From: Polytrichum commune
Taxonomy: Eukaryota > Streptophyta > Polytrichopsida > Polytrichales > Polytrichaceae
NCBI GenBank assembly: GCA_950295325.1
Contig: OX485808.1
Location: forward strand, 4,530,501-4,594,500
Direction of reading: 5' to 3'
Length of the DNA: 64,000 nt
How positions within the stretch are numbered: the first letter of the stretch is position 1; the number at the start of each line of letters is the position of its first letter. The notes beneath the pieces are model-generated. The model was not told where the DNA came from. It made no database searches and saw only the letters and a list, made by a program, of their open reading frames with translations. The position numbers and the translations under genes are program-made. Shown in pieces: positions 1 to 64,000 of the stretch.

Positions 1-2
1 TG

Positions 3-2891
3 TCCATAGCTGCAGCTGGAGCCATTCCATGGTTAACTCAGATGCTCGATGGGAAGTCAAAGTTCTCATCTTTCACTACACAAGAGATAGCAGCTGCTGC
101 TTTGTGTAACATGTCTGTCAACGAACAAAACCGCATCGAGATTGGAAATGAAGGAGCCATTCCACTGCTGGTACAGGTAAAGTATGCAGGCCTTAATATG
201 TGGTCACTCTTCTGAATTGGACACTTGTGTGAGTGGGATATGGCATAGATTGTTGGTGAGAAATGTTGGACACTAAAAGACATGTCATGATGAGATTGGA
301 CTATGTGCTCAGAATGTAGACACCCTTCTGGATTCACTAGGTAATGCAGTTGGGAGGGCCTATGTGATCACTGAAAGGGAGAAAGAGATTTTCCACTTTG
401 CCCTCATAAGATTTGCATCTGTTGGGACTCCAATTTTAAAAATCAAATTGTCAGCATTTTTTATTTGCAATTGCTAACTGCATGAGACAATTCCTGAGCC
501 AATCCAACCGTCTGTGGAGTTGGAAACATACCTTACTTACCAAGCATTATCCTCTGTGGGGTAGCTTAAAAGGTCCAGAATGTCGATGAAGGTTGTCAAT
601 CTGGGGACAGATGTTACAGTGGTTTGTCTCAGTGTATTACAACATGCCCAGATATTTTTTTTCTAAAGGAAGTCTGGAACTGAGCTTAGGAGTTTAACTC
701 CATGTTTAAAATCTGTTGGGTTCAGGTTGTACGGGACTGCCCAACACCAGAGGCAGGGGAGTATGCTGCTCATGCTTTGGGCAGCCTTGCCTGTGACAAT
801 CTACACAATGCCAACCTCATGATTGAGGTTGATGACACTCTCATTTACTCTATTATTCTGTTAATTTCTACCCACTCCTTTTGCATTATAACGTAGGTGA
901 AGTGAAGATTTACTGCATCAGTGTCATTGTTCAAGGTATTGCTGAATCTGTACATCAAATGCAGGAGAACTTGTGAATTCTTTTTGTAAACTAAGGAATA
1001 TCAGTTAGACAACAAAACTGATGGCTCGGTAGGTTGGGGGCCTACTACAGGCCGCGATAGAGCTCCTCGTAGCTGTTACCTAGTTTGTAACACTCTGGAT
1101 CAAAATTTGGGTGAGTTGGGTTTAAGGTGACTTTAGGAGCTTTTGCATCGCACAAAGTGACCTGAGTTTTGTCAAGGCTGAATTTGACATGCTAAAAGAG
1201 TTGGACTGGGTTATAAAAGACCGGCTACCTTGTTCATACTATATGGATCAGTGGGCTAAGCAAGCCTCGCATTGGCTGTCTGGGATTTAGAGTGACGGCT
1301 GCCATGGGTCAAACCCTATCTTAGATCCTAAAGTTCTCTCAAAAGGGTTTCGGATTAAAAGTGGAGGTCCAAGGGGGTTTCACCCATGTTTCAAAATTAG
1401 GTTTTGACACAAGGTTCAAAATAATGAGCTCTTATTAGACAAGTACTTGAAGGCATCAAACCCGGGTGTCTACTACAACCGATGGCAAGGTGACATGTAT
1501 CCATTATTGAGCCAAGGTATGTTATTGGTTATGGGTGAAACCTCCTTGTATCCTTGTAGCTTGGCCCGACCAGTGTTACTTATTGATCATGATTCATGCC
1601 AAGACAAATTGGATGTAGTGATCAGGCCATGGCATGAACATTGATTACGGGTGATAGTGTACCTCTTTGTATCCAATGAAGAATAGACATGTCATCAAAA
1701 TCTTTGGGCTTCAACACTATGGGTAACTTTACTCCTTGTCGATCATCATTTTGATTTATTTCTATAATCATGGCAGGACATGTTGGATGTATAGATCAGT
1801 CCATGGTAGAGTCATCAACTACAGGAGCTAGTGTACCTCTTTGTATCCAAGCATGAATAGAAACATCATCAAAATCTCTCGGCCTAACCACTACAAATAA
1901 CTCATCATCATCACTTTGATAAATAAACAAGAAAACGGTAGAACCATGAGGCTCTGTCCTTTACCATGAAAGACTATAATTGTAGTTGTTCACTTTGCTC
2001 ATGCCAATCCATGATTATTCACTATACCAAACCTTTCTTGGATTTTGGGCACCTTCTTCTCAAATGCGGGTCAAAGATTGAAGCTACTCATTTATCATTC
2101 GAAATTTTTAAAATGAATAACCAAGAATTGCCGAAATAACTATAGTTAATTAGATTTCTTTCAATGTATTTTAGGGAGCAATTATATATATATAGAGAGA
2201 GAGACCACATTAAATAAAGTGGACCAAAATAACAAGAACAAGTAACGTCCAAGTGTGAAGGCAAAGTGGTTAGGAAATTTGCTCTTGAAACGAAGAAGTT
2301 GATGCAAGGTCTCTGTCCTACAGACAGAGCCAATAAATAAATAAATGTAATTTTTATCATAGTGGGACATGTTGGACGTGGTGATTAGGATGTGGCAGAG
2401 TCATTAGTTACGGGTGACAATGTACGTCTTTGCATCCAATCAGGAATAGAGACGCCGTCAAAATCTCTCGGTCCGACTACTACTGATATCTCTATCATTT
2501 GTTCATCATCCTCATCATCAGCATCTTCTTCTTCCTTCCGATTCCCTGAATTTTTTTCTTCGTGGCGGGACAGGCTGGAGCGGCAGAGGTGCTGGTAGCT
2601 ATGGCCGGCCCGGGAACTCCATGGACACAAGAAGCGGCGGCGCGTGCGCTGCGAAACATCTCTTTCCATGAATCACTTCAACCAGCTCTCCGTGCAGCCG
2701 GGGCAGTTCAGCAGTTGAATGCACTCCTGGAGTACAGCACTCCCCGAGCTGCAGATGCAGGTGCCACTGCCCTTTGGAACTTAACCTCACAACCACCACC
2801 TGGAGCAGAATCGGAGGAGAAGTTTGAAGGCTTCGCGGAGGGGCCCGAGGAACAAACCTCCTCGACCGAATCCCGAGAAGGCAGGGACTAA
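3..2891 (+). CDS. Armadillo-repeat protein, 3' end (5' end lies outside the window)
   Basis: Three exons, 3-176, 726-827 and 2574-2891, join in phase 0 at GT-AG borders (donors after 176 and 827; acceptors TTCAG and GACAG). They encode 197 C-terminal residues ending in TAA. The peptide shows armadillo repeats: GAIPWL and GAIPLLVQ helices, NMSVNEQNR, AAHALGSLACDN, and across the second splice NLMIE|AGAAEVLVAM, followed by ALRNISFHE and GATALWNLTSQP. ARM repeats form a superhelical protein-binding surface found in adaptor and E3-ligase proteins; no U-box or other partner domain is visible, so the role stays open. The last 35 or so residues are acidic and low-complexity. Splicing exactly restores the repeat pattern, so the exon model is strong. 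The shorter ORFs reading through the introns are not used. Confidence 0.82.
1594..2520 (+). repeat. Three copies of a ~160-bp repeat inside the armadillo-gene intron
   Basis: Similar stretches begin near 1605, 1780 and 2365. Each carries a GACATGTTGGATG-like start (weaker in the first), then a variant of ATTACGGGTGACAATGTACC, 'TTTG(T/C)ATCCAA', an 'AATAGA' and 'TCAAAATCTCTCGG'. The third copy ends just upstream of the final exon's acceptor. It is probably a dispersed element or local duplication. A short TA/GA microsatellite lies at 2187-2212. Confidence 0.55.
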
Positions 2892-3173
2892 CCCATCAAT
2901 CCATCCTTGAGAAGACAGTTCGCAAAGAACCCAGATTGCCTAAACTACCCACATAATGCCTCGTGATCCAATCGTCGGTGAAGACATGCATGCCGCAAGC
3001 TCACAGCCACATTGAAGCTTCATGTCATTAGATAAAACTTATATTTTTGATTTCCTGATGATACGGACCCACATTAATCTACACTTGTGATAAAGCGTGT
3101 GGCCCACAGGAACAAACTTCAGTGAGAATATGCGTTCATAACAAAACTATAAAAAAAATTGCAAAAAAAATTA

Positions 3174-3292
3174 TGTGGCCGCTGCGCTTTGGAACTTAAC
3201 CCCACAACCACAAGAAGGAGGAATTGTTAGAGGAAAAGTTTGAAGGCTTTGCAGTACTTGAAGCACAAACCTCGACTGAGCCTAGTGATTAG
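3174..3292 (+). pseudogene. Broken duplicate of the armadillo gene's last coding segment
   Basis: The segment repeats the end of the armadillo gene (2755-2875). One frame reads AALWNLTPQPQ and then shifts; the next frame continues EEKFEGFAVLEAQTSTEPSD and stops at TAG 3290-3292. The downstream 3' UTR is duplicated too: CACATTAATCTACACTTGTG near 3071 resembles CACATTGATCTACATTCGTG near 3757, and both are followed by GTGGCC and a CAGTGAGAAT/CAATGAGAAT block. A frameshift separates the two coding halves, so this is a relic of a tandem duplication of the gene's 3' end. Confidence 0.6.
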
Positions 3293-3963
3293 ATGGGAAA
3301 AAAACATGCAGCAATCGCACAACTACACTGATATGTGCGATTAGGTCGCCCCGTGCTAATTTGTCGATCCTCTACAGTATTTGGAAAATCTATTTATTCA
3401 CAGAAATACAAAATACAAGATTTTTATTTATTTATTTTAATTTTAAACCGTGGTTGTCATGCGAATGACTCAACAAAAGTCAAAGGTATTTGTGATCTGA
3501 TATTGACTCAAGGTAATTTGCATGGGTAAAAAGGCAACTTGTGCACGGAGTGAACCTAATTGCACATATCAATGTACTGTACATTGACTTTTTGACTTAG
3601 CATGGCTTTAGAATTAATGTGCCACATATTTATCAGGAGCCACAATAATATTGTCAAACTCTTTAACATTGATGTGATGTCTGGCTATAAATTACTAAAG
3701 CCTCTTGTCATAGAAAGTTATTAGTTTTAGTGTTCAGATGATAGTAGTGGTGCACATTGATCTACATTCGTGTTAAACTATGTGGCCTGTGATAATAAGC
3801 CTCAATGAGAATGTAAGGTGTTGCTAGAAAAGTCATGTGGCATATGATAAAATTTAGTGTAATGTTCATTGAACATTGTGGGTCGATGATGAGTATTGTT
3901 GTGCAAACTAAACATGATCCATAGTATAACGGGTGATGTTTGATTGGTAACGGATGTTGCCGT

Positions 3964-4475
3964 CATAGGGCCACTTCACACGCGAGCCAAGAGCCGTGAC
4001 CATGAAAGTGTGAGAGCCCAAAAGAAAGTGTCCAAAGGTTGTCCCAAGGCACCTCCAAAATCATGTAGTGTGGTCATGGATCCGTGAGTGTAGTGTGAAG
4101 TCATGTGTGACCGGGCCCTCAACCAAATGCTATTCCAAAGAATTTTTATTCATGTGGGTGTGGGTCCTCACACGTGATAAAATAGAACAAACCAACAGTT
4201 GTGAACGTTCGGAGTGTCATGATCTCTTGGTTTTGTGTTATGCCTATCTCAAGAGGTGGTTTTCGAAAATAATCCAAGTGACCATGAAACATGATCCATG
4301 TGATGCCATGTAGGAATCCATGTAGACTTTACATCCATCTTGCATTCACATACTCCGTTAGTCCCTCAAGCGTAGTGTGAAGCGAACTTGGACCGGCTCC
4401 ACCTTTTCCACCAATGAGGGTGCTTGAAGTGTACTGGTGATGGGCTCTCAGTCTTGTGTGTGAAGTGGCCCATAG
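3964..4475. mobile_element. ~0.5-kb element with terminal inverted repeats (hAT-like MITE)
   Basis: The left end CATAGGGCCACTTCACAC (3964) is the near reverse complement of the right end GTGTGAAGTGGCCCATAG (about 4457-4474). There is no transposase. The right half (4089-4385) recurs at 9248-9525 inside an intron of the chaperonin gene, which supports a mobile family. I could not find a clean target-site duplication. Confidence 0.55.
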
Positions 4476-4977
4476 GATGGAAGACAAGACTAACCTCAAA
4501 CTATAATTTATTACAATATGACACTTCAATGTTTTTTTGTTATCTTGACTCCACACTACCTTGGTTTGATAACTACATTGGTTATCCCCATTATTGCGTG
4601 TGGTACTAACTCCCGAAACATGTACTATTTTATCAAGTCTCAAAATCAGTCAGAGTTGAAATTTGCATTGAGTGTCACTGAATTTATGCATACATGTTCA
4701 TTAACCACACATTTCAAGAAAATTAGTGCTTGCTCTAAGGTGCTTGTATAATGATATTTAATTTTTTTTAAATGCAAACACATGCTTGTCAATAATGAAT
4801 AATGCTAGGACGAGCAATGTTGGTACTTTTAGTGAACAATATTGCTATGAACAGTGTTGAGATGAACAATGCTTCCTAGATTTTTTTTTGGTGGCGCTAA
4901 TTTCATAGCGAAGAAAATTAGTATCACCTTCACTAGTTTCCCACACACACTAATAGCCCTCCCTCACTAATTGGGAT

Positions 4978-5220
4978 AATCAGTGTACACAAAACATTGT
5001 ATTTAGTATCACTTACTATTTGGAGTCACGCAATGCCTTATCTTTTTACTATCAATGTAATTTTCTACTAAGTAAAGTTGTTATTGTTCTATAATGCCCG
5101 AACAACTAATTTAACCTTTGCTGGCAAAAAAATTTGAAATATACAATAAATAGTTATAACATTGCATAATTCCAAATAATTAGTGACACTAGATACAATA
5201 TTTAGTGTAGACTTTTATGG
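4978..5220. mobile_element. Small foldback MITE
   Basis: The arm at about 4978-5041 (AGTGTACACAAAACATTGTATTTAGT...) is the imperfect reverse complement of about 5155-5220 (...ACTAGATACAATATTTAGTGTAGAC), with a loop of roughly 110 bp. It has no coding capacity, and the size and structure fit a MITE. Related short motifs (TTTAGTGTTG) occur near 47700. Confidence 0.5.
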
Positions 5221-5676
5221 CCACTAAAACCTTAAGTTCGAGTCATGGCCCTTGTGTGTTTGTTATTTTACTCAAAGTGAAATGAATGTGGGCAAGGCTC
5301 CCCGAAACCTAAGTCCGTCAAAGACGACATTTGGTGGACGCAAAATAAAGCATGTTATTCCCCTCCTTTCTTCCCAACATGTTCCATTGATATCTATATT
5401 AAATACAATATATTACTGTAGTGCCAAATCCTAGTAGGGAATTGGTACCCAGCAAACCATTTATTTATTTATTTATTAAATTGCTATGAAAATGAAAAAT
5501 GACATTGATTTTAAAGGTCAAGAAGCGAAAAAGGTTAATGGGATTGAAGTACATTGGGATGGTTTGAAACCAACTAATTCTCCACAGTGGCGAAGTGTAG
5601 TAGTCTTTGTGAGATAGAGGCTAATGTCAACTTGATGGTCCAATTGAAAGAAAGACTTGAGGCTCCTTCAAACTAC

Positions 5677-6055
5677 TTATTCAAATAATAATGGAATTTT
5701 ATAACTAATGGGGTCATAGAGGAGACATTCCAACACGAAATGTGTCTCGTTTTCAACTGCATTATAGGAGCAAATTGGATGATGGACAACTATCTATAGC
5801 TCTAGTGTCTCTAGAGCTAGGGATAGTCATTCATCATTTAGTTCCAATGGCAAGTCTATGATGGGAGGCGTGGTAGGCAACAATGTTGTTACATTGTGGT
5901 GGTGTCAATGATTCCTTCAAATACAATTCACATTTGTATTTGAGAAAATCCTTGAGGTGGAGGTAATCTTGTTTCATCCCTGAGAGATGAAAAGCTTTAG
6001 CAAGAGAAGCCTCCTTGATGTCATCATATGATTTTGGATGTGGTTGGGCTATCAA
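5677..6055 (-). pseudogene. LINE reverse-transcriptase tail, zf-RVT region (decayed)
   Basis: On the minus strand an open segment reads through KDFLKYKCELYLKESLTPPQ and YHASHHRLAIGTK and then breaks. After frame changes it resumes as YNAVENETHFVLECLLYDPI before a stop. The pair 'HHRLAI.T' and 'AVENE.HFVLECPLYDP' is characteristic of the zinc-finger-like region at the C-terminus of plant non-LTR retrotransposon reverse transcriptases. No RT core is present, so this is a truncated relic with several stops and frameshifts. Confidence 0.6.
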
Positions 6056-6063
6056 ATGCCTAG

Positions 6064-6818
6064 TACAGTCTAACCTCGTTAATATGACACTCGTTTATAT
6101 GACACCCTCGATATTATGACACATTTTTGTGAGACATACTTTGTAGTTCAAAACTCTCTCTTTTATACGACTACGACATTCGATAATGTGACATTTAGAA
6201 CTCCGTTTTGTCATATTAAAGAGGTAGTTAATGCTAAAATCCCTTTCATCTATGTTATGTACATCTAAAATACATCCATTTTCACTTGGTAACTACTTGG
6301 GACCTTCACTTATCATTGGGAACTTAATGAGAATTAGGGTTACTAGTGTAGAATGGACATGGTTCGGGTAGTATAGAATAGACATGGATGATGTTGCTCC
6401 ACTTATAATAAAGCTTAGTGATGCTAAACGTCATGCATCATTGTTGTACAGTTTCTTATTAGAGAATTCTATATATTTTGGTGTTAATGAAACTATTAGC
6501 TTTCAAAAGTTAATAGGGAATTTAGATAAGATGATAGTTGCTAAGTTGGGTAAGCAACACTAGAGATCTTTGGACTTCTATTTCAAGAATTCTTGAAAAT
6601 ATTTGTATTTGTTTGGAGTCATAAGTTATTATTTCATACCATCTATATTGCTTAAACTCGTTGTATATAATTTAAAGCTTATATTACTTATGTTTTTATA
6701 TTTACTCGATAATATGGCAACTTTACACCATTTGTCATATTAATGAGAAGACGACACATTGATAATACGACTTTGTGTGTGTTTCCCAAACGTGTCATAC
6801 TAAAGAGGGAGATGAGAA
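6064..6818 (+). mobile_element. Tigger/pogo-type DNA transposon relic upstream of the chaperonin gene
   Basis: The left end, TACAGTCTAACCTCGTTAATATGACACTCG (6064), is followed by repeats of 'ATATGACAC'. The right end has degenerate inverted copies (GTGTCATACTAAAGAGG near 6795). A TACAG start with a TA target fits the Tc1/mariner-pogo superfamily. Inside, 6387-6563 encodes a transposase C-terminal tail: LLYSFLLENSIYFG, then LGKQH, a TAG, then RSLDFYFK, matching the 'KQtslDsFF' ending of Tigger transposases. The right end lies about 170 bp before the chaperonin ATG, so it may form part of that gene's promoter. Confidence 0.55.
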
Positions 6819-6984
6819 GAACTTCCGGATCCTGGATTGTGGATTTGGACCAGCGTTCATCCACCCACGTTCATCCACCATCCTTCTTCATCCTTCCAGA
6901 AGCCTCCAGAACTTCATCTTCTTCTATCTGCACTGTTTGTTGGTGTTGTGAAAGCTTGTCGTCGTTGCAGAGGATTGATCAGCT

Positions 6985-9900
6985 ATGGCGATGGCCACCA
7001 TCACAGCCGCCGTCACCTCCTTGCACGCCCCCTCGCAGCTGCATGCCACCGCCCGCTCCTCGCCTGCGGCATTCTCACCACGAGCTTCCCTCGCCGTAGG
7101 CGCTGGTACACCATTCTCTCTTTCAATTCATCACGTTCTTCAATTATGGACCGATTGACCAATCCCAGTGCATTTAACAGAATCTTTCCACCAACTCAGT
7201 CAGTGAGCCAGTAGCCTTTTGGCGAGGAGAGGAGACCTAATAATATGCGCGAAGTGTTGGCAAATGGAGAAGAAGATATGCTTCTTTTAAGGGGGAGGGG
7301 GTTTGCCTTATCTCTTTGGATGGAATTAGGTCTTGTAGGGTTAAGTTGTGGTGAATTCTGGGAAGAGATGGTCCTTAAGCATGTTAATATGAGGAACGGA
7401 GCCAGAGTTTTGTGGATGGTCAGTGTGGACAGAGTGTTCACAGGGTGTGGGGTGTAGGACTTTGTCTCCTTGAATGAAATCAGGTTTCGTAGGGTTAAAT
7501 TGTGGTGAATTTTGTAGCAGAGGCTCTTGGAGCGTATTCATGGGTGGAATGGAGCCAGAGGTTTTTCGTGTATTTCTAGAGAGGACAAATTTGTTCCACC
7601 TCATTTGCAATTTATGCATCTTTCTGTTGTTGTGTTTTGAGTGCAGCTACATTGGACAAGTCCACAAGTCTAGAGTATCTTGCATTGGCAGAGCTCTGGC
7701 ATAAGAACTGGAATGCTTCTAGATGTCCTCAAAAGTGGGGTTTAGGAAGTATCATAGGGTTTAAGAATACACCTCTGCTTTGACACAGTAGTCTCGGAAT
7801 TTTCTGCTGGAAGCAAGTGTTATTAAAAACATCTAGTGGGGGTTGGCAAGGAAAGATTTGTTCGGAAGGCCTGTATTTCCATGTGGAGAGTTGGATTCGC
7901 TCCCAATCCGCTCTAAGTTTTGGGTATGGTGAAAGTTGCATGGTGTGTAGAGTGATGTGTACTTTACATTTTCAGTAGTTGTAACGCAAAGGTGAGCCTT
8001 ATTCTGACAACATTTGGTTGTCATCTACCCATATTCAAGAAGACCTAATAATTGTTGCCATTTCCTTAACCAGGTTTTAATGGAATTCTTTTGAGGTCTA
8101 TTTCCACATCTGCAAGGAGCACTCAGTCAAGAAGATTATCAATCAAGGCTCTGATTACAGAGGTGGACACCTCAAAGGTTAGTAAGTCCCTCACTTGTAA
8201 AGTTCTCTATTGTGACAGCTAGGTATTCTACACAGCATTATTCTCTAATTAAAACTCTTCTGTGTGTTGAATGTTGCAACGCATAATTCTGTGCTTTGAG
8301 TAATACTTTTGCATCTTCAGCTAATAGTGTGGCATGCGTTTGTTTTGGTATCAATAGATAGTGCCCCAGGCAGACAGAGTGTTGGTGCGCCTTGAAAAGG
8401 TGGAAGAAGTAAGTAAATTAACTGCCCCACATGATTTCTTAGTGAATGAGATAACCAATGTTACATGGATGAAATATTTACAAGAATGGTGAATTCTTCA
8501 ATCAATGTCTTTGATGTATTTATGAAGGTGTTGTAATTGGGCCAATCAGTGAAGTTATTTTAAGACATGTACTTACACACTTTCGCTCATGTATTGATCA
8601 CTGGCTCCATTTGTTATGATTAAGTAGAGCAAGAGTAACAGTACTTGTGCTTTGTGATGCAACAAGGCATATCCTCTTCCTCGCATTTGGCTAATTTCTA
8701 GTAGACTTGCACTTGAAACTGATTGAAAAAATATAATCAATTTGCAGCAATCTGCAGGAGGTGTGCTGCTTCCAAAGTCAGCTGTCAAATTTGAGCGATA
8801 TTTAGTGGGCGAGGTACTTTTTACAGATGCATCATAATCCTATGATGAATTGTATGACAAACTCACAGTTGGCATTGATCACAAGTGAAGGACTCTATGT
8901 TTTCTTATCCAGGACAGATTCAACTTCATGTATTTGTATGCTTGTAAATTGTGGGACTATTGAGACATGACAAATCTGTGGTCATTGTTACAGATTATAG
9001 CAGCTGGAACAGAAGTGACCAATGTAGAGAAGGGCCAAAAGGTTATATCCTATACCGTTGCTACCCTCTTAGATTCTTACTGTATATAGGAACCCTGAAC
9101 TGAGTAGGTTGATGTGTTAGTTTATGAGAACTAACTTCTCTTGACAACTCTGGGCTGTGAAATTGCGAGGGTACTTCAACTCATCCAAAGACTATCCTAT
9201 GGAAAATAAAAATTGAAATTGAAATTTGTGTGTTCACAGGCCTTACAAGTGTAGTGTTATGCGACTAGGCTCTCAACCAAATGCTGTTTCATAATCATCC
9301 TACTCACATGTGGCCTTCTACACAATAATACATTATAAAAAATAAAGGGTGGTGGGATTTTGAATTGTCATGGTCTCTTGGTATTGTGTTAGACCCTGGG
9401 TTTGATCTAAAGTCCAGTAGATCATAAAACATAATCCATTGCATGCCATGTAGGACACCATGCAGGTATTTCATCCATTCAAGCTCCCTTGGTCTTTTAG
9501 GCCCTCAAGCTCTGGTGTGAAATGCCCCTCACTATGCCACTTTATGCTTAAGTCAGATCATAGTATATGGCTTGTAGCAACAGATTACTGAAGAACCAGT
9601 GAAGATCCTGATAGCTTTCAATCCATTGTGTCCTTTCATTGTTTAAGGATATGTAATTCTCTTGTGTTATTTTCGTCATGAGTAAACTTCAATGTGCAAT
9701 GCAGCTACATTCACCCTGAATATTAGGATTAGTGTCGGCGTTTGATACTCACCAAGCAATACTGATGTTCGTTTTGTTGAAATTTTTCTGCAGGTCTTAT
9801 TCCCAGATACAAGTGCATATGAGGTATGGCTTCATTGCGTTTATCCTCTCTTCCAAGATGTAACACTTAAAAGGTTGAAGGTCTCGGAGGCCTATTCTAT

Positions 9901-10394
9901 GCCTCAAGGTTTCATTAGGATTGGTCAAGATTACTTCTTGATATTTCTAGCTAAATGTGTCAAGAGTGACCCTGACTAAAATAACATTCTTTATAATATA
10001 CATTACTCCAATCAAAGTATACATGTATGTTAAGTAAATCAAAGGGAGGTTTGCACTGCTACAAGTGACCTAGAATCAAATATTTACCATGTATATCTAA
10101 TCACCGCCGTTACACATGACTCTATTTTCACTTCCTTCTCAATAGATTTTACTAGGTGTGAATTGAATATCATAGACCAAATAAAGTATGATTTTAATAC
10201 TTGTTGGGGTTTTGTACGATTTGTCATGTATCCTGTATATACACTACCACCCGGTCCATTAAGGGTTGATGATGATCTTTGTTGATGTTTATTGTATTGA
10301 TGTTGTTGCTTGTTGGTGCATGCAGGTCAATCTGGGGACATCAGATAGGCTGTGTTTTTGCCGTGCCAGTGATCTTTTAGCAGTACTTAACTGA
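6985..10394 (+). CDS. CPN10: Chloroplast 10-kDa chaperonin (single GroES domain)
   Basis: Seven exons: 6985-7105, 8074-8177, 8358-8408, 8748-8813, 8994-9041, 9794-9823 and 10326-10394. All borders are GT-AG and in phase, giving 162 residues. An in-frame TGA at 6976-6978 fixes the ATG. Residues 1 to about 75 are rich in Ser, Ala and Arg with few acidic residues (MAMATITAAV, ARSTQSRRLSIKA), typical of a chloroplast transit peptide. The mature part is one GroES domain: IVPQADRVLVRLE, the mobile loop QSAGGVLLPKSAVKFERYL (hydrophobic VLL for cage binding), VEKGQKVLFPDTSAYEVNLG and ASDLLAVLN. It caps Cpn60 rings during protein folding in the stroma. It has one GroES domain, unlike the double-domain Cpn20, and matches the chloroplast Cpn10 type of land plants. 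Confidence 0.9.
7319..7565 (+). repeat. Degenerate tandem duplication in chaperonin intron 1
   Basis: GAATTAGGTCTTGTAGGGTTAAGTTGTGGTGAATT (from 7323) is repeated with changes from about 7476, followed in both by GGAG(C)CAGAG. The unit is about 150 bp. No coding signal is seen in the rest of this 968-bp intron. Confidence 0.55.
9248..9525 (+). repeat. Second copy of the 4.1-kb MITE family, within chaperonin intron 5
   Basis: The stretch matches 4089-4385 in the same orientation (shared CTCAACCAAATGCT, TCATG(A/G)TCTCTTGGT, 'ATGCCATGTAGGA' and 'CCCTCAAGC'). It lies between chaperonin exons 5 and 6 and does not disturb the splice sites. Confidence 0.6.
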
Positions 10395-13265
10395 TTGGTG
10401 AATTTCCAGAACCTTCTGAGTTATAGATTGAAGAGGATGCTCAGGCGTGTCATTTTCAGCATGCACCTGGCCTAGGTTAGTCACTATAGTAGGAATTTTA
10501 TCTGCAATGCCTTGTGAAAGTGCAAGAGAAGAGGTTATTCAAATAACTATTTTGGACACAATAGCTCTTTTGGGTTGGTGACATCCCATTCTGCTCATCT
10601 TTGTTATTGTGCACTGCACCACATGTCTCACTTTCCTATCATGCTTCTTTTCAGAAAATCTCTAGCTTCATCATTGAGGTTACTTGGAACCTGAATGAGG
10701 ATCCCATGGAATGTTTCTGAAGCCCAGTTGTGCATCAATTTGTATAGTCTCATAAGTAAGCAATAAGAGCACTCGAAACACTGCAGTTATTGCAATTAGA
10801 CCCAAGGACAACACTCCAATTCGCCCAAGTTTTCTCACTCCTAGGGTTTAGTACATTATCTTGTGTCAAGAATAACCCATTATATTATTGTACGTTCATT
10901 CAAGGGCACCTATATGTCATGTATATGAACCTGAATCTTTAGTTACATTAAGGTGTTCAAAAGCTTGCAAAGGGTAATGCATAGGGGCCACCATAACTCC
11001 CTGGGGTGTTCTACTGTGTTTGCCATCCTGTCTCTGCTATTCGACAGTTTGAACGTTTGAACATCTCTATGTATCAGCTCCAAATGCACTGAAGTGATTA
11101 CACAGGCACATAGGGTTGATTTTTAAAAGGAAGTCATTTCTTCTCAGATGCTCAGATATTCTCAACCATTAAGTACACGCATGAAATGTAAACATGTTGA
11201 TGACAATGTACTGTGACGTTCGGCAGGTTTGAAATTTCAGTGCCTAGAGTAGACCAAAACCAATGATGCATTATAAAGTGTGTTTCAAAGGTTCAATTTG
11301 GAGGGTGTAGAGATTGATTTTTGGGTCTCATGCATATGTTGGAACCAATATCACAATAATTTTTTTAGAAATAAGAATTGTATGAGTATTTATATATCTA
11401 GAAGTATGCATATGCTGCTTGATCATAAGACATGCCATTAGAGTGGAAATGACATTCAGTAATGTATGGAGTGACCTGTTGTGAAGGTTCCTTTCAAGAG
11501 AAAAGCAAGTTGAAAATCAACTGTCGGCTACTACATAGCTTCAGTAAAGCGTGTTCAAAGTCATCTACTAGCTCATAATATTGGCTTTGGCAAAGCACAC
11601 TCAGAGTCATCCATAAGCCACTAAGGTTGAGGCATCTATAACCAATAAAATAAGAGAGTTTGCAACTGTTTAGGAGGAGTAAGGGGGAGGAGTAACGGGA
11701 AATTTCTTTCTTGCAAAGAGTAAGAAATTCTTAGGAGAATGTGATAATTTAATTAAAAAAAATCACGAATATGGAAATTGCTACAAGTTTTGAAGCGCAA
11801 ATTTTAGATTTACACATAGTCGATATATAATTTTAAAGCATAATTGCTCATCTCAATGCTACTCCTTGGCTGTGACAATTATCAAAATGATTATGAGGGT
11901 AATCAACTACAAGCCGCCACCACATAAAATTTAACTTTGTTCGCCCAAAAAAATATAGATCTCATCTATGTCGGCATTACATGACCCTAATTGCGCCCAA
12001 AATCACATCACATTTTGCGGCCATTTGTGTTTGCCTTAACTTTGTGGTTTGTTATGACATAGAAGTCATTTAGTACATATTTGGAGGTGGGGTTTTGGAG
12101 TTAGGTTGTAGAACATGTGAACTATGCATGTTGTTCTTTTGGTAACAAGAGGGTAGTAGTTAGTGTGGACTATTTTGTTCATAGTGGTGTCAATTTCAGA
12201 CTTCAATTGCACCAACCTAACAATATTGGACATATTGATAATTTTTTATCATTTCACTAGGTTGGTAGTAGTTTGTGTTTTTGAAAATGTGAATTACATC
12301 TGCCTAAATCCAATCTTATTGCCTACCCCACATTGAGTCAATTTCAAAACACATCATGTTTGTTTTCCTTTGCAACCGTCTCTTTCTCATGTATATCACT
12401 TGCATCTTTATTTTTTCATTCACTTTATAGATTTCTGTGGATTTTTTTTATTGGGATTATCCTAAAACCTCCTTGGTGCAATCCCCGCCATTGCCATAAC
12501 CCTTGCCATGCATAATTAACGTATGAATGTGGAGGATTCTAGAGAGACAAAACGAAACATTAGACTCGGTTGAGGTTGTCTTGAGCTTTTTAAATTAACA
12601 CCCGCACTCCTTATGCGGCTGACATGATAGTTTACTTTGTATTGAGCTATTACTCTCATTTTCCAGAAACCTTGCCATCGCACATACACTCATTTCACGT
12701 TTCACAACAAGTCCTCAAAGACTCACATTGTTGTTCTCATAGCTGATCCATATGATAGACGCATACTCCATTGTTTATTCTCATCATGTAGTGACCCTCT
12801 TTATAAGACTTGGACTTGCACAATCCTCCTTATGGAATGTTCAACCCAATTTTGCCTTTAATTGGACAATGTTAATGTGCTTTGATGCACTTATCAATAC
12901 TTGCACATTGATCATGTAGGTTGTATGTAGATGATACTTGGGAATTCTTTGTGATGAATTAGTGGACAAACAACCTCTATGTACAAACACTTGGTAGTCA
13001 TTCACTACAAAATTTAATTTAGTTGCTTTGGAAGCACATAACTAGGATATGATTAATTATAGAAAAAAATGGTCGAGAGTTCATATCAATCAATTTGCCA
13101 CAAATTCAATGAATTGAAAAGAATCGTATAATTGTATTAATCCAATTTTATTATTATTATACGTGGTTGTGACCAAAACGTGCACTCTTGTATAGCTAGT
13201 CTAAGTATTGCCGCAAACTACCTAAAAATTCTAATTCACCTTCCAATATTGATTCTATATGTTGA
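10395..13265. other. Long non-coding stretch downstream of the chaperonin gene
   Basis: No ORF with recognisable protein features on either strand. It contains the chaperonin 3' UTR and, at 11610-12050, one copy of a dispersed repeat (family R1) that recurs at 41195-41365, 43735-44070 and, inverted, at 45050-45450. Otherwise AT-rich sequence with nothing I can name. Confidence 0.5.
11610..12050 (+). repeat. Dispersed repeat R1, copy 1
   Basis: The copy runs from 'GTTGAGGCATCTATAACC.ATAAAATAAGAGAGTTTGCAA' through 'CACGAATATGGAAATTGCTACAA' to 'GCCGCCACCACATAAA.TTAACT..GTTCGC' and 'AGATCTCATC'. Four copies occur in this window in both orientations, so it is probably a non-autonomous transposon whose ends I could not define. 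Confidence 0.6.
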
Positions 13266-13269
13266 ATGC

Positions 13270-13500
13270 TCCATAATGTCAGTTATATTCAATATTCAGG
13301 AGATTGTCAAATAGTCTTTAATACTTTGGTACCTTACCAAATCATGTCCATTAAATTCAATGTTGAGGAGCTTGTCGGCCAACCTCCAATACTTTGGTAT
13401 CTCCCCAAATTATGTCCATTATCTTCAATGTCAAGGAGATTATTGGCCCACCTCCAATACTTCAACACCTCACCATAAAATTCCGGCCCAGGTTGGGCGG
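13270..13500 (-). pseudogene. LRR receptor fragment, three degenerate repeats
   Basis: On the minus strand, in shifting frames, three similar blocks read FGEIPKYWRLADKLLNIEFN, VLKYWRWANNLLDIEDNGHN and KYWRL-like remnants. They resemble the plant receptor LRR consensus (GxIPxxLxxLxxLxxLDIxxNxL). The 72-bp spacing of CCAATACTTTGGTA-like units on the + strand supports LRR origin. Stops and frameshifts rule out function. The identity is inferred from pattern only. Confidence 0.35.
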
Positions 13501-14447
13501 TGGTATTTGATAGACTGCACAACTTCAAAATGCATTTGCCATGGTCTTTAAGCGATCCTTGTGTACTCAGGAACGTATTCAAACTTATATAAATGAATAT
13601 GAAGGGTAAAATATTGGTAGCAACATTTAGAGTAAAGCTGCTTGACATTGGATAAGATAACTCGCCCATTAATTGCCAAAGAGTGTAGAATGCATAATCA
13701 TGGTTTAGTCTTATTGACAATGGGTTGACATCAACAAGAACATATTTGGTCTTCCTTACATATGTCCCTTATACCAATTTTTGAGTAAATGGTTCTCAAC
13801 AATTTGTAGTTCCCTAGGAAACTCTCTTTCTAGGAACAATCTTCTCTACTTAAGATGAAGATAGGCTCTCAATGATTGGTGTTGGAAGAATGTGAGTCAC
13901 TAAAGGTTTAAGTTGTTCCATGAGCGTCCTAGACCAAAGGCCCACAAATTGAGATTTTTTTTTAAAAAATTTTTATCGGTCGGTACCCTAGACTGCTTCA
14001 CAATGTTCTCATGAAGATTTCCGGGAGTGGTTGGAAATTTTTCATTCACATTTAACTAGTACAAGAGGCCCGTGATGCAAAGTAAACATATATTTGACAG
14101 GATGTGGTGGAGCGTAAAGGCATTTGAGGACAAATGTTGAGCCCTAAACAAGCTAAAATTTAAAAATATGGTTACTTTCATTCATAATAATAAATGTTTC
14201 ATGTACAAGTAGTATAATGTGGTAGTTTGTATAATAGATGATAAAGACAAAGACTAGAGAGAAGCACAAACAAAATATATGAAGCCCATAAATGTCATAT
14301 GGAATGGGAGACAATAGTGTGAGAAACCCATAATACAAATCCACATTAAAAGAAAAATAAAATTACAATGCCTTCACCAACAAAGGCTTTTGTATAAATT
14401 TACAATGATGCTTAATGAGTATAGGCTAGTAGCCGACATAATTTTGA
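13501..14447. other. Unassigned AT-rich stretch
   Basis: No supported gene. It holds short random ORFs only. Confidence 0.4.
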
Positions 14448-14879
14448 TCAACTATGTGAAACACCACTATTACCGGAAATTGAATCATGTAAAAATTCAT
14501 AAACAATCTTACCTCGGGGATAATTTTTAATGAATTGTTTGCATTGAAAGAAACCCTTGAAGCAACGTGGTTTTTCAAAATCACTCCCTTTTTTACAATA
14601 TCTATGAGTAGATAAACTAGAGTCCTTCATTACATGTAATATGGTATCAACTCTTTCACGAAAAACCACAATTTTCATTGTCAAAGGTAAGAGTGTTTCG
14701 ATAGACAACACTATAGGGGTTGTTCAAGTTGTTTTGTACGTTGAATCATCAAGAAGCAAGGTATTCTCTTCTTTGAAACCAGAACCCCATAATCGCATAT
14801 TGGATCCAAACAACCGGGTCATGCGCTTCAAAATATAAGGGCGCTCTTGATTATCGGGGTCTCTATACAAAAACCTATC
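14448..14879 (-). pseudogene. FCP1/NIF-type phosphatase fragment
   Basis: The minus strand reads DRFLYRDPDNQERPYILKRM, then TRLFG...LWGSGFKEENTLLLDDSTYKT, then a TGA and further open sequence to 14448. The run 'R/KP.ILK.(M/L)..LF...NTLLLDDSPYK' matches the C-terminal half of the FCP1-homology (HAD phosphatase) domain, in which the DD pair belongs to the active site; here DDST replaces the usual DDSP. Upstream on the same strand, a weak KIDANGYKGLV near 15110-15150 may be the degraded DxNG catalytic block, and an open stretch at 15421-15672 may be an older exon. The in-frame stop and missing core indicate a pseudogene. Confidence 0.5.
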
Positions 14880-17800
14880 ACATTAATCCTAACCAAATCT
14901 AAAGCGATCTATAGGAAGCTCGAGCATGTGTATTCAAAGATAATCAATGTATAGTTGCAATTTTGCTTCTTAAAGCAAGACTAGAAAACAACATGTAAGA
15001 TTTGTAAATAATAAGAGATAAATTCTTGACGTCCTACCCTAAATCGTAGTTGAGTTTTCATTTGTCTACCAATGCTTGATTGCATATACGCATGAGCATA
15101 TGACTAAACCTTTGTATCCATTCGCATCTATTTTGATCACCTTGAGATCTTGTCATGAGCATAGGGCTTCACAAGTGATTTTTCTCACAAATTTTCTCAT
15201 TGACAAACCCTAAACTGATTATATTATTGGGTAAGTCGTAGTTGTCTCTTGAATGATGAAAAATAACAATATTTCATCAATATTGAGTATATGCGAATGG
15301 CCAATACATGACAAAGGATTCCTAATGATTTTTGCACCACTACGAACTTAACATTACATGTTTAATGAACACTTTATGAGGTTCACTAAGAACATCGATA
15401 TGTGATTTCTAGATTTTTTGTCACTCCTCATTTGAGGCCATTGGAGAGAGTCCACCAATAGACATGTCTAGTTCAGTAGGATTTAAACCATCATGTAGTT
15501 CTTTCTTCATAATGCTTACATTATATGTTCGTTTAAACACTTTCATCCTACAATCAACAATCCTCATCATCATAGGTGTGGCTCCTTTCCATGCCCCTTT
15601 CCAGTTGTTATTTCCCTTTCTTAGACTCCCTAGAAACTTTTTGAGAGATTTCAACATTTTCCCTTTGTGCAAATATCACATCGTCATTCCAATCAGCCAA
15701 AAAAGTTGGATACTTCATCATATTGGATGGTATGTCTCCCCCCTATAGGCACTTGCTTGTCTCTAATTAGGTCGATATCATTGGAAGTTGGTTGCTCATG
15801 TATATCTATACGCACTTTGGATCTATAATGAATTATTATTTGCATAGACTCAAGTCCTTCAACTTGTGTTTTCTCCACCAAGTGTACTCTATCTTATAAA
15901 TCCATACGTATCTTGCTAAGAATGAACTATTATGGGTGGATCAAATTGAGAGGTGATACATGGCTTTAGAATAGTTGATGAACCTCCTTTAATGGACCTT
16001 GAAATTGGAAGTTGTTCATGTGTGAAATACATTCATAGAACCAACACGCTTTTGAGCATCTTCAATACTTTCGTCGCTCTGCACGAACTCAAGCACTGGA
16101 CACCAACATCTCTACAAAAAAACATACTATGTTAATTATTGTTCTATAACATATTAAAATTCTTGATTATAGTGTACATAATATTCTTAAATATTTTAAG
16201 TGACAACCGATATATTGAATGTTAGAGAAAAATATTCATTTCATATCAAATACTATTTCCATGACATCGCCTCCATCCCATATGTTTATAATCAACGTTT
16301 TTTTTTTTCCAAGTGGGTTTAACGAACTCTGCAACTTTGTATGACATCCTTTATTATTCTAGTCAATTTTGGCCTCTGTGGGCCACATGCTATGCAACAA
16401 CGTTGATTTGATTCCAATATATTTAAAAAAAATTCACATACATCCTCATCTTCATAAATCTTTTGATACAAGATGGATTGGTGCACCACCAGAAATGTGT
16501 TAAACAACCCTTTTTAGAATGATATGTAGAAGTAAGTAGATAAACTATTAAGTGAACATCCTACACCCTATCTTTATGATAAGCGGATGACTCCACCAAA
16601 TATTGTAATATAAATGGATCGATCCAAAAAATAAAAATAGACGTAGTATCCTCCTCTTGATTTTTATCAGACACTAAAGCTTTTGGAATTTCCAACACGT
16701 CATTTTGATAAATATGCATTTAGTCTCTCTCCATGTAAAGCCATGAATTACAAACACCAAGGTACGTCTTTATGTGACATCCAATCTGTGTTCTTACATA
16801 GAAGGAGATATTTCTTCAACTTCCACATGAGCTTGTTCATAATCGCACAATCCAACTTCTTATTTTTCACCCATTAAACAATATAAATATTATTCTTTTT
16901 GGCTATATTAGATTTGTTGGCCACCTGGTTTTCCAAAATTGCCTTAGCAAATAGTATAAGGTCGAAACTCACAAAGCCCACCCGCGGGGGGGGGGGGGGG
17001 GGGGGACACTGGCGGTATTTTAAAATGTATATGTGATGAAATATAGGGTATTTAATATTCATTTGAGGTAATATTTTGAATAATTCTATATGAAATATAG
17101 GGTGAAATTAATGTTGGAAACCTCTTATTTTAAAAAAAACCATGCATTATGACATTTGTAATTTTATTATATTTTTATTGATTATGGCCTTGAATAAGGT
17201 ATCCTAAGTTAAATACTATGTAGGCTCAAATGGGATGGATGAAAATCAATTTTATCTACTCTGATTCTATAGATATATTATGGTTTAAGGGGTTTGGGTG
17301 AGCCCAGGGGGTCGGTTGTCTTGACAATGGTCTCCTCTTTCATGGAGCCTAAGCTCATCGTTGTTATAGCCGTTGGCATGCGTGGTTTGCCATTCTTAGA
17401 GTCATTGCACAATAATGCAATCCCATTGTTAAAATGCCAATTCACAATGCACCCCCCCCCCCCCGGCTAAAATTAAAGGCTATCAAAAATTTGTAAGACA
17501 AATAGGGTATTTAATAGTGAATGCATTCTAGATTTCTAATTACCAATAGGGTATTGAAATTTAAAGCTCAGTAAAAAAATTTCTACTTTAAGAACTCCTA
17601 ATATTCTAATTCTTAAAGATAATATCCCCCTTGAAAATAAGTGCTTGTCGTAGGTGTCTCCAAAAATTTACTATGAGCACCCCCCCCCCCTAGAAAACCC
17701 ACAAGTTAATGTTACATTAGACTTTGTTATATGAGTGTTAGGATTCCATGGTCCTCACTATGCTTTTCTCAAACTTCCACTCATTAAATACATCCTTCCA

Positions 17801-18338
17801 AGTTTACCATGCAACATTGTTGATGAACACAAGCAGCAATTTGGATGTGAATGATTTATCCATAAAGTGTATAAGAATATGATTTTTCACTTCCTACGAT
17901 TTCATATATATCAGCCATTAGCCGATACCCCATTGCTATGATTAAAAAAAAATACATGACAAGTTCAATTATATCGGTGGATAACATTGTTAGGTTTGTT
18001 TTATTTTAAATGTTTATCTCAACTTTTGGGGCCTTTCCTCCACCGTGATATGTCCATGGGCTTCTAGTGTCCTTTCATTTCTATCTAACAAACTCCAGAT
18101 AGACACGCAATTTCGACTTCATAGAATTATTTGTAATGTTCAAATTAAATGTGTTAGAGAATTGGATTAGTAAATGCAGGTCTCTATTAACATATAGATA
18201 ACCTCAAATTTAAAATAATCTTGGTGTTCACGTGATCATTTACAATATTGATTCGCAAATTCTCAAAACGCTTTCACAGTCTGACACCCCCAGTAATATA
18301 TTGTAGAGCCAATTTTTTATATTTGTGGTTGTAAATAG
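14880..18338. other. Intergenic sequence with long homopolymer G/C tracts
   Basis: Apart from possible relics of the phosphatase gene before 16500 on the minus strand, I see no gene. Notable are G20 at 16986-17005, C13 at 17452-17464 and C11 at 17680-17690, separated by AT-rich sequence with repeated 'ATAGGGTATTTAAT'. Confidence 0.5.
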
Positions 18339-18565
18339 TCTAAATATAGCTAGATAAAGTAATTCCCATGTGTTAAATGGAAGACCTTAGCTCTAGAGAT
18401 AGGAAAAGGGCAAATTCATTAAGACTATGGCCTGATAGGAAAGGTTGCTAATAAGCAAACTTGAGAAGCTACATAATCTGAACACTGGAGAAAAGAACCC
18501 CCTTCTTTTGAGATATTCTTCCTAGTTCAATAGTGTGAGAAATCGTCTGCCGAGAGGGCAATTGT

Positions 18566-18751
18566 TTAAATCTTTTGACATTGCTCTCCCCCGTAGGTTT
18601 TGTTGGGTATCGGGCTCTTGAACAATTCAAAATTTGATAGATCAAAGTACAATCTATGTTTGATTGTCTTTATGCTTGATACATATTTACATATCCATTG
18701 TCCGTTGTTTGGAGTGTTTATGGTGTAGTCAGGGTGACTGAACTGGACCAC
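18566..18751 (-). other. Short ORF conserved in both duplication copies, of uncertain meaning
   Basis: A 61-codon ORF (starting MVQFSHPDYTINTPNN) recurs at 48000-48185 with about eight substitutions. On the plus strand the same place carries TGGGTATCGGGCTC (about 18602), reminiscent of an initiator tRNA-Met primer-binding site of LTR retrotransposons (TGGTATCAGAGC). The stretch may therefore be retroelement debris. I would not call a gene. Confidence 0.25.
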
Positions 18752-20024
18752 CGGTTGTTATATTAAAATTCAGATTGTGAAGTAAATTGTAAAATCTACA
18801 AGGAGTGATTCCTTGATTTTTTTGTGTGACTGTGAATCAAAATTCTTATGTTGAAACTATAGACTCTAATCCTGGAAATTGGCTAAATCATTCTTACATG
18901 ACGAGTTATTAGCTAAAATTGAGAGAGACTTATTAATTTCGAGAGGCTAGCTACACAAGTTTGGCGTTATTGGTATTAACCCAAAGAAATCTTTGAACTA
19001 GGATTGATATCCACATACTTTGTATGGTGATAATTGAATTCGTCAAAGTTGCCTCTCAAACCTTAGTCTGGTGAATCTTAACTCGTGTCGTAAACTCCAA
19101 TTCCCGGAAACCATTGTCTGTAAGTGAATATCATGTTGAGTAATTGGTGGAGTCGAGCCAAAAATTGATGTGTTGATCTTCTAGTTGAGGATTAAAGGAA
19201 AGTTATGGTCCTTTAGGGTTTTTGTGAGGTCGATTGCCTAGTCATGGAGTCTAATTTGTAAACCACAAGACTCCAAGGCAACGTATAGGTGAGTATGGTT
19301 GGGAGTCAATCATCTAAGCCAAAGTAGCTTTTAAAACCTAATGTCTTCTAGGATCGAAAGGGGCTATGGTTTGCACTAACCATAATATGGAGTATCTATC
19401 TTTTCAATTTGTGACAGGATTAACTATGAGAACAATAGGTCATCTAGTTGTGAGCCTTGAAGATGGAGAGAAAAAAATTGGAGAAGATTGGGGAGGGCCC
19501 TGAGTTGTGAAAGAGAGACAATAGACATAGCCGGACCTGATGCGATCAAGGCTAAGCAATGGACATGGAAGCCCTCAAGTAAGCTGTGTTATTTGAGTAT
19601 AGTGTGGCCTATGACCAGGTTATATAACTAAAATTGCACGTAATCATGGAGAATGGAGTAAACTTCTAAAACGATTAATGCACGGACTCCTTGAATTACA
19701 CGAAAAAGGGGTAAATTGATCTGAGACAATTGCATATCCCAATGTGCCCTAGGCTTTGGGCAAAAAGGCGGACACGAGATGCTTTATGCAAGACGATTGA
19801 CTATGGTTGTGCCTATGGTTGTGCGCCACAATCGGTCCAATTATAATGAACTCACTGCTAGACTATTGCTGGGGTAATTAGAGTGAGGTGAGTGACTGTC
19901 ATAATTGCATGTACGGATATGGAGAGATTTCTAAATTTTCATTTCTCACTCTTAATCCAATTGTCAGTCTAAGCCCAAACTAAAGTGGAACAACCTTGCG
20001 TTTTTTCTAATAAACATGATCTGA

Positions 20025-21827
20025 GACACTGTGGGAACACGAGATCAACAAAAGAATCCAGTTAAGCATTTTTAGTGCTTAATCCGGCTGTCCGCATGAT
20101 CCGAGTATTGTTCCAGGGACCCTGTGAAGTGTAAGATGGTCGCTCCTCTCCTTCCTTGCTTGAAAATCAACCACCGGGCGGAATGGCCTTTCCGTTTCTG
20201 GATGGTTAGTTGGAAATCCTCACTTCCGGGATTTGCCTTCCGGATGAACCACTAAAGCTAAGACTTACTCCTACTCCTACCTCCTCAATTCCTACCTCCA
20301 ATGGTGATGTGGCTCATCCGAGAAAGATGCCCCGCTATGGCCACGTTCCGGTATTCCCTCACAACCAGTCCGGCCTAGCATGTCACACAGAGAATCCGTA
20401 ACGTCTGCCCGGAACTACAACGACAGATTGATCTGGATCCGCCCGGGGTCTATAAATCCGGGATAACTGGGCGACCCGTACCGCTCTTCGAATTACCCCT
20501 CCCAGATACTGTGGGACCTCTTCAGAAGGTCGGATGGCGTAAGTTCGAGTACCCCTCGCACCCCTTACCCAGTCCTAACAGCGGTTTTCCCACATAGATG
20601 TTATACAGGCAAACGAACCAACGAGGCTTCACTCCCACTACACCTCATAAGTGATCAACCCGATCCGGCATCCTAACCTATCCGGTTTCTCTCCCTCTTC
20701 CGACAGACCTTTCCGGCTACAAGTAACTGGGGTCCAGTAAATCCGGGATAACTGGGCGACCCGTAATGTTTTCCGTACTACCCCTCCCATGTACTGTGGG
20801 ACCTCATCAGAAGGTCGGATGGCATAAGTTCGAGTACCCCTCGCACCCCTTACCCAGTCCTAACAGCGGCTATCCCACAAAGAAGTTATATAGGCAAACG
20901 GAATAGCGAGGCTTCACTTCCCACTACACCACAGAAGTGGTCAACCCAATCGTGTAGCCGGAACCGATCCGGGCCTTTCCCTCTTGTGCTATCCCGGCTT
21001 CCTAACCCTCCTATTCTCTCTGATACTTGGACACTCTCCGGATTGTTCATGCACAAACACACCAAGGCTAAAGAAAATCAGAGTTTTATTGAGTTAGAAA
21101 GCACAAAACAACACAAAGGGGGAAAAATACCCCTTCTCCAACTTCAAAGCCTCCTAAGTAGTGGCTCCAATCCCTAACTGAAGTGGCGGTGCCTTTGGCC
21201 GCACTGGAAATTCCCTAACCGAGATAGTGCCCCGGAAAGCGCCTTTGCGGAATTTTCGGATCTCAGATCCTACTTTTGCGCTGACACAAAATTTGAATTG
21301 CCTTGTCCTAACAAGATCTCCTATTCCTGACTACCCACTCCTAACTACCTAACTTAAGTGGTTCGGTGCTTCTTCGTCGATGTCCCTGCCTTGGACTGGC
21401 CATCTGGCCCACTGATTCCGGACGCTCCTCCACCACTCTTTCTCTCGGCACTGCCGCACGACGCTAATGGCTCCAAGGGGAGAGCTGATTTCCTTAAGTG
21501 CCTCCGTCCTCCTTGAGTTTGGCCCCGTAACCGTCCATGGTAACCGTTTGTGGTAACTGTTTTAATCCCGTACAACTGTCATTACTCCGGCCACTTCCGC
21601 AACTGATGGTTATTTAACGGTATTTTTGGTACGGTTCCGGCTTGGTTAAGAGGGCCGTTTTAACCATTTTATTGTGATTGGACGGACGTACAAAGAGTTA
21701 TTTCCTAAAACGGCTAAGCTACCCTGAATTCCCTTAACCTAATCAAAACATACTAGCTATTCCTACCCTAAAGACCGGTTTGGCTGTTAATCCGGACTTC
21801 CGTGCATTTACCGGCTCCCACAGACAC
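20025..21827. mobile_element. GC-rich solo LTR (1793 bp) with 5-bp target duplication
   Basis: The element spans 20030-21822, starts TGTGGGAACAC and ends CGGCTCCCACA, so TGTGGGA/TCCCACA form terminal inverted repeats of the TG...CA type. It is flanked by GACAC at 20025-20029 and 21823-21827. There is no gag, pol or second LTR. Base composition is markedly GC-richer than the surroundings. A TATAAAT at 20451 could be its promoter. It lies inside the part of copy A that is missing from copy B. Confidence 0.8.
20453..20966 (+). repeat. 285-bp tandem duplication inside the GC-rich LTR
   Basis: TAAATCCGGGATAACTGGGC begins at 20453 and again at 20738. The units share CTGTGGGACCTC, AGAAGGTCGGATGGC and the CCCCTCGCACCCCTTACCC block. 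The second unit is incomplete, ending near 20966. Confidence 0.75.
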
Positions 21828-23179
21828 CTAGACGATATACAAGTCACCTTTTAAGTCTCCCCTGAATGTTTCCTTGGGTTTCTTTGCAACCAAAGAATAA
21901 ACTACATATACCAATGCACATTTTGACCTTTGAATCATGGTATATAGTTGCCATCTTCCTCCATCATATCATCTTCACTAGGTATTGATTGCACGACAAC
22001 TTCTAAACCTACATCAGTTGCGGTCAGTTTCCTCAACAACAGAAGACAGTAGATCTTTAGTTTTTTGAACCATACCATATCCTCGGTATATTGTATAAAC
22101 CTACATAATTAAAAGTTCAAATGACCAAAGCAACAAAAATGTGAGATGCACATGTATCGGCTGCTAAGAAGTTAGTAGTGACACATGAAAAACATGTTAG
22201 TAATTTTTATCAAACATATATGTGCAAGGTGATCTTTGATGATTTCTCTATACTTTAGATTGTTTTGAGCAATATGAAGATAATCAAAAGTAGTAACATT
22301 TTTCAATCTTTTTTTTCTTGTAAGAAAAAATAACACACAAACCAATATCTAAAGACCAGTAGATTTTATCAATTTTATCAACCTTAGAATTCACGGACAT
22401 TTTGTTTCCCTTGTGTAGTGCATCATCTAATTTACAGGGGTATGGGGGATCTCCATACGTTTTAGAGGTTTTCTTTTTCTTTTTCTTTTTACTTTCTTTT
22501 CTTTACCTTCACACCATTTTATTGACCTTCTACATGTAGGCCATAAGTATCACTTATAGTATATTTATTCTTTCTAGATGTTATTTTCTTCTTTTCATTT
22601 ATATGATAGTTATGAAGGTCTTTGGAAGCACGCAACATTTCCCTCATCTTTCAAGCAATGTTAACCACATCGGGCGCTCAAACTTATCCTTCATTAAAAA
22701 TGATTCGATGTTCCTTTGTCAAATCACCACAAACCTCTTCATTACATTTTGCCCATGGAAAGACAATTGCAATATAATCTTTGGGACCCATCGAGTTTCC
22801 AATAAGTGTTAAGCAAATCATAACATGGATATGTTTGTTGCCATCTTGCATCACTTCCATAACATGACCATGTCCAGTGAGAATGCAACTCTTTAAAATA
22901 ACGGAACAATGTATGTCTACATGTTCATTGTTCCTCACATTCCATTGAAACCCCACTTCTCAATTTCAAGGTTAGCATTCCATGTCGTACGCACTTGATT
23001 ATTCTTGTATCAAAAGGATAAAATTTCTACATAGCTCCATAAAACTCTCATTAGCAACCTTGGTTGCATGCATAAAACAAAAATTTGGTGCATGACCTCC
23101 TATGCACCAAATGATCTCCTCTTCAACTAATTTATTATAGGAATCAAATTAAACCTTGGACATGAAATCTACCTACTAT

Positions 23180-23490
23180 TATGTCAGCTATTGGCCGATA
23201 CTTTACCAATGTTATCAACTAATGACCAATACAATTGCAAACATATTGGCAATTAGCCACTGCTCTTCAAATAAGTATTGGCTAATGGCCGATACCTTCC
23301 AAATTTGTATCGGCTAATGGCCAATACTCTTTAAATTTGCATTGACTATTGGCTGATACTTTGCAACATTTTACTAGTGGCCAACATAATTACAAACATA
23401 TCGGTAATTGGATGGTAGTCTCCAAATTTTCTCGATTACCAACCGATACATTTGCATTGGTGTCAACTATTGGCTGATACTTTGCCACAT
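23180..23490 (+). repeat. Degenerate short tandem motif (TATTGGCTAATGGCCGATAC)
   Basis: Variants of 'TATTGGC(C/T)(A/G)AT.GCCGATAC(T/C)TT' recur about every 40-50 bp. Copy B (50725-50990) lacks one unit around 'CTAATATGGCC', indicating copy-number change. Function unknown. Confidence 0.5.
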
Positions 23491-24907
23491 TTTAGTACAT
23501 ATTCACAAACATTTACATTTACATTTATGTATTAATACATATTTTCAATGCACATACATTTGTTCCAAGATATTCTACACTAGATAATCTACATAGTCTT
23601 CATGGCCTGCATATTTGGAAACAACTTCAAAATACTTGAATATGCAAGACACGAAACAAAAACCTAAGATAAGATTCTAAAATTATCAGACTCAAAAGCA
23701 ATTAAAAAATGATGCCAAATACATACATAAATTAAAACATGAAGATATTTATGTTGGAGCTACATCTGAGACATGTGCAATAATCTAGTTCACTTCAGTT
23801 TCTTCTTGTCTACGTTGACTTTAAGCTTGAATAAGCAACAACATATTGTAGTTAGTTTTTTGCTATGACTCAAAATAACAAACCCAGGGAACTAAGCCTC
23901 CAGGAAGACTTAGCTAGTGTCTATAAGGGTTAATGTCACATTGGATTAAGGTATCTAATGACAATACATGGTTATCTTCATTCCTTACTCTCATTCATAT
24001 TAAGTTACTCTCATTTTAAATGTTCATTTGTGAATCTTCCGTCGTGAGTGATTCCGTTCTATCTTCGGGAAATCTTCTATCGTCCTTTTCTCTTTCTCTC
24101 TTTCTCTCAGATTTGTATGTCTCTCTCTCTTCTCTCAAGTTATAGCCAGATAGTCACTTCTCCAGGCTAACTTATGGCTTTCACACCCTTATCAAATTAC
24201 TTACTTTCATGGTCATTCAATATCCTCTCGACTATTGCCCTTAAGAGTTTTGACTATGTCCTAATATTTGAGAGTGTTGAATTTTGTAGACATTACTCTT
24301 CAAGTTTTCACTCAAACTTCTCTCACTAGGCCTATCGCCCGATTTTCCGTTCCTCTCATCTTTCACACATCAAACTTTACTCCCACTCTCTCCTGTTCTT
24401 CATCCGACTACTTGCCCGATTTACAATGGACAATCAGGTTCTTACACATCCAAAATCTCATTACTCTTCAAGACAATTGCACATAAACACAACATAAGCT
24501 TGCACTTCAAGTTTTATCAAGAATATAGCATTTCCTTCTCCACTTTACTTCCACTAACAAAGTTTTATCATAATCAGAGTCCGAATCACTCGGCTCTTGA
24601 AAGTCTATGTCTAAGCCCGCAGGCATCTCACTTGGGGTTGCCTATTTGCCACCCAACCTCAATCACGGAGTGTTGGTGCTTTGTAAAGCCTATTGCTTCC
24701 GCTAAGAGACTATGCCTGATTTCTAAAAGTGAAAATAGCATGTCATCTTCCTCAACTGCCTCATCCTCATAGCGTCGAGGGTGAGAGGCAATCGGTTAGA
24801 AGTCTAACCGTCTGAAACGGCAATAGCCCTTCCATCCCACATTGGATGGCCTCCTGTGGCTAATAGGCGGATGAATATCATCAAAAATTGAGAATTGCTT
24901 ACTTTGG

Positions 24908-26278
24908 CTAGGCTAACTCCATTAGAAAGGTTTCAATTGTATCATGCAATTCCTCGCCCAGCAGTGTTGATACCCAGTCTATTTGATGGGACAACCGGAG
25001 TTCTGCCAAAGAAATCCAGTTCCCCAATCCCTCCGGTAATGTTGTAAGGCTCGAACAATGGGACAACTCTAGGGATGTCAAAGAAGTCAAGTTCCCCAAT
25101 CCCTCCGATAATGTTGTTAGGCTTGAACAATGAGACAAATTGAGGGTTGTCAAAGAAGTCAAGTTCCACAATCCCTCCGGTAATGTTGCCAAGCTGGAAC
25201 AATGGAACAACTTTAAGTATGTCAAAGAAGTCAAGTTCCCCAATCCCTCCGGTAATGTTATCAGGCTTGAACAATAGGACAAATCGAGGGACTCCAAAGA
25301 GGTCAAGTTCCCCAATCCCTCCGGTAATGTTGTAAGGCTCGACAAAAGGCACAACTGTAGGTATGTCAAAGAAGCCAAATTTCCCAATCCCTCCGGTAAT
25401 GTTGTCAAGCTCGTACAACAGAACAACTCTATATTTGTCAAAGAAGACAAGTTTCCCAATCCCTCCGGTAATGTTGTAAGGCTTGGCAAGACAGACAACC
25501 CTAGGTATGTCAAAGAAGTCAAATTTCCCAATCCCTCCGGTAATGTTGTAAGGCTTGGCAAAACAGACAACCCTAGGTATGTCAAAGAAGACAAATTCCC
25601 CAATCCCTCTGGTAATGTTGTCAGGCTTGAATAATGGGATGAACGGAGGGTTGTCAAAGAAGACAAGTTCCCCAATCCCTCCGGTAATGTTGTCATGCTC
25701 CTACAATCGTCCAAATCGAGGGTTGTCAAAGAGGTCAAGTTCCACAATCCCTCCGGTAATGTTGTGAGGCTCGAACAGTATGACAAATCGAGGGTTGTCA
25801 AAGAGGTCAAGTTCCACAATCCCTCCGGTAATGTTGTGAGGCTCGAACAGTATGACAAATCGAGGGTTGTCAAAGAGGTCAAGTTCCACAATCCCTCCGG
25901 TAATGTTGTGAGGCTCGAACAGTATGACAAATCGAGGGTTGTCAAAGAGGTCAAGTTCCACAATCCCTCCGGTAATGTTGTGAGGCTCGAACAGTATGAC
26001 AAATCGAGGGTTGTCAAAGAGGTCAAGTTCCACAATCCCTCCGGTAATGTTGTGAGGCTCGAACAGTATGACAAATCGAGGGTTGTCAAAGAAGTCAAGT
26101 TCCCCAATCCCTTCGGTAATGTTGTTAGGCTCGAACAGTATGACAAATTGAGGTTTATCAAAGAAGTCAAGTTCTCCAATCCCTCCGGTAATGTTGTCAG
26201 GCTCGAACAACAAGACAAATAGAGGGTTGTCAAAGAATTCAAGTTCCCCAATCCCTCCGGTAATGTTGTCAAGCTCCA
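24908..26278 (-). pseudogene. Rest of the copy A LRR array beyond the TGA
   Basis: The LRR frame continues open after the TGA for 456 residues to a natural end (...LMELA, TAA-type stop at 24908-24910), so one base change (TGT to TGA in an SSCW motif) is the only break in about 31 repeats. The unit is 24 residues, SLTTLPEGLGNLTSLTTLDLSYCS, with variants. With readthrough or a corrected base the full protein would be about 1647 residues. The intact downstream frame argues that the stop is recent or a sequence error. Confidence 0.75.
25731..26090 (-). repeat. Five identical 72-bp LRR units in tandem
   Basis: Units start at 25731, 25803, 25875, 25947 and 26019 and appear identical base for base. 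Each encodes one 24-residue LRR ending in EGLW. This is a very recent expansion inside the array. Confidence 0.85.
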
Positions 26279-29200
26279 TCAAGAAGACAAATCGAGGGTT
26301 GTCAAAGAATTCAAGTTCCCCAATCCCTCCGGTAATGTTGTCAAGCTCCAACAAGAAGACAAAACGAGGGTTGTCAAAGAATTCAAGTTCCCCAATCCCT
26401 CCGGTAATGTTGTCAGGCTTGAACATTCTTCCAAATCGAGGGTTGTCAAAGAACTCATGTTCCCCAATCCCTCAGGTAATGTTGTCATACTCCTACAAGA
26501 GAACAAACGGAGGGTTGTCAAAGAAATCAAGTTCCCCAATCCCGCCGGTAATGTTGTCAAGCTCGAACAATAGGACAAAATGAGGGTTCTTAAAGAAGTC
26601 AAGTTCCCCAATCCCGCCGGTAATGTTGTCAAGCTCGAACAATATGACAACTTGAGGGTTGTTAAAGAAGTCAAGTTCCCCAATCCCTCTGGTAATGTTG
26701 TCAGGCTCGAACAACAAGACAAATCGAGGCTTGTTAAAGAAATCAAGTTTCCCAATCCCTCTGGTAATGTTGTCATACTCCTACAAGAGCGCAAATCGAG
26801 GTTGGTCAAAGAAGTGAAGTTCCCCAATCCCTTTGGTAATGTTGTCATGCTTGAACAATCGTATAAATTAAGGGTTGTCAAAGAAGTCAAGTTTCCCAAT
26901 CCCTCCGGTAATGTTGTCAGGCTCTCACAGTATGACAAATCCAGGGTTGTCAAAGAAGTCAATGTCCCCAATCCCTCTGGTAATGTTGTCAGGCTTGAAC
27001 ATCTTTCCAAATTGAGGGTTGTCAAAGAAGTCAAGTTCCCCAATTCCGCTGGTAATGTTGTCAGGCTCGAACAATTGGACAATTCGAGTGCTTTCAAAGA
27101 AGTCAAGTTCCCCAATCCCTCCGGTAATGTTGTCAATGACCTACAAATCAATAGACGTAGGGAGCTGAATTGCATGTGTACAATGTTTGTGTGAATGTTG
27201 AAAGGGCTTGGCAAAATTTCTTCATGTATTAACATTCCTTCAATTTTTTGGTAGACCTGTTTTTGGAATATATCAAAAATGTCAAAACCGGATCTTTCTA
27301 AATAAAGTAGTGATAGAAATCAAATGTTGTCCTTAACAAACAAGGCCACATGTAAACCACTTTAGTGCATATTACATGAACATCTAGCATTTGTTTGAAC
27401 AACTTAGAAGTGAACCCTTTGACTTGCATGTTTGCAACTCAATCTGGCTAGATTCAACCTAATTCAAATTGCTCACATATAAAATACCTTGTTTGTTTGT
27501 CCATTTGTTGAAGGAATCATGTCTTTTTTCCAAATTCGAGTACCCTTATACACCTCCTCCGTCTCAACCATCATTCGTCCTAGGTCACGTAGTTGGTCAT
27601 GCATCTCTAGCCATCCGAATCCATCTACCTTGACCAAGGACTTGTCCACCAACACATCAAGCACATGACTTGGAGATGCACATGTACGCAAGGCTCTTTC
27701 TTTCCGATGTCTCATGGGAAAGAAACATGCTATGTCTAGAAACAACTTTTTCTCTTCGTCTTTCAATGCATCAAAACTAACCCTTAGGGTACTCCAAAGC
27801 CCTTCATCACCATCCAAACATCTGCCTCTTTTCATCCTTTGGAAAGCCCTTTCCCAACTTCGAATCTTCTCCTTTCCTTGCAAGAATGCACCCATGACTT
27901 TCAAGCTTAAAGGCAAGCCGTTGCAAGCTTCCACAATTTTGGCACGTATATCAAAGAATTGTGGTGACAATTGTCCTTCATCCGAAGAAGCATAAGAATT
28001 AAAGAGTTCTTTTGCTGCATTTCCATCTAACACCCTAACATCTATCTTACCATTCTCCTCCACAAAATCCTTCATTAGACCCCAATCACGGGTTGTTATG
28101 ATAATATTGGTGCCTTTGTTGACAAATGGAGCATGTGCTGGAATTATGTCACTCACTTGAACTTGATCTAGTGGATCGTCCAATATTAGAATGATTTTCT
28201 TGCTGGCCAACAACTTCCTCACCTTTTGTTGAGCATCCACCTTATTGGGCTTGTCTCCTTTGTCCAAGCTTTCAAGTTTCTCTAAAATTTCCCATAGGAC
28301 TTCATGTGAACTTTTGCTTTTCAATTGTCCAATGAAGCATGATGCATTGTATGTGGATTTCACGTCATCAAATACAACCTTAGCCAAGGTGGTCTTCCCT
28401 ATTCCACCCATACCAGTGAGACCCAAGATATTCACTTGTTTAAGAAGATTTCTTACTTCAACAAGCTTGCTTTCAAGACCAACGAGTTTTTCATTTTGTG
28501 TTGATGGTTCATCCACCTATAAGAAAAACACATAGGTTAGGATCCTATGTGAAGAGTTCAATAATTAAAATCCAATTTCAAGCATATTAAATTTAATAAC
28601 AATAAAAACATGACATCTGATAGGTAAACAATAAGCACATTGTTCATACCTTCTTTGTAGCAGGGATGTTTTTGACATGCTTTGAGGCTTCCGATTTCCT
28701 TTCCATATTTTGGGTCATAAACTGGTCTTTCTTGAACTGTGGTATGTCATTGGAATACGTTCCAATCATGAACTCCTTCTTCAAGGCTGTGAGTCGTTTA
28801 CAAATATTAGAAAATGTTGGCCTTCGTGAAGGATCTTCAACCCAACATTCTTCGATCAACATGGTGAGCTCCTCACAATTGATAGGTAGGTCTGGCCTGA
28901 CATGATCTTTTATCTTTTGCAACATGTTTTTCCTTGTTTTGATGTCTGAAAATGGTTGCTTGAGCGAAAGAATCTCTGAACATGTCATAGCAAATGACCA
29001 TACATCAGCTTCGAAAGGACATGCCGCACAAGGTGGGTCGTCTTTATTTTTCATCTCAGGTGCCATATACTTTGGTGTACCAATTGTATGAATTTGTAGT
29101 TCTGGTTTGCTTTGAACCTCCAATTTAGAAGTATCATAATCCATCAATTTGACAAAACCATGGCCACAATTCCCCTTCACTCCTGCAACTGTCATGGAGC

Positions 29201-30296
29201 TTAAAAGCACATTGTCTGGCTTTAGATCGAGATGGGCAACATACATGTCATGAAGGTAACACATGCCATTTGCAATTTGATACATTATATCAATTGCTTC
29301 AATATATGGTAAGCTTTTCTTTTGCTTCTTCAAGAAACCACCCAAGCTCGTTTCCATAAACTCCATTACTAAATGTAGTTCTTTCGAGACTATGGTTGTT
29401 TGATGGAGATTGTTCTCATGGTTTTCATTAGTTCCACAACCAATGAATTTGATGATGTTCGGATGGCTCAAGCCTGCTAAGATGTTGGCTTCTTTGAGAC
29501 AGTTTGGAGAAGCTTTCATTATTTTTGTTGCACTTTGTAATCCCATCCAACTTGATTTGTACACTTTGCCCGTTTGGCCGCAACCTATTTCTTTGTTGAG
29601 CTCCGGTTCCACAAAATCCTCCGAAACCTCCGAAGCATCCAATTCTGCACCTTTCACTCGTTGCAAGTCATATTGCAATCTCCTCAACAAATATTTTGAT
29701 AATGCATAGTCCTCCAAATCATTGGGCGTCGTTTGGAGGCATTGTAGAAGCCTATTTTCCAAATCTTCTTCATCACCTTGAATTTCGGCATAAGTGGCCA
29801 CGTCAAAATCAATAAGTGGGATGTCATATTTTGAATCCACACAAAAAGGTGAATATATTTCATATATTGCATCCCATATACACTTCAAATCATACACGAG
29901 TTCTCGAAAGGCCTCCCTGTTGTTCATTTGGAATGCAGCTGCATGGCACCATTTTTGCTTCCCACAATCTTCCACCAATACTCGTACTCTTTGAATAATG
30001 CGACATAACTCCTCAAGTACAAGCCCAATATTGGAGGTCTCATTAGTAGATGTGCTCATCACATTGAAATTATCCACAACTTGGACAAGTTTGTTGACAA
30101 GATTTTCACATTGTCTCTTATTCAACACTTGCTTTGTTTTGAGAACCTCATGAAGTTTGCTTACTTCTTTGCTCTGCCATTCCAAAATACATCCATGCTC
30201 TCTTTGTTCTTGTCTTTTTCGCACATATGTCCAAAGCTTTAAGGAGCAAATACTTATGAAACCCCAAATCAAAACCCGTTGCAAGATCTTAGCCAT
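26279..30296 (-). CDS. PNL-class NLR, copy A: kinase - NB-ARC - LRR, cut short by a TGA
   Basis: Exons 30296-28650, 28516-27477 and 27164 onward are joined by GT-AG introns of 133 and 312 bp. The model reaches a TGA at 26281-26279 and gives 1190 residues. Residues 8-24 are hydrophobic (possible membrane anchor). About 40-225 is helical, resembling the helical-bundle regions preceding plant MLKL-like kinases. Kinase about 231-505: glycine loop GCGQTG (238-243), Lys258, catalytic HLDLKPDN (355-362, Leu for Arg), DYD (386-388, for DFG), APE 412-414. NB-ARC from about 550: GMGGIGKTT (584), ILILDD, IIITTRD, GLPLS (749), FLDIACFF, MHD (854). About 12 LRRs follow. The GTGAGC donor and ATTCAG acceptor were chosen because they keep the LRR frame. 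Predicted role: intracellular immune receptor. Confidence 0.82.
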
Positions 30297-33200
30297 GGTG
30301 GAACACCTGTTATTTATCCCAGCATGTGGATCTTTATTCAGTTTCCTATTTTACACACCATAGCCTTGTAAGTATACAACCATTGTCTTCATCTACCACA
30401 ATAAAATAAGTGCATCGTTATTTCAACAAAGTTATAAAATGAATACAACCAATAATAAGTTAATTACTCTACAAAACACAACACAAAAGTTGGTCTTACT
30501 AAAGGAAAATCCACACTCTAATTTTGGGATACATTATTTACAATATAAACAAATAAATGATGATTATAATGTCAAGAATGAATGTGAAAGTAGTTTCTCT
30601 ACATAGCTTCAAAACTATTCAAAAAACATTATTTAGTGGCATTTATCATTTGGACTTGCATTTTGGTATAATTTTTTACAAGCGAAATAAAAATATGTAT
30701 TATGCTGCACATGGTAAAATATGTCATTCCAATTAAGAAGTTAGAGCGATACGATAATCAAGTGCATCATGCTAATTAATGTTATAACGTGTACATGGTT
30801 TTATTTCCTAAAGAGGCCTAATCTAGTTTTTTCTTGGTCAAACATAGAGAGGTCAAACATAGGAAATGAACCTTTAGCTTTAAGAGATGGACCCTAAACA
30901 TCACCTTCCTCTCTCCCCTCGAAGCAATCAATCAAATTCAAAAGTCTATTCTTCATCTAACCATTAAAGAACCAAACGCTTGAAAATTAACGCATCTATA
31001 TTCTAAAAGTTTCATACGAGCAACCTTGGACAATAAGATATGTATAAACGAATCTCAACACTAACAATTCATGTGCATTTTGGTGATTGAAACACACAAC
31101 CAAACTAAATGACTGATCAACATCGCCTTCACAACAAGTGAGTGTAGAGTAAATAAACTTCATGCTCATCAAAAACAAACGTTTCCACTCAAAAACAATA
31201 TCTACCAATTGTGCTCCGATGTTCAATTGGATAACCACACCCACATGTTGCTCATCCAATGGCATATAGTAGTTCAGTACATAGACCATGTGCATAGACA
31301 AACACCAATAGCACATACCATGTCAATAATAAATTGTTCATATAATTGAGTTTCACGTTTCATTTTTGAGAGATGATCGATGGCACTGTTGAATTTATGT
31401 AAAAACATTTCCCTACTCATAGCATTAGTTTTTTATACAGTCTAAAAGCCAACCTAACATTGTGGCTTTCATAGGATAGGAGAAGATAAAAATATTATGT
31501 GTGAGAGGTCAATATGGCTAGAGATATAGAACATGCCAATTTGCCTAGAATCCATTATGTTCCTTGACTACGAACCTCAAAAAGGAAAGAACGAACTTAT
31601 CATAACATACGTGAGGTTTCAATAAAATCACGCAAACAATAACACCACACAAAAATGGAAAACACAAACATGTTTCTACGTGTCTATTGCAGATGGACAA
31701 TATATTAACAATAACCAAAGTCTTAAAGAAATCTTCAAAAATAAACATTCATGCTCATTCTGAAAGACAACACAATCATGAAACTTTAAACTTACAAGAT
31801 AGATATATCTCCACAAAAGCTTCATGCTCAAACCTTTTCTTGAGAACTTCAACCAAATCACCTCTTCGTGTGTACACCTCATCCATTTTTCATCCTATGC
31901 AACCTCCCGATTGTATTGGCAAGAATATTTAGGAATCTGAATTACACATCCACTTTTAACTAATACATGCTAGTAGGTTGGAGAGGGAAATGTTGGACTA
32001 TACAAACATATGACTCACAAATTAAGATATTCATTCCTTCCTTCCCCCAAGATCCACACGATTGATTGATCCAAATGACCAACTCAGATGCAATCTATTG
32101 ATGCCTAATCCACCTTCATCTCCTCCAACTAGGCTACAACATGTTTCAAGCAAACTTGGAAAATAATGATGAGGCGAGGATGCCATCTAATATTATGCAG
32201 TTGACATTAATATCTTCTACTGAATTGGTCTTTGATATGATCCATAATCTCTTATCATTCTAATGTAGGTGCAAATGAAGCAATCTTAGGTCCTTATTTC
32301 ATCAAGAATATCTACTCTAAGCCGAATCAACCAAGCTACACACTAACGGCCCGAAGCTTTTAGTTCACAACTGAGTGGAAATGAGCTTATAAGTGGATAA
32401 TTGCAAGAACACCTCTACTTCATCTATGCGCATGCTTCCAACAGACTAACAATTGATAAGAATAGTGATGAATGGAAGATTCAAAAGAAAACAAATGTGT
32501 AGAGATTAAGAGCACAAGCATAAGAAGTACTAAACCGCATGTTGTATTGCAAGTAACTACAACAAGATCAGGACAAAACAATTACTTACCATTGCAACAG
32601 CAAGTGAGGGACAAGAAAAGGTGCAAAGAGTTTAAGACTGAGAGAGGAAACAAAAGGCAACATCCTCAACAACAACAAAATGATGCCACTCCTACCAGGC
32701 TCCCTAAAGATTCAAGTATGATATGCCTCGAAATCCTCATTGATTGTTGCAGATAACATTAGACTCGTTGCAGAGTAATCGCTTGCTTGGTAATAAATGC
32801 AAGTGTCTATGTAGTGTCTTTCATTGCACTACAATGAACATGGAAAGTCTATGCTTCAAAGGGAGGTTGAGGCTAGACCTTTTCATCCGAACCATAAGTT
32901 TTGCGTTGACACACAATTTTAGAATAAAACTTGTTCAATGTGCCTACAAAGATGTGTGTTACTAAGTACAAATTGGGAAATCCTAATTCTTGTCATTAAA
33001 AATTTGCTCTATCAATGACCATGAATTTACACGGCCCACTGTGACGACCCGCTGACCTATTGCAAGGCAAGAAGGAATTGTTGCCTACAGAGTGCCTCCC
33101 ATTCGTCCAATAAAATGTCATGAAAGAGTATTTACTTAGATCAAAGATACTTATTTTTTTGACATCAACATTACCTTTAACGGATAAAATTACTGCAACA

Positions 33201-34040
33201 ATATAATCGAGATGGCTTAACCACAAACCAATGTAAGACCCTTTCTTATTACATGCATGGATGGAGGGTGAACTCAATACTTAGGATCTTCAATGTCATC
33301 ACCTCTTCATTCCAATGTGTAGGACATATGTTCATTGCACCACTAGTGAAAGTGGCACATCCACTAAGGCCCTTGTACATATTGAAATAGAAAACATGTT
33401 GAACTTCAAGGTCCCTATGGTGACTCAAGTGCAACCCTCTCCCTTTGACATGTATACTACCTTGCGTCATTCTCATGTCGCAATACCTCGGGTCATCGTA
33501 GATGCATACCTCACATATATATGTAGCACAATGATGATTCACGCCGGCCCCTTTAAATAGGGACCGGAGTTTCTATCTATCTATCTAGCACAATGATGCA
33601 TCTACATCCCTCCTAAACATTGAACGAAGATAATAAATGTCAAGGTCTTGAACTCCAAACAATACCTCTAAAATCTTCGCAAATACTCACTCTCAACTTT
33701 GAATGATGATGTTTTGGGGGCAAATCAAGTCTCAATAAATAATACATGCAGGCTCACTCAAGTCTAGTAACTAGTACGCAGTTTGTTAAGCCCCTTGCTT
33801 CATCATGCCCATCTATAAGTCAACATGCATCAACAAACATGATTTATTTAAAGCATTATAATTATGATCCAACATGATCTGCAGCTCTTGATGAGTGTGC
33901 ATGTGAAAGGAGAGGGGGTGCTCGGGGGGGGGGGGGTGCTCGAGGTCAACGAACGTATTATGTCACAATTAATGAAACATAGTCAACAAACTTCAGAGGC
34001 ACAGTAGTAGCGATATTGAGTTAGTGTTATCAAGAAGTAC
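30297..34040. other. Upstream region of PNL copy A, shared with copy B in its first part
   Basis: 30297-32269 aligns with 60606-62557 with scattered differences and should hold the promoter. No definite TATA or other element stands out. A minus-strand ORF (31316-30996) is partly conserved in B (61639-61436), with a truncated end, so its coding status is doubtful. 32270-33923 is absent from B; it contains ORFs without known features and a TCTA microsatellite at 33571. Confidence 0.5.
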
Positions 34041-34241
34041 ATGATTGACATGGGCATGTATAGGGCCCTGCAACTCATCGCCTTAGTCCTAATATCTAGG
34101 ATTTTAGTAGATGTCCCACTTTCGCCAAGGGGACCATCTACCTCCAGCCTAGATATTGGCGCAAAGGTGATGAACTCAAGGGCTACGATCGGGGAGATCT
34201 CATCGCTATCTACGGATGGGCCAGTTGAGCTTGAAAAATAA
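34041..34241 (+). pseudogene. Signal-peptide-like ORF, possible first exon of a lost receptor
   Basis: It starts MIDMGMYRALQLIALVLISR, a hydrophobic leader, followed by a Pro/Ser-rich stretch. Copy B (from about 62670) keeps the first 40 codons and then has a deletion of about 64 bp and a stop. A fragment of an LRR receptor lies 1.7 kb downstream on the same strand, so both may be remains of one receptor gene. This is inference. Confidence 0.3.
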
Positions 34242-35154
34242 CCAGTTCACAATCAAGACTTTATGCAAATCACCAATCATTTTAGAAGAATCTAAAGAAA
34301 AATAAAAATCAATTGATGAAGAAAAACTGAAAGATATCAACATGTAAACCGGTTGGACTTGGAAAAATGAACAGGATAAACCGACAGCTAGTTACAAAAT
34401 AATAGGCTGAATTTGAGAAATAACCTGCTCAAAACTACAAAAAAATTACTAATCATTTTTAAGGAATCTATAGGATACTATATATTTGAAATCAACAAAG
34501 TAGAACGAAAAGATTACAAGTAACTGGTTGACTTGGAAACACTGGGACTTTGACCAATTATGCCTAAAAATCTCCCAGGACACAAACTTGCAAACAGTTG
34601 GATCTCAATTGCTTTTGTCCAAAATCTTCCCGGACACTGCTCTAGGGCCCTTATCAGGCCCTCTGAAGGCCAACACCTCACATGTCCAATATCTTCGATG
34701 GTGTATGTAGTTATATGGTGTTCCAGGAGCTCTCACAACCGGAAATAGCTAGTGTTGAACTTGATGAGGCCCATATAATTTGTGTATTTGGTTGTACGTT
34801 GAGACCCTCTGTCCTTTGAGGGTTAAGCTTAAGTGGAAGATCAGTACCATGGGAGTGGATATTTGAGGGCTCTTCATGTACACGTGGCCTTCTCTATTCA
34901 TTCAATCTGTTTGAAATTGAATGATGGAAAGACCATTCAACAAATTGCAATATACTATGAACAGGAATGACATGACAAGTTTGAAACAACCTCTTCAATG
35001 TTTCTCAAATGTTTGAATTTTGATGTTCAAAGGAGCCCACAAAGACAATCATATTATTTTGTTCAGAGTGATCAATACGATGCATCATTGAAGATACATG
35101 ACAAGTCTACTTTCAAAGATTCTATAGAATAATGTTGAAGACAGATCTTAGTAC

Positions 35155-35361
35155 TTGGCTTTCATAGTTGTTAATCAAACCACCAACACACTCAATCCTT
35201 CACCTCACCAACCAACCAATGACCCTTGGATTGTCCCAAAAGCAACGCTCCTTTACCCTCGAGGTATGTGGGTGTTCTTTGGTTCATTTTTCACGTTTTC
35301 CAACTTCAACCAATTAGATATATACAACGAAACTTACGTCACACTAGCGAATCTTCGATGA
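35155..35361 (+). other. 68-codon ORF conserved in both duplication copies
   Basis: The ORF recurs at 63734-63940 with the same length and about eight amino-acid changes (ends IYNETYVTLANLR in both). No family recognised. It may be an exon, or just sequence preserved by recent duplication. Confidence 0.3.
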
Positions 35362-35986
35362 GAATAAATAAGCAAGTACTTGATTGAAAATCAAACCTCA
35401 TATAGAGTTAGGATGACCAACTGCAAGTTAAACGTCTACCTCAACCTCAGATACAACTCAATCCCAGGCACATACCTGAAAGTGCTCCACAACGATGCAC
35501 AATCGACAAAGTGTGTTGCCAAACGTAATCAAGAGGAAGTGTGATCGCCAAACGTGACCCTCCACAAATTTGCAAAATCCCCAAATCGAGCACTTCACAG
35601 GGACTTCGACAATACACCTGAAATCAACACAGGAAAATTGAAAGATGTCAACATGTAACCGGTTGGACTTGGAAACATTAGGATCTCTACCAATTAAGCC
35701 CAAAATTCTGTAACAAAACCAATACCAAGTGCCCAGCAAATCCTCATAGATTTCAACCATTCATAGCATGGTCTCTCAATTTCACACTGTCCAAGTTTAG
35801 GTTTCAAAAGCATAGAGCTGGCTCGTGTACTAAGTGATATAGACACCTTCGGAGTGGGAGGCAATGAACACGGAGAACTGACCTCTAGTCACAGATGAAC
35901 CGGTTGTGTTTGAGAAATAGCCAGTTCAAATTGCAACACTCCAGACAAACTATCGAGCACTTCACAGGAATTTAGACAATATACTT

Positions 35987-36136
35987 GGTTATCTCTCTGT
36001 CTCGTATACCGACATTTCGGGTGATGTGCCCTTTGAACTGGGTGATCGCAACGAGCTCGCTTACCTTCATGTGGACAACAATTGGCTTAACAGGCCGGTG
36101 CCTCGTGAACTTGGCCAACTACAGAAACTTAAATAA
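35987..36136 (+). pseudogene. LRR receptor exon fragment
   Basis: The frame reads GYLSVSYTDISGDVPFELGD, then NELAYLHVDNNWLN, then PVPRELGQLQKLK and TAA. It fits two extracellular-type plant LRRs (LxxLxVxxNxLxGxVPxELGxLxxL). Further decayed coding (ENMRLLENG) follows in the same frame as the stop. Upstream, a block around 'CGAGCACTTCACAGG' is duplicated (35588 and 35955). Confidence 0.5.
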
Positions 36137-37041
36137 TTTTAAGAGATTGGCGCTTTGCACAACCGCTCACATGTCTACCCTGATGCACTCGAAAACATGC
36201 GCTTGTTGGAAAACGGTGAAATTCAGACCACGACCAACCACTAATCTCTAGATGACAAACAAAAGCACCACATGAACGAAATCCCGGATCCTAAGTTAGA
36301 TGAACGCAATCAATCCTAAGATGCAAACTAGTAACTCAATGATGAGCAAGGCGACAACCTTAGTGAAGTTGATAAGCACTTTGTAAGGAGAGTCAACAAC
36401 TACCGCCTAATCTTCTCGCTTTGATACATATTCACATCGTCATCATCTATTCACTTTGTGACCTTCAGCCGCTTCTCTAATCTCTCCAAACCCGCTGCCT
36501 CCTACCAACTCCACTCCTCGGTCTCATCTCCATTTACATGCCACCTTTCTCTCTGCGTCTCTCCACCTCTAGCTTCTCTGTCTGCTCATACCCACAACTA
36601 AAATCCTTGCTGTTGGCCTTGACTATGGGATTCTTGACTCAATCGGCATGCACTCTGATCCGCGAGACAAGGGAAGGAAGAGCGCACAGTGTAGGCGCAA
36701 GGAGAAGGTGAGGTGGCCATAATACACAGAGCTCGAGCCTCGGCTGACAATGTCCTCGCTCCATTCATCCATCTCCCCATCCTGTCTCCATTCATCCATG
36801 ACTACTTGCACTCCCCGACAGGAACTCGTCCTTGCGCCTCACCCATTCGTCTATCCTACCACCTGACCGATTATTTATACAGAAGGCCTTCTGTAGCTGG
36901 TAAGTTTTTATTATACTACTACCTGAATTATTGGTTTGTGTGGTGGGTGTATATATCACCAGGCACGAGACTTTTGTGCACCTACTTACATCATGTTTCC
37001 CCACTTGCACACACAAGAGTCAGCAGTAGAAATTTGGTATG
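36137..37041. other. Unassigned, partly GC-rich stretch
   Basis: 36440-36900 is rich in C and T and resembles a leader region, and CTGGTAAGT near 36898 looks like a splice donor. I cannot attach either to a coding sequence. ORFs in several frames have no family features. Confidence 0.35.
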
Positions 37042-37316
37042 TACAGTCAAGACTCTATATGTGGTACCCCTATAAGCGATATGATTTCATATATGTTAAG
37101 AAAACTTTACTGTCCTACAAAAACACAATTGGTTAGACTAGTGAGTGTTATGTGTTAAGTGTTATAACATGCTCTACTTCCTTCTTTGTTAATTGCACCT
37201 TTGTAAGTGTTACTTTTGAGAAAATCAAGGTAATAATATATGAGAGCATACATTTTAAACATGTAATCACATTTATCCCATATTCTTTCCGAACAATTTA
37301 AAATTGTTGGAGGCAC

Positions 37317-37805
37317 ATGGGTGTTCTTTCGATCTCTATTGAGAGGGAGATAGAGGAAGCTAGACGCTTGGTAGAGGTTCATGAAGTTGCTACTCTACTT
37401 CATCAACTAACGTTGTTGTCATCTAATAGTGAGGTGGGTGACATGATGAATGCTCATGAATACCTCAATTATGAGATGGAGTTTGATTTAAACAACCCTT
37501 ATGAACCTACCGATGAGGAGTTTTGGGATATGTATTCCTAGAAACATCAAGAAATTGATGATGAGGAGGAATAGGTTGATGTGATAAAAGAAGTTGTAGG
37601 ATTTAGTGTTGCAGAGCGTTCTCTAGAGACTTTGAAGAAATACTTTGAACAAAGACCAAATGATGCCCTGTCACACATCATGAGCATTCAAGGATTCCAG
37701 AAGGAAGTTTCATCTCATCATTTGGAAGCTTCTCATCATACTACTATAGAACTCTTTCTTTCGGTTATTTTGTGGGCCCAATTCTGTGCCCACATTTCAA
37801 CTTAA
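37317..37805 (+). pseudogene. Tigger-type transposase C-terminal relic
   Basis: It reads MNAHEYLNYEMEFDLNNPYE, TDEEFWDMYS, stop, KHQEIDDEEE, stop, then AERSLETLKKYFEQRPNDAL and SSHHLEASHHTTIELFL. An acidic 'ADEYLN...DEE' block followed by 'ALETLKLYFEQ' and 'KQTTI.SFF' is the usual tail of Tigger/pogo DDE transposases. Two in-frame stops and no catalytic core, so it is inactive. Confidence 0.6.
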
Positions 37806-38764
37806 CTTAAAATTATGTTCAAGCACTAGGATTAGCATTTAGTCGAGTTAGTTTAAAGGCTAGATGGAATGGGAGTGCCTTAAGTTTAGATATAGTTGAA
37901 TTGAAGTTAATGAGATCAATAGTAATCAAAAGTGAAAAATCAAACAAAAGAGTGAAGTAGTTTTAAATTGAGTTTGATTAATGATAGGTTAGAAGTGGCT
38001 TAGGCCAACATTAATTGTTCGTTTAAAGTGAGGTTGGTGTTTGTTTAAGGAGGGGGGTGACCCTTCCCCAAGCTTAGATTGGTCCTCTGGATTTCCGGAT
38101 CCAGGGGGGGTCCCATTGAGTTTTTGAGGACTGCTAGACTCTAAAACCCTGATCTCCAAACTAGGAAGTGCGGCGGCGGAGGGCAAAGCCCTGCCGAAGT
38201 TGAAAATATTTGGGTTATGCTTCAACATCGTATCAGGTTAGGGAATGTTGGGTGAGCTGCTGAATTGGAAGAGGGTGGTAGAAGGGGAAGAATGGCTCTC
38301 ATTGGTTTGGTGATAGAATCACTTGAAGGAAGGCAGGAGGGCGGAAGGCGGAAGCATTCTTTTTGGCTGGAAGGTCAGCAAGGTTAAGGAGGAGGCGGCG
38401 ATCAGCATTGATAGACTTTGGGGCCTCACGATGAATTGATCGACCCTGCTGCATTTTCATCCTCCGGAATGCCTCTAGTATCCACTGGGATGCGACGAGG
38501 CGGCGGCAGTCCACACAATGGCGGTAGCAGAAGGGGTGGAGTGAGGATGGAAGAGGGCAGAGCAAGGTCCCAATGCACAGCTCCCGGCTGAAGAAGAGGG
38601 TCACCCTTGAGCATTAGCGCCAAGCCTTGAGGTGGGTGTCGGAGGTGCTTGATTTAATGGTGAAGGGTTTATCCTCTGATGAGGAAACTCGATGCTGGAA
38701 TCGGGAGCCGTGGCCATGACCAGGCATGACAACCCGATTTTTCTGGGTACCATTCTATGTATTA

Positions 38765-38842
38765 GGTAATCGTTTTATTGGAACCGGTTATCGGTGCAGA
38801 ACCGGTTCTGCACCGATAACCGGTTCCAATAAAACGATTACC
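38765..38842. repeat. Perfect 78-bp palindrome without spacer
   Basis: The arm 38765-38803 (GGTAATCGTTTTATTGG... to GCAGAACC) is followed at once by its exact reverse complement, 38804-38842. AACCGGTT occurs at the centre and within each arm. DNA could extrude a cruciform, and a transcript would form a 39-bp hairpin. Confidence 0.95.
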
Positions 38843-38846
38843 GGAC

Positions 38847-39026
38847 GTAACCGGTTGGCCGCTTTGTTGAGCCGCGCAGGTGACCTAAACAGTGGGTCAC
38901 CTGTCACCATAACCGATTTAGATGATCATAACCGGCTGGGATGTCGAGGTTATCGTCTGCAAACCTGTGTGCTCAGAGCCAATCGTGTAGTGCCACCTCG
39001 ACGAAACAAAGCGGCCAACCGGTTAC
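38847..39026. repeat. Second inverted repeat next to the palindrome
   Basis: GTAACCGGTTGGCCGCTTTGTT (38847-38868) is the exact reverse complement of 39005-39026, with a smaller GGTGACC/GGTCACC pair (38879-38885 and 38895-38901) in the loop. Together with the palindrome this looks like a compact hairpin element, perhaps a MITE. Confidence 0.85.
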
Positions 39027-39077
39027 GAGAATGTGCTGGTTTTTAAGTTAAGGCGACTTAAGCAGGAGATTTTCGGT

Positions 39078-39257
39078 ATGGCCAGTAGTCAGGGGCATCA
39101 AGGGACTGGGCATGGTGCAAGTGAGGCAGCGGTGATTGCTGCGGTGGCCGGGGCAGGTCAAACAAAGCACTTGGCGCTGGTGCGTAAGCCGGTTAAGGGT
39201 ACCCCATCCAGGGGGCCAAGCGGCATACCAGGGGCCTCGAAGACTAAGCGGCAATAA
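39078..39257 (+). other. Small GC-rich ORF inside the Tigger element
   Basis: Fifty-nine codons starting MASSQGHQGTGHGASEA, rich in Gly, Ala and Lys. No family recognised. It may be a gag-like fragment of a nested retroelement or chance coding in GC-rich DNA. Confidence 0.2.
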
Positions 39258-39945
39258 GCCTCCAGCTGGTGGCACTCTTCTTCCTCACTTCGAGTCAACC
39301 ACTCGACAGAAGGAGGTTGGGAGTCTTACAGATTGGGAATAGGGGTGAGACATAAGGGCGAAGGGGGCTTATTAAGTGAACCCAGGATTTCTTAATGCTT
39401 GCTTGCTCATTAACTTATGTCGATACGAGAAGAGTGTAGGTAGGATTAGTAAGGGTGTTGTTAGGTAGCTAGGTACACAAGTGAAAGCATTTAGTAAATG
39501 CTAATGTATGATGACTTTCTTATTATGAAGCGTGTTTGCATATTAACATCACTCAAGGATGCATTGAAGAAATGGATGATGAGAAAGAATTAATTTAAGC
39601 ATGTGGGTTGCAAGCCTCCACCCCGACACTGACACATAAAGGGGGGAGGTTTGTGGCTGACATATTTTGGTTGGAAGAATCTCATCAAGTTACTACTATA
39701 TAGATTATTTCTTTCAATTAATTTAGTTGAATTGTGTATTATCATTTGTACTTTCATTTTTTATTTTTATAAAACGTTATGTTCTTCATTTTTGGTATTT
39801 CAAAATATTATTTCTATAAATCTTATTAATCACCGGTATGAATTCTATAAGTGTGACTTGTTATAATTCTATATATGTTTTTTTTTTTGCTACTCCCGAC
39901 CTATAACATTTATAGAGTCTTGACTGTAGGTGAATCCATGGTGTC

Positions 39946-41057
39946 ATTGATTATATGCAGGGCTGATTTTTCACAAAGTCTTTGCCTGTCCACGTCCAAA
40001 AACCTTGAATTGAAAGGCAAAAAAAATTGCAACCCGTCCCAAAACCGGTAGCTTCTAAACCAACCCGTCCATGGAAAGGTTAAAGAAAAAACGATTTGTC
40101 CCAAAACCGGTTTGGAAATGAAAATACCCATCCCGCAATACGTATAAATAAGTCTCTTACAATGTTGGTTAAAAAATTAAAACAAAAAAACCAAAAGATG
40201 TTGACATGTGACTATTTGCACTTTGAAACAATAGGATCTTCACAAATTATGCCTTCAATGCCCGTCAGTTATCTGACTTTTGCTGTCGATTTCCATCTTT
40301 CCAGTACACCCCATTCTAATTTCCTCTGCCACCATCATTTCTTTTTATTTCTTGTCCTTCAATCTCCCATTTCTTTCCCCACACTCTACCCTCAAGGTGT
40401 TTCCATCACTCGTTATTGCCCGTCCGTCACCACCCGCATTCCCTCCACAAGAGGGGATTTTCTAGACAAAACCTAATCAAAAGTCATCTACGTGCTAGTT
40501 TGAAGGTAGAGACTTTAGATGCTTTGATGCGCATTTCATGTGCAAATATTCCAGTTGAAAACATCAATTAGAATGCAGTGATGCTTGTTTGGAGAAACAT
40601 GAAGGAAAGGAGGATTCATCCACTCCTTTGGAGGGTGAGTAGCTCTTTATTTTAAAAAAATTGAACATGTTTATATATACTAATTCTTATTCAATTGCTA
40701 AGTTTACCTTCAGTTTTAATCTTTGACATTATGTTAAAAAGGTTCTAAATTTTGTGGTTGATGAATTAATGTATGCAGGTGTATCAAGCACTTCAAGATG
40801 GATACTTTGATTGGGTATTAGTGGTTTGATTGCATTATGCTTATATTCACATGTCATATATGACATACTGTAACTGATATTTGTACCATTTATTTTTTTG
40901 GGGGAAAAAATATTATTTTTAGAACCCGCCCAAAGTGAATTTGACACGTCCAAAAACCGGTTCATTTTCTAAGCACCCGTCCACTGGAAAGGCTTTTTTT
41001 ATGAACATGTCCCTCAACATGTTGGGGACCTTGTGAAAAATCACCATTGATTATATG
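39946..41057. mobile_element. ~1.1-kb non-autonomous element with 8-12-bp target repeat (hAT-like)
   Basis: The direct repeat ATTGATTATATG at 39946-39957 and 41046-41057 flanks 39958-41045. The left end CAGGGCTGATTTTTCACAA is the near reverse complement of the right end TTGTGAAAAATCACC. CAGGG termini and an 8-bp target repeat (ATTATATG, if the last four bases belong to the element) suit hAT. Motifs 'CCGTCCA.GGAAAGG' and 'AAAACCGGT' repeat near both ends. No transposase is present. It inserted only 31 bp beyond the Tigger element. Confidence 0.7.
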
Positions 41058-41194
41058 ATCGAACTTCATCCGACAGGAATAAAGACTTGTATTACTGTAT
41101 TCAGGTTTATGTGGTGGGCCTGGTACATATATATATCACGAGAGAGGAAAGGACTACAGTGCCTGTGCACCAAATAAGTCAATTATCGACGGAC

Positions 41195-41365
41195 CTACGC
41201 CACGGATGAGGCCTCTATGACCGATAAAATAAAAGAGTAATAGCAGCTGCTTAGGAGTAATATATAGCAGGCCATAATGTTTTCCCCATGAGAAACATAT
41301 TTTAAGGAAAATGTCATTGTTTTTTTTTTAATTCACGAATATGGAAATTGCTACAAATTTCGAAG
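41195..41365 (+). repeat. Dispersed repeat R1, copy 2 (truncated)
   Basis: It shares GAGGC.TCTATGACCGATAAAATAAAAGAG and 'CACGAATATGGAAATTGCTACAAATTT' with copy 1. The similarity stops where the foldback region begins. Confidence 0.55.
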
Positions 41366-41454
41366 TGGTGAAGTTGGTACTCCGGGAGGACGTTAAGTAC
41401 CCCCCCACAAACTTTTCGGGGGGGGGGGGGAATATTCTATCAGGGGCAGCCCTC

Positions 41455-42391
41455 AACATTTTTTCTGCACCCGACCAAAAACTGCTGCCCGACCGCCCGA
41501 TTTCGAAAAAACTAGTGTACTTGCATTTTTGAAGGCTACTTGTCCACAAATCCCATATTGAGTGCACCTCATTTTCAAGGTCTCAAATCCAATATATATG
41601 TTCACTTCCATTGAGTAAATAAGCAATTGACTAGTACATATTCTCAAAGTGAAACCGCCAATAAAGCATGTAATTAACTTGGAAGTCAAAAATATTACAA
41701 AATCCTCATTATCACTGAGGTTATAATTTTTGTTACTTACAATTGAAAGGGACTTTGTCATTCTAAAATGAAACTAAAATTTATGATTTATTTATTTTAT
41801 GTTTAATATGTTTAATATGTTTAATACAATATATAATATAGTTAATACCTTCTACTATCACAAAGTTTTCATATGCATTTAAACTACTTAAGTAAGATTG
41901 AATGCAACTAAGTCTAATATATTCTGATTAATCCTAATTAAGCCCAATTAAATCAGGAAATATGCTTACCAAATTAATGAAGCCTAATTAATCATAAATT
42001 ATATTTACTGGATTTAATTCCATTTAAATCATGACTAATTCCAGTAAGTACATTTTATAATTAATTAGGGTTAATTAATTTGGTACGCATATTTTCTGAT
42101 TTAATTGGGCTTGAATAGGATTCATTAGGATTAATCAGAAATTATTAGACTTAGTTGCATTCAATCTTACTTAACAAGTTTAAATGCGTATGAAAACTTT
42201 ATGATTTTATGAAATCTAGTCAATTGCTTATTTATTCAATGAAAGTGAACATATATATTGGATTTGAGACCTTGAAAATGAAGTGCACTCAATATGGGAT
42301 TTGTGGACAAGTAGCCTTCAAAAATGCAAGTACACTAGTTTTTTCGAAATGGGGCGGGCGGGCAGCAGTTTCGGTCGGGTGCAGAAAATTG
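41455..42391. mobile_element. 937-bp foldback element
   Basis: Outer arms 41455-41634 and 42216-42391 are inverted copies (for example CTCATTTTCAAGGTCTCAAA against TTTGAGACCTTGAAAATGAA). Inner arms 41871-42025 and about 42035-42199 are also inverted copies, meeting near 42030. A 236-bp segment, 41635-41870, is present only on the left. The element therefore folds into a hairpin of about 330 bp. A G13 run lies just left (41418-41430) and a T run just right (42392 onward). No coding sequence. Confidence 0.85.
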
Positions 42392-42577
42392 TTTTTTTTT
42401 TTTTTTTTTTTGCGAGATTGAGGCATGCTCATCATTGACCGAGTAGTTGTAAGTGTGAGGATCAAAATAGAAAACACCAACTACTCCAAAACACCCCGGA
42501 AGTTGCGGTGTCGAAAGTCTTCTTGATGGTGACTTCGACTCTTGAAAATATTTCACACCTTTTATAGCCCATTAGCT

Positions 42578-42815
42578 AGCTGGGCTAGCCCATATTTTTG
42601 AGGCCTTAATCTTGCCATAGCTAGGCTAGCCCATATTTTTTGAGGCCTCAATCTAGCCATAGCTAGGCTAGCCCATATTTTCTAAGGCCTCGATCTAGCC
42701 ATAGTTGGGCTAGCCCATATTTTTTGAGGCCTCGATCTAGCCATAGCTGGGCTAGCCCATAATTTTTGAGGCCTCGATCTAGCCATAGCTGGGCTAGCCC
42801 ATTTTTTTCGGGTAC
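42578..42815 (+). repeat. ~43-bp minisatellite, about 5.5 copies
   Basis: The unit is approximately GAGGCCTCGATCTAGCCATAG followed by CTGGGCTAGCCCATATTTTT. The core TAGC(C)...GGCTAGCCC is itself partly palindromic. Confidence 0.85.
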
Positions 42816-42931
42816 CGTTTTTAGCCATATAGCTGGACTAGCTGACCTAATAAATTAATTCATGTAGCTCATATAATGAATTCAAGGAGACATTGTCTCA
42901 TCAATACAATTATATTTCATATCAGTCAAAA

Positions 42932-43123
42932 TCACTCATCGTCATCAATATCTAAAACATGTTGCTCATCATTCTCTACCAACAAATTGTCATCATCCTC
43001 TATCTGCAACTCCTCATCGAAAATAGGGCGTTTGGGAATGTGATTCTTCCAATCGGAATTATCCAACAAGATCAACTTTTCAGGATCGTATGGCATTAGA
43101 TGTTTGTTCAACTTAAACATCAT
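42932..43123 (-). pseudogene. Acidic-tail ORF between the two minisatellites, possible transposase end
   Basis: It starts MMFKLNKHLMPYDPEKLILL and ends in a very acidic stretch (LDIDDDE). It is flanked at similar distances by the same minisatellite, as subterminal repeats flank hAT transposons. The similarity is structural only, so the assignment is weak. Confidence 0.3.
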
Positions 43124-43365
43124 TGATGCCTCTGCAAATCCTCAAGAGAACGACCCATCTTTTTAGAGGAATGTAGAGAATATAGCCCACTTTGAGTAAA
43201 GACATATCAAAAGATGTAAACATGTAACCAGTTGCACTTGGATGCACTTGGATATGGACAGATGATCTCAACCCTAAAAAATTTATGGTAGTGGTAGGGA
43301 TGACATGGTTGGGCCTTAGCTTGAGCCAATTTAGTTACATGACTTATCTTTAGCTAGCTAATAAC

Positions 43366-43513
43366 TAGCTGGGCTAGCCCATATTATCTGAGGCCTCGAT
43401 CTAGCCATAGCTGGACTAGCCCATATTTTTTGAGGCCTCGATCTAGCCATAGCTAGGCTAGCCCATAATTTTTCAAACCGCGATCTAGCCATAGCTGGGC
43501 TAGCCCATTTTTT
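43366..43513 (+). repeat. Second block of the ~43-bp minisatellite
   Basis: About 3.4 copies of the unit seen at 42578-42815, in the same orientation. It is followed by the hairpin GCTAGCCCA...TGGGCTAGC near 43550-43577. Confidence 0.8.
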
Positions 43514-43734
43514 TTGAGAACCATTTTCAGCCATAACTATTAGCTATTAGGTTAGCCGCTAGCCCAAAAAGTCCGTGGGCTAGCGGTTGTACAAGGTCTG
43601 AAATATTTAACTTTGAGCCTCGAATATCTAGCCTGTTGTCAAAAGTCTTCTTGATGTCACCTAATAAAAAATCCAAGAATAAGGACAATCATTTTGGGAC
43701 GGATGGAGTGATACACAGTTCATCTAATCCATAA

Positions 43735-44070
43735 CCGCTCATCTAAATTCTAATGCTTGGCTAGAATAATTTCAAAACTTTTATGAGGGTAAGGTTGAAG
43801 CATCTATAAAGGATAAGATTAAAGAGTTTGCATAATAATACACACATCCGAAGTTGGAACTCAAATTTTGGTAAACAATTATAGTTAGTAGCTGATAACA
43901 TTCACACTCACTCTACCATCTATTTCGGTTTGCCTAATGAACATGAAGTTGCCACCACATAAACCTTAACTCCATTCGCAGGAATGTTGCTAGATCTCAT
44001 CCATCCCTAAATGCATTTGGGACCACATATGGCCTTGCGTTTCATGCAAACTTGTGATTTGTATGAAAAA
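43735..44070 (+). repeat. Dispersed repeat R1, copy 3
   Basis: It shares 'TTATGAGGGTAAGGTTGAAGCATCTATAAA', 'GCCACCACATAAACCTTAACT' and 'AGATCTCATCCAT' with copy 1; the order differs slightly in the left part. Confidence 0.5.
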
Positions 44071-44754
44071 TCCAGAATGTCACAAATGATTTTGTTCAAA
44101 AGTCGCATATGATAACAAAACATTTTCTCCCCAAAAACCATTTGAAGAAAAAAAATGCAATCTAGGGAATCTATTATACACAGAAGAGCAGTGTTTTTTT
44201 GTTTGTGACCGGAATATGGTTCTAGCCGCGAAAAAAACCCACCCCTTCCATGTTGAACATGTAGTGAACCTATAGTTTACCCTATTCATCCTTTTACATG
44301 GATGCGAAAGTTTAACTTCGTCGATGCAATTCCCAAAGATCCGATGGATGAAGCCTAGGGCTCCTACATGACATTGATGAAAATGAATGGATGATGGATG
44401 AAGTTGGGTGTGGGGAAATAACAGAAGTAAAAAACAAATTTGGGCTCACTGACATAATGACAAAGCCTACAAGTATTAGAATAGAGGTGCCTATAACCCG
44501 ATCACTTAAGAGATTATGTGCCAAGTCTCGAGAAGTATAAGGTGGTGCAATTTCTCCTATGTAGGAAGATAGAACTCATGAGGACTAGATTTCTTTCCCG
44601 ATCATTTTATTTCTTCAATTGAAAATTTTGTGGGTTTTTTAAGCCAAAAGTTGGCCCGATCATATTACCAATGTGTAGAGTATGCCATATTAACTGCTCA
44701 TTCATTCTCATTTTAGCACTCAAAACTAGGACATGTGTGATGGCATTATTGGTT

Positions 44755-44857
44755 CCGGCTTGATCGAAATTTACTCCCAACCTTATTAAAATTTAACCCC
44801 GACTTGATCAAAATTCAGTCCCAGCCTAAGTGGAATTCAGTCCCAACATGATCAAAC
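44755..44857 (+). repeat. 22-bp tandem repeat, 4.7 copies
   Basis: Degenerate units of CCGACTTGATCAAAATTCAGTC start at 44755, 44777, 44799, 44821 and 44843. Confidence 0.75.
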
Positions 44858-45049
44858 TTTTGGTGCCCTATAGATTGCATGCAAGTGAATAAAGTCACAT
44901 GAATGAAGTGGTCTACATAGATTGGATGAAAGAAAGGGTGGTCTTTGGGTTCATGAGGAAAACCCCACCAAAACCTCGAGGGGTAAGGTTTCGTGACACC
45001 TACTTCTGGGGGAGGGTGAAAAAGCAAAGTAACACTACACTAAATATTG

Positions 45050-45450
45050 TATTTAAGGTTGAGACATTCATAGTCAATGAGGTCCATTTAATTGCTCACT
45101 AGGGTCATGTAATGCCAACATAGATGAGATTTATAGTTTTAAGGCAAGCAAAATTAAAATACATATGGTGGTGGCTGGTGATTGAGTACCCTCATAAAAG
45201 TATTGACAATTATCGTAACCAAGGAATATCATTGAAATGAGCTTTTATATGGTTGACCTTTACATATGTGTAGCTTTGAATATTATGCTTCAAAAGTTGT
45301 AGCAATTTCCATGTTATGGATTTTTAAAATTATTGCATTGTCTTTGGAATTTGTTTCTCTTCAAAAGAAAAATAATTCCGCACTATTACTCCTTCTAAAC
45401 AAATGCAAACTCTCTTATTTTATCTCTTATAGATGCCTCAACCTTAGTGT
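45050..45450 (-). repeat. Dispersed repeat R1, copy 4 (inverted)
   Basis: The reverse complement matches 11620-12010: GATGCCTCAACCTTAGTG, 'TTGTAGCAATTTCCAT', 'TTATGTGGTGG'-like and 'GGGTCATGTAATGCCAACATAGATGAGAT' blocks occur in reverse order. Confidence 0.65.
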
Positions 45451-47774
45451 CATGGATACTACTTTTTCTGCTCGATACTAATTGCATACTACTCTTGGGC
45501 TTTAATGTTGGATGAATGAGAGTTAGACTATAATGCAATGATTTCCTATCATCTTTTGTTTCTGAGCTATATGTCATGTATATTTCTTCAATGATATAGT
45601 CAACTAAACCGATGTCCAACGCAATCATGTTGCCCTTTTTAGTCATGTTGGTTGCCCCATTGGCACTAAGTACTTAGTAGGTCAACAAATCATGTTGAAA
45701 CACCCCACCAAACGAATGGCAATCTAGGTTGGGTAATTTAATGAGGTTGCACATGTTAGAATATGATTTGACGTAGTTGAAATATTGTGTGGTAGTATTG
45801 AATGGCGTTTGATGAAGTTACATTGTTGAATTTTCTAGATTTGTAGTTCCAACGTCTATCCATTCATTTTTAGGCTCATTTGAGACAACATCAAGGCATT
45901 ACAAGCATTGTGAAAAAAACATTTATTTGTTTTTTTGTGGTGCATTGGTATTGAGACAATGAATGAATTCCTTGTAGACTTTTTTTAAAAGTCATTAATC
46001 TAATGGGGAGGTCTTCACTTTTTCACTCTCAATAAAAGTTGTCAATGATGCTTGTTTCATACCACCTTTTATAAAATTGTTTTAATCCACCTAAATGTGA
46101 CATGTGTATGGCCACCAAAATGTGTGAAATTAAAGACTAGAATTATCTCACATCAATATGAATAAATTCCACCAAACATGTGTCAATTGCTTTCAACAAT
46201 TGCCTAAACTCAAGAGTCATTGAGTTCACCCTTTTTCACCCCAAACTACCCATACATATTTTGGGGCTTTCTTTTCAAATTACAATAGTTTTGGTGCTAA
46301 TGTGGGTGAGCCTTCTGTAGTTACTTCCAGGTGGGTTGAAATAATATTCTTTTGACGTGCAATAGTTCCAAGATAATGTTAAGTTAACTATCAAATCTTG
46401 CCTGAATGGAATGCCATAAGAATGGAATTAAGGTGATGAACCCTCAAGTTATGACGAATGTTTGAATAGCATTAGTGGTTCATTTCTCTTTAATCATCAT
46501 AAAATACACATGTTTAAAATGCATTTCAAAATACTCGGCAAATTTTGAGGCATTTTTTATGTTTTTTATTTTAAATTCGCGACTACATTTATTCTAGGCC
46601 AGTAGGGCAAATATAAACACCCTCAACTTTGGCATTTGTTCCATATTACTATATAACATCAGTACATTCAAACTCAATGACAGTGTTTGAGCCTTGAGTG
46701 TTGCCACACAAACTGACAAATATTGGAATACATAGTGCACCACATGGGACACCGGACAAGTCGTGAATGGGGGGTTGTGTTCGCAATGTCTTCATTCTTG
46801 GATCAATACTGGGGCAGAGAAGAGCTCAAAGAACTAATCTTAGAAGAGGGGAATGTTTTCGACAATGATTTGCCATAAAGGACCTCACGGGTTGATGTCT
46901 TTGATGATTTCCAGTAAAAAAATACAAAATTTAAAGTATTTAATAAGAACATTCTATACTGCCGCCTCCAACCTCTAGAATGAAAAATGCAACACTAAAT
47001 AACATATATGCGACCTTCTTAAGTAGTTATGCGACCTAAAGTGGTTAGTAGTACTAAAATTTGTATTCAACATCGATTGTTTGGGTATTGTTGGTCAGAT
47101 ATAGGTTAGGGAAAAAATCCAAGGAAACCCTTAGGGAAGACTAAAAATTTGATCTCTTATGTCATCTAGGTGTCTTCGATAAGTTTTATTACAGAAATTT
47201 TGGGTTTATTTCAAATTATTTGGGATTTTGGTTGACAAGATTTTCAAGAAAAAAATCTTTGGATCACAGTACATGCAATTGGTGATAGTTCTTCAATCTC
47301 ACATTATTTACCTTGGCAATAGTCTGGCAATGAGCTCATTCTAGTTGGACCTTGTGTGATGCACATGCATAGGCTTCAACCACCGTCAATTGTCTTCCAT
47401 GTAGTAACCCATTTCGTCTCTTTATCAAAGCTAAAGGCAGTTTGCTGTGGTTAATTGTCTCATGTTAATTATGTTTTTGATGTTACTTGAATCGGCAATG
47501 AAGTCACTTTGACACCTTATTCACAATACAACAAAATATTGGTAGCTACAGCTGTTGTAATGGTATAAGCTAGTGTCACGTAGTAGCATCACAACAACCA
47601 CACATATACATGTAGTTCATCTTCGATCTCGCGGCACGGAACCCAACCAAGAAATAGTCACCAAACTACACAAAATGTGATATTTAGTGTTTGAATATAT
47701 TTAGTGTTGTTACCACCCTACCATGCTCAACACTAATTTTCAATTCTTTGACAATTAGTGTTAGTGTTAAAAAT
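45451..47774. other. Unassigned AT-rich stretch before duplication copy B
   Basis: I see no convincing gene or structured repeat. Short ORFs lack family features. Confidence 0.4.
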
Positions 47775-48505
47775 TCTAAATATAGCTAGATAAAGTAATT
47801 CCCATGTGTTAAATGGAAGACCTTAGCTCTAGAGATAGGAAAAGGGCAAATTCATAAAGACTATGGCATGATAGGAAAGGTTGCTAATAAGCAAACTTGA
47901 GAAGCTACATAATCTGAACATTGGAGAAAAAAACCCCCTTTTTTTGAGATATTTTTCCTAGCAATAGTGTGAGAAATCGTCTGCCGAGAGGGCAATTGTT
48001 TAAATCTTTTGACATTGCGCTCCCCCGTAGGTTTTGTTGGGTATCGGGCTCTTGAACAATTCAAAACTTGATAGATCAAAGTACAATCTATGTTTGATTG
48101 TCTTTATGCTTGATACATATTTGCAGGTCCATTGTACGTTGTTTGGAGTGTTTATGGTGTAGCCAGTGTGACTGAACTGGACCACCGATTGTTATATTGT
48201 GATCCCTTGGTTATTTTTGTGCGACTGTGAATCAAAATTCTTATGTTGAAACTATAGACTCTAATTCTGGAAATTGGCTAAATCATTCTTAAATGACGAG
48301 TTATGAGCTAAAATTGAGAAAGACTTATCAATTTCGAGAGGCTAGCAACACTGGTTTGGCGTTATTAGTATGAACCCAAAGAAATCTTTGAACTAGGATT
48401 AATATCCACATACTTTGTATGGTGATAATTGAATTCGTCAAAGTTCCCTCTCAAACCTTAGTCTAGTGAATCTTAACTTGTATCGTAACTCCAATTTCCG
48501 GAAAC

Positions 48506-50128
48506 CATGGTGTCACCAAAAATTCCCCATCCTTCGATTTCATCCTAGCCCGAGTGAAAAAGTTATAATGACACGTAGAAAATCCTCCCTCGGTAATTCA
48601 ATGTATGATTCCAATATACCCTTGGAATATACACAACTTGACTAATCCCACACTATGTCATCTTATATTCCATAACTTCGGGTAAGGTCACATCCTTAGC
48701 CTTCTCCAATGTCCACCCGGCCGCCTTGGTTACGCCTGCCTTCAATGATTTTCCTCGTGTGAATCGAGTCCTCGCCGTTGATTCTACACTACTGCACGAA
48801 TCTTCGCTTGTTGATTCCATGAAGCACATAAGTTTAAGTATTAACAAATATTTGTGTAACTTATGGTGGCCTCTCCTTTACAGGCCTTCACATTCCATTA
48901 CTAAGTTCAACCTCAATGGTCAATCATCAATACATTCAAAAGTTACACACACCCCTTCCTACCTAATGAATCCAACACTTTAAGTCTAAACATCATAAGT
49001 CAAAAACTATAAGAGTGTGTCACTAGTTTTTTGAAGTTTGGACCTAGTCTCGGTTTTTTGGCTCTCAAAAATTCATATGAAGTCCAAAAAATGAGTTCTT
49101 GGTATCCATGAATAGGTAATGAAGTTCTCTACATGAATATGAAATAATATTTCTACTGCCACAAAGTATATGGTCGCAATTCTACGCTATTCCCTTTGAA
49201 TCTGCACTTTTTCACTAGTTTTTGGAAGTTTGGATATATTCTCGGTTTTTTGGCTCTCAAAAATTCATATGAAGTCCAAAAAATGAGTTCTTGGTATCCA
49301 TGGATAGGTAATGAAGTCCTCTACATGAATATGCAATAATATTTCTACTGCCAAAAAATATATGGTCGCAATTCTACGTTGTTTCCTTTGAATCTACATT
49401 TTTTTACTAGTTTTTGGAAGTTTGGACATAGTCTCGGTTTTTTGGCTCTCAAAAATTCATATGAAGTCCAACAAAACTAAATGCTCCAATAAGAGACTTT
49501 ACACATCCGCATAAGTATAAGGCTAATCAATGTAAATCCAAGTATCCAAACAAAGCCATAAATTGAACTTTAAATCATTCACGCCCAACTATTACTAACA
49601 AGAGGTCAAGCCCTCTTCAAGGCCAACTAGCCTTGGCTCCTAACCTTACACCCATGCACACACACGTGCTCCTATCTTGCTTCCCACGCACCCATACTTA
49701 TAACACGTGGGGTGCCAAGGAGCACGAAGGAAAGAGAGGATGAGTGAGGGGAGAACGAGGTCTTAAATAGTGAGTTTGAGGAGGTAAGCACCCTCAAGGC
49801 TCACGATAAGCCTTCGAGATCTCCTCCTACTTTGTAGGCTCTCATCTTATCTCCTAAGTTTTCCTCCCTCAAACGATCAACAAAGATCCTAATTCAAATA
49901 TTTAACTATCCTTGGCTTTCTACCTACCACACTTTCCACCAAGGTCATGTCCTCACACTACTAAACTTACTCAATCCACTCCACACAAGCCTAATGCTTA
50001 AATTTAGTTTTCTTCAAACTTCACTCTTTTTATATTTTTGTGAATAGTCATAAATCATAAAAACACCACTTGTAATGTTTTACAAGTGTTAACAACACAT
50101 GTGGGCATCATTTTGGGGTCACACATGG
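48506..50128. mobile_element. Solo LTR (1613 bp) with CATGG target duplication and known empty site
   Basis: The element spans 48511-50123, starts TGTCACC and ends GGTCACA, flanked by CATGG at 48506-48510 and 50124-50128. Duplication copy A has the uninterrupted site (CCATTGTCTGTAAGTG, 19111), which proves insertion after the duplication or loss in A. A TTAAATA near 49765 may be its promoter box. No internal retrotransposon genes. Confidence 0.88.
49021..49470 (+). repeat. 192-bp tandem repeat within the solo LTR, about 2.3 copies
   Basis: CACTAGTTTTTTGAAGTTTGG begins at 49021, with close copies at 49213 and 49405. Each contains CTCGGTTTTTTGGCTCTC and 'GAGTTCTTGGTATCCATG' (the last incomplete). 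Confidence 0.85.
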
Positions 50129-51597
50129 TCTATGAGTGAATATCATGCTGAGTAATTGGTGGAGTCGAGACAAACAATGATGTGTTGATCTTCTAGTTCA
50201 GGATTAAAGGAAGTTATCGTCCTTTAGGATTTTTGTAAGGTCGATTGCCTAGTCATGGAGTCTAATTTGTAAACCACAAGACTCCAAGGCAACATATAGG
50301 TGAATATGGTTGCAAGTCAATCATGTGAGCCAAAGTAACTTTAAGACCTAATGTCTTATGGGATTGAAAGGGCCTATGGTTTGCACTAACCATAATATGG
50401 AGTATCTGTCTTTTCAATTTGTGACATGATTAACTCTAAGAACGATAGGTCATCTGGTTGTGAGAGTAAAAATTTGGAGAAGATTGGGGAGGGCCACTTC
50501 TCAATTTCAGGGTTAGCATTCCATGTTGTAGGCACTTGATTATTCTCGTATCCAAAGGATAAAATTTCTACATAGCTCCATAAAAATCTCATTAGCAACC
50601 TTGGTTGCATGCATAAAACAAAAATTTGGTGCATGACCTCCTATGCACCAAATGATCTCCTCTTCAACTAATTTATTATAGGAATCAAATTAAACCTTGG
50701 ACATGAAATCTACCTACTATTATGTCAGCTATTGGCCGATAATTTACCAATGTTATCAACTAATGACCGATACAATTGCAAACATATCGGCAATTAGCCA
50801 CTGCTCTTCAAATAAGTATTGGCTAATATGGCCAATACTCTTTAAATTTGCATTGACTATTGGCTGATACTTTGGAACATTTTACTAGTGGCCAATATAA
50901 TTACAAACATATCGGTATTTGGATGGTAGTCTACAATTTTTCTCGGTTAACAACCGATACATTTGCATTGGTGTCAACTATTGGCTGATACTTTGCCACA
51001 TTTTAGTACATATTCACAAACATTTACATTTACATTTATGTATTAGTAATTATTTTCAATGCACATACATTTGTTCCAAGATATTCTACACTAGATAATC
51101 TACATAGTCTTCATGGCCTGCATATTTGCAAACAACTTCAAAATGCTTGAATATGCAAGACACGAAACAAAAACCTAAGATAAGATTCTAAAATTATCAT
51201 ACTCAAAAGCAATTCAAAAATGATGCCAAATACATACATAAAATAAAACATGAAGATATTTATGTTGGAGCTACATCTGAGACATGTGCAATAATCTAGT
51301 TCACTTTAGTTTCTTCTTATCTAAGTTGACTTTAAGCTTGAATAAGCAACAACATATTGTACTTAGGTTTTTGCTATGACTCAAAATAACAAACCCAGGG
51401 AACTAAGTCTCCAGGAAGACTTAGCTAGTGTCTATAAGGATTAATGTCACATTGGATTAAGGTATCTAAATTATGACAATACATGGTTATCTTCATTCCT
51501 TACTCTCATTCATGTTAAGTTACTCTCCTTTTAAATGTTCATTTGTGAATCTTCCGTCGTGAGTGATTTTGTTCTATCTTCGGGAAATCTTCTATCG

Positions 51598-52329
51598 CTC
51601 TATGTTTTGACCTATTTTAGTCGTGAAGCTCAATAGCTTGGCGAGTAGTCAATGGCTCATACTAGTCAGGACAAAGTCGGGGGTAATGTCTTTTTGTAAC
51701 CGCATAGTCTTTGTTCATCATAAATCACGATTGCGGTAATTCAACAATTCAATTTCTTCGTTAATCAACTTACAACCATCATACAAGTGTCGCAGAGTTA
51801 ATAGCCATCATCTTCACTATTCCGATAAACGTGGCAACTCATCTCAAAAACATCCACACCGTCAATACATAAAATAACGCATGACAAGCTAGGCGATATC
51901 CTGTGTTAAAGCTTTTAGTCAGCTCATTTTACTAAGAACTTGCACTGGTTATATTCTTACTCTTTGGTAGTAACGCCTTCTCCTTCTCGGATAACATCCT
52001 GGCAGCCTATGGCCTACCTGCTAATAACTTCTTGCCTTCTTCTCTCTCGGCTTAGTGGCCCTACCCAAGCTATACCCTTACCTCAGTCACTACCAGGTAA
52101 CGTCTATCTCTGTCACTCAGGCTCAGGCCTTTGACTATGGCTATGGCCACTTAATCGTTCTTTTGGTAATGGCCTTGCTTCTCTCAAGCCTCTTAGCCTT
52201 TACTGCGTCCTCTCAGACTACTTTCTTCCTTTAATTCCTCTCGACATCTCTTAAGCTTCAACCTCTTGGCTAGATAATTTCTTTATCTTACTGACATACA
52301 AGTGATTGCCCCTCTCAAGCGACTCGTCC
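51598..52329. other. 0.73-kb segment present only in duplication copy B
   Basis: Copy A joins CTTCTATCG directly to TCCTTTTCTC (about 24080); copy B has this segment in between, with 'CG' microhomology at both ends. No gene is recognised. It may be an insertion in B or a deletion in A. Confidence 0.6.
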
Positions 52330-53150
52330 TTTTCTCTTTCTCTCTTTCTCTCAGATTTGTCTTTCGCTCTCTCTTCTCTCAGGTTATATTCAAATAGTCA
52401 CTCCTCCAGGCTAACTTATGGCTTTCACACCCTTATCAAATTACTTACTTTCATGGTCACTCAATATTCTCTCAACTATTGCCCTTAAGAGTTTTGACTA
52501 TGTCTTGATATTTGACAGTGTTGATTTCTGCAGACATTACTCTTCAAGTTTTCACTCAAACTTCTCTCACTAAGCCTATCGCCCGATTTTTCTTTCCTCT
52601 CATCTTTCACACATCAAACTTTACTCCCACTTCTTCCTGTTCTTCATCCGACTACTTGCCCGATTTACAATGGACAATCAGGTTTTTACACATCCAAATC
52701 CTCATTACTCTTCAAGACAATTGCACATAAACACAACATAAGCTTGCACTTCAAGTTTTTCAAGGATATAGCATTTCCTTCTCCATTTTACTTCCACTAA
52801 TAAAGTTTAATCATAATCAGAGTCCAAATCACTCGGCTCTTGAAAGTCTATGTCTAAGCCCGCAGGCATCTCACTTGGGGTTGCCTATTTGCCACCCAAC
52901 CTCAACCACCGAGTGTTGGTGCTTTGTAAAGCCTATTGCTTCCGCTAAGAGACTACGCTTGATTTCTAAAAGAAAAAATAGCATGTCGTCTTCCTCGACT
53001 ACCTTCTTCTCATAGCGTTGAGGGTGAGAGGCAGTCGGTTAGAAGTCTAACCGTCTGAAATGGCAATAGCCCTTCCATCCCACATTGGATGGCCTCCAGT
53101 GGCTAATAGCCAAATGAATATCATCAAAAATTGAGAATTGCCTAATTCGG

Positions 53151-55186
53151 CTAGGCTAACTCCAATAAAATGGGTTCAATCATTTGAAAGATATTATCCA
53201 ATTCCTCCTCCGATAATGTTTGCGGTAATTTTAGCATGCTTGATAAATGGGACCAACGGAGGTGTGTCAAAGAAATCCAATTCTCCAATCCCTCTGGTGT
53301 GGCTGTAAGGCTTGAACAATGGGACAACTCTAGGGATATCAAAGAAGTCAAGTTCTCCAATGCCTCCGACAATGTTGTTAGGCTCGAACAATGGGACAAA
53401 TCGAGGGACTCCAAAGAGGTCAGGTTCCACAATCCCTCCGGTAATGTTGTCAAGCAGGAACAATGGAACAACTTTAAGTATGTCAACGAAGTCAAGTTCC
53501 CCAATCCCTCCGGTAATGTTATCAGGCTTGAACAATAGGACCAATCGAGGGACTCCAAAGATGTCAAGTTCCCCAATCCCTCCGGTAATGTTGTAAGGCT
53601 TGGCAAAACGGACAACCCTAGGTATGTCAAAGAAGACAAATTCCCCAATCCCTCCGGTAATGTTGTCAGGCTTGAATAATGCGACAAACGGAGGGTTGTC
53701 AAAGAAGACAAGTACCCCAATCCCTCCGGTAATGTTGTCATGCTCCTACAATCGCCCAAATTGAGGGTTGTCAAAGAAATCAAATTCCACAATCCCTCCG
53801 GTAATGTTGTCAGGCTCTCACAGTATGACAAATCGAGGGTTGTCAAAGAAGTCAAGTTCTCCAATCGCTCTGGTAATGTTGTCAGGCTCTTACAATATGA
53901 CAGATTGAGGTTTGTCAAAGAAATCAAGTTCCCCAATCCCTCCACTAATGTTGTCAGGCTCGAACAACAAGACAAATCAAGGGTTGTCAAAGAAATCAAG
54001 GTCCTCAATCCCTCGAGTAATGTTGTAAGGCTTGAACATTCCTTCAAATCAAGGGTTGTTATAAAACTCATGTTCCCCAATCCCTCTGGTAATGTTGTCA
54101 AGCTCGAACACTGGAACAAACGGAGGATTGTCAAAAAAGTTAAGTTCCCCAATCCCGCGGTTAATGTTGTCATGCTCCTACAATCGCCCAAATCGAGGGT
54201 TTTCAAAGAAATCAAGGTCCCCAATCCCTCCGGTAATGTTGTCAGGCTCGAACATTCTTCCAAATCGAGGGTTGTCAAAGAACTCATGTTCCCCAATTCC
54301 TCTAGTAATGTTGTCAAGCTCGAAGAATGGAACAACTTTAAGTATGTGAAAGAAGTCAAGCTCCCCATTGGCTCCGGTAATGTTGTCATGCTTGAACAAT
54401 GGAACAAATTGAGGGTTGTTGAAGAAGTCAAGTTTCCCATTTTCTCTGGTAATGCTACCATTCTTCTATAACAAGGCAAATCAAGGTTTTTCAAAGAAAT
54501 CAAGTTCCCCAATTCCTTCGGTAATGTTGTTAGGCTCAAACAATTGGATAAATCAAGGGTTTTCAAGAAAATCAAGTTCCTCATTCCCTTCGATAATGTT
54601 ATCAGGCTTGAACAATTGGACAAATCGAGGGTTTTCAAAGATATTAAGTTCTCCAATCCCTCTGGTAATGTTGTCAGGCTCGAAAAACAAGACAAAATGA
54701 GGGTTGTTAAAGAACTCAAGTTCCCCAATGCCTTTGGGTAATGTTGTGAGGCTTGACAAAAATACAAAATGAGCGTCATCAAAGAAGTCAAGTTCCCCAA
54801 TCCCTCGAGCATTGTTGTCAAGCCCAGACAACTTTCCAAATCGAACGTTGTCAAAGAAGTCAAGTTCCCCAATCCCTTTGGTAATGTTGTCGGGCTCGAA
54901 CAATGAGACAAACGCATGGTTATGAATGAAGTCAAGTTCCCAAATGCCTCTTGTAATCTTGTCAGGCTCGGAGAATGAGACAAATGGAAGGTTGTTAAAA
55001 AAACCAAGTTGCCCAATTTTTCCGGTAATGTTGTCAAGCTTCTACAATAAAGTAAATCGAGGGTAATCAACAAGTCAAATTCCCCAATCCCTCCGTTAAT
55101 GTTGTCATGCTCTTACAGTATGACAAAATTGAGTGTTGTCAAAGAAGTCAAGATTCCCAATCCCCCGGTAATGTTGTCACGCTCCA
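53151..55186 (-). pseudogene. Distal LRR array of copy B beyond the lesions
   Basis: Beyond the TGA at 55189-55187 come a 1-bp deletion, a TAA and a further 1-bp deletion within about 110 bp. From 55073 the LRR frame is open again for 640 residues to the natural end (...IEPILLELA). Together with the upstream part, the array would hold about 60 repeats, twice that of copy A. Several separate lesions suggest this half is no longer translated from the main start. Confidence 0.7.
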
Positions 55187-58100
55187 TCAACATCTCAAAT
55201 TGCGGATTTCCAAAGAAATCAAGTTCCCCAATTCCTTCGGTAATGTTGTCAGGCTCAAACAATTGGACAAATCGAGCGTTTTCAAAGAAATCAAATTCCC
55301 CATCCCCTTTGGTAATGTTGTCAGATGCGAACAGTCGAACAAATTGAGGGTTTTCAAAGAAGTCAAGTTGCCCAATCCCTCTGGTAATGTTGTCATGCTC
55401 GAACACCCTGATAATTTCAGGGTTGTCAAAGAAGACAAGTTGCCCAATCCCTCCGGCAATGTTGTCAGCCTCCAACAATTTGACAAATCAAGGGTTGTCA
55501 AAGAAGTCAATGTCCCCAATCCCTGTGGTAATGTTGTCAGGCTTGAACATCTTTTCAAATTGAGGTTTGTCAAAGAAGACAAGTTCCCCAATCCCTTTGG
55601 TAGTCTTTTTAGCATCACACAAATTGATAAATCGAGGGTTTTCAAAGAAATCAAGTTTCCCAATACCTCTGGTAATGTTGTTAAGCTTGTACAATTGGAC
55701 AAATAGAGGGTTTCCAAAGAAATCAAGTCCTGCAATCCCTTCGGTAATGATGTCATCCTCGAATAAGACAAATTGAGGGTTGTCAAAGAAGTCAACTTGC
55801 CCAATCCCTCCGGTAATGTTGTCAGGCTCTTACAACTTTCCAAATTGAGAGTTGTCAAAGAAGTCATGTTCCCCAATCCCTCAGGTAATGTTTTCATCAG
55901 CGAACAATTGACTAGAATGAGGGTTTTCAAACAGGTCAAGTTCCCCAATCCCTGCGGTAATGACGTCAAGCTCGAACAATAGGACAAATTGAGGGTTATC
56001 AAAGAAGTCAAGTTCCCCAATCCCTCCGGCAATGTTGTCAGGCTCTTACAACTTTCCAAATTGAGAGTTGTCAAAGAAGTCATGTTCCCCAATCCCTCAG
56101 GTAATGTTTTCATCAGCGAACAATTGACTAGAATGAGGGTTTTCAAACAGGTCAAGTTCCCCAATCCCTGCGGTAATGACGTCAAGCTCGAACAATAGGA
56201 CAAATTGAGGGTTATCAAAGAAGTCAAGTTCCCCAATCCCTCCGGCAATGTTGTCAGGCTCTTACAACTTTCCAAACTGAGAGTTGTCAAAGAAGTTATG
56301 TTCCCCAATCCCTCAGTTAATGTTTTCATCAGCGAACAATTGACTAGACTGAGGGTTGTCAAAGAAGTCAAGTTCCCCAATCCCTCCGGTAATGTTATCA
56401 AGCTCGAACAATAAGACAAATCAAGGGTTGTCAAAGAAATCAAGGTCCCCAATCCCTCCGGTAATATTGTCAGGCTTTCACAAGATGACAAATCCAAGTT
56501 TGTCAAAGAAGTCAAGTTCCCCAATCCCTTTGGTAATGTTGCCAAGCTCAAACAACAAGACAAATGGAAGGTTGTCAAAGAAGTCAAGTTCCCCAATCCC
56601 TCCGGTAATGTTGTTAGGCTCGAACAATTGTACAAACAGAGGGTTGTCAAAGAAGTCAAGTTCCCTAATTCCTTTGGTAATGTTCTCAAGCTCGACCAAC
56701 AAGACAAATCGAGGGTTGTCAAAGAAGTCAAGTTGCCCAATCCCTCCGGTAATGTTGTCATCCTCCCACAATCACCCAAATCGAGGGTTTTCAAAGAAAT
56801 CAAGTTCCCCAATCCCACCGGAAATGTTGTCAAGTTCGAGCAACTGTACAAATTGAGGGTTGTTAAAGAAGTCAAGTTCCCCAATCCCTCCGGTAATGTT
56901 GTCAGGCTCCAACATTGTTCCAGACCGAGGGTTGTCAAAGAAGTCAAGTTGCCCAATCTCTTCGGTAATGTTGTCAGGTTCGAACAATTGGACAAATCGA
57001 GGGTTTTCAAAGAAATCAAGTTCCCCAATCCTTCCGGTAATGTTGTCAGGCTCGAACAACATAACACAACCGCGTTTGTCAAAGTCACGTTCCCCAATCT
57101 CTTTGATAATCCTCTCAAGCTCGAACAAGAAGGAAAATTGAGGGTTGTTAAAGAAGTCAAGTTCCCCAATCCCTCCGGTAATGTTGTCAGGCTCCAACAT
57201 CCTTCCAGACCGAGGGTTGTCAAAGAAGTCAAGTTTCCCAATCCCTCCGGTAATGTTGTCAGGCTCTCACAGTATGACAAATCCAGGGTTGTCAAAGAAG
57301 TCAATGTCCCCAATCCCTCTGGTAATGTTGTCAGGCTTGAACATCTTTCCAAATTGAGGGTTGTCAAAGAAGTCAAGTTCCCCAATTCCGCTGGTAATGT
57401 TGTCAGGCTCGAACAATTGGACAATTCGAGTGCTTTCAAAGAAGTCAAGTTCCCCAATCCCTCCGGTAATGTTGTCAATGACCTACAAATCAATAGACGT
57501 AGGGAGCTGAATTGCATGTGTACAATGTTTGTGTGAATGTTGAAAGGGCTTGGCAAAATTTCTTCATGTATTAACATTCCTTCAATTTTTTGGTAGACCT
57601 GTTTTTGGAATATATCAAAAATGTCAAAACCGGATCTTTCTAAATAAAGTAGTGATAGAAATCAAATGTTGTCCTTAACAAACAAGGCCACATGTAAACC
57701 ACTTTAGTGCATATTACATGAACATCTAGCATTTGTTTGAACAACTTAGAAGTGAACCCTTTGACTTGCATGTTTGCAACTCAATCTGGCTAGATTCAAC
57801 CTAATTCAAATTGCTCACATATAAAATACCTTGTTTGTTTGTCCATTTGTTGAAGGAATCATGTCTTTTTTCCAAATTCGAGTACCCTTATACACCTCCT
57901 CCGTCTCAACCATCATTCGTCCTAGGTCACGTAGTTGGTCATGCATCTCTAGCCATCCGAATCCATCTACCTTGACCAAGGACTTGTCCACCAACACATC
58001 AAGCACATGACTTGGAGATGCACATGTACGCAAGGCTCTTTCTTTCCGATGTCTCATGGGAAAGAAACATGCTATGTCTAGAAACAACTTTTTCTCTTCG

Positions 58101-60590
58101 TCTTTCAATGCATCAAAACTAACCCTTAGGGTACTCCAAAGCCCTTCATCACCATCCAAACATCTGCCTCTTTTCATCCTTTGGAAAGCCCTTTCCCAAC
58201 TTCGAATCTTCTCCTTTCCTTGCAAGAATGCACCCATGACTTTCAAGCTTAAAGGCAAGCCGTTGCAAGCTTCCACAATTTTGGCACGTATATCAAAGAA
58301 TTGTGGTGACAATTGTCCTTCATCCGAAGAAGCATAAGAATTAAAGAGTTCTTTTGCTGCATTTCCATCTAACACCCTAACATCTATCTTACCATTCTCC
58401 TCCACAAAATCCTTCATTAGACCCCAATCACGGGTTGTTATGATAATATTGGTGCCTTTGTTGACAAATGGAGCATGTGCTGGAATTATGTCACTCACTT
58501 GAACTTGATCTAGTGGATCGTCCAATATTAGAATGATTTTCTTGCTGGCCAACAACTTCCTCACCTTTTGTTGAGCATCCACCTTATTGGGCTTGTCTCC
58601 TTTGTCCAAGCTTTCAAGTTTCTCTAAAATTTCCCATAGGACTTCATGTGAACTTTTGCTTTTCAATTGTCCAATGAAGCATGATGCATTGTATGTGGAT
58701 TTCACGTCATCAAATACAACCTTAGCCAAGGTGGTCTTCCCTATTCCACCCATACCAGTGAGACCCAAGATATTCACTTGTTTAAGAAGATTTCTTACTT
58801 CAACAAGCTTGCTTTCAAGACCAACGAGTTTTTCATTTTGTGTTGATGGTTCATCCACCTATAAGAAAAACACATAGGTTAGGATCCTATGTGAAGAGTT
58901 CAATAATTAAAATCCAATTTCAAGCATATTAAATTTAATAACAATAAAAACATGACATCTGATAGGTAAACAATAAGCACATTGTTCATACCTTCTTTGT
59001 AGCAGGGATGTTTTTGACATGCTTTGAGGCTTCCGATTTCCTTTCCATATTTTGGGTCATAAACTGGTCTTTCTTGAACTGTGGTATGTCATTGGAATAC
59101 GTTCCAATCATGAACTCCTTCTTCAAGGCTGTGAGTCGTTTACAAATATTAGAAAATGTTGGCCTTCGTGAAGGATCTTCAACCCAACATTCTTCGATCA
59201 ACATGGTGAGCTCCTCACAATTGATAGGTAGGTCTGGCCTGACATGATCTTTTATCTTTTGCAACATGTTTTTCCTTGTTTTGATGTCTGAAAATGGTTG
59301 CTTGAGCGAAAGAATCTCTGAACATGTCATAGCAAATGACCATACATCAGCTTCGAAAGGACATGCCGCACAAGGTGGGTCGTCTTTATTTTTCATCTCA
59401 GGTGCCATATACTTTGGTGTACCAATTGTATGAATTTGTAGTTCTGGTTTGCTTTGAACCTCCAATTTAGAAGTATCATAATCCATCAATTTGACAAAAC
59501 CATGGCCACAATTCCCCTTCACTCCTGCAACTGTCATGGAGCTTAAAAGCACATTGTCTGGCTTTAGATCGAGATGGGCAACATACATGTCATGAAGGTA
59601 ACACATGCCATTTGCAATTTGATACATTATATCAATTGCTTCAATATATGGTAAGCTTTTCTTTTGCTTCTTCAAGAAACCACCCAAGCTCGTTTCCATA
59701 AACTCCATTACTAAATGTAGTTCTTTCGAGACTATGGTTGTTTGATGGAGATTGTTCTCATGGTTTTCATTAGTTCCACAACCAATGAATTTGATGATGT
59801 TCGGATGGCTCAAGCCTGCTAAGATGTTGGCTTCTTTGAGACAGTTTGGAGAAGCTTTCATTATTTTTGTTGCACTTTGTAATCCCATCCAACTTGATTT
59901 GTACACTTTGCCCGTTTGCCCGGAACCTATTCCTTTGTTGAGCTCCGGTTCCACAAAATCCTCCGAAACCTCCGAAGCATCCAATTCCGCACCTTTCACT
60001 CGTTGCAAGTCATATTGCAATCTCTTCAACAAATATTTTGATAATTCAAAGTCCTCCAAATTATTAGGCGTTGTTTGGAGGCATTGTAGAAGCCTATTTT
60101 CGAGATCTTCTTCATCACCTTGAATTTCGTCATAAGTGGCCACGTCAAAATCAATAAGTGGGATGTCATATTTCGAATGCACACAAAAAGGTGAATATAT
60201 CTCACATATTGCATCCCATGTACACTTCAAATTAGATACTAGCTCTCGAAAGGCCTCCGTATTGTTCATTTGAAAAGCAGCTGCATGGCACCATGTTTGC
60301 TTCCCACAATCTTCCACCAATACTCGTACTCTTTGAATAATGCGACATAACTCCTCAAGTACAAGCCCAATATTGGAGGCCTCATAAGTAGACATGATCA
60401 TCACATTGAAATTATCCACAACTTGGACGAGTTTGTTGAGAAGATTTTCACATTGTCTCTTATTCAACACTTGCTTTGTCTTGAAAACCTCATGAAGTTT
60501 ACTTACTTCTTTGCTTTGCCATTCCAAAATATATCCATGCTTACTTTGTTCTTGTCTTTTTCTCACATTTTTTCTTTTGAAACCCCACAT
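55187..60590 (-). CDS. PNL-class NLR, copy B: kinase - NB-ARC - long LRR array
   Basis: Exons 60590-58992, 58858-57819 and 57506-55187 give 1652 residues with splice sites identical to copy A. The original start is lost: the region matching A's ATG carries an in-frame TAG, so the first usable ATG is at 60590. A deletion removes A's hydrophobic N-terminal segment, so the product begins MWGFKRKNVRKRQ and is probably not membrane-anchored. The kinase has a canonical GSGQTG loop (A has GCGQTG) but keeps HLDLKPDN and DYD. The NB-ARC (GMGGIGKTT, LILDD, GLPLS, FLDIACFF, MHD) is identical to A. About 32 LRRs follow before a TGA. The role is inferred as an intracellular immune receptor, with the LRR array as the likely variable recognition surface. 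Confidence 0.82.
55768..56415 (-). repeat. 216-bp higher-order repeat (three LRRs), three copies
   Basis: Units begin near 55768, 55984 and 56200. The first two are nearly identical, including the unusual GAACAATTGACTAGAATGAG and 'GGTAATGACGTCAAG' variants. The third departs in its last 72 bp. This shows that three LRRs were duplicated as a block. Confidence 0.85.
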
Positions 60591-60605
60591 CGAAACCCGT
60601 TGCAA

Positions 60606-62557
60606 GATCTAATGATGGAATACCTGTTATTTATCCCAGCTATGGATCTTTATTCAGTCACCTGTTTTGCACACCATAACCTTGTAAGTATACAACCATT
60701 GTCCTCATCTACCACAATAAAATAAGTGCATCATTATTTTAACAAAGTTATAAAATGAATACAAACAATATTAAGCTAATTACCCCAAAAAATACAATGC
60801 AAAAGTTGATCATACTAAAGGATAATCCACACTCTAATTTTGGGATACATTAATTAAAATATAAACAAATAAATGGTATTTATAATGTCAAGAATGAATG
60901 TGAAAGTAGTTTCTCTACATAGCTTCAAAAATACTCAAAAAACATTATTTAGTGGCATTTATCATTTGGACTTGCATTTTGGTATAATGTTTTACAAGCG
61001 AAATACAAATATGTGTTATACTAGTAATATCCAAGACTACACATGGTAAAATATGCCATTCCAATTAAAGAGTTAGAGCGATACGACAATCAAGTGCATC
61101 ATGCTAATTAATGTTATAACACATGGTTTTATTCCCTAAAAAGAAATTTAGTTTTTTCTTGGTCAAACATAGAGAGGTGTATACATAGGAAATGAACTTC
61201 TAGCTCTAAGAAATGGACCCTAAACATCACCTTCCTCTCTCCCCTCGAGCACTCAATCAAATTCAATAGTCTATTCCTCAACTAACCAATAAAGAACCAG
61301 ACACTTAAAAAATAACACATTAATATTCCTAAAAGTTTCATATGAGCAACCTTGGACAATAAGATATGTATAAACGAATCTCAACACTAACAATTCATGT
61401 GCATTTTGGTGATTACACACAACCAAACTATATGACTAATCAACATCGCCTTCACAACAAGTGAGTGTAGAGTAAATAAACTTCATGCTCATAAAAAACA
61501 AACGTTTCCACTCAAAAACAACATCTACCAATTGTGCTTCGATGTTCAATTGGATAACCACACCCACATGTTGCTCATCCAATGGCATATAGTAGTTCAG
61601 TAGATAGACCGTGTGCATAGACAAACACCAATAGCACATACCATGTCAATAATTTATGAACTAATTGAGTTTTACGTTTCATTTTTGAGAGATGATCAAT
61701 GGCATTGTTGAATTTATGTAAAAACATTTCCCTACTCATAGCATAATTTAGTTTTTTATACGGTCTAAAAGCCAACCTAACATTGTGGCTTTCATAGGAT
61801 AGGAGAAGATCAAAATATTATGTGTGAGAGGTCAATATGCGTGGAGATATAGAACATGCCAATTTGCCTAGAATCCATTATGTTCCTTGACTACGAACCT
61901 CACAAAGAAAGATCGAACTTATCATAACATACATGAGGTTTCAATAAAATCACGCAAACAATAACAACACACAAAAATGGCAAACACAAACATGTTTCTA
62001 CGTGTCTATTGCAGATGGACAATACATTAACAATAACCAAAGTCTTAAAAAAATCCTCAAAAACAGACATTCATGCTCATTCTCAAAGACAACACAGTCA
62101 TGAAACTTTAAACTTACAAGATAGGTATATCACCACAAAAGTTTCACACTCAAACCTTCTCGTGAGCCCTTCAACCAAATCACCTCTCCATTATTCATCC
62201 TATGCAACCTCCCAATTGTGGTGGCAAGACTACTTAGGAATATGAATTAGACATCCGCTTTCAACCAATTCAGGCTAGGTTGGAGAGGGGAAATGTTGGA
62301 CTATAAAAATATATGACTTCCAAATTAAGATATTCATTCCCTCCTTCCCCCAAGATCCACACAATTGATTGATCCAAATAACCGACTAGGATGCAATCTA
62401 TTGATGCCTAATCCACCTTCATCTCCTCCAACTAGGCTACAAAATGTTTCAAGAAAGGATGAGGCAAGGATGCCATCTAATATTATGAAGTTGACATTAA
62501 CATCTTATACTAAATTAATCAATGATATGATCCATAATCTCTTATCATTCTAATGTA
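60606..62557. other. Upstream region of PNL copy B
   Basis: It is homologous to 30297-32269 with many small differences. It presumably holds the promoter; no gene of its own is supported. Confidence 0.5.
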
Positions 62558-64000
62558 GGGGGGGGGGTGGCTCGAGGTCAATTAACGTAATTTGTCACAA
62601 TTAATGAGACATAGGCAACAAACTTCAAAGGCACAGTAGTAGCGATATTGAGTTAGTGTTATCAAAAAATACATGATTGATATGGGCATGTATAGGGCCT
62701 TGCAACTCATTGCCTTAGTCTTAATGTCCAGAATTTTAGTAGATGTCCCACTTTCGCCAAGGGGACCATCTACCTCCAGCTATCTATAGATGGGCCGGTT
62801 GGGTTTGAAAGATAACCAGTTCACAATCAAAACTTTATGCAAATCACCAATCATTTTAGAAGAATCTATACAAAATAAAAAATAAAAAATAAAAAATAAA
62901 TAAAAATTGATGAAGGAAAATTGAAAGATATTAACATTTGAACTGGTTGGACTTGGAAAAGTGAACGGGGAGAACCGACCGCTAGTAACAAAATAACAGG
63001 CTGAATTTGAGAAATAACTTGTTCAAAACTTCAAAAAAATTACCAATCAATTTTGAGGAATCTATAGGATATATCTAAAACGAATAAAGTAGAACTAAGA
63101 TTACAAGTAACTGGTTGACTTGGAAACACTGGGATTTTGACAAATAATGCCTAAAAATCTCCCAGGACACAAACTTGCAAACAGTTGGATGTCAATTGGT
63201 TTTGTCCAAAATCTTCCCGGACACTGCTCTAGGGCCCTTATCAGGCCCTCAAAAGGCCAACACCTCGCATGTCCAATATCTTCGATGGTGTATGTAGTTA
63301 TATGCTGTTCCAGGTGCTCTCATGACCGGAAATAGCAAGTCTTGAACTTGATGAGGCCCATATAATTTGTGTATTTGGATGTACGTTGAGACCCTCTGTC
63401 CTTTGAGGGTTAAGCTTAAGTGGAAGATCAGTACCATGGGAGTGAATTTTTTTGAGGGCTCTTAAATAATCTATTTATTCAAATCTATTTCAGATTTGAA
63501 TGATGGAAAGACCATTCAACGAATTGCAATATACTATGAACATGAATGACATGACAAATTTGAAACAACCTCTTCAATGTTTCTCAAATGTTTGAATTTT
63601 GATGTACAAAGGAGCCCACAAAGACAATCATATAATTTTGTTCAGAGTGATCAGTAAGGTGCATCATTGAAGATACATGACAAGTCTACTTTCAAAGATT
63701 CCGTAGAATAATGTTGAAGGCAGATCTTACTACTTGGCTATCATAGTTGTTAATCACACCACCAACACACTCGATCCTTCACCTCACCAACCAACCAATG
63801 ACCCTTGGTTTGTCCCAAAAGCAACGCTCCTTTATCCTCTAGGTATGTGGGTGTTCTTTGGTTCACTTTTCACGTTTTCCGACTTCAACCAATTAAATAT
63901 ATACAACGAAACTTACGTCACACTAGCGAATCTTCGATGAGAATAAATAAACAATTATCTGATTGAAATCAAACCTCGTATGATTTAGTTATGGTTATTA
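62558..64000. other. Right part of duplication copy B
   Basis: G10 at 62558-62567 marks the junction where 1.65 kb of copy A is missing. Downstream are the degraded leader ORF (from 62670), an AAAAAT-type microsatellite (62876-62908) and the conserved 68-codon ORF (63734-63940). No intact gene. Confidence 0.5.

Follow-up and report, generated by a model that had tools for sequence, protein, structure and literature searches.

The closest described relatives of the gene reported here are the moss PNLs, in which a kinase, an NBS and an LRR region are encoded by one gene with phase-0 introns at both borders (Xue et al. 2012, PMC3352924), and which are also reported as Pkn-NLRs (PMC11218826) and as PpC24 (PMC3991678). 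In the available text of these accounts, the N-terminus is named as a protein kinase domain only, and no description of a clade with the kinase motifs HLD and DYD was found; likewise, the terms 'HeLo' and 'DUF1221' have no occurrences in the available text of Chia et al. 2024 (PMC11218826). A 2023 review, in its accessible portions, also gives the moss N-terminus as a protein kinase domain and no more, and it discusses the moss kinase-NLRs as enzymes with phosphorylation as their output (PMC10952240).

The CC-NLRs and RNLs likewise carry a helical N-terminal domain on an NB-ARC-LRR, but without an intervening kinase. The order of helical domain, brace and kinase is found in the plant MLKLs, including the two with PDB entries 6lba and 6ka4, which we take to be AtMLKL3 and AtMLKL2; to our knowledge, the AtMLKLs have no NB-ARC-LRR. 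In the PDB these entries are named 'Protein kinase family protein' (6lba) and 'F22L4.1 protein' (6ka4). Plant MLKLs have been described, in the text available, as a family that occurs throughout the seed plants (PMC9950082), and their helical bundle is called HeLo or DUF1221 by the authors of the wheat Pm13 study (PMC10951266). The annotation tool NLRtracker uses DUF1221 (PF06760) as the HeLo domain that marks plant MLKLs (PMC8559963). Pm13 itself combines an MLKL_NTD, a HeLo-type helical domain, with a brace and a kinase and acts in resistance, but it has an RLK-type kinase and no NLR part (PMC10951266, available text). Fungal NLRs whose N-termini are HeLo or MLKL-like do hold a HeLo-type domain and an NLR in one chain, although they belong to another kingdom and no kinase between HeLo and NB is mentioned in the accessible part of the review that covers them (PMC10952240). 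PNLs, plant MLKLs and fungal HeLo or MLKL-like NLRs are known already, and the new element would be the proposed MLKL-type module in moss PNLs. No report of MLKL-like moss PNLs was found in a search, partly of incomplete texts, that lay mostly outside the subscription literature, and an earlier description is possible.

The window, the whole 64,000-nucleotide stretch of Polytrichum commune DNA that was analyzed, contains a gene of three exons on the minus strand (Table 1), in agreement with the original prediction of a gene encoding a helical N-terminus, a kinase and an NB-ARC. Exons 1 and 2 are intact frames with proper splice sites, and a Pfam search identified the kinase (PF00069, 1.7e-41, residues 233-500), the NB-ARC (PF00931, 1.2e-36) and a Roq1-type winged helix (PF23282, 1.2e-13). 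Unlike the CC-NLRs and RNLs, the gene is drawn toward the TNL side by this winged helix, which is to be taken as a pointer only. Kinase, NBS and LRR follow one another in this order with phase-0 introns at both borders, and the proposed membership in the moss PNL class is thus supported.

Table 1. Features of the PNL gene and of its second copy, in window coordinates.
Feature	Position	Strand	Description
PNL gene exon 1	28650..30296	-	549 codons: leader, HeLo-like helical region, brace, kinase; ATG at 30296
Intron 1	28517..28649	-	GT-AG, phase 0; separates kinase from NB-ARC
Exon 2	27488..28516	-	343 codons: NB-ARC (27824-28441) and winged helix (27563-27769)
Intron 2	27257..27487	-	GT-AG, phase 0; separates NB-ARC from LRR
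Exon 3 up to first stop	26282..27256	-	325 codons, LRRs
In-frame TGA	26279..26281	-	Within LRR array
Open frame past TGA, same frame	24911..26278	-	456 codons: LRRs and non-LRR end; TAG 24910-24908
72-bp tandem array	25007..27135	-	29.6 copies; encodes LRRs on both sides of TGA
Hydrophobic leader, residues 1-33	30198..30296	-	Basic residues at its end; Kyte-Doolittle mean (best 19 residues) 1.46
HeLo/DUF1221-like helical region and brace, residues 34-222	29631..30197	-	Profile comparisons
Protein kinase, residues 233-502	28791..29600	-	PF00069; ATP lysine present
HLD for HRD, residues 355-357	29226..29234	-	Asp present
DYD for DFG, residues 386-388	29133..29141	-	First Asp present
Second PNL copy (L006)	55190..60608	-	Without the ATG of copy 1
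Copy 2 exon 1 frame	60608-58992	-	Start codon of copy 1 missing
Copy 2 exon 2	58858-57830	-	
Copy 2 LRR exon	from 57598	-	Frame open to 55190

The reading that we favor, with a probability of about 0.58, is that this gene is a moss PNL in which a whole module of the plant MLKL type, comprising a HeLo-like region, a brace and a kinase, is fused to an NB-ARC-LRR. Compared with the plant MLKLs, the moss gene adds a hydrophobic leader and the NLR tail. All of the relatives compared below come from one genome (408 Mb, 64 contigs), in which residues 1-228 gave at least 150 matches, the weakest of those listed having an E value of 3e-18 (150 of 387 candidates scored). One further genome search scored 126 of 466 candidates.

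The first line of evidence connects the N-terminus to moss kinases of the DUF1221 type. At E <=0.001, DUF1221 was matched once in the genome, in a single-frame kinase (L031) that scores above the Pfam cut-off. Exon 1 aligns with this protein over residues 58-512 with 26 percent of positions identical; the E value, calculated for a small local set, is 1e-31. The relationship persists when the kinase is removed: the L031 N-terminus scored 53.1 bits against a profile of 45 genome paralogues built without L031, while the best of 2000 shuffles reached 12.0. A profile of 15 PNL N-termini, again excluding the kinase, matched L031 and five other kinases of the DUF1221 type (L054-L058) at 44.6-58.4 bits, with 100 column-shuffled profiles reaching at most 7.2 bits as a control. 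In a profile-profile comparison (hhalign), the probability was 98.0 and the E value 2.9e-13 over 155 columns. The helical region with detectable homology extends over approximately residues 56-208; L064 is left out of alignment A5. In the reverse search, with the L031 N-terminus against the genome, 150 of 340 candidates were scored, and at least 138 of them matched at E <=0.01. PNL loci are found among the matches, for example the near paralogues at C1:69.36 Mb (E 0.0099) and 69.54 Mb (E 0.004). DUF1221 is detected at E <=1 in all six of the L031-type kinases, with L031 the one shown above the cut-off. No NB-ARC match was found within about 2 kb downstream of any of the six, whereas one was present at 12 of 12 control PNL loci, and these proteins are therefore stand-alone kinases as far as checked. 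The link from the PNLs to the moss DUF1221-type kinases is, at the level of sequence, firm, and it is the DUF1221 family that would extend it to plant MLKL.

Searches of Pfam and the PDB bear on this extension. In the window protein itself, no Pfam family, DUF1221 included, exceeded its cut-off in the helical region, and neither Rx_N nor RPW8 was matched. The best Pfam match of the N-terminus was GIT1_C (E 0.044), which lies below the cut-off and was taken as chance. Among the 15 PNL members, matches at E <=1 were obtained for DUF1221 in one (best E 0.0044), for MLKL_N in three (0.026) and for RPW8 (PF05659) in three (0.014), and in a joint set of 27 sequences DUF1221 became the most frequent family (10/27, with MLKL_N in 4/27). 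When the joint profile was compared with the PDB, 6lba ranked first (E 8.3e-7), in an alignment that spans both the helical domain (21-127) and the brace (183-228), and 6ka4 ranked third (E 0.15); the PNL-only profile again placed 6lba first (E 0.0077). When a narrow profile was built from the six stand-alone proteins, neither AtMLKL was recovered at E <=10 and RpoD was returned at an E value of 0.0012, so that PDB matches of such size may be due to chance and are weak proof alone. AlphaFold2 predictions of residues 1-235 and 1-549, for which only the two window copies were aligned, had pLDDT values of 38.5 and 32.2, too low for a usable model. The suggested likeness to the helical domain of plant MLKLs is nevertheless borne out at the sequence level by several profile tests, and the matches to the DUF1221 kinases and to 6lba suggest a HeLo-brace-kinase module, rather than a kinase alone, at the N-terminus of the PNLs.

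The kinase, too, has its best PDB matches among the MLKLs. When exon 1 was compared with the PDB, 6lba (3.4e-24) and 6ka4 (2.1e-23) were the top matches, but their lead is modest, since an MLK kinase follows closely (1.4e-21). Its altered motifs, HLD and DYD, are located as originally described, and a comparison of 42 exon-1 proteins indicates that they are not the product of random decay, because the same pair is common to 27 of them, including the window protein. The remaining pairs are HLD with DYG (four proteins), HLD with NYG (one), HRD with DYD (one), HRD with DFG (seven), HCD with DFG (one) and, in L031, HRD with HFS. Five loci are absent from the 42-row table: L001, which is the window gene, and four whose exon-1 frame is split or short (L012, L018, L033 and L046). 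The ATP lysine is present in all 42 kinases, and in the window protein both aspartates are present as well. Since these residues are kept despite the altered motifs, the loss of catalytic residues that defines a pseudokinase is not observed. 'Non-RD' is a term in use for kinases, and 'non-RD kinase with altered DFG' would seem, from the motifs, a safer label here than 'pseudokinase'.

In a kinase tree of 38 rows, the 15 PNL rows and four HeLo-kinases (L063-L066) form one branch (99/97), and the stand-alone MLKL-like kinases have no resolved position relative to the PNL kinases. Two of the ten 'other kinases' in this tree, L070 and L074, score 19.7 and 16.3 bits with the joint N-terminal profile; the outgroup is thus impure, and the tree is no guide to the origin of the kinase. 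No NB-ARC match was found in the 1.8-2.1 kb downstream of L063 and L064, and for L065 and L066 the check for an NB-ARC covered the locus itself.

The third exon differs from what had been expected. Of the 'complete NB-ARC-LRR' in the original prediction, the NB-ARC is well supported, but the LRR region is incomplete because the TGA cuts the 29.6-copy array, with 456 more open codons to follow. The gene end that had been placed at 26279 coincides with this stop codon. A strict LRR pattern has 10 matches before the TGA and 16 after it in the frame of exon 3. The LRR exon was examined in seven paralogues. In five of them the first LRR frame ranges in length from 656 codons to 1,177 or more; in the other two it is short (205 codons in L048 and 274 in L049). 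Either the window copy is truncated, or it has acquired a new stop, or the assembly is in error. The TGA probably truncates the receptor half of this copy.

If the favored reading is correct, a working model can be proposed by analogy. The LRR region would sense a ligand or an altered partner, and the NB-ARC would then swap its nucleotide and oligomerize, as expected for the NLR class. Such an oligomer would gather several HeLo-kinase units, in which the kinase, with motifs that are altered yet conserved, may serve chiefly to clamp or switch the helical domain. The released helical domains might then act at the membrane, as in MLKL, and lead to cell death or calcium entry; the hydrophobic leader perhaps joins in, and may anchor or insert. 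A cell-death executioner and its sensor could in this way be carried by one chain.

Other explanations bear on this model to differing degrees. It is rather unlikely, but deserves consideration, that the kinase is the output, with the oligomer phosphorylating targets and the HeLo-related region serving only for dimerization or self-inhibition. The ATP lysine common to all 42 kinases and the two aspartates of the window protein would suit such an enzyme, as would the DFG that is intact in 8 of 42 proteins, seven of which also have HRD; phosphorylation is moreover the output anticipated in the available text of the 2023 review (PMC10952240), and a P. patens PNL kinase is described, in the accessible part of that study, as giving a modest and variable response in leaves (PMC11218826). 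However, the joint retention of HLD and DYD in 27 of 42 proteins would be odd for a constrained enzyme, and the helical region is kept in near and far clades under purifying selection. When 19 paralogues were compared with the window gene, every dN/dS value was below 1, both for the helical region (0.28-0.70) and for the kinase (0.24-0.68), and selection of this kind on the two regions is shown by these sequence comparisons. An N-terminus formed by a four-helix bundle of the CC or RPW8 type, with its likeness to MLKL arising by convergence, is improbable. RPW8 does match as many of the 15 PNL members as MLKL_N, but DUF1221 prevails in the 27-member set, structures of the CC or RPW8 type are absent from the 12 (joint) and 7 (PNL-only) PDB matches at E <=10, and not only does the order of helical region, brace and kinase agree with that of MLKL but the brace aligns as well.

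The possibility that the kinase and the NB-ARC are separate, adjacent genes is more remote still. In the window gene, exons 1 and 2 do lie in different open frames, but two far-clade genes, L035 and L036, hold the helical region, the kinase and the NB-ARC in one intron-free frame, L077 has the helical region, the kinase, a P-loop and LRRs in a single frame that is 3,304 codons long or more, and the places and phases of the introns match those of published PNLs. Separate genes are unlikely given these one-frame fusions, and the original view of kinase and NB-ARC as one protein gains support from L035 and L036. A graver concern, with a substantial though less than even chance of being correct, is that the window copy, as a member of a cluster with fast turnover, is decaying or truncated and does not encode a full receptor, in which case the architecture would be that of its intact paralogues. 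Besides the in-frame TGA and the two paralogues with an LRR exon broken early, the exon 1 frame is split in L012 and L018, and the second copy in the window lacks the ATG of the first. Against decay stand the intact exons 1 and 2 with their good splice sites and the dN/dS values below 1; furthermore, a 12-repeat LRR might still function, and transcripts of PpC24 in P. patens also have a stop after the NBS, according to the available text (PMC3991678).

Should the N-terminus be a HeLo-brace-kinase module, the expected output would be membrane action by the helical domain, as for MLKL and the CC/RPW8 domains. MLKL-type modules would then join the N-termini known for land-plant NLRs, and the switching of plant MLKL would become testable because the sensor and the putative executioner lie in one chain. 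Receptors of this kind would probably be classed as plain kinase-NLRs, since PF06760, on which NLRtracker relies in its available description (PMC8559963), misses the window protein. As a more speculative extension of the favored reading, which we consider possible but would not assume, all moss kinase-NLRs might constitute an MLKL-NLR class, which would number at least 150 receptors here; in each of them the NB-ARC would drive an MLKL-type HeLo executioner in the same chain, as a one-chain necrosome and resistosome. The stand-alone moss MLKL-like kinases and the PNLs would then derive from one HeLo-kinase ancestor, and the kinase motifs would have drifted from HRD/DFG to HLD/DYG and on to HLD/DYD, with the enzyme becoming a clamp.

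Membrane spans are usually called at a Kyte-Doolittle value of about 1.6, and the hydrophobic leader, at 1.46, lies a little under this. It is kept in near paralogues and was not observed in most far-clade rows. No constraint on the leader is visible in copy 2, where dN/dS is 2.0 (dN 0.160, dS 0.079), a value that comes from few sites. One member of the far clade, L034, begins with its own hydrophobic stretch.

The two PNL genes (moss kinase-NBS-LRR class) in the window, both on the minus strand, share a core in which all 26 bins of 100 bases are 100 percent identical (26901-29500 in copy 1, approximately 57243-59842 in copy 2). This stretch spans most of the kinase, intron 1, the NB-ARC domain, intron 2 and the first LRRs, whereas the upstream 100-base bins, including the helical region, are 87-99 percent identical and those of the LRRs 74-88 percent. 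Because an identical core lies between diverged flanks, the kinase-NB-ARC core looks, from sequence comparison, like the product of gene conversion, although the 100 percent identity may instead be an assembly artefact.

The ATG that starts copy 1 is absent from copy 2, as is part of the hydrophobic leader. The exon 1 frame of copy 2 (58992-60608) opens after a TAG, and the first in-frame methionine is the seventh codon. In the LRR array of copy 1, five consecutive units have the same protein sequence (SYCSSLTTLPEGLWNLTSLTTLDL; 25700-26100), a sign of recent repeat turnover.

Related loci were found in the searched genome assembly, G000. The helical-region kinases fall into two types, with about 40 and 30 percent identity to L031, a moss DUF1221-type kinase. 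The unspliced frame of L077 extends for at least 3,304 codons (3,674 in the genome search listing). The L034 N-terminus would suit N-myristoylation and palmitoylation, replacing the hydrophobic leader.

Loci in G000 related to the PNL genes
Locus	Position	Feature
L031, L054-L062	C1:75.40 Mb and C5:49.25-49.40 Mb	MLKL-like kinases with a helical region, non-NLR, in a small cluster
L077	C6:37264700-37274699	One unspliced frame that spans helical region and NB-ARC and runs on into LRRs
L034	C4:1385700-1388200	Far-clade relative, protein start MGCLLYC
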